38,817 nucleotides of DNA from an uncultured Myxococcales bacterium (GTDB taxonomy: Bacteria; Myxococcota_A; UBA9042). A program made the translations under genes and the position numbers. Positions 1 to 38,817 of this stretch are shown in pieces (within the stretch, counting starts at the first letter, position 1; every line of letters begins with the position of its first letter). The notes beneath the pieces were generated by a model. The model was not told the origin of the DNA and made no database searches. It saw nothing but the letters and a program-made list of their open reading frames with translations. The stretch is from NCBI GenBank assembly GCA_937910235.1, contig CALENB010000429.1, positions 1-38,817 on the forward strand, read 5' to 3'.

Positions 1-96
1 TTCCTGCCGATCTACGCGACGTGGCTACGCCAAGGCACGACCAACGTCGACGTGCGGGTCTCGAGGCGCGACGCCGATCCGCTGGTTGTCTGGTAG
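1..96 (+). CDS. 3' end of an unidentified gene
   Basis: Frame 1 is open from the first base to a TAG at 94-96 and gives 31 residues, beginning FLPIYATWLRQ and ending DADPLVVW. Codon third positions are mostly G or C, as in the rest of the window, so this looks like the C-terminus of a real gene that begins outside. The fragment is too short for me to assign a family. The last 13 bases, including the stop, are repeated directly just after the gene (84-96 and 101-113). It converges with the DUF296 gene on the other strand. Confidence 0.5.
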   Translation, partial: FLPIYATWLRQGTTNVDVRVSRRDADPLVVW

Positions 97-127
97 TGAG
101 GGTTGTCTGGTAGCGAGGCTGCGAAAC

Positions 128-856
128 TCAGCGATTCCGGCGTCGAATCTGAACGTGGTAGACGTTGCGGCCGCTAATGCGCTCACCGAGACCCATGCTG
201 AGCAGCCCCAAGTGCAGCTGCGCGACTTTGCCGGAGGACATGCGAATCGAGACGCGATCGTCGTCGATGACCTTGACCACCTCGCACTGACCGAGCCGCG
301 GGTGCTGCAAGTAGTCGCCCACCTTCAACTGGGGCATCTCGTTGGGTTCGAGCAGCCGTGACGGCATCGCCTCCATCGCGACACGGCCGCTCTTGACGAC
401 CTCATTCACAGATTCGGTGACGTTGACGGAGACGTCGAGCCAGCGCGCGCAGTTGACCTGGGAGTCGTGGTACCGGCGCAGCGTGATGTCGTCGTAGGTC
501 TGGCATGTGATCTCGACGGACGCGCTGATGCCCTCTTCGAGCAACCCGGAGATCATCTGACCGTCGGTGCCGGCCAGCAAGACCCGCACGGTCACGTCGG
601 TCTCCTCGCCGCGGCGCGAGACGGGCGCGTTCATCGACACGACGAGGAAGTGGCCGGGATACGCCACAGCGTCGTCGAAACCGCCGTCGTCTAGCAGCGG
701 ACGCACCAACGGGTCGCGCAAGTAGCCGCTGCCGAGAAACCACCCTGACGTGATGTTGTAGTCTTCCACGAGCGAACGCAGGCCCACGACGACGGGCATG
801 CCAGGATCAAACTCGCCAACGAAGCGACGCCCTTCTCTGGTCTCGGTAAAGATCAT
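128..856 (-). CDS. PPC/DUF296 domain protein with C-terminal KOW/CarD-like segment
   Basis: Predicted 242-residue cytosolic protein. The first ~150 residues match the PPC (DUF296) fold: an opening R-x-F-x-x-x-FDPG stretch, then LRSLVEDYNI, a GWFLGSGYLRD segment and a late YDDITLRRYHD strand. PPC proteins are small trimeric domains, in plants attached to AT-hooks and in bacteria usually alone and of unclear function. Here no AT-hook is present. Instead the C-terminal ~60 residues hold KVGDYLQHPRLGQCEVVKV, resembling the small beta-barrel of CarD/KOW-type domains, which suggests contact with nucleic acid or RNA polymerase (inference). I chose the ATG at 856 because the PPC homology begins right after it; the frame is open further upstream to 1156, but that part is Arg-rich and looks non-coding. 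The gene is divergent from mnmE. Confidence 0.75.
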   Translation of the reverse strand: MIFTETREGRRFVGEFDPGMPVVVGLRSLVEDYNITSGWFLGSGYLRDPLVRPLLDDGGFDDAVAYPGHFLVVSMNAPVSRRGEETDVTVRVLLAGTDGQMISGLLEEGISASVEITCQTYDDITLRRYHDSQVNCARWLDVSVNVTESVNEVVKSGRVAMEAMPSRLLEPNEMPQLKVGDYLQHPRLGQCEVVKVIDDDRVSIRMSSGKVAQLHLGLLSMGLGERISGRNVYHVQIRRRNR

Positions 857-1185
857 GGCAGGCACTCCAATCTGGGGTCGCGTGGATCGCGCATCTCGTG
901 GCCTACACGCACCATCTGTCGTGTAGAAGCGGAGCAGCGTGGCGGCAGCGTGGCTCGGGGAGACGGCGCAGCGCCCGAGCGCATCGCCCGGCAGTTTGGC
1001 GTGTAGGGGAGTGCGTGTCAACGTGCTGAAATCAGTGTAGCGTTGGTGATCGCCGAGCAGTCCAACGTTTGTGCGGGAGAAGCGGGCTGGCTGAGGTGAC
1101 CGCCGAGGTCGGGAATGACCGTGGGCCGCGCGGCGATGGAACTGCGGCGCTACCAAGCCAAGCCGGCGCGGTTGTGGGGGACTTC
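857..1185. other. Divergent intergenic region, DUF296 / mnmE
   Basis: These 329 bp lie between two divergent starts. I see no gene in them. They should hold promoters for both sides, but no clear -35/-10 pair stands out. The one structured element is the inverted repeat at 903-926. A GGGGG run sits about 8 bases before the mnmE ATG and may act as a ribosome binding site. Confidence 0.5.
903..926. promoter_or_regulatory. Inverted repeat CTACACG-N10-CGTGTAG
   Basis: Two perfect 7-bp arms, CTACACG at 903-909 and CGTGTAG at 920-926, are separated by 10 bp. The 17-bp centre-to-centre spacing and its place 47 bp upstream of the DUF296 start fit an operator for a dimeric regulator. It could also be a hairpin in the leader. 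No regulator is assigned. Confidence 0.3.
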
Positions 1186-2553
1186 ATGCGTCTATTCAGT
1201 GAAGCGCATTCAGACAGCGGGCTACAGAACGACACGATCGTCGCGCCGGCGACGGCTGATCAACCCGCTGGGGTGGCGATCGTGCGGCTGTCGGGTCCGG
1301 GCGCGCTGGCGATCGGCGCGCGGATCGCGGCGCGGCCCATCGCCAGGTTGACACACGCCTTGTTGCAGTTCGGCGGCCTGCATGGGCCAAGCGGCCGGCT
1401 CGATCAGGGTTACGCCGTGGCCTTTCATGCGCCGCGCAGCTTCACCGGAGAGGACGTCGTCGAGCTGCACTGCCACGGCAGCCCGGCGGTCGTGCGTGGG
1501 ATCTGTGACGCGGCAGAGGCGTGGGGCGCGCGACCGGCGCGGGCTGGCGAGTTCACCCGACGCGCGTGGCTGGCGGGGAAGCTCGATCTCCTGCAAGCCG
1601 AGGCGCTGCTCGATCTGGTCTCGGCGCGCAGCGAGGCGGGTCGCAAGCAGGCCTTGGCGCACCTCGATGGCCGCGCGAGCGACGCCCTCGCCGCGCTGCG
1701 ACGGCCGCTGATCGACGCGATCGCCGACCTTGAGGCCCGCCTCGATTTTGCGAACGAAGACGACGTGGATGACCTCGACCGCGATCACGCCTGCGACGGA
1801 CTGCGGCGGTTGGCCGACCAGATGACCACGCTCGCGGCGACGGCCCGCGCCGGCCAGCTGCGCGTCGGTGGCGCGCGAATCGCCCTGTACGGCGCGCCAA
1901 ACGCTGGGAAGTCGACGCTGTTCAACGCGCTCGTTGGCGCCGATCGCGCCCTGGTGCACCACCAACCCGGCACGACACGCGACGTGGTCGAGGCAGAAGG
2001 CCTGCTGGGTGACCTGCGGGTGACCTGGGTCGACACGGCCGGGGTGCGCACCGCCGCGGGCGATGTGGAGGCGGCCGGCATCGCGCGCGCGCACGCCGCC
2101 GCAGCCGCCAGCGACGTGGTGCTGTGGTTGGTGGATGGCGCGGTCGCCCACGATCCAATCGATGCGCTGATCCCGCCGGACGGGCCGATGGTGCTGCGTT
2201 TCAGCACAAAGGCCGACCTGCTGGGCGACGCCCGACGCCCATCGACGACCATCTCGGCCTTTCGCGACGCCGACGTGCAGGCGGTGCGTCAGGCCGTGGC
2301 GGCGGCGCTCGCCACGCTCGACGGCTGCCGCGCGGACGCGCTGGTGCTGACGCGCGGACGCCAAGCGGCCGGCCTCCGTCTCGCGGCGGTCGCGACGGCG
2401 CGCGGCTGCGAGGCGTTGCGGTCCGGCGCGCCGCTGGAGCTGCCCGTCGCGGACCTGCGTGACGCCATCGACGCGATCGACGAAGTCACAGGGCGAATCG
2501 CGCCGGACGACGTGCTTGAGGCGATCTTTTCGCGCTTCTGCGTTGGAAAATAG
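1186..2553 (+). CDS. mnmE: tRNA uridine-5-carboxymethylaminomethyl(34) modification GTPase MnmE
   Basis: A 455-residue cytosolic protein, the normal size for MnmE (TrmE). With MnmG it installs the carboxymethylaminomethyl group on C5 of the wobble uridine in certain tRNAs. The order is typical: N-terminal tetrahydrofolate-binding domain ([22 protein letters not shown] near 16-37, [13 protein letters not shown] near 87-98), a helical domain, and an inserted G domain with P-loop GAPNAGKS (236-243), DTAG (283-286) and a G4 motif read as TKAD (341-344) instead of the usual NKxD. The protein ends FCVGK with the conserved Cys at 452. The ATG at 1186 is chosen because homology starts about 15 residues later. 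Longer in-frame starts exist upstream but encode unconserved sequence. A lipoprotein gene follows after 9 bp. Confidence 0.96.
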
Positions 2554-2562
2554 GGGTATCTC

Positions 2563-3741
2563 ATGGGACGGACACACGCGATCGGCTGCTGCCTACTCCT
2601 GCTGACCGGGGCTTGCACACGCACGCCGGCCGGCCCGCCGTCGGCGCCGGCCACGCCACAGGTGCCCGCCGCGTTGGTCGCACCGGCGCCCGGGACGACG
2701 CCGGCCCCGGCTCCAGCTGCCAAGGTCCCAGCGGCCAAGACGACGGCGGCCAAGGCCCCGGCAGCCCAGACCACGGCTGCCAGCGCCGCGGCTTCGCATC
2801 CGAAACCCGCTCCGCGCCCAGGGGCCCAAGCCAAAGCCGCCCAGCCCGTCACCGCCAGCGGCCGCGCCTCACACGCGGCCTGCGGCGCATTTGGCAGGCC
2901 CGCGCCGCTCGGAGCGCTGCCAAAGTCGATCCGTGAGGCGAGCGGCCTCGTGGTCAGCCAGCGCGATCCGACGGTGATCTGGGTCCACAACGACGGCCAT
3001 CAGGGCCGAATTTTCGGCGTCTCAGCTGCGCACGGCACCCTAGTCGCCGAGGTGAAGCTGAAGAAGCTGCGTCCCAAGGCCCGCGACTGGGAGGAGCTCA
3101 GCGACGGCCCGTGTGGGACCGCGCGTGTGGGCGCGGCGACGGCTGGCAACGCGACGGCTGGCAACGCGACGGCCGAACGCCGATGCCTCGTGGTCGGCGA
3201 CACGGGCGACAACGGCCGGGATCGCGAGGCGATCGTGTTTCATCGCCTCGCGGAACCCGATCCCCGCGGCGGCAAACAGGTGATCAAGCAGTACGAGACG
3301 CTCATCGCGCGGTACCCGAACGGCAAGCGCTACGACAGCGAGGCGTTTGTGATGGACGACGCCGGGATCATCTGGCTCTGGACCAAGGCCGACAAACACA
3401 CCCACCTCTTCCGCGTGCCGTTTGTCGCAGGCCAAGCCCGACTTGAGCATGTGGCCAAGGTGGCCACGGCTGCTGCGATGCACGTACCCGCCGGGCGCGG
3501 CACACGCCTGACTGCGGCCGCCTGGGACGCCAACACCGGCCGGCTGCTGCTGCGCAGCTACGACGCGGGGTGGGAGCTCTGTGTGGGGCGCGCTGGGCTG
3601 GCTGCGATGCCGCGGGCGACGTGGCATCGAATCGCGCTCGTCGACGAGCTGCAGGGCGAGGCCATCGCGGTTGGCGGTGGCGGCCTCTATCACGTCTCAG
3701 AGGGCAAGCGGGCGCGTGTCTATCGGCTGCTACGGCGCTGA
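2563..3741 (+). CDS. Lipoprotein with Ala/Pro-rich linker and possible beta-propeller domain
   Basis: A 392-residue predicted lipoprotein. MGRTHAIGCCLLLLTGAC gives a short signal peptide with lipobox LTGAC (Cys18). A long Pro/Ala/Lys/Thr-rich linker covers about residues 20-105. The globular part begins near REASGLVVSQRDPTVIWVHND and carries VVGDTGDNGRDRE and SEAFVMDDAGIIWLWTK, strand-rich segments like those of extracellular propeller proteins of the phytase/esterase-like type; I cannot fix a family. Acidic DTGDN and ND motifs could bind metal (inference). An in-frame 15-bp tandem repeat at 3136-3173 encodes GNATAGNATA between two blocks of the domain. It follows mnmE by 9 bp and is probably co-transcribed, though a functional link is not obvious. 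Confidence 0.75.
   Translation: MGRTHAIGCCLLLLTGACTRTPAGPPSAPATPQVPAALVAPAPGTTPAPAPAAKVPAAKTTAAKAPAAQTTAASAAASHPKPAPRPGAQAKAAQPVTASGRASHAACGAFGRPAPLGALPKSIREASGLVVSQRDPTVIWVHNDGHQGRIFGVSAAHGTLVAEVKLKKLRPKARDWEELSDGPCGTARVGAATAGNATAGNATAERRCLVVGDTGDNGRDREAIVFHRLAEPDPRGGKQVIKQYETLIARYPNGKRYDSEAFVMDDAGIIWLWTKADKHTHLFRVPFVAGQARLEHVAKVATAAAMHVPAGRGTRLTAAAWDANTGRLLLRSYDAGWELCVGRAGLAAMPRATWHRIALVDELQGEAIAVGGGGLYHVSEGKRARVYRLLRR
3136..3173 (+). repeat. 15-bp in-frame tandem repeat, 2.5 copies
   Basis: The unit GCGACGGCTGGCAAC occurs at 3136-3150 and 3151-3165, followed by a partial copy GCGACGGC. It lies inside the lipoprotein gene and encodes repeated AGNAT. Being a multiple of three, copy-number change would keep the frame. 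Confidence 0.85.
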
Positions 3742-3768
3742 TCGACCGGAGATCCGGGTCTTTGGGGG

Positions 3769-6102
3769 CTACTTGATCTTCTTGGCCTTCGCGACGAGGG
3801 CCTTGGGCTGCCCCGGCGTACCGATGAAGTCCTTCACGTAGCGCTTCTTCTTCGCCGACCAGCTCCCCGTGGCCGGGATGCCAGCCAGGCCGTCGAGCGC
3901 CGCTTCGCGCACCTTCATGTCCGGGTCGGCGAACCACAGCGCCAAGACCTCCAGGGCCTCCGGCAGGTTGCTCTTGGCCAGCACCGCGATCGCGGAGAGC
4001 TTCACGCCGGTGCTCTTGTCGAAGCTCGCCTGGCGCAGCGCGTCCATGTCGCCGGCGACCGTGGCGTCAGCGAGCGCCTGAATGCAGACCAGCCGCACCG
4101 CCGAGTCGCGCGTCTCCATGCCCTTGCGGAACTTCATACGCAGCGCCTGCGAGTTTTCAGCGTTGCGCAGCGCGAGTAGCGCGCCGTAGACTGCGCGTTT
4201 GATCAGCGGATCTGGGTAGTTCACGAGTCGCATCAAGGGACCAAAGGCCTCGGCGTCCTTGCGCAGCGCGATGCCGTCGATCGCGGCGACGCGGACCTTC
4301 TTCTCGGGATCGCGCATCATCTCCATCAACAGCTTGCCTGCGCCCTCAAAGCGCCCTGAAGCGCGACCCACGGCGTAAGCCACCCGCATGCGGATGCTAG
4401 CGTCAGGGTCCTTGGCGAGCTTGGCGAGGTCCTGCGCGATGCCGTCGTCACGAATGTCCGACAAGGCGTACACAGCGGCGCGTTTGATGGTGGCGTCCGA
4501 GTCCTTGAGCGCGTCCATCAGCAGCTGCACGATCGACGCGTTCGGCGCCGATCCCTGCGAGAAACCGGCCAACGAGCGGATCGCCATCTGGCGAATCGTC
4601 AGGTTGCTGCTCTTCACGAGGCGTTTGACTTGGCTGAGGCTGAGCGTCTTCAAGATCGTCTCCGCCGCCTTCATCATGTACTCCTCGTCGCGACGACGCG
4701 CCTGCGCAGCATCTGCGAGCGGGGTGATAGCGCGCTCGTCTTTGATGAGCCCCAGCGCCTCAGCTGCCGCCTGCCGAACCATCGCCGCGGTGTGTTTGAG
4801 CGCGGTGATGAGCAGCGGCGTCGCCGACTTTGAACCGTTCTTGCCGTAGGTCTGCGCGGCGAAGATGGCGCCCTCCGGGGTGCCTTCGCTGATGAGGAAC
4901 TTCAGGCTCTCCTCACGAGCGACGGCGCTGCCGTGATTCACCAGCACGGTGGCGATCTGCTCTTTCATGTCGGCGGCGAGGTTATCGCTCGGCATCGCCG
5001 TGTGCAGCAGCTCCCACTGCTTCATGCCGACCAACCCCTTCAGGGCGGCGTCGCGCACGCCGCTATCCCGGTGCGTCAGCGCGCTCACGAGGGCTGGCGC
5101 GGCGATCTTGGCCTGGCTGCTTTTGGTGAGCGTATCGACGGCCGCCAGCGCCTCCGCGGTGGTGCCGGAGCGCAGCTTCTCGGCCTGCAGCAGATCGTTG
5201 TACTTGCTGACGCCGGCTTTGCTCAGCGCCTTCACCGCGCGCAGCTTGAGGTCTGTGTCGCTGTCGTTCTCGACGATCTTCTCCAGGCCCGACATCACCG
5301 CCGGGCTGCCCTTCACACCGGCGGCGATGCAGGCGTCGAGCGCAGAGGAGCGGACGTTCAGGTCTTTGTCGGCGAGCGCGGGCACCAGCATGTCGATCTT
5401 GAGGTTGTAGGCTTTGCGCACCGCCGCTTTGGACACGCCGGCGATGACAGCGAGCTTGGCGCGCTTGCTCTTGCCGGTGACCGCGGTAGCCAGCATCTCG
5501 CGAAGTTTCACGCCGTTGAGCTTCTTAGCGCCCGTCGCGATGCCGCGTGCAGCGTCACGCGCTGACACCGGGGCGCCGTCGACGATCACCCAGGCGCGCG
5601 GCGGCACTTGCTCACGGCGCGCGAAGGAGAGCAGATCAAAGGGCGAGAGCAACAACACATGGGCGCCATACGTCAACTGACTGAGCTTGACGTCGCCCTG
5701 GATGAACGGCGGCGCGCTGATGTCGGTGACCCCCATCGAGGCGAGCGTCCAGAACACCTCGGCGACAACGAGATCGGCGTCGGCGCCATTGCCGATGACC
5801 AGGGTGGCCTTGGTGGCCGAATCGATGCGTAGGCTGCTGTTGCCGTACGCCTCGCTGTTGCGCGCTTTGAGCGCGGAGAATGCGCGTGCGGGCCGCAGGG
5901 AGACGTTGGAGTTGGCGAGGCCTGGCTCGTCAATCGGGACGATCAGCTTCACTGGGACGCCGCTGACATCGACGGATTGAACGACGTAGAGCAACGCCTT
6001 CGCGTTGTCGGCTTGCGCGGACTGCGGGGCGAGGGTCAGCAGGATTCCGCAAACGACGACGGCTGCGATCGCGGTCGCGCGGAGGGGGCGGCTCAGGTTC
6101 AT
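3769..6102 (-). CDS. Secreted HEAT-repeat protein
   Basis: A 777-residue protein. MNLSRPLRATAIAAVVVCGILLTLAPQSAQAD is a clear Sec signal peptide with probable cleavage after AQA. Residues ~33-190 form a separate N-terminal domain of unknown family. From about 195 to the end the chain is built from ~30-residue helical repeats with the HEAT/PBS-lyase pattern, e.g. DSDATIKRAAVYALSDI, DPDASIRMRVAYAVG, DPEKKVRVAAIDGIA and DPDMKVREAALDGLA. Such solenoids are scaffolds for protein binding; no catalytic motif is seen, so a periplasmic scaffold is the best inference. The start is supported by GGAGG eight bases before the ATG at 6102; a longer open frame to 6207 lacks a signal peptide at its front. It is convergent with the lipoprotein gene, 27 bp apart. 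Confidence 0.88.
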   Translation of the reverse strand: MNLSRPLRATAIAAVVVCGILLTLAPQSAQADNAKALLYVVQSVDVSGVPVKLIVPIDEPGLANSNVSLRPARAFSALKARNSEAYGNSSLRIDSATKATLVIGNGADADLVVAEVFWTLASMGVTDISAPPFIQGDVKLSQLTYGAHVLLLSPFDLLSFARREQVPPRAWVIVDGAPVSARDAARGIATGAKKLNGVKLREMLATAVTGKSKRAKLAVIAGVSKAAVRKAYNLKIDMLVPALADKDLNVRSSALDACIAAGVKGSPAVMSGLEKIVENDSDTDLKLRAVKALSKAGVSKYNDLLQAEKLRSGTTAEALAAVDTLTKSSQAKIAAPALVSALTHRDSGVRDAALKGLVGMKQWELLHTAMPSDNLAADMKEQIATVLVNHGSAVAREESLKFLISEGTPEGAIFAAQTYGKNGSKSATPLLITALKHTAAMVRQAAAEALGLIKDERAITPLADAAQARRRDEEYMMKAAETILKTLSLSQVKRLVKSSNLTIRQMAIRSLAGFSQGSAPNASIVQLLMDALKDSDATIKRAAVYALSDIRDDGIAQDLAKLAKDPDASIRMRVAYAVGRASGRFEGAGKLLMEMMRDPEKKVRVAAIDGIALRKDAEAFGPLMRLVNYPDPLIKRAVYGALLALRNAENSQALRMKFRKGMETRDSAVRLVCIQALADATVAGDMDALRQASFDKSTGVKLSAIAVLAKSNLPEALEVLALWFADPDMKVREAALDGLAGIPATGSWSAKKKRYVKDFIGTPGQPKALVAKAKKIK

Positions 6103-6397
6103 GGGATCAACCTCCAGAAAGCTCGGTGGCGAGGGGCGCACAGACGACGTGGCCCAGGATTGGCTCACCGGCGGCGGGGTGATGGCACAAGTGACCGCCC
6201 CGATCAAGACTCATGACGGTACAGAAGGCGTGCGAGATCCAGATGATGGGCCTCCCGCCTTTGTCCAGAGCGGGTCAACACCTAACCCGCCCGCGGTCTG
6301 TGAACGCAACACCCCGGCTTATTCATTCGACGCAGCGCTTCACGCAGGGCGCAGCATACGAGGCTGCCGCCTCAGTGCCAACGGATCGACGTCAAAT

Positions 6398-7804
6398 CTA
6401 CCAGGCCCAGCGCGCGCCGATCCCGAAGGCTGCGTCGAGCCGCATCGCGTAGACGCCGGCATCGGCATGCCACGTGCGCTGCACATCACACCACGCGTGC
6501 CAGGGGCCTCGGCTCTGCCAGCGCGCCGCCGCGGCGGCGCTCTGCTGACCCACCCCCGGGCGCAAAGCCCAGGCCACGTGCGCCTGCACCCCAGCCCACA
6601 CCGGCGTGCGAAGCCGGGCGCTGGCCGTGTCCGCAGGACGATCGCCGCCGGTGCGGTGCCAGGTCTCCCACGTCCCGGCGAGCTGCCAGCCGGCCGGCGT
6701 GCTGCCGCGCGCTTGCACGAGGTGCCCCCACCGGCCCTCACCAGCGCGCGCCAGCCACGCGGCGGCCTTGGTGCGCCCCGCCGCGCCAAGCTGAGTACGC
6801 TCCAATTCATAAAATCCGTCGATCCAGCCGGGGCGGTAGCTGCCTTCGCTGCGTCGCGCCTCGTAGCGAATCCGCAGCTGCGCGGCCCGGCCACGCCACG
6901 CCCACCAGACCCCTGCGTGCAGCCCAGCGCCGCCGCCGCCGTCGATGCTGGCCACGTTGGCGTCGACGTACGGCACGAGGTGTTGATAGGCACCCAGCGC
7001 CACCGGCAGACCGACGTCGACGCCCGCCAAGACGAGCGGCGCGCTGGTCATTCGCGGCCGGCCCGCGGCGTCCGACTGCAGGCGACCGTCGGCGTTTCGG
7101 ATGGCGATGAGCGGCGCGTTGCGGTCGGCGACAGCGCTGATCGCGACAGTCAGGTTGGCGAGCGCGCCGCGTTTGGGCGCCATCGCGCGCCCGCGGCGCG
7201 TCTGCCGCCCGTACCCGGACCAGGGTCGCGCGAAGAGGCGGACGCCGACGAGATCGAAGCGGGTCACGTCGTCAGCGATGAGCTGCAGGCCGACCGCGCC
7301 GCGGTCGAGGTCAAGCCGGACCCCGGACTTGAAGTGATCGGGCAGCAGCGCTGAGCGATAGTCGCGAACGAGGCTGCCGTGGCCCAGCGTAGCGCCAGCC
7401 GTAGGCGCGATTCGCAGCGACAACGACGAGAGCCGACCGGGATCGACGGGCGGATGCCAGTCGAGTCGCGGCGCGAGGCGCAGCCATTCGCTGCGATCAT
7501 CCCAATCGCGCGCGCGCAACACCCCCGGCTCGCGGACCGAGACCCGCAGCGGCGCGCGCAGCGTCACGCCAAAGGCGCCCTCGCTGATCTGCAGACCGGC
7601 GTCGACCTCACTCCACACCCCGCCGTCAACCCGCGCGACGCCGGCGCCGCCGCGCACACGGATGTCAGCGGCCCATCCCGTCGCTGGTAACCACACGGCG
7701 CACAACAGGACGCAAAGACGGCCGCAAAACAGGGCGCAAAGTCGGGCGAAAAGACGGAGGCGAGGTCGGTCAAACGACCGTACCAGGGGCCGACCACACC
7801 TCAT
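6398..7804 (-). CDS. Putative outer-membrane beta-barrel protein
   Basis: A 468-residue protein of no family I recognise. It begins with an Arg-rich n-region and a hydrophobic, Cys-containing core (LFARLCALFCGRLCVLLCAVW) ending ATGWAADI, a plausible signal peptide. The mature part alternates polar and hydrophobic residues with many Trp, Tyr, Arg and Gly (e.g. LVQARGSTPAGWQLAGTWE) and ends in an aromatic residue, RWAW, as outer-membrane barrels often do. The ATG at 7804 overlaps the stop of the xerC-like gene by four bases (ATGA), so its translation is probably coupled to it. The function is unknown; barrel topology is an inference from composition and strand pattern. Confidence 0.6.
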   Translation of the reverse strand: MRCGRPLVRSFDRPRLRLFARLCALFCGRLCVLLCAVWLPATGWAADIRVRGGAGVARVDGGVWSEVDAGLQISEGAFGVTLRAPLRVSVREPGVLRARDWDDRSEWLRLAPRLDWHPPVDPGRLSSLSLRIAPTAGATLGHGSLVRDYRSALLPDHFKSGVRLDLDRGAVGLQLIADDVTRFDLVGVRLFARPWSGYGRQTRRGRAMAPKRGALANLTVAISAVADRNAPLIAIRNADGRLQSDAAGRPRMTSAPLVLAGVDVGLPVALGAYQHLVPYVDANVASIDGGGGAGLHAGVWWAWRGRAAQLRIRYEARRSEGSYRPGWIDGFYELERTQLGAAGRTKAAAWLARAGEGRWGHLVQARGSTPAGWQLAGTWETWHRTGGDRPADTASARLRTPVWAGVQAHVAWALRPGVGQQSAAAAARWQSRGPWHAWCDVQRTWHADAGVYAMRLDAAFGIGARWAW

Positions 7805-8835
7805 GGCGTGTCCTCGCCGCCCGGAGAGCGCCGCGCCACCTCGAGGTCGCTGAGTGGGGGCGCGGGCGCCGACGCGGCCAGCTGAGCGCGCGGGTGGGCG
7901 CCGTCGTAAGCGGCAGCGACGCCCGCGAACGAGGTGTGGGTGTAGCGTTGGGTTGTCGACAAGCGGGCGTGCCCGAGCAGCTCCTGGACCTCGCGGATGT
8001 CTGCCTTTCCGTCGAGCAGATGCGTGGCGTAGCTGTGCCGCAAGCCGTGTGGCGAGACGGTCTGGCGGAGCCCTGCACGCAGACAGCGCGCCTCCATCAT
8101 GCGACGCACCGAACGCGTCGACAGGCGGGTGCCGCGCCAATTGAGAAACAGCGCATCTGTCGGCTTCACGCCGCGCTTGGCGAGCACCGTGTCTCGGACA
8201 GCGAGCCAGCCGTTCAGCGCGGTTACAGCGTGGTCTCCGAACGGCACGATCCGTTGTTTTCGGCCCTTGCCGGTGACCCGCGCCACGCGCTCGTCGAGCT
8301 CGAGCTGCTGCAGATCGAGGCTCACGAGCTCGGCGACGCGCACGCCGGCGCTGTAGAGCAGCTCGACCATGGCGCTATTGCGGGCTTCCAGCGCGGGATC
8401 GGCCTCAGCCGTGACGTGGCGCAGCAAGAGCAGCATCTCGTCGACCGAGAGAAATCGGGGCAGCGTCTGGTCTTGCTTGGGCGTGCGCATCCCCTGCGCG
8501 GGGTCGACGGCGAGGTGGCCGTGGCGGCGCAGAAACAGAAAGAGCTGCCGCACCGCGGCGATCTTTCGGGCCATGGAGGCCGCGGCCAGGTGGCCATGCA
8601 GGCTCGCAGCCCAGCTGCGGAGCTGCGTCCGCGACGCCGCGTCGATCGAGGTGACGGCGTACGTCTCCGCTAGCCACAGCTCACAGTCGCGGATGTCGTT
8701 GAGATAGGCGCGCAGGGTGTGCGGGCTGACGTTGCGTTCCCACTTGAGGTGCTCGTGCCAGCGGGCGACCGCAGGCGAATCCTCCGGGGGGTCCGGCGGC
8801 GGCGAAGGATCAAGGTTCGGTGGGGAGTCGCGCAC
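7801..8835 (-). CDS. xerC: Tyrosine recombinase, XerC/XerD family
   Basis: A 344-residue site-specific tyrosine recombinase. XerC/D proteins resolve chromosome dimers at dif with FtsK. The N-terminal SAM-like core-binding domain runs from about 22 to 115 (WERNVSPHTLRAYLND). The catalytic domain follows with all active residues visible: Arg166 in YSAGVRVAEL, Lys190 in TGKGRKQRIVPF, His263 and Arg266 in HGLRHSYATHLL, His289 in LLGHARLSTT and the nucleophile Tyr298 in QRYTH. A Pro-rich 20-residue N-terminal tail and ~40-residue C-terminal tail exceed the usual ~300 residues. The start is GTG at 8835; the next possible start would cut the tail. No att sites, phage genes or transposon ends are nearby, so a housekeeping Xer role is more likely than an element integrase. 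I cannot separate XerC from XerD. Confidence 0.9.
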   Translation of the reverse strand: MRDSPPNLDPSPPPDPPEDSPAVARWHEHLKWERNVSPHTLRAYLNDIRDCELWLAETYAVTSIDAASRTQLRSWAASLHGHLAAASMARKIAAVRQLFLFLRRHGHLAVDPAQGMRTPKQDQTLPRFLSVDEMLLLLRHVTAEADPALEARNSAMVELLYSAGVRVAELVSLDLQQLELDERVARVTGKGRKQRIVPFGDHAVTALNGWLAVRDTVLAKRGVKPTDALFLNWRGTRLSTRSVRRMMEARCLRAGLRQTVSPHGLRHSYATHLLDGKADIREVQELLGHARLSTTQRYTHTSFAGVAAAYDGAHPRAQLAASAPAPPLSDLEVARRSPGGEDTP

Positions 8836-8884
8836 TGGATCAGGGTGCCGGTCGGGCGACCGCTGTCGAGTTTTCCCCCGCTGG

Positions 8885-10975
8885 CTAGGCCGACGTCAGG
8901 ACCAGGGCGGTGCCGGCGAACCGAGGATCCAGCTCTGCGGCTGGATCGAGGCCACCGAGTTCGGCGTCCAGTCGGTCGAGCGTGCGCGCCAGAAAGTTCT
9001 CGAGCGGGGCGACCTCGGCGTCGCTCAGGCCCGGATTCGCGAGCAAAGAGCGGCTCAGCGCGTCGCGTAGGCTTGGGTTGACGCGGCGCTGCCCGACGGG
9101 CCCGGTGAAGGCGTCGGTCAAGAATCGCTTCGCGGCGTCGGGCGGCAGCGCGGCGAGCCGTGGTTGACCCTCCAAGACGGTCCAGGCGATGGCGGTGGCC
9201 AGCAGGGACGTCAGCTCGAGCTCCTCGTCGACACCATCGGCCATCTCGAGTGACAGCCGCGCCACGGCGGCCTTCAGGTGGTGATCGCCGAGCCCCTCCA
9301 ACACGCCCACCGCGGCCTCGACACCGGCGAGCACCGCGCCGGCCTCGTCGATCTCGGCCCGGCGTTCAAAGGGGCGGAACTGTGGCAGCTGCGCCTCTTC
9401 GTCTTCGCCGTCGGCGAGACGGAGGCCGTCGAGATCTTGGGCGGCGCCGATTGGGCGCGGAATGGGACGCCCCGGCAGCGGCCTGCACAGCCCGGCCAGC
9501 AGCAGACCCAGCTCTGGTCCCGCGAGCTCCAGTCGGCCACCGAGCTGGCGACGCAGACGCAACGCACGGTGGTGCAACATCACCACCAAGCTGTGCCCGA
9601 CCGTGAACAGCTCGCCCAGCGGCATCAAGCGCAGCAGCGCCGCGCCGCGCTCAACGTCGTCGCGCGCGAGCCAGCTCAGTCCCATGTCCGCGGTCAGCAG
9701 GGCATGTCGCGACCAGCCTCTGAGCTCCTCGGTCTCCGATGGTCGTCGCGCCCGAGCTGCCTGCAGTCGGTAGGCCAACTGCACCATGGCGAGCTGCAGC
9801 CGCGCCGTCTCCTCGTCGCTGCAGAGCGCGACGGCTTGCGCGAGGAAGGGCGCGCGTCCCAGGCCATGCAGCGCGATGTCGGCCCGGGCCGCCAGGGCCT
9901 CCGGCACAAAGGGCAGCGCCTCACCGATCTCGGCGCGTTCACCGGCGAGCAGCGCGTCTGCCTGCGTCCGCGCCTCAGCGGGCGGCACGAAAGCGTAGAC
10001 GCCCATCGCCTCTTCGCGCGCGGGAAAACCGTGCGTGACGTTGCGCTTGTTGCGGGTCTCGTACAGGTCCTCCGCCATGGAGGTCGGCAGCTCCCAGCGC
10101 GTAGCGCGCAGAATGCGACGGCCACGCACCAGATCGATGCGGTAGACCGACTCCAAGATGATGCGAATCGGCGCCAGCGCGTCATCGTCCATTGGCACGC
10201 CCACGACCATGCAGCCGTCGGGCGAGATGAAGCTCTCCCAGTCTTCCGGCAGCAGCTCGTCGGCCTCTTCGGCGGTCTCGTAGACGCGGGCGGAAGCAGA
10301 GACGAACGTGCACAACAGCGCGTCTTCCTGCGAGGCGAGGAAGCGGTCGACGGTCTCCTGATTCGCGCTCACCGCGACGGCCAGCAGGTGGGCGAAACGT
10401 CGCCGGTCGAGCACATCGCCGTCCCACACGTCGAGATCGACCAAGGTCTGCATCTGCCGCGGCGAGGCGAGCGACATCAACGCAGCGCCGTCCGAAAGAC
10501 CGATATCCTTGAGCAAAAACGTGAATTCTTCGGCCGGAAGCGCCTGCAACGTGAGCGCTGGATCGGGCAGATCGAGCAAGAAGTCGAGCTTGTCGGTGCC
10601 ACTCATGCGGTGGAAATCGGGCGGCATCCGGCTGAGACCGAAGCCCTGCTCGCCCTGGGCCAGCAGCGGCGCCAGCGCGATGCCACGCTCGGTCGGGAAC
10701 TCTTCGTAGGGGTCGGGGGCGACATAGGTCATCCGCACGAGGTCGCCGATGCGCTCATACTGATCGACCCCGAGCCGCGCCGCGTCCAGCGTGTCCGCGC
10801 GGACGAGGTAGCCGGAGACACCGGTGACCAGCGGGATGTCGTCATCGCCGCCATCTTCGTCATCTGCGGTCGGCACGACGCTCGTCGGCATCACGGGCGC
10901 GAGCGCGGGGGTCGACGCACGCTGTGCGAGCGCCTGCTGCGCGAGACGGAACTGCTCTTCGGCTTTGGTTGTCAT
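8885..10975 (-). CDS. DUF6178 family protein
   Basis: A 696-residue, acidic, Leu/Ala-rich cytosolic protein without signal peptide or membrane segment. The region around residues 120-210 (SGTDKLDFLLDLPDPALTLQALPAEEFTFLLKDIG followed by LASPRQMQTLVDLDVWDGD) has the repeated Leu-Pro pattern I associate with the deltaproteobacterial DUF6178 family, whose function is unknown. The second half is predicted helical with no catalytic motif that I recognise. AGGAG nine bases before the ATG at 10975 supports this start over the in-frame upstream one at 11002. It is 49 bp upstream of the xerC-like gene on the same strand, so co-transcription is possible. Confidence 0.75.
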   Translation of the reverse strand: MTTKAEEQFRLAQQALAQRASTPALAPVMPTSVVPTADDEDGGDDDIPLVTGVSGYLVRADTLDAARLGVDQYERIGDLVRMTYVAPDPYEEFPTERGIALAPLLAQGEQGFGLSRMPPDFHRMSGTDKLDFLLDLPDPALTLQALPAEEFTFLLKDIGLSDGAALMSLASPRQMQTLVDLDVWDGDVLDRRRFAHLLAVAVSANQETVDRFLASQEDALLCTFVSASARVYETAEEADELLPEDWESFISPDGCMVVGVPMDDDALAPIRIILESVYRIDLVRGRRILRATRWELPTSMAEDLYETRNKRNVTHGFPAREEAMGVYAFVPPAEARTQADALLAGERAEIGEALPFVPEALAARADIALHGLGRAPFLAQAVALCSDEETARLQLAMVQLAYRLQAARARRPSETEELRGWSRHALLTADMGLSWLARDDVERGAALLRLMPLGELFTVGHSLVVMLHHRALRLRRQLGGRLELAGPELGLLLAGLCRPLPGRPIPRPIGAAQDLDGLRLADGEDEEAQLPQFRPFERRAEIDEAGAVLAGVEAAVGVLEGLGDHHLKAAVARLSLEMADGVDEELELTSLLATAIAWTVLEGQPRLAALPPDAAKRFLTDAFTGPVGQRRVNPSLRDALSRSLLANPGLSDAEVAPLENFLARTLDRLDAELGGLDPAAELDPRFAGTALVLTSA

Positions 10976-11077
10976 CCTCAACTCCTGGCGCGGTGGGTGC
11001 AAAGCTCACATCGCGCGCGCAAGGAAAGCACGGCGGCCCCGTGATGCAAGGTCGGGATGACTCAGCCGACCCCGCGC

Positions 11078-12121
11078 TTACGGCACCAGCGCATAGCGGC
11101 CTTGGCGATCGATCCAGGCGTCGCGACCGCCGATCACCACGTGGGCGAGGCCGTTATCGAAGCCAAAGGCGGCGTCAAATCGTGGCGGGATGGCCCACGT
11201 GCCGCGTTTGTCGAGGTAACCGCTGCGACCGGCCTCGCGTGCGACGGCGAGACCACCAGAGAAGTCGCCGACACGCTCAAATCGCGGCGGGATCACCAAG
11301 CGCCCGGCCGGATCGACCCAGCCCCAGCCCTTGGGGCTATGGACTGCGGCGAGCCCCTCCGAGAATCGCCGCGCGCCCTGCCACGCCGCCGGCACGGCGG
11401 TCTGCCCGGAGCGGTCGATGAATCCCCAGCGGCCGGCGATGAGGGCGGCGGCGCGACCTTCGTGGAAATCCCCGGCGTGCTCGAAGCAGGCCGGCATCGC
11501 GGGCGCGCCAGCGCGATCGACAAAACACATCTGTTGGCCGTTATCGACCCGCGCGCGGCCCTCGCTGAAGTGCCAGACGTCGTCCCAGGTCGGCTGAATG
11601 ACCCAGGCGCCCGTGGTGTCGACAAATCCCCATCTGCCGCGCTCGCTGGCTGGCGCGAGGCCCTCGGCGAAGCTGCGAAGGCTCGTGAAGCGCGGCGCGA
11701 TCTGAACTTCACCGTTCGTGTCGATGGCGGCGTAGCGTCCGTCGCGTGCGACCACCGCCAGCCCTTCTGAGAAGGCGTTGGAATCGTCCCAGGTCGGCGC
11801 GATCACCTCGCGGCCGGCGCTGTCGATGTAGCCCCAGAATCCGCCACGCCGAACGGCGGCGCGATTGTCGCTGAATGGGCCAGCGTCGTCGTAGCGCGCC
11901 GCGACGACAAGCTGACCCGCCGGCGAGGCAAACCCCCACAGGCCGCCGCGTCGCACGGCAATCAGGGGCGGCGGGGTGGATGTCGGAGTGGGGCTCGGCG
12001 TGGAAGTTGGGGTCGTCTGACCGGGAGGCATGTCGGGAGGTCTCGTCGGCATGCTGCTACACCCAAGCGCGCTGTGCGCCGCACCAGACAGCGCGACGAG
12101 CAGCGCCATGCGGCCGATCAA
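11078..12121 (-). CDS. WG-repeat lipoprotein, candidate partner of the upstream amidase
   Basis: A 347-residue predicted lipoprotein. MIGRMALLVALSGAAHSALGC gives lipobox SALGC (Cys21), then a Pro/Thr/Ser linker to about residue 50. The rest is a chain of WG repeats, each ~35 residues with the pattern GxWGF(I/V)D-x-x-G-x-x-V(I)-x-P-x-(F/W)-x-x-x-x-x-F-S-EGLA; about eight can be counted. WG repeats are thought to form beta-propeller-like binding folds. The start is TTG at 12121, directly after the TAG of the amidase gene; an ATG at 12109 is an alternative but loses the only basic residue of the n-region. The zero-gap arrangement and periplasmic location make it a candidate immunity or binding partner of the amidase (inference, not shown). 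Confidence 0.82.
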   Translation of the reverse strand: MIGRMALLVALSGAAHSALGCSSMPTRPPDMPPGQTTPTSTPSPTPTSTPPPLIAVRRGGLWGFASPAGQLVVAARYDDAGPFSDNRAAVRRGGFWGYIDSAGREVIAPTWDDSNAFSEGLAVVARDGRYAAIDTNGEVQIAPRFTSLRSFAEGLAPASERGRWGFVDTTGAWVIQPTWDDVWHFSEGRARVDNGQQMCFVDRAGAPAMPACFEHAGDFHEGRAAALIAGRWGFIDRSGQTAVPAAWQGARRFSEGLAAVHSPKGWGWVDPAGRLVIPPRFERVGDFSGGLAVAREAGRSGYLDKRGTWAIPPRFDAAFGFDNGLAHVVIGGRDAWIDRQGRYALVP

Positions 12122-13123
12122 CTACATGTACCAGACCTTGAGCTTCTGCGACGGGTACCACTCGTTGGCGTCAGAGAGCTGCTCGCCGTTGAAGATATCG
12201 ACGTGGCCGGTGCCGCTGTAGCCGAAGATCTTGTCGAAGGCGACGATCCCTTTGCGGCCCTTGACCTCCTCGCGCGCCTCGTCAGAGAAGCCCTTCGAGA
12301 AAGCGTTGGAGTCCGAGTAGCGACCGCGCTTTGGCCACTCGGCGTGGGCCTTGCCGCCCCAGTGCTCAACGTAGGTCCACATCTCCTTCGCGGAGAGGAT
12401 GTAGTACCAGCCGGTCTTGCGACTGTACGGCAGGCGGCGCGGGTCGAGACCGGCGGCCTTGGCCTTGTCGCGCGTCAGCTTGAAGTTGCCGCCGAGCTTA
12501 TTGAACATGACCGACATGCGGATCGCGCAGGTGTTGCTGTACTGGTGGGGATCCCAGCCCTGCTCTTCCTGGAGGTCGTCGCTCGCGGTGTTCTGACTGG
12601 AGTCGCTCTGGTAGTTGTGCGGGTGCGCGTCCCACATCTCCTCGAACTCCTTGGGAATCTGGCTTCCAGACGCCGCTGGGCCACCCGCGTTGTTCGAGCT
12701 GTTCTGCGGCGACGGGGCGGGCGGAGCGACGGTCTTGCCGCTGTCCATCAAACCGAGCGTACCCTTGCCGATGACGCCGTCGTTGCCGAGGCCTGCGCCG
12801 GTCTGCCACGCCTTGACGGCGATGGTGGTCATGGCGCCCCAGCTGCCGTCCGCGCCGGCGCTGCCGAGGTTGAAGCCCTGCTTGACCAGGAACTCCTGCA
12901 CCGCGCGGACCGCTGGCCCGCGTGCGCCGTGGCGCAGCACCGCGCCGCCGGAGGCGACCTGCTCGAGCACGTGATCACCGGAGAACAGCGGGTTCTGAAG
13001 CGCGCCGCCGCCGGGTGCCTGCGGCCGCTGAGGCTGCTGTGCCGGTGTCTGCGCGTCGTTCTGTTGATCGCTACTTGGCTGCCCCGGACGCTGCCCCGGA
13101 CGTTGCTGCTGACCCCAAACCAT
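12122..13123 (-). CDS. Peptidoglycan-binding domain fused to Tae4-like amidase
   Basis: A 333-residue protein. Residues 1-40 are Gln/Pro-rich with no signal peptide. Residues ~48-127 match a PG_binding_1 domain (LRHGARGPAVRAVQEFLVKQG, then AMTTIAVKAWQ and GVIGKGTL). After a linker, residues ~155-333 resemble the Tae4 family of type VI secretion amidases, NlpC/P60-like enzymes that cut the peptide stems of peptidoglycan: nucleophile motif NTCAIRMSVMFN (Cys199), WYYILSAKEM, and KGIVAFD...GHVDIFNG with His307 and Asp309. Absence of a Sec signal fits delivery by a contractile apparatus or lysis rather than export. The ATG at 13123 has a GGGGG run upstream. The lipoprotein gene follows with no gap. 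No T6SS gene is in the window; an autolysin-like role is the alternative. Confidence 0.8.
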   Translation of the reverse strand: MVWGQQQRPGQRPGQPSSDQQNDAQTPAQQPQRPQAPGGGALQNPLFSGDHVLEQVASGGAVLRHGARGPAVRAVQEFLVKQGFNLGSAGADGSWGAMTTIAVKAWQTGAGLGNDGVIGKGTLGLMDSGKTVAPPAPSPQNSSNNAGGPAASGSQIPKEFEEMWDAHPHNYQSDSSQNTASDDLQEEQGWDPHQYSNTCAIRMSVMFNKLGGNFKLTRDKAKAAGLDPRRLPYSRKTGWYYILSAKEMWTYVEHWGGKAHAEWPKRGRYSDSNAFSKGFSDEAREEVKGRKGIVAFDKIFGYSGTGHVDIFNGEQLSDANEWYPSQKLKVWYM

Positions 13124-13302
13124 GGCTCTACCCCCAACTGAAGCTATCTGGTCTCGTCACGAGCCTTGCGGCACCTGCGACCCCCCTAGGATGCGTCAGC
13201 TTTCGTCCCGGCGCCATCGCTTCCGACATCGACTGGGTGTGCGCTGAGGCATCCAGACCCCGATCCGACGGCGAGACACCGATCGAAATCATGGGCTTGG
13301 GC

Positions 13303-13322
13303 CGCTTCGCTGCCACGAAGCG
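13303..13322 (-). terminator. Hairpin downstream of folE
   Basis: CGCTTCG (13303-13309) and CGAAGCG (13316-13322) are perfect 7-bp arms around a 6-base loop, beginning 24 bases after the folE stop. No U-tract follows on the minus strand, so it is not a standard intrinsic terminator. It may stabilise the 3' end or act as a weak terminator. The rest of the 222-bp gap before the amidase gene shows no coding sequence. Confidence 0.4.
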
Positions 13323-13345
13323 TTCGGCTCCGCTACGCGGCGAAA

Positions 13346-13894
13346 TCAGCGGCGCAGCGAGATCAGCTGCATGAGCTCGCTGCGGGTCGACGGATCATCA
13401 CGAAACGCGCCGTACATCGCGCTCGTCACCGTGACGGCGTTCGACTTCTGCACACCGCGCACCACCATGCAGAGGTGTGTGGCCTCCATGATCACGGCGA
13501 CACCAGCGGGATCCAACGCCTCCTGCAGGGCATCGGCGACTTGGGTGGTCAAGCGCTCTTGCACCTGCAGCCGCTTGGCGAAGGTGTCGACGACCCGGGC
13601 CAGCTTGCTCAGGCCGACGACCTTGCCGCGGGGCAAATAGGCGACGTGCGCGCGGCCCATGAAGGGCAGCATGTGGTGCTCACACATGGACGAGAAGTCG
13701 ATATCCCGCACCAGCACGATCTCTTCGTTGTCGACGGTGAAGAGCGCAGATCGCAGGATCGCGATGGGATCTTCGTCATACCCCTTGGTCATGAAACGCA
13801 GCGCTTTGGCGACGCGTTCGGGGGTTTTTTGCAGCCCCTCGCGGTCCGGATCTTCGCCGATGGCGACGAGCTGTTGGCGGATCAGGTCTTCCAT
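13346..13894 (-). CDS. folE: GTP cyclohydrolase I
   Basis: A 182-residue cytosolic enzyme that converts GTP to 7,8-dihydroneopterin triphosphate, the first step of folate (and queuosine-type) biosynthesis. The length is normal for bacterial FolE. Zinc ligands are visible: Cys71 and His74 in MCEHHMLPF and Cys142 in [11 protein letters not shown]. Family motifs [26 protein letters not shown] and the C-terminal [12 protein letters not shown] are intact. The ATG at 13894 is preceded by GGAG seven bases upstream; the frame is open further to 14014 but that part only translates the 10-bp tandem repeat. No other folate gene is adjacent. Confidence 0.97.
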
Positions 13895-13930
13895 GGCTGG
13901 CTCCAGCGGCAGGGACGAAACAGGTGGACA

Positions 13931-13980
13931 CGGGGCGATGCAGGGCGATGCGGGGCGATGCGGGGCGATGCGGGGCGATG
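13931..13980. repeat. 10-bp tandem repeat, 5 copies, in the folE leader
   Basis: The unit CGGGGCGATG is repeated five times (13931-13980; the second copy has one change, CAGGGCGATG), with a degenerate sixth copy to 13990. It starts 37 bp upstream of the folE start, in the promoter/leader region, with a period near one helical turn. It belongs to no gene in the window. Confidence 0.9.
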
Positions 13981-14088
13981 TGCGGCGACGAGACGGGAGG
14001 AGGCGGGAGACCATGCCGCGAATTCGCGATCTGCGCCAGGGACTAGGGCTGCAAGCGTGTGACCCTGCAGATGAAGCCAGCGACGACC

Positions 14089-14376
14089 CTAGCCGCGCAG
14101 CAGCTCCGGGGCGACCTCAGCGATCAGCGCGAGCGACACGGGCGCTGGCGGTACGGCCCCCTGCGGCATCTTCGCGAAGGTGACGCTGGCCCACTCGAAC
14201 GGGCAATGCCGGCACGCCTCGCCGCAGCAGTAGCCGCGCTGCAGATGACCGATCCACGACGTCACGCGGAAGCCGGTGGTGGGGTCGAGGTAGGCGCTCT
14301 GACGGGCGGTGACCGCGGCGGCGTGGGCGGATTCAAAGGGCGCAGACGGGGCGCGGCCGTTGGCGGCGGGAGGCAT
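14089..14376 (-). CDS. DUF5522-like small Cys-motif protein
   Basis: A 95-residue cytosolic protein. The conserved core is [13 protein letters not shown] (Cys50, 51, 55, 58), preceded by a WIGHLQRG segment. This CC-x3-C-x2-C signature is that of the DUF5522 family, small proteins of unknown function that probably bind metal (inference from the cysteines). The ATG at 14376 has GGAG eight bases upstream; an in-frame start at 14433 would run into the preceding gene and lacks support. It lies 28 bp downstream of the Tat-type lipoprotein gene on the same strand, so the two are probably one transcript. Confidence 0.75.
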
Positions 14377-14404
14377 GACGAGCTCCAGAGCGGGGTCGTG
14401 TGAC

Positions 14405-15256
14405 TTAGAGCCCGAGGCCAACACGGGCGTCATCGGCCGCTTTGACCCCGGGAAGCTGGACTTTGGGGTCGAGCTTCAGCGCTTGTTTGAACGCACCGAC
14501 CGCTTCGCTCGCCAGACCCAGCTGCACGGCGACTTCGCCCCGGAGCGCCCAACGCTTGGCCGCTTCGGCGCTGCTGAGTCCTTCGGTCTCTGTCGCGGTC
14601 TTCGCGGCCGCGAACGCGTCTTTGAAGCGCCAGCCCGCCAGCAGGTCGCGCACCCGCTGCACGTGATCGCCGCGCGCGTTCGCGGCTTTGGCGAGGGCGT
14701 CGCGCTGCGCCCACTCGCTCGCGTCAAAGCGAAACTTACCGCCCTGTTTACGCTCTTCGAGTGGCCAACGTCGAGCGCGGATGACCATCCAGCCGCGCTG
14801 CGAGAGCCACAGCTCATAGGACTCCCGCATCACCAGTACGTACGTGGGGTCGATAATCATCGTCGTGAAGGTGAACTGCGCCTCGCTGCCGACGACCCGG
14901 ATGACGGGATCTTTGAAGCGGAGCATGCGCCCCTCGGTCGGCGGGCTGTGATACGTGTGCAGCGCCCGGTCGACAAAGTGAGCGTAATCCAGCACGAGAT
15001 CGTGGGGCCCTTTGTCCGGCCCGCGGGCGACGACAAGCGTGCCGTTGGTGGCCCACGGCCGCAGCGAGGGTCCCAAGTGGTGGCGCAGCAACCCGGCCCG
15101 GCGAGCGTACAGGACCGCGCCCATCACCTCGCCCTCAACCTTGCGATTTCTAGGCGATCGCGGATCCTCCACCACGGTGATCGGGCCGCAACCGCTGAGC
15201 GCGAGCGCGCCCAGGCCGGTGGCGGAGAGGCGAGTGAGGAAACGGCGACGATCCAT
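14405..15256 (-). CDS. Tat-type lipoprotein with C-terminal TPR-like region
   Basis: A 283-residue predicted lipoprotein. MDRRRFLTRLSATGLGALALSGC has a twin-arginine motif (RRRFL) and lipobox LSGC (Cys23), so it may be Tat-exported and lipidated. Residues ~40-185 form a mixed domain of no family I recognise. Residues ~190-283 are helical with a TPR-like pattern (AAKRWALRGEVAVQLGLASEAVGAFKQALKLDPK). GGAG eight bases before the ATG at 15256 supports the start. It leads a likely two-gene unit with the DUF5522 protein and is divergent from the phosphohexomutase gene. Confidence 0.78.
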   Translation of the reverse strand: MDRRRFLTRLSATGLGALALSGCGPITVVEDPRSPRNRKVEGEVMGAVLYARRAGLLRHHLGPSLRPWATNGTLVVARGPDKGPHDLVLDYAHFVDRALHTYHSPPTEGRMLRFKDPVIRVVGSEAQFTFTTMIIDPTYVLVMRESYELWLSQRGWMVIRARRWPLEERKQGGKFRFDASEWAQRDALAKAANARGDHVQRVRDLLAGWRFKDAFAAAKTATETEGLSSAEAAKRWALRGEVAVQLGLASEAVGAFKQALKLDPKVQLPGVKAADDARVGLGL

Positions 15257-15472
15257 CGGGAACTCCGTGCATAGACTGCTGTGGGCCGGAGAATGCGCCA
15301 CCCATGGTCGACTGCCAAGCGGTGTTCCGATCGCGCACCGTAGACACGCTTTTTGTCTCCGTCGTGCGCTGGCAGCCTAGATTCCTCGGCGCGGTGAACC
15401 ACCACAACATCGTTGCCTGCCGGCCTCATCGGGTGGTATCCAGCGACGCAGATCACCACCGGGAGCGCATTC

Positions 15473-17245
15473 ATGGCCGACCTTTCAGCACTTCTCAGCC
15501 AGGCGCGGGCCTTCGCGCACCAAGATCCCGACATCGACACCGCCACCGAGCTACGCGCCCGGATCGCTGCGGCAGAAGCTGGGGACGCAGAGGCGGCCGC
15601 CGATCTGCACGAGCGGTTCGCGGGTCGACTGAGCTTCGGTACCGCTGGGCTGCGCGGCCGGATCGAGGGCGGCACCAACCGCATGAACCGCGTCGTCGTG
15701 ATGCAGGCTGCGTGGGGCCTCGGCCAGTACGTGAACGCCGGCGGTATGGGCGTGGACGCAGCCAACGGGGTCGTGATCGCGTTTGACGGGCGCCACATGT
15801 CACGCCAGTTCGCCGAAGACACGGCCGCCGTGCTCGCCGCCATGGGCGTGCCGTGCCACCTCTTCGCCGAGGTCGCGCCGACGCCGGTGTGCGCCTTCGC
15901 GGTGCGTCACCTCGGCGCCGCCGCGGGTGTGATGGTGACGGCGAGCCACAACCCGCCGCGCGACAACGGCTACAAGGTCTACCAAGCGACCGGCGGCCAG
16001 ATCATCGCGCCGCACGACGAAGGCATCGCGGCGTGGATCGAGCGCGCGCCTGATGTCGATGTGATGCCGCGCATGACCCCGTTCGCCGCGGCGAGCGCGG
16101 GGCTGCGCCACGCGGTGGGCGATGACGTGCGCGACGCCTACTTCGACGGCGTCGCTGCGGGCTGCCTGCATCCCGGCGCGACGACGACCCATCCGCTGCC
16201 GATCGTCTACACAGCCATGCATGGCGTCGGCCACGCGAGCGTCGAGCGGGCCCTGCGCCGCGCCGGTGTGCATGGCATGGCGGTGGTGGCGAGCCAGACG
16301 GAGCCGGACGGCGCCTTTCCCACCGTCGCGTTCCCCAACCCCGAGGAGCCTGGCGCGATGGATCGCGCGCTGGCCTTGGCCGCCGAGGTCAACGCAGCGC
16401 TGATCTTGGCCAACGATCCAGACGCCGATCGGCTGGCGGTGGGTGTGCGCGACGGTGACGGCTATCGCATGTTGACGGGCAACGAGGTCGGCGCGCTGCT
16501 CGGCCACGACGCCATCGCGTTCACGGACACGGGCGGCGCGCAGAAGCTCGCCGTCACCACCATCGTGTCCTCGTCGATGCTCGGCCGCATCGCCACTGAC
16601 CTGGGCGCGTCCTACACGGAGACCCTCACGGGTTTTAAGTGGCTGGCCCACGCTGGCATCACGCGGCTGGCCGAGCGCGGCGAGCATTTCGTCTTCGGAT
16701 TTGAGGAGGCGCTGGGCTACAGCGTCGGGCCGATGGTGCGCGACAAAGACGGCGTCAGCGCGGTTGTGCGCCTCACCGAGCTGGCGTGCTGGCTCGCTGG
16801 CCAGGATCGCACGCTGCACGACGAGCTCGATCGGCTCGCGCTCGCCCACGGCCTCTCCGTCGGCGCGCAGTGGTCGGTGCGGCTGCCTGGCCAAGAAGGC
16901 CAAGCCCGGATCGTCGCCGCGATGACGGCGCTACGGGCGAAGGCCCCGGCGGAGCTGGCTGGGTGCGCTGTCGTGGCATGGCAGGACCTCGCCGACGGCT
17001 CCGCCTGGGCAGCGACCGGCAAGCCAAGCGATCTGGCGCTGCCGAGCGCCGACGTGCTGATCTACTACGATGACGAAGGCACACGGTTGGTGGTGCGACC
17101 GAGCGGCACCGAGCCCAAGATCAAGTTCTATCTGGAGAGCGTCGGCTGGCCCAAGACGCGCGAGCAGATCGCGGTGGTGCGGGCCGAGCGTGAGGCGCGG
17201 TTGGCGAACATCCGCGCCGGCGTCATGGCGGCCCTTGACCTGTAG
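15473..17245 (+). CDS. Phosphoglucomutase/phosphomannomutase (alpha-D-phosphohexomutase)
   Basis: A 590-residue cytosolic enzyme of the phosphohexomutase superfamily, interconverting sugar 1- and 6-phosphates through a phosphoserine. The four family signatures are present: FGTAGLRGRI near 55-64, catalytic TASHNPPRDNGYK with Ser158, metal-binding DPDADR (315-320), sugar-binding GFEEALGYS, and phosphate-binding RPSGTEPKIKFY near the C-terminus. The length fits the PgcA/PGM2-like branch (about 565-620 residues) rather than the ~450-residue GlmM/ManB branch, so glucose, mannose or pentose phosphates are all possible substrates. The ATG at 15473 has GGGAG nearby upstream. It is convergent with the outer-membrane protein gene. 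Confidence 0.94.
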   Translation: MADLSALLSQARAFAHQDPDIDTATELRARIAAAEAGDAEAAADLHERFAGRLSFGTAGLRGRIEGGTNRMNRVVVMQAAWGLGQYVNAGGMGVDAANGVVIAFDGRHMSRQFAEDTAAVLAAMGVPCHLFAEVAPTPVCAFAVRHLGAAAGVMVTASHNPPRDNGYKVYQATGGQIIAPHDEGIAAWIERAPDVDVMPRMTPFAAASAGLRHAVGDDVRDAYFDGVAAGCLHPGATTTHPLPIVYTAMHGVGHASVERALRRAGVHGMAVVASQTEPDGAFPTVAFPNPEEPGAMDRALALAAEVNAALILANDPDADRLAVGVRDGDGYRMLTGNEVGALLGHDAIAFTDTGGAQKLAVTTIVSSSMLGRIATDLGASYTETLTGFKWLAHAGITRLAERGEHFVFGFEEALGYSVGPMVRDKDGVSAVVRLTELACWLAGQDRTLHDELDRLALAHGLSVGAQWSVRLPGQEGQARIVAAMTALRAKAPAELAGCAVVAWQDLADGSAWAATGKPSDLALPSADVLIYYDDEGTRLVVRPSGTEPKIKFYLESVGWPKTREQIAVVRAEREARLANIRAGVMAALDL

Positions 17246-17299
17246 CGCTCACCCCAACAGGGGCGACTCTGCGCAGCTTTAAGGTCGGAAAATCAGGGT

Positions 17300-18550
17300 C
17301 TACCAGAACTTGGCGAGGATCCGCGCGCCAACTGTGACGGCGTTTGCCGGGCGCATGTTCTTGCCCGGGATCAGATCCAGCGACCGCCCCCGCACATACA
17401 ACATCACCGGCGCGCCGAGGCGCAGCAGGCTGAACGTGGCCTGCGCCGAGAAGATGTGTTTGTAGCCAGCGCCCCAGAACTCGGCCTGTTTCACGCTCCA
17501 GATCGCGTAGTCGCTGCTCCAGACGCTGCCCTGCATGTTGACGAAGGTGTACTGCGCCGTGAGCGTCAGCAGCGGCGGGAACTTGCGGGCTTTCTCGACC
17601 GAGCCTTGGGTCATCCAGGTGCCAAACGTCGGCCCGATGAGCGGCGCCCACTCGATCTGCATGCGCCCGACCTGCCAGTCGCCGCCGTTGATCTCGTAGG
17701 TCTCCCCGACAAAGGGTGCCTGGGTCAGCAGCAGCGGGTGTTTCGTGCCCTTCGCGGCGGTGTACGTGCGTGTGCGGAGCCAAGCGTAGAAGATCTCGCC
17801 GCTGATGGTGAGGCGCGACACGTCCCCGGTCCACCAGGGGCGCCAGTCGGCCGCGAGGTGCAGCTCCGCGTCACCGTAGTTATGCAGCCACCACGCCGTG
17901 TTGCCGATCTCCAGCAGCGACTCCGGATCTTTCTCGCGACCCGTCGGCAGCGCGCCCTGCAGCTGCAGGCCCAAGCTCAGGTTGTGGGCGGTCATCCACT
18001 CGGTGACGGGCAGGCGATAGCGCAGCGCCACGACTGTATCGCCCCAAGCGTTCTCGTTGCTGACAGCCCGCGCCTTCGGCTTGTCTTGGCCCATGGACTT
18101 CGCCCACTGCCAGAAGTCGGTCTCGGAGTAGGGTCGACCTAGCCCGGGCTGAAAATCGCCTGGCTCCCAGTCGAGGTTGGCGTAGATGACGGTCGACAGG
18201 CTCAGCGGGTTCGCCACACCGATCGTGAGCCGGTCGGTGATGCCGTAGAGCAGCCGCATCACGAACACCTGCTGGTGCAGCACTGGGCGCGCGCGGATGG
18301 TGCCCTGCAGCCCTGCGCCGGCCTCGTAGCGCTTCGTCGGCGCCAGCAGCGGGATGCTCTTGCCGTTGCGGTCGAACTGGCGGTCCGTCTTGGCGTAGAC
18401 GTACGATGTGTCGATCATGAACGTGCCACGCGGCAGGCTGTCGCCAAGGCCAGCGTGGGCGTCGCGGCTGAGCAGCAGCCCTGCGGACAGCGCCAAAATC
18501 AGGCACGCCGCGAGCGAGGCGGTGGCGAAGCGACCAGCGTTTGTGCGCAT
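17300..18550 (-). CDS. Putative outer-membrane protein
   Basis: A 416-residue protein. The start MRTNAGRFATASLAACLILALSAGLLLS...AHAG is a Sec signal peptide with probable cleavage at AHA. The mature chain is rich in alternating strands with aromatic girdles (RLTIGVANPLSLST, LHLAADWRPWW, TLTAQYTFVNMQG) and ends in aromatic FW, the usual mark of BamA-inserted barrels. No specific family is recognised; it resembles transporter-type barrels annotated as hypothetical in Myxococcota. The ATG shares one base with the upstream stop (TGATG); a GTG three bases earlier is an alternative. Coupling suggests it works with the C45-like lipoprotein. Confidence 0.72.
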   Translation of the reverse strand: MRTNAGRFATASLAACLILALSAGLLLSRDAHAGLGDSLPRGTFMIDTSYVYAKTDRQFDRNGKSIPLLAPTKRYEAGAGLQGTIRARPVLHQQVFVMRLLYGITDRLTIGVANPLSLSTVIYANLDWEPGDFQPGLGRPYSETDFWQWAKSMGQDKPKARAVSNENAWGDTVVALRYRLPVTEWMTAHNLSLGLQLQGALPTGREKDPESLLEIGNTAWWLHNYGDAELHLAADWRPWWTGDVSRLTISGEIFYAWLRTRTYTAAKGTKHPLLLTQAPFVGETYEINGGDWQVGRMQIEWAPLIGPTFGTWMTQGSVEKARKFPPLLTLTAQYTFVNMQGSVWSSDYAIWSVKQAEFWGAGYKHIFSAQATFSLLRLGAPVMLYVRGRSLDLIPGKNMRPANAVTVGARILAKFW

Positions 18551-20433
18551 CACTGGCCTCCCTCCCCGAACGTGAACGTCTTCCAGACTGCATCTGTAGC
18601 GGGCACGGCGCCCATCGCGTGGTGAATGCGTCCGGCGCTGGGCTCGAACACCACTGCGTTCATGCTGTCGCTCTTGTCCACGAAACGTCGGTCGCTGAGC
18701 AGGGCTTGGGCCGACTTCACGTCGAAGGTGCCGAACCGCTCGGCGAGCACCGCTCCCAGCGAATGAAACGCGAGCAGGCTCTTGAAGAAGTACGAGCTGA
18801 CCACGCGCTGGTTGGCGATCTGAACGGGCACGCCCTGTTGGCCGAGCAACCCGTCTGCGAGCGCGGTGATCAGCGGGTCCACATCGTCGAAGTTGGCGAC
18901 AAAATGCACCGCCGCCCGCAGGTCGTGTTCGGTGTTACTCGAAGGCGAGTTTGCGGCGTCTCCGCGCCACTGCACGACGGTGACGGCGTCGGCCAGCAGC
19001 GCGACACCGAGGCCCTTGGCGTTGGCGTCCACCTCGGCGATGCGCAGCTTGCCGCCCTTGTCGACGATCGTGCAGTTCCAGCCCATGACGTGCTGCATGG
19101 TGCGCAGCTTGGCGGTGGCCGCGTCACTGTCGCCCGCGTCACGCGAGACCTCGCGCATGGCCATGCCGATGGGCCAGCCCGTCGTGGTGAGCTTGGCTTT
19201 GGAGATGTCATTCAGCTGCGGGATCAGGTCCTTGAGGATGGCGTTGTCGAGCGTATCTGAGAAGTTGCAGGCCCAGGCCACGCCGTGGCGGTTCATGCCC
19301 GAGAAGCCCCAGGTCATGCCCGCCCAGGAGACGTAAGCGTGGTCGGCGGTGCCGCTGCCCGGTTCGGCGTGGTGCACAAAGAGCGTCGTCGCCTGATGGG
19401 CGGCGCCGGCGTCCAACAGCGCGAAATGCTGGGCTAGCAGCGGCTCGCCGTTGGTGGTGGCCGGCCCCTTCACTGCGAACGCGACCGGCGGCGGCCGGGT
19501 TCGGCCATCGTCGACGCCCGTGTTTGGGACGTCTTCGAGCGCCTTGCCGTACCCGGCCGTCGTGAACGTCAGCGTCTCTTCCCGACCAAAGCGGGGGTGC
19601 GCGGGGAGCGGGTTGTCGGCGATCGTCACGTCAGCGACCTGCAGAATCAGGGCCTGCACCGCCGCCGCGGGCATGGGCTTGTCCGGCGTCAGGATGACCT
19701 CAAGCTCCTTGAGTTCGCCTGGGTCCGTGTCGAGCGCACGCGTCGAGACCGCTGGATCTCCGGGCTCGTAGACGTGGGTGTCGAGCTGCACCCGCACGGT
19801 CTTGGGGTCGACGCCTTCCGGGTCGGTCAGCACGAGGCGGATCTTGGCGTCGGTTGGGATCTCAACGGCCTGCGCGGTGAAGGACGGCACGTACGCCTTC
19901 TCTTTGACCTGCTCGCCCTTCGTATTCTTGACGCCGAGCACCTGCCAGCGGCCGATCCGTGGACCCCGCGAGAACCGCAGCGTCGCCGCGATGGCGCGCA
20001 CGGCCAGCACCGTGTCAGGAAAGGTGTTGAGGATGAGGATCTGCTCGTAGGTCATGCCCGAGCCATCGGCGATGCCGCGCATCTCGTCTTTGTAGCGATC
20101 GGGGAGCTGGGTCTCGACCGCCTGCGCCATCTCCAGCAGCACGCGGTAACTGAACTGGCCGTTGGTGTACGGCGCGACGGCGTACCCCTTGAGGAAACCG
20201 CCGATCGACGGCTGCTCGCGGTTGAGGTTGGGCAGCAGCGCCGTGGCCAGCAGCTGGGTGTAGAACGCGCGAATCCGGGGCCGCAGACGCTTGCCGTGGT
20301 CCAGGCCGCGGTCGTACGGCGCGCCGCGCAGGTGGATCGTCTCGCGGTAGACCGGGATCGGCTCATCGACGCAGCCGGGGGTCGCGATGAGCAGCGCGAG
20401 CAGCGCCACCGTGATGAGGAGGCGTGTCGCCAC
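18550..20433 (-). CDS. C45 peptidase/acyltransferase-like protein lacking the nucleophile
   Basis: A 627-residue exported protein. An N-terminal hydrophobic segment ends TPGC (Cys21), a possible but non-standard lipobox. The beginning (IHLRGAPYDRGLDHGKRLRP, then MRGIADGSGMTYEQILILN) matches the C45/acyl-CoA:6-aminopenicillanate acyltransferase family, Ntn hydrolases that self-cleave before a Cys. Between ~145 and ~315 there is an extra block of about 170 residues. Where family members have Cys-Ser/Thr-x-Phe, this protein reads PVAFAVKGPATTNGEPL (Pro316 in place of Cys), and the following RN-x-D motif is QHFAL. C-terminal motifs (GMTWGFSGMNRHGVAWACN) are kept. It may be inactive or non-catalytic. 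The GTG at 20433 is chosen for the signal peptide; the frame extends to 20538. Confidence 0.72.
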   Translation of the reverse strand: MATRLLITVALLALLIATPGCVDEPIPVYRETIHLRGAPYDRGLDHGKRLRPRIRAFYTQLLATALLPNLNREQPSIGGFLKGYAVAPYTNGQFSYRVLLEMAQAVETQLPDRYKDEMRGIADGSGMTYEQILILNTFPDTVLAVRAIAATLRFSRGPRIGRWQVLGVKNTKGEQVKEKAYVPSFTAQAVEIPTDAKIRLVLTDPEGVDPKTVRVQLDTHVYEPGDPAVSTRALDTDPGELKELEVILTPDKPMPAAAVQALILQVADVTIADNPLPAHPRFGREETLTFTTAGYGKALEDVPNTGVDDGRTRPPPVAFAVKGPATTNGEPLLAQHFALLDAGAAHQATTLFVHHAEPGSGTADHAYVSWAGMTWGFSGMNRHGVAWACNFSDTLDNAILKDLIPQLNDISKAKLTTTGWPIGMAMREVSRDAGDSDAATAKLRTMQHVMGWNCTIVDKGGKLRIAEVDANAKGLGVALLADAVTVVQWRGDAANSPSSNTEHDLRAAVHFVANFDDVDPLITALADGLLGQQGVPVQIANQRVVSSYFFKSLLAFHSLGAVLAERFGTFDVKSAQALLSDRRFVDKSDSMNAVVFEPSAGRIHHAMGAVPATDAVWKTFTFGEGGQ

Positions 20434-20843
20434 CGAGCCCGTGGTGCGGTGGTGGGAGAGGTGCGGCGCAGCCAAGATGTGCTCCGGTGGTGAGCCGGAG
20501 TGCCGGCGAGGATAGGTCGGCCACCTTGGCGGAGGCACCGGGGAGGGTCAAGCTACCGAGCGGTGCCCGCGACGGCTAGGCGTTGGCATGAAAGTCCGCG
20601 AGACGCCAAGTGAGATCTTGACATCGTCAAACTGGGGTCTTGACTGGACGGGCGAAACGTGATCAGCGGCCGAACAACCGCTCCAACACCCATTTAATCG
20701 CTTTATTTTTATGTTGTTAAACATTTTTTCAAAATTCTACGTGACCGATGGGTGTGAATCCGTATTGTGCGCCCGCGTCTGGAGGGCCGAGGGCTCGACG
20801 AGGGACGCTTTCAATCACCTTGGAGACAACGCGGGAACACACC
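20434..20843. other. Divergent regulatory region upstream of speDEB
   Basis: These 410 bp separate the C45-like gene from speD. No credible gene is present. The stretch 20692-20740 is strikingly AT-rich for this genome (runs of T and A around TTTATTTTTATG and TTAAACATTTTTTC), 105-150 bp before the speD start, and probably contains the operon promoter or an UP-like element. A palindrome lies at 20618-20630. The segment just before speD has no other structure I can assign. Confidence 0.55.
20618..20630. promoter_or_regulatory. Palindrome TTGAC-ATC-GTCAA
   Basis: Perfect 5-bp arms TTGAC (20618-20622) and GTCAA (20626-20630) flank a 3-bp centre. A second TCTTGAC follows 20 bp downstream. This is operator-like and also includes a TTGACA that could be a -35 box, though no good -10 lies 17 bp away. 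It may serve either divergent gene. Confidence 0.35.
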
Positions 20844-21254
20844 ATGGACACACTGGGGCGCCACCTTCTGGCCGAGTATCGCGGATGCGATGCAGCCGTT
20901 CTAAACGACGAAGCGCAGATCGAAGCGCTGATGCATGCGGCCGCAAAAGCCGCCGGTGCAACAGTGTTACTGACAGCGTTCAGACGTTTCGAACCGCACG
21001 GCGTCACTGGCGTCGTGGTGGTCTCAGAGTCGCATCTGTCGATACATACCTGGCCGGAAGCGAACTACGCTGCGGTCGATGTGTTCACCTGTGGTGAGAC
21101 CGACTGCTACGCGGCCCACGCTGTGCTGATGGCAGGCCTCGGCGCGACGCATGAAGAGACGCTGCTCGTGCAGCGGGGCGCTTCGGCTCCCACGGAGTCG
21201 ATGCGTTTCCTCGAGCGCACGTCAACGCCCCGACTCCGTGAGGTTGGCACTTGA
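20844..21254 (+). CDS. speD: S-adenosylmethionine decarboxylase proenzyme
   Basis: A 136-residue bacterial-type AdoMet decarboxylase. The proenzyme cleaves itself to form a pyruvoyl group and then supplies decarboxylated AdoMet as aminopropyl donor. The motif VVVSESHLSIHTWPE places the cleavage at Glu62-Ser63, with His68 and Cys83 (FTCGE), the same positions as in the characterised Thermotoga enzyme. The start MDTLGRHLLAEYRG at 20844 matches the family; the frame is open to 20748 but the extra residues are not conserved. It leads the operon speD-speE-speB; the last bases of speD overlap the TTG start of speE. Confidence 0.97.
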   Translation: MDTLGRHLLAEYRGCDAAVLNDEAQIEALMHAAAKAAGATVLLTAFRRFEPHGVTGVVVVSESHLSIHTWPEANYAAVDVFTCGETDCYAAHAVLMAGLGATHEETLLVQRGASAPTESMRFLERTSTPRLREVGT

Positions 21255-22102
21255 GCGTTTGGCAAGACGAGATCCACGAAGGTAACGGCGGGCGCGGCGG
21301 CAAGACACGGATCGGTGTGTTGTCGTCGCGCACGCTCTTCGATGAACGCAGCGCGTTCCAGCGCGTGCGCATCTTTGAGACCGAGGCCCTGGGCCGCGTG
21401 TTGATGCTCGACGACCTGTGGATGGCCGCCGATCACGAAGAGGCGACGTATCACGAGATGATCAGCCACCCCGCGCTGACGACCGCAAAACGCATTGAGC
21501 GGGTGCTGGTGATCGGTGGTGGCGATGGCGGCACGGCGCGCGAGGTGCTTCGGCATCCCGGCGTCAAACACGTCGATATGGTCGAGATCGACGGCATGGT
21601 CGTGGACGCGTGCAAGACGCACATGCCGAAGGTCGGTCGCGCTTGGGACGATCCGCGCTTGAACGTCATCATCGACGACGGCGTGGCGCACGTGCAGAAC
21701 GCGGCGCCCGGCTCGTATGACGTCATCCTCGTCGACGGCTCGGACCCGGTCGGACCCGCTGTGGGGCTGTTCAACGACGCGTTCTATGCCGCGTGTGGGC
21801 GGGCGCTCACAGACGACGGCGTCTTCGCGACGCAGGCTGAATCGCCGACGCTGATGCGGGACGTGCACGTGCAGATGTGGGGTGCGCTTGAGCAGGTGTT
21901 CTCGGTGGTGCGGCCGTACTACGCCACGATCAGCATCTACCCGGGCGCCTCGTGGAGTTGGCTCTACGCCAGCAAGGGCACCGATCCACTGGCCCCGCGC
22001 GCTGAGCGTGTGGCGGTGGCAGAGGCAGAGAGCTACTACTACAACGCCGACGTCCACCACGGCGCGTTTGCGGTGCCTAACCACGTCCTGCGCGCGCGAT
22101 GA
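21251..22102 (+). CDS. speE: Polyamine aminopropyltransferase (spermidine synthase)
   Basis: A 283-residue cytosolic enzyme that transfers the aminopropyl group of decarboxylated AdoMet to an amine acceptor, usually putrescine. Visible motifs are WMAADHEEATYHEMI (N-terminal substrate region), RVLVIGGGDGGTAREVLRHP (AdoMet-binding Rossmann core), DMVEIDGMVVDACK, DVILVDGSDPVGPA with the catalytic Asp, and the C-terminal YYNADVHHGAFAVPN. The start is TTG at 21251, which overlaps the speD stop (TTGA); no better start is close by. The next gene overlaps by four bases (ATGA), so all three are translationally coupled. The acceptor could be agmatine instead of putrescine. Confidence 0.96.
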   Translation: MSVWQDEIHEGNGGRGGKTRIGVLSSRTLFDERSAFQRVRIFETEALGRVLMLDDLWMAADHEEATYHEMISHPALTTAKRIERVLVIGGGDGGTAREVLRHPGVKHVDMVEIDGMVVDACKTHMPKVGRAWDDPRLNVIIDDGVAHVQNAAPGSYDVILVDGSDPVGPAVGLFNDAFYAACGRALTDDGVFATQAESPTLMRDVHVQMWGALEQVFSVVRPYYATISIYPGASWSWLYASKGTDPLAPRAERVAVAEAESYYYNADVHHGAFAVPNHVLRAR

Positions 22103-23004
22103 GCGGCGTCTCGTACGACCCGCACAGCCCGATGTTTCTCGGCGCGAAGCGGACTCTGAGCGATGCGGCGGGCGGTAGCGGCGCGGCGACGGAGCCCGGG
22201 TCGATCGTCCTGATCGGCGTGGGCTACGACGGCACGACCTCCTTTCGACCCGGCACCCGCTTTGGCCCCGACGCCATCCGAGTCGCCAGCGGCGGGCTGG
22301 AGAGCTACTCCCCCATCCTCGATCGCGATCTGGACGACGTCTCGGTGGTCGACCGCGGCAACCTAGAGATCAGCTTCGGCGCGCCCGGACCGGTCGTCGA
22401 GGCCACGCGCGCGGCCGTCGCCGCGGAGCTGGCGGCCGGCAACACGACCATGGTGCTAGGCGGCGAGCATTCGATCTCCTCGGGCGCCGTGGCGGCCGTC
22501 GCGGCGGTGCACCCCGACCTGCTGGTGGTGCAGTTCGACGCGCACGCCGACTTACGGGCTGATTATCTGGGCGAACCGCACAACCACGCCTGCGCCATGC
22601 GCCGCTGCCTCGACGTCGACGGCGTCGCGCTGCTGCAGGTCGGCATCCGCTCGGGCACCCGCGCCGAGTTCGTCGAGATGCGCGAGGACGGCCGGCTGGT
22701 CGCGCCGACGCCGGCGGCGCTGGAAGCGGCCTTGGCGCGCCATCCGGACCGACCGATCTACCTCACCATCGACCTCGACGTGTTCGATCCGGCCGTCATG
22801 CCCGGCACCGGCACGCCAGAGCCCGGCGGCATCGACTGGCCGACGTTCTCAGCGCTGCTCGGTGTGCTCGACAGCCGGCGGATCGTGGCTGGCGACGTGA
22901 TGGAGTTGGCGCCGAACCTGGACGCGAGCGGGTGCTCGGCGGTGTTGGCCGCGAAGGTGACCCGGGAGATCATGCTGGTGTTGGAGACGCCGACGGTGAG
23001 GTGA
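22099..23004 (+). CDS. speB: Agmatinase / arginase-family ureohydrolase
   Basis: A 301-residue ureohydrolase of the arginase/agmatinase family with a binuclear manganese site. The ligand motifs are intact: LGGEHSIS, QFDAHADLRADYLGEPHNHA and LTIDLDVFDPAVMPGTGTPEPGG. The GVGYDGTTSFRPGTRFGPDAIR stretch is typical of agmatinases, which give putrescine and urea from agmatine. Placement directly after speE fits polyamine synthesis, with two possible orders: agmatine to putrescine first, or hydrolysis of N1-aminopropylagmatine after SpeE. No arginine decarboxylase gene is in the window. The ATG at 22099 overlaps the speE stop. Confidence 0.93.
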   Translation: MSGVSYDPHSPMFLGAKRTLSDAAGGSGAATEPGSIVLIGVGYDGTTSFRPGTRFGPDAIRVASGGLESYSPILDRDLDDVSVVDRGNLEISFGAPGPVVEATRAAVAAELAAGNTTMVLGGEHSISSGAVAAVAAVHPDLLVVQFDAHADLRADYLGEPHNHACAMRRCLDVDGVALLQVGIRSGTRAEFVEMREDGRLVAPTPAALEAALARHPDRPIYLTIDLDVFDPAVMPGTGTPEPGGIDWPTFSALLGVLDSRRIVAGDVMELAPNLDASGCSAVLAAKVTREIMLVLETPTVR

Positions 23005-23049
23005 GTCCGGCGGGTGGCAAGCAAAGGCGGCGCGCACAGGTACAATCCA

Positions 23050-24315
23050 TCATGGCGTCTTGCAGATCGCAGGGATGGACGCGACCGACTTCCCCGAAGC
23101 CGCGGGCGCGTAGTAGGGGCTGATGCACGACGCGCCCTTTGGCTGCCACGTCGTGCCAGGCTGCGATTTTGAGCACGGATCGCCGCTCTGAAAACATGGC
23201 TCGAATGGCGCCACCGTTCCGCCTTGTCCGCCAATGGTGTTGGGCCAGTGGATCTTGCCGACGTACCACATGTCGAGTTCGTTCATCTTCACGCCGGCAA
23301 ACTGCGCCGTCAGCATCCCGGTGATGTAGATCTGAACCGTGGCGTAGGACGGGCCATAAAAGTGGGCGTTAAAGTAGTGCACGCCCACGTGATAGGCCAT
23401 CTCAGCGCCCGCTTTTCCCTCGGGTTCATCGAGGTTCAGATTCTCCGGACCCGCACCATCGGCGTCGTCTGATTCCAGGCTCGGATCATCACCAGCCGCC
23501 GGGTTTGGATCGCCCCAGCTCGGAGATGGGTTCATCGACCACACGTCATACTTCCCGACAAACCAGGGGTCCGGTGCGCCATCGCAGTCCGTATCCGGGC
23601 CCTTGGCCAGATCATGCGCAAAGTGCAGATCCAGGTCCGTGCCAGAGTCTGGTCCCGTGGATGTCGGATCGGGATCGCCGGGCGTGGACCACGTCAGTTT
23701 CACGTAGATGTCCACTTCCGGGAGGATGAGCAGAGTTAGGCAGGCCGGTACACAGGACTTCACGCCGGCTTTATCCCAGACGTCCAGACAGATCTTGTAT
23801 TCGCCGACAACCGCGAGCGACAACGTTGGATTCGGGAATGAGTCCGACGGGATGAAAGCCGCGGTGGAGCCGGGCTGCTGGGTCAGCGTCCACTTGTACT
23901 TCGCGACGGGTGTGCCATCCGCGGCCTTGCTCTCGTCACCCTTGAACCCCGATTGTGACTGCGGGATGTTGGCGGTTTTGGCCCCACCACCGATCTTCGC
24001 GATGGGACAGGCTGGTGACACATCCGATGGCACGGCGGTGGCGTCCGACGGGGTAGCCTGCGCATCACCACCGGCTGAAACCCCGGATCCATCGGCTAGA
24101 AGCGCCGCACCTGCGTCGGACTCGGTGTCGAGACTGTCGGTGATGACCGCATCTGCAACCGCGTCGTGACCGGCGTCCTGCGCAGCGATGTGCGTCCCAG
24201 TCGTCGAGTTGGACCCGCAACCGATCAGCCACGCAGTCGTCAACCAGACGATGAGAATACGGATGTGCCTGGAGAAGGGAGCGCTCAGCCTAGTCCGGCG
24301 GCACGATGCAAGCAT
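23050..24315 (-). CDS. PKD-domain lipoprotein with YfaP-like C-terminal region
   Basis: A 421-residue predicted lipoprotein; IRILIVWLTTAWLIGC gives lipobox LIGC (Cys33) after a rather long basic n-region. An Asp/Ala-rich linker follows. Residues ~95-190 look like a PKD-type beta-sandwich (SGFKGDESKAADGTPVAKYKW, then VGEYKICLDVWDKAG). The C-terminal ~220 residues contain TDLDLHFAHD, YDVWSMNPSPSWGDPN, an acidic patch that may bind calcium, and YHVGVHYFNAHFYG, similar to the YfaP/DUF2135 pattern of surface proteins. The function is unknown. The ATG at 24315 is the only good start. It is 146 bp downstream of the Cys-rich haem lipoprotein gene and converges with speB. Confidence 0.75.
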   Translation of the reverse strand: MLASCRRTRLSAPFSRHIRILIVWLTTAWLIGCGSNSTTGTHIAAQDAGHDAVADAVITDSLDTESDAGAALLADGSGVSAGGDAQATPSDATAVPSDVSPACPIAKIGGGAKTANIPQSQSGFKGDESKAADGTPVAKYKWTLTQQPGSTAAFIPSDSFPNPTLSLAVVGEYKICLDVWDKAGVKSCVPACLTLLILPEVDIYVKLTWSTPGDPDPTSTGPDSGTDLDLHFAHDLAKGPDTDCDGAPDPWFVGKYDVWSMNPSPSWGDPNPAAGDDPSLESDDADGAGPENLNLDEPEGKAGAEMAYHVGVHYFNAHFYGPSYATVQIYITGMLTAQFAGVKMNELDMWYVGKIHWPNTIGGQGGTVAPFEPCFQSGDPCSKSQPGTTWQPKGASCISPYYAPAASGKSVASIPAICKTP

Positions 24316-24461
24316 GAGATCCCGTGGACAGACAAACTGCGAAGATGCAGTGCGTCACGGGGTCATTGTTGCCATCGTCGGAATATGTCACTGCGAGGAC
24401 GATTCTTCTGCGCGCGGTATCAGCTTGAGAGCCACGGCCTCGGCGCGGTTACAGAGTCGGC

Positions 24462-25340
24462 CTACGGCTTCGCCCCACCCGCGATCCAGGCCTTGACCAG
24501 CTCGCTCTGCGCAGCGCTCAACCCACCGGATTTTGCAGGCATGTGATCCCCACAGCCGTGCACCGCGGTTGAGTCGACCTTCAGCCACAACAGGCTCTGC
24601 GCCGGTTTGCCGGCGACGACGTACAGCTGCGCAGCGCACTTCGCGGCGTCTTTGTTGCCCGCCTTGCCCGTCGTCAACGTCGTGAAATCGGCCGCGGCGT
24701 CCCCCGTCAGCTTCATCGAACCCGCGCCGCCGCCGTGACAATAGCCGCCAGCGCAGGTGGGCTTGATCACCTTGGCGTGCAGCTGCGCCCAGGCCGTGCC
24801 GGTGGGGGTCGTGCCGCCGTCGGGGCAGGCCTTCAAGCAAACGTCCTTGGTGCCACCTTTGGCGATGCAGGCGTCGTAGCAGGTCGTGTCCGTCGCACCC
24901 TTTCCGCCCGCTGGGCAGTAGCCGGCACACGCCGCCTCCGAGAGGCCTTTCTGGATGCACGCCGCCATGCACGTCGGGTCGGTGTCGCGCTTTGAGCCGC
25001 TGCACGCCTGGATACACACATCTGTCGCCGCGCCCTTCTTGATGCAGGCGTCGTAGCAGGTCTGATCGAGCGGCGCCCCGCCATCCGTCGTCGTGGCGCC
25101 CGTGTCTGCCGGCGGACCCGCGTCCGGCACGTCCACCGTCCACCACTCCCCGGCGTCCACCGTGGCCTCGCCGGTGTCGTCGGCGGCGCCGCTACCCGCG
25201 CTTGATTCGGTCTCACTGCCGCAAGCGAACAGCGTCAGCGACAGCATCGGCGTCAGCGACAGCGCTGCCAGCCCAGAAAACCAAGCGTTCCGCGCAACCC
25301 GCCGGTCTGGCCCCATCGTCCGCTTCAAGCTCCGGTTCAC
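24462..25340 (-). CDS. Cys-rich lipoprotein with C-terminal haem-binding (CX4CH) domain
   Basis: A 292-residue predicted lipoprotein with lipobox LFAC (Cys40). After an Asp/Thr/Gly-rich linker come three ~35-residue cysteine repeats of the type CYDACIKKGAATDVCIQAC, probably disulfide-bonded. The last ~105 residues resemble cytochrome-c-like domains fused to surface proteins in Planctomycetes and Myxococcota: KVIKPTCAGGYCHGG (a CX4CH motif), LWLKVDS, CGDHMPAKSGGLSAAQSELVKAWIAGGA with a possible axial Met. The start is GTG at 25340 because AGGAG sits six bases upstream; the ATGs at 25367 and 25316 lack that. It lies 49 bp downstream of the DUF1552 gene and may extend its operon. Confidence 0.78.
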   Translation of the reverse strand: MNRSLKRTMGPDRRVARNAWFSGLAALSLTPMLSLTLFACGSETESSAGSGAADDTGEATVDAGEWWTVDVPDAGPPADTGATTTDGGAPLDQTCYDACIKKGAATDVCIQACSGSKRDTDPTCMAACIQKGLSEAACAGYCPAGGKGATDTTCYDACIAKGGTKDVCLKACPDGGTTPTGTAWAQLHAKVIKPTCAGGYCHGGGAGSMKLTGDAAADFTTLTTGKAGNKDAAKCAAQLYVVAGKPAQSLLWLKVDSTAVHGCGDHMPAKSGGLSAAQSELVKAWIAGGAKP

Positions 25341-25389
25341 GGCTGTCTCCTGGTCCACGTGCTGCATCCGTCCACTCCGTCAGGTGATC

Positions 25390-26811
25390 CTACTTCTCGA
25401 GGCCGGGCATCGGGCCTCTGAGCACGACCCGGTCACCGCGCTGGCCCTGAACGGCGTTCAGACCGACCACGTCCGTCGTCAGCCCCATCGTCTGCGCGAC
25501 GCTGACCAGGAAGCGTTGATGCGGCAGCCCGCTCAGCTTCGTGAACCCGCCAGCAGCAAACTTCGCCGGCACCATCATCTCGATCGGCGTCTCGTGCGGC
25601 CGGTAGACGTAGCGCCCCGTGTTGAGATGCCAGCCGCCGCCGATGAGCACAGGGCAATAGTGCCAGTAGCCATGCCACGGATCGGCCAGCTCCGAACCCC
25701 AAGAGATGAGCGTGTGGTCCATGATCGAGCCACCCTGTGGGTCGGGCAGGTCGCTCAGCACCTGCACCAACCGCGCGACCTGGCCGGCGTGGCGGTGGAT
25801 GTAGTCCGTCATGGCGGCGTGTTTGGGGGCGCTGTCGTAGATGCTGTGGGCGATCCCCTTGTGAACGTTGTCACTGAGGGCAGCTGCGCCGAACTCCGAG
25901 GTCTTCATCTCGCCGAGCGACAGCGTGGCCACACGGGTGACGTCGCAGGAGAACGCCGCGCCGATCAGGTCGGTCATCGCATCGAACCGCTCGTCGTACG
26001 TGCTGGTCTCAGCCGGGGCAGCCGTGGCCGCGTCACACTTCAGCGCCGCCATGCTGGAGATGCGGTTGCTCAGGCGGTGCACGAGGTCGTAGTGGCTCTC
26101 GAGCCGGTGGCGCTGGGCGGTGTCGAGCTTGGGCGCCAGCGCTGACAGCTCGTGCCACGCGAAGTTCAAGGCGTCGCGATGACCCTGGATCAATGGGCTG
26201 GGAGCGGCCGATGGCCCGAAGATCCGCTGCCACACCTTGACCGGATCGTCCTCCAGCGGCAGCCGGGCGCCCTTCTGGTCGTAGCTCACCGGCCGACCGG
26301 GCTCACCGCTGTCGTTGACCGACATCTCCAGCGAAGGCAGCCGATCGATACGACCGATGTGATGGGCGACCAGCTGATCGATGGACAGGCTCGTGGCCTG
26401 CGCTTCGGCCGCGCTGAAGTCGACGTTGCCACCCGTCCAGGCATGTACCCAGCCGGTGTCGTGGCGGTTGCCGTCCATGTCGAGCTCGGCGGTCGCCAGC
26501 GACAGGCCGTCGATGGGCAGGATGCGCTGGCGGTGGTCGAAGAGCGGCGCGAGGGGTTTGCTCCACTGGTTTTTGGGCAGGGTGGTCAGGTCCACCTGCC
26601 ATGGCTGGGTCACATCAAGACCTTGGGGCCGGAGCTTCCAGCTGTCGTACGTCCAGCCATGACAGTGCGAGAGCACGATGAGACGACGAACCGCCCCGGC
26701 CCGATCGCTGGCGTGTGCGGCCACCAAACGAGCGGTGCCAAGGCCCGCGCCGAGACCGAGCGCGCCGCCTGAGAAGCCGAGAATCCGGAGGAAATCGCGT
26801 CGATTCATCAT
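25390..26811 (-). CDS. DUF1552 family protein, Tat-exported
   Basis: A 473-residue protein. MMNRRDFLRILGFSGGALGLGAGLG is a twin-arginine signal. The mature part matches the DUF1552 family (IVLSHCHGWTYDSWKLRP, PIDGLSLATAELDMDGNRHDTGW, LPSLEMSVNDSGEPGRPVSYDQKG, MDHTLISWGSELADPWHGYWHYCPVLIGGG), a periplasmic family of unknown biochemistry, distantly like DUF1501/sulfatase-type folds. It is nearly always encoded beside DUF1592-type cytochrome genes, as here. The first ATG overlaps the stop of that gene by four bases (ATGA); the second Met, three bases on, is an equal alternative. The tight coupling supports a shared complex. Confidence 0.9.
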   Translation of the reverse strand: MMNRRDFLRILGFSGGALGLGAGLGTARLVAAHASDRAGAVRRLIVLSHCHGWTYDSWKLRPQGLDVTQPWQVDLTTLPKNQWSKPLAPLFDHRQRILPIDGLSLATAELDMDGNRHDTGWVHAWTGGNVDFSAAEAQATSLSIDQLVAHHIGRIDRLPSLEMSVNDSGEPGRPVSYDQKGARLPLEDDPVKVWQRIFGPSAAPSPLIQGHRDALNFAWHELSALAPKLDTAQRHRLESHYDLVHRLSNRISSMAALKCDAATAAPAETSTYDERFDAMTDLIGAAFSCDVTRVATLSLGEMKTSEFGAAALSDNVHKGIAHSIYDSAPKHAAMTDYIHRHAGQVARLVQVLSDLPDPQGGSIMDHTLISWGSELADPWHGYWHYCPVLIGGGWHLNTGRYVYRPHETPIEMMVPAKFAAGGFTKLSGLPHQRFLVSVAQTMGLTTDVVGLNAVQGQRGDRVVLRGPMPGLEK

Positions 26812-28910
26812 GGCGCTGCCCCCCCGGCCGCGCCCGCGCTGGGCAGCTTGCGGTAGCGAAACAGCTCGGTGCCGGTGATGGCGACGACCAGCTCGATGAC
26901 CCGATCGTCGCCACGAAACGTCTTCTGCAGCGCCAGCAGGGTGGCGTCATCGTCGGACACTTCGACACCGGCGGCGTAGCGCAGGTGCTGCCGCACGTAG
27001 CAGTTCTGCACACGCGGGCTCTTCGCCATCTTCTGCGCCAGCTCGACGGCGTCCTTGAACACGAGCGCCGGCTCGCCGGGCAGCTTCAGCACACCCGAGG
27101 CGTCGACGTCCTTGCCGCCGTCCTTGCTGCGCCAATGCCCAAACGAGTCGTAGTGCTCAAAGGCGAAGCCGGCCATGTTGAGGCCTAGGTGGTCGTGGCA
27201 GCCGCTGCACGCCACCGGTTTGGTGGCGGCGACCGTGCGCTCGCGGTTGGTGCTCTCGTCCGTAGGGGCGTCGGCCGGGGTCGCCGCCTCGGAGCCCAAC
27301 GGCGGCGGGTTGAAGTGCACGCAGGCGAGGCGCTCGAGCAGGCGCTTACCTCGCTTGATCGGCGAGGGATGCACCGCGTGTGCGCCCAGAGCCAGCACCG
27401 ATGGCAGCGTGAAGACGCCGGCGCGCTGGCGCTTGGGGAAGGTCGCCGGGTGGAGCGTGAAGTTGGTGTTGGACGTCACCGCCGCGACGCCGCTGACCGA
27501 CGCCTGCACGGCGTTGGCCGGATCGAGGTTGACAACCTGCGCGTCGATGACGCAGCCGGTGCCCTTGCCGCCGGTCTTGCCGCCGGGGAAGTTGACGCTG
27601 TCGCAAGTGCCGACGCCGTACACCGGCGCTGTGTACTGCGACACGTAGCCGCGCTCGCTGGTGAGCAAGGCGGTGAGGGTGCCCGGATTGGCGCCGGTGG
27701 TGCCGAACAGCGCGTCTTTGACGAACAGCGCCGTCTCCACCGACAGGGAGTGGCGGAGCGGGTTCATCAGCGCGGGCCACTCGCCGTCGCCGGTGGTGTC
27801 CAGCGGTGGCAGGGGCGCGATGCCGAACAGCGGCCCGTAAATCCGGCGCGCTGGCGAGACGCGGTGCAGCTGGTTGGTGCCGAGCCACTGGTGGTGGAAG
27901 TGCACCAGGGCGGCCTGCGCGCGGGGATCGGCTAGGAGGCGGCGGGCCTGGGCCTCGATCTGGGCCTGGGTGCGCAGCTCGCCCTTGGCGGCGGCGGCGA
28001 ACAGCGCGCTGTCGGGCATGGAGTTCCAGAGGTAGTACGACAAGCGCGACGCCATCTCCCAATCGCTCAGCGGCAGGGCGGTGCCGCCGCCAGCGGCCTT
28101 GATCACGCCGTTTTTGCGCGCCACGTCGCTGCGTGACGCGTCACCGCGCTCGATGCGAAAGAGGAAGCCTGGCGCCTGCAGGATGGCCGAGGCGGCGAGC
28201 GCGACCGCCTGCTCGGGAGTCCCCAGCAGCTTCATGGCGTCCCACAGGCCGGTGATGCGGTCGCCCTCTGCCACGGTGAGCGGTCGACGCCAGGCGCGCT
28301 GGGCGAAACGTAGCAGGCTCTGATGGGCGCAGGCGTCGCGCGCGGCGGCGGCCGACGTCGCCCAGGTCTTGCCGTCACATACAAAAAAGACCGGCGAAAC
28401 CAGCACAAAAGACCCGTAGTGGCGGGCCGCCTTCTGCAGCTGCTCGACGCTGTACGACGACGGCACCTGCCCTTTGGCCATGCCCTCAAAACCGTCGACG
28501 CCTGCCTCGGCGGGGAACGTATACGGCCAGGGGGCGGGCACAACAGCGGCGCTGCCGAAGATGCCGCCAGCGGCGCCAAGGGGCGCCGCGACCCCAATCT
28601 GCGGCATGGTGGGCCAGTCTTTGACGTCGGCCGGCAGCACCAGCAGGTCGCGCACGGTGTTGTTGAACTGCGTCGGCGTGAGCGCGATGAGCGGCGACTC
28701 GGGGGCCGTCCGCACGGTCTTGACGGCCCGGGTGTCCTCGGCGCAGCCGACGCTGAACGCGGTCGTGGCGACGAGGGCGATTAGGACCGTGACCCTCGGC
28801 GCAGTGACCCTCGGCGCAGTGACCCTCAGCGCAGCGTGACGGCGCCAGCGCTGCGGCGCTTTCGACCGCGGCGGCGCGGCGGGGCCGACGGCGAGTTGTC
28901 TAACGATCAT
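26808..28910 (-). CDS. DUF1587/1595/1592/1588/1585 c-type haem lipoprotein
   Basis: A 700-residue exported protein with the domain order of the Planctomycetes/Myxococcota surface cytochromes: DUF1587 (LTPTQFNNTVRDLL, from ~77), DUF1595 (RFAQRAWRRPLTVAEGDRI), DUF1592 (LSDWEMASRLSYYLWNSMPD), DUF1588 (QRAGVFTLPSVLALGAHAVHPSPIKRG) and DUF1585. The DUF1588 end has a CSGCH haem c site (568-572) followed by GFAFEHYDSFGHWR. A lipobox-like VGC (Cys56) lies behind an unusually long basic n-region that carries a tandem repeat (RVTAPRVTAPRVT). The ATG at 28910 overlaps the upstream gene by 11 bases; no later ATG, GTG or TTG precedes the hydrophobic core. Probable role: periplasmic or surface electron transfer (inference). 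Confidence 0.9.
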   Translation of the reverse strand: MIVRQLAVGPAAPPRSKAPQRWRRHAALRVTAPRVTAPRVTVLIALVATTAFSVGCAEDTRAVKTVRTAPESPLIALTPTQFNNTVRDLLVLPADVKDWPTMPQIGVAAPLGAAGGIFGSAAVVPAPWPYTFPAEAGVDGFEGMAKGQVPSSYSVEQLQKAARHYGSFVLVSPVFFVCDGKTWATSAAAARDACAHQSLLRFAQRAWRRPLTVAEGDRITGLWDAMKLLGTPEQAVALAASAILQAPGFLFRIERGDASRSDVARKNGVIKAAGGGTALPLSDWEMASRLSYYLWNSMPDSALFAAAAKGELRTQAQIEAQARRLLADPRAQAALVHFHHQWLGTNQLHRVSPARRIYGPLFGIAPLPPLDTTGDGEWPALMNPLRHSLSVETALFVKDALFGTTGANPGTLTALLTSERGYVSQYTAPVYGVGTCDSVNFPGGKTGGKGTGCVIDAQVVNLDPANAVQASVSGVAAVTSNTNFTLHPATFPKRQRAGVFTLPSVLALGAHAVHPSPIKRGKRLLERLACVHFNPPPLGSEAATPADAPTDESTNRERTVAATKPVACSGCHDHLGLNMAGFAFEHYDSFGHWRSKDGGKDVDASGVLKLPGEPALVFKDAVELAQKMAKSPRVQNCYVRQHLRYAAGVEVSDDDATLLALQKTFRGDDRVIELVVAITGTELFRYRKLPSAGAAGGAAP
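28789..28833 (-). repeat. 15-bp in-frame tandem repeat, 3 copies, in a signal sequence
   Basis: The unit GTGACCCTCGGCGCA (plus-strand reading) occurs at 28789-28803 and 28804-28818, with a third copy carrying one change at 28819-28833. On the coding strand it encodes RVTAP repeats just before the hydrophobic core of the haem lipoprotein signal peptide. Confidence 0.9.
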
Positions 28911-29361
28911 CTTCCGCCGACGGGGTCGGCGCGGTGACCTGGACGGACGGCACGCTCGGCAACGGTCGCTCGATCGGGCAACCGACCTCAAATAGCCAGC
29001 TGGTCATAGGGGTGCCCGCGCAGTTCGGTGTGACCACGACGTCGACGCTGGTCGACTCGCCAGGTCCAAAGTTCAAGGCCATCTCGCGGCTCTCGCCGAC
29101 GCAACCGCTGTTGAACAACGATTTGCCCTCGTAGAACACCTCGATCTGATCGTGGGCGTTGCGGGTCTCATACCGGAAGTCAAAGGTGCCGGACGTCGCG
29201 CCCATCTCAACCGACGTCACGGGCGGGACGGTGGCGCCGCCCGTGCTGGCGCCCGCGCCGCAAGTCGTGACGAGATCGGCGTCGCAGCCGCCCAGGGCAA
29301 GCGCCGTCGTGAGAGAGATCGCGACGACCACAGCGAACGCGGCGAGGGGTTGGCGGCTCAT
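28900..29361 (-). CDS. Small lipoprotein of unknown family
   Basis: A 153-residue predicted lipoprotein: MSRQPLAAFAVVVAISLTTALALGGC, lipobox LGGC (Cys26). The mature chain has a beta-sandwich look (SGTFDFRYETRNAHDQIEVFYEG, SVDVVVTPNCAGTPMTSWLFEVGCP) with cysteines that could pair, similar in style to PPC/CUB-like accessory domains; no family is certain. AAGGAG eight bases before the ATG at 29361 supports the start. It overlaps the haem lipoprotein gene by 11 bp and lies 105 bp downstream of the CotH gene, so it is part of the same minus-strand unit. Confidence 0.75.
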   Translation of the reverse strand: MSRQPLAAFAVVVAISLTTALALGGCDADLVTTCGAGASTGGATVPPVTSVEMGATSGTFDFRYETRNAHDQIEVFYEGKSLFNSGCVGESREMALNFGPGESTSVDVVVTPNCAGTPMTSWLFEVGCPIERPLPSVPSVQVTAPTPSAEDDR

Positions 29362-29466
29362 GACGGGCTCCTTGCGCACAGGTGGGCGGCAGGCGCTGGC
29401 CCACGGCGTTGACGACCGCATGTTATTTCCCAACCCCTGCAGTTGCTAGCAAAAAGAATGGCAACC

Positions 29467-30888
29467 CTACCAAGCGAGGGCGAGCGCGGTGAGCAGCGTG
29501 AGCCCGCCTTGGGCGCCCGGCAGCCCGCCACCAGGGAGCGCCATGCAGCCGGCCTCCGCTGCCGCCCCGGTCGGCATCCCGGCCGCTAATGACGCCTCCA
29601 GTCGGGCTCTGCGCTTGGTGACCCAGGCGCGCAGCGTGGTGATCTCGGCGTCGTACGACGGGTCGTCTTGGGCCTGGTGAACCTGCGCGGCGAACCGTTC
29701 TACCTGCGCCAAGATCGCGTCGGGATCCCACACGTCGCGCAGCAGACGCGTGATCTCAGCCTGGAGCAGCGCCGCCACGGCTGGGAGGCGCGACAGGCGT
29801 CGTGGCAACGATGAGAAGGCAAACAAGCGCAGGTCGACCGCCCCGCCGTCGTCGTTGAAGACGTTGTCGGTGCCCCATGGCACAAAGACGGCGCGATGGC
29901 TGTCGGTGGGATCGAAGTAGACAAAGAAGTTGTTGCGCATGCTGGTGAAGCCGTCGGTGTGATGAATGATCACCTCGAGGGCCCAGAAGCGCACAAACCG
30001 GTCCAAGTTCAGCACCGGCTGCAGCGCCGTCAGCAGCTGCGAATCGGGCACCTGGAGCGCGTCGACCAGCTTCTGTAAGGGGGCGCCGTGGCGGTCGGTG
30101 TCACCCGTCTTCGCCTCCCAGCGGCCCAGTTTTCCGGCCTGAAAGCCCGCGCTGTGCTCGATAGTGAAGTCCGCCAACGTGCCTTCGTAGAGCGCGCCGC
30201 TGCTATCTCCAAACGCGCGCTTGAGGAAGCGTTTTTTCACCGCTTCGACGTGGGTGTAGGCCCCCAGAGATTCGCCATTGAGCATCACCGTCGCGAGGTT
30301 ACAGCGCGGCGCCGGGTAGTCGGCGGCGGTGAACAGGGCGTAGGCGAGGCACGTGCGCATGCGGGTGGGGTCTTGGTTGTTGTTGTTGAGGGTGACGCGC
30401 TCCGTCTGGCCGAGCAGCTGGGCGGCCTTGATGTGGTCGGTCTTGAGCTTCAGCGACGGCTTGAACAACCCCTGGCCCATCACCGAGCCCAGAAAACCCT
30501 TCTTGCGCACACCGACGCGCTGCAGGCCCACGCCGTCGATCTCGACGTCGGTCTCGTACCAGTTGAAGCGGGACGGAAAGGCGTCGATGCAGCTGTCGGT
30601 GAACCGCGCGAAGAGCTCGTCGATGACGACGTCGTTGGGCACGCCGAAGCGGTTCTCCACGCGCAGCGCTTCGAAACGCGGCGCGGCCATCTGCAACTTT
30701 ACGCACAGCGGCCGGGCGGGATCGAAGGAGACGTCGGCGTTTGGGTCGATGCCGGCCTGCACATTGGGGGTGCACGGCAGGCCCGGCGGCGGCCGATCGT
30801 CGGCCGCGTCGCAGGCGGTCAGGCACAGCAGGCACAGCAGGCACAGCAGGCACAGCCGTGGCGAGGCGATGACGCACAGCTCCTTCAC
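29467..30888 (-). CDS. CotH kinase family lipoprotein
   Basis: A 473-residue predicted lipoprotein. The signal peptide core is LCLLCLLCLLCLTAC with lipobox LTAC; its Cys-Leu-Leu repeat is encoded by a 9-bp tandem repeat. The mature part matches the CotH kinase family, atypical secreted kinases first known from Bacillus spore coats: VGVRKKGFLGS and KPSLKLKTD (nucleotide/substrate region), LNNNNQDPTRMRTCLAYALF, GAYTHVEAVKKRFLKRAFG, LDRFVRFWALEVIIHHTDG and NFFVYFDPTDSHRAVFVPWGTDNVF with the catalytic and metal-binding Asp residues. The start is GTG at 30888, overlapping the upstream stop by four bases (GTGA); a GTG at 30891 is equally possible. Such proteins are common in lipoprotein gene clusters of Myxococcota. 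Confidence 0.88.
   Translation of the reverse strand: MKELCVIASPRLCLLCLLCLLCLTACDAADDRPPPGLPCTPNVQAGIDPNADVSFDPARPLCVKLQMAAPRFEALRVENRFGVPNDVVIDELFARFTDSCIDAFPSRFNWYETDVEIDGVGLQRVGVRKKGFLGSVMGQGLFKPSLKLKTDHIKAAQLLGQTERVTLNNNNQDPTRMRTCLAYALFTAADYPAPRCNLATVMLNGESLGAYTHVEAVKKRFLKRAFGDSSGALYEGTLADFTIEHSAGFQAGKLGRWEAKTGDTDRHGAPLQKLVDALQVPDSQLLTALQPVLNLDRFVRFWALEVIIHHTDGFTSMRNNFFVYFDPTDSHRAVFVPWGTDNVFNDDGGAVDLRLFAFSSLPRRLSRLPAVAALLQAEITRLLRDVWDPDAILAQVERFAAQVHQAQDDPSYDAEITTLRAWVTKRRARLEASLAAGMPTGAAAEAGCMALPGGGLPGAQGGLTLLTALALAW
30821..30856 (-). repeat. 9-bp in-frame tandem repeat, 4 copies, encoding a signal-peptide core
   Basis: Four copies of AGGCACAGC (plus-strand reading) run from 30821 to 30856. 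On the coding strand they encode the CLL repeats that form the hydrophobic core of the CotH-kinase lipoprotein signal peptide. Each unit adds three residues without changing frame. Confidence 0.92.
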
Positions 30889-31598
30889 CACCCAACCCCC
30901 ACGCTTGTGTTCAGGATGGGCTTGAGCCCACCTGCGTCGCCGCCGCTCGTCGCGATGCTGTCGTCGACGAGGAACTTCGAATAGTAGAGCCCGGTGCCCA
31001 TCTCAAGGACGAAGCCGCGCCAGCTCCACGTGTAGCCGACCTCCAAGCCTGTGCCGATGACCAGCCCGGACGCCAGGACTTTCTTCCAGCGGTTCCGGAC
31101 CCAGCCCCAGCCCCCAATCGCCATCGGAGAGAGGTACCAGCCGCGCAGCCCGGGCCGGGAGATCGAGATGCGCGGGCCGACCTTCACTCCGATCATTTCG
31201 TAGTCGAACAGGAAATGGGCGCGGCCGTAGGTGGTCACGACGGTGACGCCGACACGCTTGGTGAGGGCGTGGTGCACACGCAGGTTGATGAAGGTCGCAC
31301 CCTGCTGAAAGCCCGTAGGAATAAGCCCTACGATGGTTCCGACCACCGGGCCGATCGGGTTGAGGAGGAACGCGTCGCCGAGCTCCGAGCGCGTCGGTCG
31401 CGCCGTGGCGGGTGGCGGGGCCGGCGGTGGTGGGGGCAGCGCAGGCAGCTGCGCGCGCTGCGGCGCGGCGCGCTTTGGCAAGGCCATCGCGCCGCGTGGC
31501 GCCACCTGCTGCCCTAGCGTCAGCGTCGCGACGATCAGCAGCAGCCGAAGGGCGCGACGACGTTGGCGGGGCGGACTTGGACTGGACTGAGGTGTCAC
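30885..31598 (-). CDS. Putative outer-membrane protein, Pro-rich N-terminus
   Basis: A 237-residue protein in the form given. A basic segment and hydrophobic stretch (RRRALRLLLIVATLTLGQQVAPRGAMA) form the signal peptide, followed by a Pro/Ala linker (PALPPPPPAPPPA). The rest has barrel-like strands (VGVTVVTTYGRAHFLFDYE, GTGLEVGYTWSWRGFVLEMG) and ends in an aromatic residue, VGVGW. No family is recognised. The start is uncertain: GTG at 31598 keeps a sensible n-region, while GTG at 31664 adds 22 residues; neither has a clear ribosome binding site. Its stop overlaps the CotH gene start, making it the first gene of the surface-protein unit. Confidence 0.65.
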   Translation of the reverse strand: MTPQSSPSPPRQRRRALRLLLIVATLTLGQQVAPRGAMALPKRAAPQRAQLPALPPPPPAPPPATARPTRSELGDAFLLNPIGPVVGTIVGLIPTGFQQGATFINLRVHHALTKRVGVTVVTTYGRAHFLFDYEMIGVKVGPRISISRPGLRGWYLSPMAIGGWGWVRNRWKKVLASGLVIGTGLEVGYTWSWRGFVLEMGTGLYYSKFLVDDSIATSGGDAGGLKPILNTSVGVGW

Positions 31599-31827
31599 GT
31601 TGACGCACCAGGCCGCACCGGCGGCCGTCGCCCACTTTGCACCACAACGGCTCGAACATGCCACGAGGGCGTCTGGTCCCGGGCGTGCGTGAACTTATAT
31701 CGTCATTGCCGCAACCTAGTTTGAAGGCTGATTCTCGGGCTGATCGAGCTCGTGATCATGGCGGGCCTCGCCTGGCTGAACATCGACCTTGGCGCCACGA
31801 CGACCGCCACGGTGGATGTCGCGCTGC
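31599..31827. other. Intergenic region upstream of the surface-protein operon
   Basis: This 229-bp gap lies between the rhodanese stop and the barrel gene start. It should hold the promoter of the 31.6-25 kb minus-strand unit; the less GC-rich patch around 31690-31735 (AACTTATATCG) is the likeliest place. On the plus strand a short coding-like reading frame begins near 31740 (see findings). No RNA gene is seen. Confidence 0.4.
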
Positions 31828-32295
31828 TCACGGCGCGACCGGACCGCGCTCGACCGGCATCCCCGCCTGGCCCCACCCCGTGATGCCACCCTTGAGGTTG
31901 TAGACGTCCTCGAAGCCGGCGGCGATCAGTCGATCCGCGGCTGTGGCGCTGCGTCGGCCTGAGGCGCAGTAGACGAGGATCGGTTTGTCGCGCTGCAGCA
32001 GCCTGATCTTGCGCTCGAAGTCCTTGTCGAAGACGTTGATCGCGCGGCTGCCAGCGATCCGGCCTTGGGCGACCTCACCGGGCGTTCGCACGTCGAGGAG
32101 GATGCCGTTTTTCTGGGCAATCAGCGCTTGGAAACGCTTGGCGTCGACGTCGACGCGGGCGGCGGCGGCGGGCTCTGTGCCATCGACAGTCGTGGCCGAG
32201 GCCGACGTGGCGCGCTCAGCGGGCGCCTTGGTGCAGCCGAGCGGGCACGTCAGCGCGAGCACGAGGGGGAGGAGCGCAAGTCTAGGCGTCATCAT
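31828..32295 (-). CDS. Rhodanese-domain lipoprotein
   Basis: A 155-residue predicted lipoprotein: short signal peptide with lipobox PLGC (Cys21), a ~25-residue linker, then a single rhodanese domain. The domain shows NGILLDVRTPGEVAQGRIAGSRAINV and the active-site loop VYCASGRRS with Cys110, followed by AGFEDVYNLKGGITGW. Active Cys and the CASGRRS loop fit a sulfur-transfer or thiol role in the periplasm. AGGAG eight bases before the ATG at 32295 supports the start. It lies 83 bp downstream of the UbiA gene on the same strand. Confidence 0.93.
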   Translation of the reverse strand: MMTPRLALLPLVLALTCPLGCTKAPAERATSASATTVDGTEPAAAARVDVDAKRFQALIAQKNGILLDVRTPGEVAQGRIAGSRAINVFDKDFERKIRLLQRDKPILVYCASGRRSATAADRLIAAGFEDVYNLKGGITGWGQAGMPVERGPVAP

Positions 32296-32378
32296 GGGGA
32301 GAGCTCCTGTTCACGTTGAGGTCCTGTCGTCAGGTTAGGGTCATCGACGGGCGGGACTGTTTCATTCGGCGCGCAGCG

Positions 32379-33233
32379 TCAGCCGCCGAGCAAAATGCCC
32401 GGCGAGAAGAAGAGCCACGCCATCGACAGGAAGCCGCCAACGTTCATCCCGACGCCGGCGAGCATGAACTCGCGTGGGCTGTAGCTGCGGGTGCGGGCGT
32501 AGATCAGCACATCGAAGAGCAGCCAGCCGGCGCCGGCGAGCAGGAAACCGCCGAGGATCCAGTCCGAGAAGGCGACGCCGCAGAGCAGGCCCTCCACCAG
32601 GACCATCGCGACGACCACGAGCTTGGCGCGCCGGATGCCGATCAGCGTCGCGGTGGTGACGCGGCCCGTGGCGCGGTCGGGGACGACGTCCATGATCTCG
32701 CCGATCAGCTGGGCGTGCATCACAAAAAGGCCGAGATACAGCCACGCCAGCGCTGGAATCGCGGGCCTGTCGTTGAGTTCGACGGAGAGCTGCACCAGCA
32801 GCAAATAGCCGAGCGGGTTGAGCAGATCGAAGGGGGGACGACCACGCAACCCACCAATGGTCGCGTTATAGGTGGCGTTGACGGCGACGATGCCGGCGAA
32901 GATCAGCGCCAGCGTGGGCCCGCCCAGCCAGACAAAACCGATGAGAAAGGGCACCTGCGCGATGGCGATCACCGGCATCAGCGCTTCGAGTTGAGCGCGT
33001 GAGCCGCGGGCACCAAAGAGCCAGCTGTCTTTGCGGGGGTTGAGCTTGTCGATGTCGATGTCGACCCGGTCATTCCAACCGTACACCAGCACGTTGAGCG
33101 GCCACGTCACGTAGACCAGCCCCAGCCACAGCGCCGGCGACCGCCAATCCGCGCCGGTGATGAGCGGCAACAGATACAGCCACAGCGTCTGAAACCAGAG
33201 CCCGGGACGCGACGCTTTGAGCCAGAAACGCAC
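32379..33233 (-). CDS. UbiA-family prenyltransferase
   Basis: A 284-residue integral membrane protein with about eight to nine hydrophobic helices. UbiA enzymes attach polyprenyl chains to aromatic or other acceptors. The first Asp-rich motif is YGWNDRVDIDIDKLNPRKD and the second EIMDVVPDRATGRVTTAT, both intact, so an active Mg/diphosphate site is expected. The substrate cannot be told: quinone, haem O, chlorophyll-type or lipid acceptors are all possible, and no pathway gene is next to it. The GTG at 33233 is chosen because GGAG lies eight bases upstream and the first helix follows; the frame continues to 33341 without support. It is divergent from alaS. Confidence 0.9.
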   Translation of the reverse strand: MRFWLKASRPGLWFQTLWLYLLPLITGADWRSPALWLGLVYVTWPLNVLVYGWNDRVDIDIDKLNPRKDSWLFGARGSRAQLEALMPVIAIAQVPFLIGFVWLGGPTLALIFAGIVAVNATYNATIGGLRGRPPFDLLNPLGYLLLVQLSVELNDRPAIPALAWLYLGLFVMHAQLIGEIMDVVPDRATGRVTTATLIGIRRAKLVVVAMVLVEGLLCGVAFSDWILGGFLLAGAGWLLFDVLIYARTRSYSPREFMLAGVGMNVGGFLSMAWLFFSPGILLGG

Positions 33234-33454
33234 GGGGAGCTCCGGGGGAAACGGCGGACACGACGACGGCGACGCGGCGTACGCCGCTGGCGCAACCCTG
33301 CCCAGCCCGACCCGGCGCTGTCCAGCGATACGGCGAGACACCGGTGGAATTGGGGCGGCTTCGGCTTCCCAAAACCGGCGAGTTGTCTATGCTCCCGGCC
33401 CTTCCCCGACCCCTTGGGGGGCGCATTTGCGCCATGAGGGCACCGGAGCGCGTC

Positions 33455-36235
33455 ATGAGCCAGCATCTGCACACCACCACCCCGGCTGACATCGCACGAC
33501 TCGGCCGACCGACCACCGCCGCAGAGATCCGCGCCGCGTTCCTCGATTTTTTCGCCAGCCGCGACCACACCCGCGTCGAGAGCCACAGCCTGCTGCCACC
33601 GGCCGACCCGACGCTGCTCTTCATCAACGCCGGCATGGTGCAGTTCAAGGACTACTTCACCGGCGCGCGCCCCGCTCCCTATGGCGCCGCGACGTCGACG
33701 CAGAAGTGCCTGCGGGTCTCCGGCAAACACAACGATCTTGAGAACGTCGGCCGCACGCGCCGCCACCACACACTCTTTGAGATGCTGGGCAACTTCAGCT
33801 TTGGCGCCTACTTCAAGCAGCGCGCGATCGAGATGGCGTGGGAGTTTCTGACCGAGCGGCTCAAGCTCGACAAGGCGCGTCTCGTCGTCACCTACTTTGA
33901 GGGCGACCACGACGTGCCGGTCGACTCGGAAGCGGCGGCCATCTGGCGCGACGTCAGCGGGTTGCCCGAAGACCGCATCGTGGCCATGACCGCCAAGGAC
34001 AACTTCTGGGCCATGGGCGACACTGGTCCCTGCGGGCCGTGCTCGGAGATCTACTACGACCTGTGGCCGGAGCAGGGCAACGCGTCGACCTTCCCCGAAG
34101 ACGAAGAGCGCTTCATGGAGGTGTGGAACCTCGTGTTCATGCAGTACGACCGCCAGTTTGACGGCATGCTGCAACCCCTGCCGCAGCCCTGCGTCGACAC
34201 CGGCATGGGCCTCGAGCGCATCGCCTCGGTGGTGCAGGGCGGCCACAGCAACTACGACACGGACCTCATCAGAGGCCTGATTCATCACCTAGAAGTCGCC
34301 AGCGACATCCCGTACGGCGCGAGATTTGACGGTGAGGGCGTCGTGAGCCACAGCGCCGACGTCGAGCGGGACGTGGCCTTCCGCGTCATCGCCGACCACG
34401 CCCGCGCCACAGCGTTTCTGGTCGCCGATGGGGTCTATCCCGACAACGAAGGTCGCGGCTACGTGCTGCGCCGCGTGATGCGCCGGGCGATCCGTTTTGG
34501 CCACAAGCTCGGTTTTACGAAGGCGTTTTTTGCTGACGTCTGCGGTGAGGTGGTGAAGGCCATGCGGCTCGCGTTCCCGGAGCTGGGCGCCCACTACGAC
34601 GTGTTGATGCGCGTGGTGCTGCAGGAAGAAGATCGCTTCTCCAAGACCCTGGTGGAGGGCGAGCGACTCATCTCGCAGGCGCTCGACCGCATCGAGGCTG
34701 CGGGCGGCGAGAAGCTGCTCGACGGCGATACGATCTTCCTGCTGTACGACTCCAACGGCTTCCCCACCGATCTGACCGCGCTGATCGCCGCTGAGCGTGA
34801 TTTTGACGTCGACATGGCCGGTTTTACGGCCGCCATGAACCGACAGCGGGCGCGGGGCCGGGCCTCGTGGAAGGGCGTGAAACACGACGAAGTCGCCCTG
34901 ATCAAGTCGCTGCAGGCCGACGGGCTGACGAGTCGGTTCTTCGGCTATCTGACGGACGAAGTCATCAACGCCGAAGTGCTCGCCATCATCAGCGACGGCG
35001 AGCGCAAAGAGACCGCGCACACCGGTGAACACGTGCAGGTCGTGTTGGATCGGACGCCGTTTTATCCCGAGGGCGGCGGCCAGGTCGGCGATCGCGGCAC
35101 GCTGTCGTGGAACGATCTCGGTACCGAGGCGGATCGCGCGAAGGTGACGGACACCAAAAAGCCCGCAGAAGATGTGTTTTTGCACAACATCACGGTCGGT
35201 CGCGGTGAGCTGCGGATCGGTGACCGCGTGTTTGCGAAGGTCGATCCGGCCCACCGCGCCGGCGTGCGCGCCCACCACTCGGCCACCCACCTGCTGCATA
35301 AGGCCCTGCGCGACGTCCTCGGCACGCATGTGCGGCAGCGTGGCTCTTTGGTGCAGTCGGACCGCTTACGCTTTGATTTTTCGCACTTTGAGGGCCTCAC
35401 GGCGGACGAGATCGCGCAGATCGAGCGACGGGTGAATGCGACCGTGCTGAGCAACGCAAGCGCGGACGTGCGGTCCTCGTCTATGGCAGACGCCAAAGAG
35501 CGTGGCGCGCTGATGTTTTTTGGTGACAAGTACGGCGAGACCGTGCGCGTGGTGACCCTGGGCGACTCGATGGAGCTGTGCGGCGGCATCCATGTCAAAA
35601 GCCTCGGCGATATCGGCCTGATCAAGGTCGTCGCGGAGACAGGCGTGAGCGCGGGCGTGCGGCGGCTCGAGGCGCAGTGTCACCTCGCGTTGGTCGGCCA
35701 GATGCAGACCGTGTGGGGTCAGCTCGAAGGGGTCAGCCGCCGGTTGAACGTCAAGCTGGACGACGTCGACAGCCGCGTCGGCACCAACCTGGACCAGCTC
35801 AAGAAGCTGGAGCGCGAGCTGGTGAAGCTGCGGCAGGAGCTCGCGATCGCGCAGGCCAACGCTGGTAAGGCTGGTGATGATGATGGCAGCCGCACTGAGC
35901 AGGTCGGCGAGATGACCCTGACGGCGCGCGTGGTCGAGGGTGTCGGCGGCAAGGATCTGCGGGTGCTCGGCGACCAGGCGCGGGACAAGATCGGCAGGGG
36001 CGCCATCCTGGTGATCGGGATCGACGGCGACAAGGTCGCGCTGTTGGTGGCGGTGACCAAGGCGGAGTCGACCACCTTCCACGCCGGAAAACTCGTTGGA
36101 AAGCTGGCGCCGATGCTGGGAGGCCGCGGTGGGGGTCGGCCGGATTTTGCCCAGGCTGGTGGTTCTGACAAGAGCGGGATCGAGGCTGCGGTGGCGGCGT
36201 TTTTTGCCGAGGCGACCGCGGCGTTTGGCGGGTAG
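33455..36235 (+). CDS. alaS: Alanyl-tRNA synthetase
   Basis: A 926-residue cytosolic class II synthetase that charges tRNA-Ala. The catalytic domain includes FINAGMVQFKDYFTG, RVSGKHNDLENVGRTRRHHTLFEMLGNFSFG and DTGMGLERI. The editing domain carries HHSATHLLHKALR (HxxxH) and ELCGGIHVKSLGDIG with its Cys and His zinc ligands; a coiled coil (LKKLERELVKLRQELAIAQ) and the C-Ala domain ending near DKSGIEAAVAAFFAEA follow. The size is slightly above E. coli AlaRS (876). The ATG at 33455 has GGAG seven bases upstream; an ATG at 33434 is a possible alternative. The usual neighbour recX/recA is absent. Confidence 0.97.
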   Translation: MSQHLHTTTPADIARLGRPTTAAEIRAAFLDFFASRDHTRVESHSLLPPADPTLLFINAGMVQFKDYFTGARPAPYGAATSTQKCLRVSGKHNDLENVGRTRRHHTLFEMLGNFSFGAYFKQRAIEMAWEFLTERLKLDKARLVVTYFEGDHDVPVDSEAAAIWRDVSGLPEDRIVAMTAKDNFWAMGDTGPCGPCSEIYYDLWPEQGNASTFPEDEERFMEVWNLVFMQYDRQFDGMLQPLPQPCVDTGMGLERIASVVQGGHSNYDTDLIRGLIHHLEVASDIPYGARFDGEGVVSHSADVERDVAFRVIADHARATAFLVADGVYPDNEGRGYVLRRVMRRAIRFGHKLGFTKAFFADVCGEVVKAMRLAFPELGAHYDVLMRVVLQEEDRFSKTLVEGERLISQALDRIEAAGGEKLLDGDTIFLLYDSNGFPTDLTALIAAERDFDVDMAGFTAAMNRQRARGRASWKGVKHDEVALIKSLQADGLTSRFFGYLTDEVINAEVLAIISDGERKETAHTGEHVQVVLDRTPFYPEGGGQVGDRGTLSWNDLGTEADRAKVTDTKKPAEDVFLHNITVGRGELRIGDRVFAKVDPAHRAGVRAHHSATHLLHKALRDVLGTHVRQRGSLVQSDRLRFDFSHFEGLTADEIAQIERRVNATVLSNASADVRSSSMADAKERGALMFFGDKYGETVRVVTLGDSMELCGGIHVKSLGDIGLIKVVAETGVSAGVRRLEAQCHLALVGQMQTVWGQLEGVSRRLNVKLDDVDSRVGTNLDQLKKLERELVKLRQELAIAQANAGKAGDDDGSRTEQVGEMTLTARVVEGVGGKDLRVLGDQARDKIGRGAILVIGIDGDKVALLVAVTKAESTTFHAGKLVGKLAPMLGGRGGGRPDFAQAGGSDKSGIEAAVAAFFAEATAAFGG

Positions 36236-36240
36236 GGCGC

Positions 36241-36313
36241 TCGGCCCTTCGATAAGTGCCAGGCGATTCGCGGAGCTTCGATAAGTGCCAGGCGATTCGC
36301 GGAGCCGGGCCGA
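36241..36313. repeat. Two tandem 29-bp repeats framed by a 7-bp inverted repeat
   Basis: Two identical, directly adjacent 29-bp units lie at 36248-36276 and 36277-36305. Each contains CGATAAGTGCC followed by AGGCGATTCGCGGAGC, with a small internal palindrome GCGA-T-TCGC. The pair is bounded by TCGGCCC (36241-36247) and GGGCCGA (36307-36313), which could pair as a stem. The first 28 bp after the leading T match the copy at 38563-38590 exactly. They begin 12 bp after the alaS stop. Confidence 0.92.
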
Positions 36314-36331
36314 AGCTGTGACTCCAAATCG

Positions 36332-36346
36332 TTCGTTAATTACGAA
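36332..36346. promoter_or_regulatory. Palindrome TTCGT-N5-ACGAA in AT-rich promoter region
   Basis: TTCGT (36332-36336) and ACGAA (36342-36346) flank TAATT, and a second ACGAAT follows at 36354-36359. The stretch 36325-36375 is far more AT-rich than its surroundings and lies about 100-145 bp before the carbonic anhydrase start, so it is the likely promoter/operator of the carbonic anhydrase-SulP pair. The spacing is compatible with a LysR-type or other dimeric regulator (inference). Confidence 0.45.
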
Positions 36347-36416
36347 TGAAATGACGAATATTATCTAATAGACCGAACAGAATTGCCTCCCTAGTGTGGT
36401 TGGTGGCGGCGCATTC

Positions 36417-36458
36417 CGACGCAGTCACCTCGACGCAGTCACCTCGACGCAGTCACCT
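36417..36458 (+). repeat. 14-bp tandem repeat, 3 perfect copies, in the carbonic anhydrase leader
   Basis: Three copies of CGACGCAGTCACCT run end to end (36417-36430, 36431-36444, 36445-36458). The last copy runs directly into the GGAGG ribosome binding site, which is six bases before the ATG at 36470. Confidence 0.92.
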
Positions 36459-36469
36459 GGAGGTTCACG

Positions 36470-36937
36470 ATGCATCCCTCTCAATCCGGCATCCGCCGCT
36501 TTCAGTCCGACGTCTGGCCCCTCATGTCCGAGCAATTCGCGGCGCTTGAGCACGGACAGGCGCCGCACACGCTTGTCATCACCTGCTCGGACTCCCGCGT
36601 CGACCCGAGCCTCATCACGCAGAGCCAACCGGGCGAGCTCTTTGTGTTGCGCAACGCTGGCGACCTCGTGCCCAAGTACGGCGCGGACGACGGCTCCGCC
36701 GCGGCGGTGGAGTATGCCGTCGACGCCCTGCGCGTGGCCCACATCGTCGTCTGTGGCCACAGCGGATGCGGCGCGATCCAGGGGCTGCTGAACCCCGAGG
36801 CCGTGCGGCAGCTGCCGACCGTGGCGCGATGGGTGGCCCTTGCGGCCGTCGCGCGCGGCATGGCCGAAGGTCGTCTCCAGCTGAACGCCTGGGTCCACGA
36901 CATCCGGGATGGCGGCGTCGACGACATCGACACCTAG
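36470..36937 (+). CDS. Beta-carbonic anhydrase, internally shortened
   Basis: A 155-residue protein of the beta-class carbonic anhydrase family, which interconverts CO2 and bicarbonate with zinc. All four site residues are present: Cys39 and Asp41 in ITCSDSRVDPSL, His97 and Cys100 in VVCGHSGCGAIQG. GELFVLRNAGDLVP and the C-terminal LNAWVHDIRDG are also typical. Members are normally about 200-220 residues; here LPTVARWV (115-122) runs straight into ALAAVARGMAEGRLQLNAWV, so roughly 40-55 residues that normally form helices between these parts are missing in frame. Activity and oligomer state are therefore uncertain. GGAGG supports the ATG at 36470. The SulP transporter gene follows after 58 bp. 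Confidence 0.85.
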   Translation: MHPSQSGIRRFQSDVWPLMSEQFAALEHGQAPHTLVITCSDSRVDPSLITQSQPGELFVLRNAGDLVPKYGADDGSAAAVEYAVDALRVAHIVVCGHSGCGAIQGLLNPEAVRQLPTVARWVALAAVARGMAEGRLQLNAWVHDIRDGGVDDIDT

Positions 36938-36995
36938 ACCACTCGCTGCCCAACGGTCTCGGCCGTCTGCGCGCCCGCCACTTCAGGAGATTGTC

Positions 36996-38507
36996 ATGAC
37001 ATTGAACCAAGTCGCGAAAGAAGCCCTCGGCTCCGTCGTCGTCTTTCTCGTCGCCCTGCCGCTCTGTCTGGGCATCGCCATCGCGTCGGGCGTGTCTCCC
37101 GCCGCCGGCCTGCTCAGCGGTATCGTCGGCGGCATCGTGGTGGGCCTGCTCGCTGGCTCGCCCATGCAGGTCAGCGGCCCTGCGGCGGGGTTGGTGGTGA
37201 TCGTCGTCGATATCATCCAGAACCACGGATTGGGTCGATTCAGCGTCATCGTTGCCGTCGCCGGGCTACTGCAACTCATCGCCGGCAAGGTGCAGATGGG
37301 ACGCTGGTTTCGGGCCGTATCTCCGGGCGTTTTGCATGCCATGTTAGCGGGCATCGGGGTGCTCATCGCGGCGAGTCAGCTGCACGTGATGATCGATGAC
37401 GCGCCGCAGGTCTCGGGAGTCGCCAACCTGCTGGCGCTACCCGGGGCGGTGACCAAGGCGCTGCACGCCCAGGGTCCGCACCACGTCGCGGCGCTCATCG
37501 GCCTGTTCACGCTCTTCTTGCTCGTCGGTTGGAATCTGCTGCGCGCGCACCTGCCCAAGTCGCTGGCGGTGCTGCCGGCGCCGCTGGTGGCTGTGGGCGG
37601 CGCCACGGCGGTCGCCTTTGGTTTGGAGTTGCCCATCAACTATGTGGACGTGCCCAGCGGCGTCGGCGCGATGATCAACCCACCCTCCTGGGCTGATTTT
37701 GCGGCGCTGCGGGAGCCCGCGGTGATCGGCGCGGCCATCGCGCTGGCCTGCGTCGCGAGCGCGGAGGCGCTGCTGAGCGCGGCGGCGGTCGACAAGCTGC
37801 ATGGCGGCGCGCGCAGTGACTTGAACAAGGAATTGCGGGCCCAAGGTGTGGGCAACGTCCTGCTGGGCTTGCTCGGCGGCTTGCCGGTCACAGGCGTCAT
37901 CGTGCGCAGCTCCGCCAACGTGCAGTCGGGTGCCACAACGCGCTGGTCGGCGGTGATGCATGGCGTGTGGCTGCTCGTCACCGTCGCATTTGCGCCCTTT
38001 GTGCTGGAGATTATCCCGGTGGCGTCGCTCGCTGGAGTGTTGGTGTACGTCGGCTACAAGCTGGTCAACGTCGCCGCGATTCGGGAGCTTTGGGCGAAGA
38101 GTCGCGGCGATGTGGCGGTCTACGGCGTCACGCTGGTGAGCATCGTGGCGACGAGTCTGCTGACGGGTTTGATCATTGGCGTCGCGTTGTCGGTGGCGTT
38201 GCTGGCTTGGCGGATCTCGCACGTGAACGTGTCGGTGGACGACAGTGTCGAGGGCGAGGTGCACATCCATCTGCGTGGCGCGGCGACTTTTGTCGGGCTG
38301 CCGGCGTTGTTTCAGGCCTTGGAGCAGGTGGATCCAAGCGCGGTGGTGACGTTGCACGTGGAACGGTTGTCGTACATTGACCACGCCACGATCGAGATGA
38401 TCGCGGATTGGGAAAGACGGCGCGAGACGATGGGCGGGACGCTGGCGATCCAGTGGGACACGCTGCAGACGTTGAGTTTGAATCCTCGGGAGCGGTTGGT
38501 GGTGTGA
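36996..38507 (+). CDS. SulP-family anion transporter with STAS domain
   Basis: A 503-residue inner-membrane protein with about 10-14 hydrophobic helices followed by a C-terminal STAS domain (from ~415; VTLHVERLSYIDHATIEMIADW). The SulP signature regions are seen: LPLCLGIAIASGVSPAAGLLSGIVGG, GSPMQVSGPAAG, and SAEALLSAAAVDKLHGGARSDLNKELRAQGVGN. SulP proteins move sulfate, bicarbonate or other anions. Genes placed beside or fused to a carbonic anhydrase, as here, are usually taken as bicarbonate transporters (established for the BicA branch; inference here). AGGAG seven bases before the ATG at 36996 sets the start. The protein is slightly shorter than the ~550-residue average because the STAS domain is minimal. 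Confidence 0.93.
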   Translation: MTLNQVAKEALGSVVVFLVALPLCLGIAIASGVSPAAGLLSGIVGGIVVGLLAGSPMQVSGPAAGLVVIVVDIIQNHGLGRFSVIVAVAGLLQLIAGKVQMGRWFRAVSPGVLHAMLAGIGVLIAASQLHVMIDDAPQVSGVANLLALPGAVTKALHAQGPHHVAALIGLFTLFLLVGWNLLRAHLPKSLAVLPAPLVAVGGATAVAFGLELPINYVDVPSGVGAMINPPSWADFAALREPAVIGAAIALACVASAEALLSAAAVDKLHGGARSDLNKELRAQGVGNVLLGLLGGLPVTGVIVRSSANVQSGATTRWSAVMHGVWLLVTVAFAPFVLEIIPVASLAGVLVYVGYKLVNVAAIRELWAKSRGDVAVYGVTLVSIVATSLLTGLIIGVALSVALLAWRISHVNVSVDDSVEGEVHIHLRGAATFVGLPALFQALEQVDPSAVVTLHVERLSYIDHATIEMIADWERRRETMGGTLAIQWDTLQTLSLNPRERLVV

Positions 38508-38515
38508 GATCTGTC

Positions 38516-38590
38516 GCCTCGATAAGTGCCGCCTCGATAAGTGCCCCCTCGATAAGTGCCCCTCGATAAGTGCCAGGCGATTCGCGGAGC
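38516..38590. repeat. Four 14/15-bp tandem units ending in a 28-bp copy of the upstream repeat
   Basis: Units of the type SCCTCGATAAGTGCC (S = G or C) lie at 38516-38530, 38531-38545, 38546-38560 and 38561-38574. The last unit continues into AGGCGATTCGCGGAGC (to 38590), so 38563-38590 is identical to 36249-36276 before the carbonic anhydrase gene. The array begins eight bases after the SulP stop. Confidence 0.92.
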
Positions 38591-38594
38591 CTAC

Positions 38595-38619
38595 GCTTGC
38601 GGTCCGCCCGACCGCATGC
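38595..38619 (+). terminator. Hairpin downstream of the SulP gene
   Basis: GCTTGCGGTC (38595-38604) and GACCGCATGC (38610-38619) pair over ten positions with one mismatch around a five-base loop. It lies about 90 bp after the SulP stop and directly after the repeat array. There is no T-tract, so it may be a Rho-type or structural element more than an intrinsic terminator. Confidence 0.4.
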
Positions 38620-38817
38620 TTCGCCGTCCACGCCCGCGCGTGCTAGTCACGATCACCCCCGCCAGTCGCTTACCTCCGCGCGTAGCCCCGCCTAGTCCAC
38701 CCGCACTTACCGGCCGCGCTCAACGCGCCACAAAACCGCCTCCGGGACGGAATGTGCCAAGCGGGAAATCAACGTCCCACTCCCCAGCGCGAAAGCGATG
38801 CGACGCCTCCGCATACG

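Follow-up and report, generated by a model that had tools for sequence, protein, structure and literature searches.

How would a wall amidase that is made without a signal peptide reach a cell wall, and what does the WG-repeat protein encoded directly behind it do? These questions are raised by positions 11,078 to 13,123 of a 38,817-nucleotide stretch of DNA from an uncultured Myxococcales bacterium. The whole stretch, called the window here, makes up the entire contig C429 of a 7.1-Mb assembly with a completeness rating of 100%. The phage-tail-like particles of extracellular contractile injection systems (eCIS) are common among environmental bacteria, and few of their cargoes are known. The reading put forward here, to which we give a probability of roughly 55%, is that the amidase (P0001) is a wall-cutting enzyme packaged into eCIS particles and injected by them, with the WG-repeat propeller (P0002) as its cognate partner and most likely its inhibitor.

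Genomic setting

P0001 gives the only Tae4 match of the genome, and P0002 is its only WG_beta_rep gene. The gene context in the window is of a housekeeping kind (folE, DUF6178, and a tyrosine recombinase). A pair of DUF1552 and PSD/PSCyt proteins is encoded at 25390-28991 on the minus strand of the window, with a CotH kinase-like gene nearby at 29467-30891. A comparison with the PADLOC defence families gave no match. A phage origin was considered and rejected: phage endolysins matched the PG_binding part only, and the full protein had no relative in viral contigs or phage records. Homologues of any part of P0001 were found in 25 of 53 relatives, and homologues of its Tae4 part in 19 genomes. 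Alignment with the Tae4 part identified 28 carrier genomes among 379 of the phylum.

The amidase

12122-13123, minus strand: Tae4-domain amidase gene P0001, 333 aa, stop codon included; Pfam PG_binding_1 and Tae4 over cut-off
13004-13123, minus strand: disordered Q/P/G-rich leader of P0001, residues 1-40, a candidate packaging signal (pLDDT <50 at 1-39; hydropathy and disorder ranks)
12962-12988, minus strand: LFSGDHVLE motif, residues 46-54, between the leader and PG_binding_1
12746-12922, minus strand: PG_binding_1 domain (Pfam, 42.7 bits; Foldseek matches to the SleB N-terminal domain and others)
12146-12541, minus strand: Tae4 (PF14113) amidase domain (Pfam; Foldseek matches to Tae4 structures)
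12527-12529, minus strand: codon of catalytic Cys199 (NTCAIR), counterpart of Cys44 of Salmonella Tae4
12203-12205, minus strand: codon of catalytic His307 (GHVD), counterpart of His126 of Salmonella Tae4
12197-12199, minus strand: codon of Asp309, possible third catalytic residue
12170-12172, minus strand: codon of Asp318, with the spacing of Asp137 of Salmonella Tae4

The initial annotation had described P0001 as a signal-less protein combining a PG_binding_1 domain with a Tae4-like core, and this description was borne out. No signal peptide was found in P0001, and both domains exceeded their Pfam cut-offs, PG_binding_1 at residues 68 to 126 (42.7 bits, cut-off 23) and Tae4 at residues 195 to 324 (59.8 bits, cut-off 27). 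The start Met is common to aligned orthologues with 76 to 80% identity; the simple gene caller shortens some N-termini, placing the P0001 start at residue 52 for example, and full-length starts were taken from the orthologue alignment. In the AlphaFold model (mean pLDDT of 80.6), a disordered leader (residues 1 to 39) precedes the PG_binding domain, which is followed by a Tae4 fold. Its best PDB matches in Foldseek are Tae4 structures (6ijf_C, E value of 2.8e-8, TM score on target of 0.72), and the fold matched is the NlpC/P60-like one of solved Tae4 proteins.

Cys199, His307, and Asp309, the core residues named in the initial annotation, are invariant in an alignment of 19 homologues. The triad of Salmonella Tae4 is completed by Asp137, which lies 11 residues past His126 (PMC3695027). 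The residue of P0001 at this His-Asp spacing is Asp318, which is replaced by Ala in three homologues (L049, L050, and L062). The assignment therefore holds for Cys199 and His307, with Asp309 and Asp318 as the candidate third residues, and P0001 is a Tae4-family amidase by all sequence and fold tests except that of the third catalytic residue.

Compared with the N-termini of 186 genes, the leader of P0001 falls within the lowest 0.5% for hydropathy and the top 2.2% for disorder-promoting residues. The LFSGDHVLE motif that follows it is kept across the PG_binding-Tae4 family. In three more distant homologues (the amidases of L154, L153, and L152), an LLSGxxxLDGxAE-like motif precedes a shorter version of PG_binding, a layout that resembles the LFSGDHVLE arrangement of P0001.

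The WG-repeat partner

11078-12121, minus strand: WG-repeat partner gene P0002, 347 aa from TTG, stop codon included; seven WG_beta_rep stretches
12059-12121, minus strand: lipoprotein-type signal sequence with lipobox SALGC, residues 1-21 of P0002
11087-11962, minus strand: WG-repeat region, predicted beta-propeller (AlphaFold, Foldseek)

Both open reading frames were confirmed on the minus strand where the initial annotation had placed them, as was their immediate succession: the TAG of P0001 has its last base at 12122, and a TTG at 12121 is the next start in frame. The P0002 leader, MIGRMALLVALSGAAHSALGC, fits the general lipobox pattern (SALGC); its positive charge depends on the TTG start, and an ATG lies 12 nt downstream. 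The seven WG_beta_rep stretches together score 249 bits (Pfam cut-off, 25.6). WG_beta_rep is the only Pfam family matched by P0002, and no protein of the Tai4 family adjoins P0001. The AlphaFold model of P0002 (mean pLDDT of 88.0) is made of all-beta repeats and resembles the propellers of BamB and eIF2A in Foldseek; a search by sequence for solved structures of the WG family found none. Beta-propellers are typical binding scaffolds, and an immunity role for the WG protein is plausible.

The periplasmic lipoprotein proposed in the initial annotation applies only to the copy in the window and those most closely related to it. A lipobox signal is present in the window copy and in L049, and in L048 the leader is hydrophobic and its lipobox weak. 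In the other 8 of 11 WG partners, no secretion signal was recognised in the longest possible reading frame, so that a purely periplasmic immunity, as for Tai4, is not general.

Conservation of the pair

In 11 loci, the gene directly downstream of the amidase gene, in the same orientation, is a WG gene (the window, L048, L049, L050, L054, L055, L056, L059, L060, L061, and L062). The initial annotation would have doubted the pair if homologues of the amidase regularly occurred without the WG gene. The WG gene accompanies the amidase in 10 of the 14 PG_binding-Tae4 loci that are resolved; the 4 that lack it (L052, L053, L057, and L058) all have resolved downstream sequence, and L051 lies at a contig end and is outside this count. 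The amidase-WG pair is thus real and strong, and it is not obligatory. The absence of a WG gene from these 4 of 14 loci and of a signal peptide from 8 of 11 WG proteins is awkward for periplasmic immunity.

The 11 paired loci represent about seven gene contexts. The folE context of the window recurs only in L048 and L049, L059, L060, and L061 share one other context, and the remaining paired loci differ. The number of contexts indicates that the two genes move, or are retained, together. The Tae4 domain evolves more slowly than the WG partner (mean distances of 0.37 and 0.60, respectively), and the two sets of distances are correlated (Mantel r of 0.67, p of 0.001), a correlation that is inflated by shared ancestry and could be explained by it alone.

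Two further sets of candidate pairs were rejected. In G009, a WG gene on contig C227 was considered as the partner of a contig-end amidase on C521; its WG repeats are generic, and C521 carries no WG start. Stray WG homologues in L113, L114, and L111 were considered as partners of other cargo, and their neighbours have no obvious cargo features. In one genome (G029), a protein with LysM, PG_binding, and M15 peptidase domains and a signal-less disordered leader is encoded about 7 kb from the Tae4/WG pair (L062:1194-2483, plus strand); it is possibly a further wall-cutting cargo.

Delivery of the amidase

The membership of the domain in the Tae4 family suggests a type VI effector with its immunity protein, the comparison made in the initial annotation, and PG_binding_1 is known in type VI effectors (PMC10673891). 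VipB/TssC, however, was not found in the genome of the window (G000), nor was TssC in 27 of the 28 genomes carrying the Tae4 subfamily, a set made up of every relative that has the family plus 8 of the 9 additional carriers. Type VI delivery is therefore refuted for this genome unless TssC lies in an assembly gap, for which an assembly rated 100% complete leaves little room, and as an account of the pair it is hardly credible. The candidate injector is instead the eCIS. An eCIS-type sheath and/or Pvc16_N was found in 27 of the 28 carriers, the exception being a genome (G002) that is 67% complete. In the genome of the window, contig C176 carries two sheath genes, a gp19 tube gene, and genes for CIS_tube-LysM, gp25, and Baseplate_J, and Pvc16_N is on C122. 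The remark in the initial annotation that the pair is far from any secretion genes is correct for the window, where no eCIS gene was found among the proteins searched; the genome as a whole does have an eCIS cluster, on contigs other than that of the amidase-WG pair, and this lack of linkage counts against the eCIS reading.

Co-occurrence of the amidase with eCIS genes is not significant among the 53 relatives (sheath, p of 0.07; Pvc16_N, p of 0.20) because eCIS is also common in relatives without the amidase, and it is not used here as proof. The strongest evidence is the fusion of the Tae4 domain behind eCIS_core (PF13699/DUF4157), detected by Pfam in G026, G037, G082, G106, G120, and G139 and by sequence in G025 and G287, a total of eight genomes. 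eCIS_core is a near-specific eCIS marker that often heads eCIS toxins (PMC8213781), and 36% of known eCIS-associated toxins (EATs) carry it in the protein (PMC11297309). A tree built from 29 amidase domains groups the eCIS_core proteins of G082 and G106 with the PG_binding members of G016, G018, and G021 (99/99 support), apart from the other eCIS_core members. This nesting indicates that PG_binding_1 and eCIS_core are modules that exchange on one amidase domain.

Among the window proteins searched, eCIS_core itself is absent from P0001 and from the genes within two places of it, an absence that does not exclude an EAT, and no eCIS gene lies within about ten genes. Since P0001 is neither beside an eCIS operon nor fused to eCIS_core, the window copy is not claimed outright as an eCIS-associated toxin; judged by the sequences of its orthologues, it probably works like one, and P0001 is most likely an eCIS cargo rather than a type VI effector. 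The PG_binding_1 domain speaks against this explanation to the extent that type VI effectors and ordinary wall enzymes can carry it too.

The N-terminal region of P0001 has a counterpart in the same genome. On contig C307, P0003 carries the LFSGDHVLE motif within a leader and PG_binding module 57% identical to those of P0001, and differs at its C-terminus; the gene for P0005, an eCIS_core-calpain protein, lies two genes away in the same orientation. The two genes occupy 4546-6351 and 7256-9502 on the minus strand (L066, G000:C307) and form a candidate second eCIS cargo locus of the genome. P0003 has two PG_binding_1 stretches after its leader and a C-terminus without a Pfam match, in which SGHG and FDGC motifs recall clan CD peptidases. 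Disorder and low hydropathy, as in the leader of P0001, are reported for the N-terminal signals of eCIS cargo (PMC11297309). There is a precedent for wall-binding domains acting in loading: the LysM module helped a type VI effector bind VgrG (PMC10673891), and by analogy the PG_binding module of P0001 may have such a role. In the proposed mechanism, P0001 would be packaged in the cytoplasm into eCIS particles of its own species via the disordered leader and the LFSGDHVLE/PG_binding module. The particles would then inject it into other bacteria, where the wall would be cut, at the stem peptide by homology to Tae4.

The enzyme might instead be a self-lysin that opens the producer's own wall for eCIS release or programmed lysis, with the WG protein restraining it until then. 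eCIS release requires lysis, and lysis-contributing cargo has been proposed (PMC8213781); a cytoplasmic enzyme with a wall-binding module is endolysin-like, and its WG partner is often cytoplasmic. This is nevertheless improbable, given that no lysis cassette was recognised among the window proteins searched, that eCIS_core fusions are typical of injected toxins, and that the leader is also found on the unrelated protein P0003. Still less probable is an ordinary hydrolase for wall remodelling or predation that leaves by another secretion or release route and has the WG gene as a chance neighbour. The housekeeping setting in the window and the frequency of PG_binding_1 with NlpC/P60-like architectures among wall enzymes would fit such a hydrolase, whereas the missing signal peptide, the eCIS_core fusions of its orthologues, and the retention of the pair in about seven contexts do not.

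A second partner family and the role of the WG protein

Six loci, in five genomes of the eCIS_core lineage, have behind the amidase gene a member of a family of about 155 to 240 aa (A5) that is unrelated to WG proteins:

L064, 10181-10774: family A5 copy
L065, 5657-6256: family A5 copy
L147, 6439-7020: family A5 copy
L149, 4583-5308: family A5 copy
L150, 1555-2022: family A5 copy
L151, 10538-11071: family A5 copy

Three copies were compared with Pfam, and none gave a match. Four of the six overlap the amidase stop by 4 nt, and signals were found in four of six, three of Sec type and one of lipoprotein type. Immunity genes typically show such swapping of small, unrelated partners behind a single toxin. 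Occupation of one slot by either A5 or a WG gene therefore favours an immunity slot and is suggestive of an inhibitor role, and A5 is a candidate immunity family. Several amidase loci have neither partner, which speaks against an inhibitor, but antibacterial eCIS toxins commonly go without immunity genes as well (PMC8213781). In G321, a Cys-rich protein with a signal-like start is encoded 31 nt behind a PG_binding-Tae4 gene (L152:2154-3230, plus strand) and is possibly a third partner type.

The WG protein could also serve the same eCIS amidase as a cytoplasmic loading chaperone or adaptor, or as a co-packaged scaffold, its lipoprotein form being a later change in the genus. The 8 of 11 WG partners without a signal peptide agree with a loader, as do the binding-scaffold character of propellers and the four amidase loci that manage without a WG gene, and immunity genes are usually absent from eCIS cargo (PMC8213781). 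The lipobox of the window copy and L049, however, would put a loading factor in the wrong compartment, and A5, the alternative occupant of the slot, mostly has signal peptides. A loading role is accordingly rather unlikely as a full account, and immunity is somewhat more likely as the role of the WG protein. As the preferred reading has it, the WG beta-propeller, encoded in the same operon, would be the cognate binding partner of the amidase and most likely its immunity protein. In the genus of the window, the lipoprotein would protect the periplasm, and in most relatives, a cytoplasmic WG protein would restrain the amidase before packaging.

A wider generalisation is offered only tentatively. 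WG propellers might form a new immunity class against a wall amidase delivered by eCIS, working inside the cytoplasm of some lineages and, as lipoproteins, in the periplasm of others; A5 would be a second new family replacing them at the locus, and PG_binding with an LFSGDHVLE-type leader would be an alternative cargo-loading module to eCIS_core.

Comparison with known systems

The initial annotation considered the pair unusual and unlike Tae4/Tai4, and this was upheld: a PG-binding-fused Tae4-like amidase is conserved with a WG-repeat gene. In the open-access papers searched, no description was found of Tae4 as an eCIS cargo or of WG repeats as a Tae4 partner. Antibacterial eCIS toxins mostly have no identified immunity genes, a stated puzzle (PMC8213781). 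A Tae4 amidase that is fused to eCIS_core in some species and has two alternative partners in one slot would provide a definite antibacterial cargo, along with two immunity candidates that can be put to the test. It also means that a Tae4 annotation need not imply a type VI system.

With Tae4/Tai4, P0001 has in common the Tae4 domain, its fold, and the catalytic Cys and His. Its family differs in carrying an N-terminal leader with PG_binding_1 or eCIS_core, in having no type VI system, and in its partner, a WG propeller or A5, neither of which matches a Pfam immunity family. P0002 resembles other WG_beta_rep proteins (PF14903) in its seven repeats over the cut-off and differs from them in its tie to a Tae4 amidase in 11 loci. 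In uncultured Myxococcota, the same phylum, eCIS genes are reported to be highly expressed and a possible use of the particles in predation has been proposed (PMC11937823); the consulted passages of that report name no amidase cargo, and P0001 would be a candidate. A further comparison for P0001 is with EATs carrying DUF4157/eCIS_core, such as EAT10, a peptidoglycan hydrolase (PMC8213781). Like them, P0001 is signal-less, has a disordered leader of low hydropathy, and belongs to a genome with eCIS, and its domain has orthologues joined to eCIS_core in eight genomes; unlike them, it has PG_binding_1 in place of eCIS_core and is not beside an eCIS operon.
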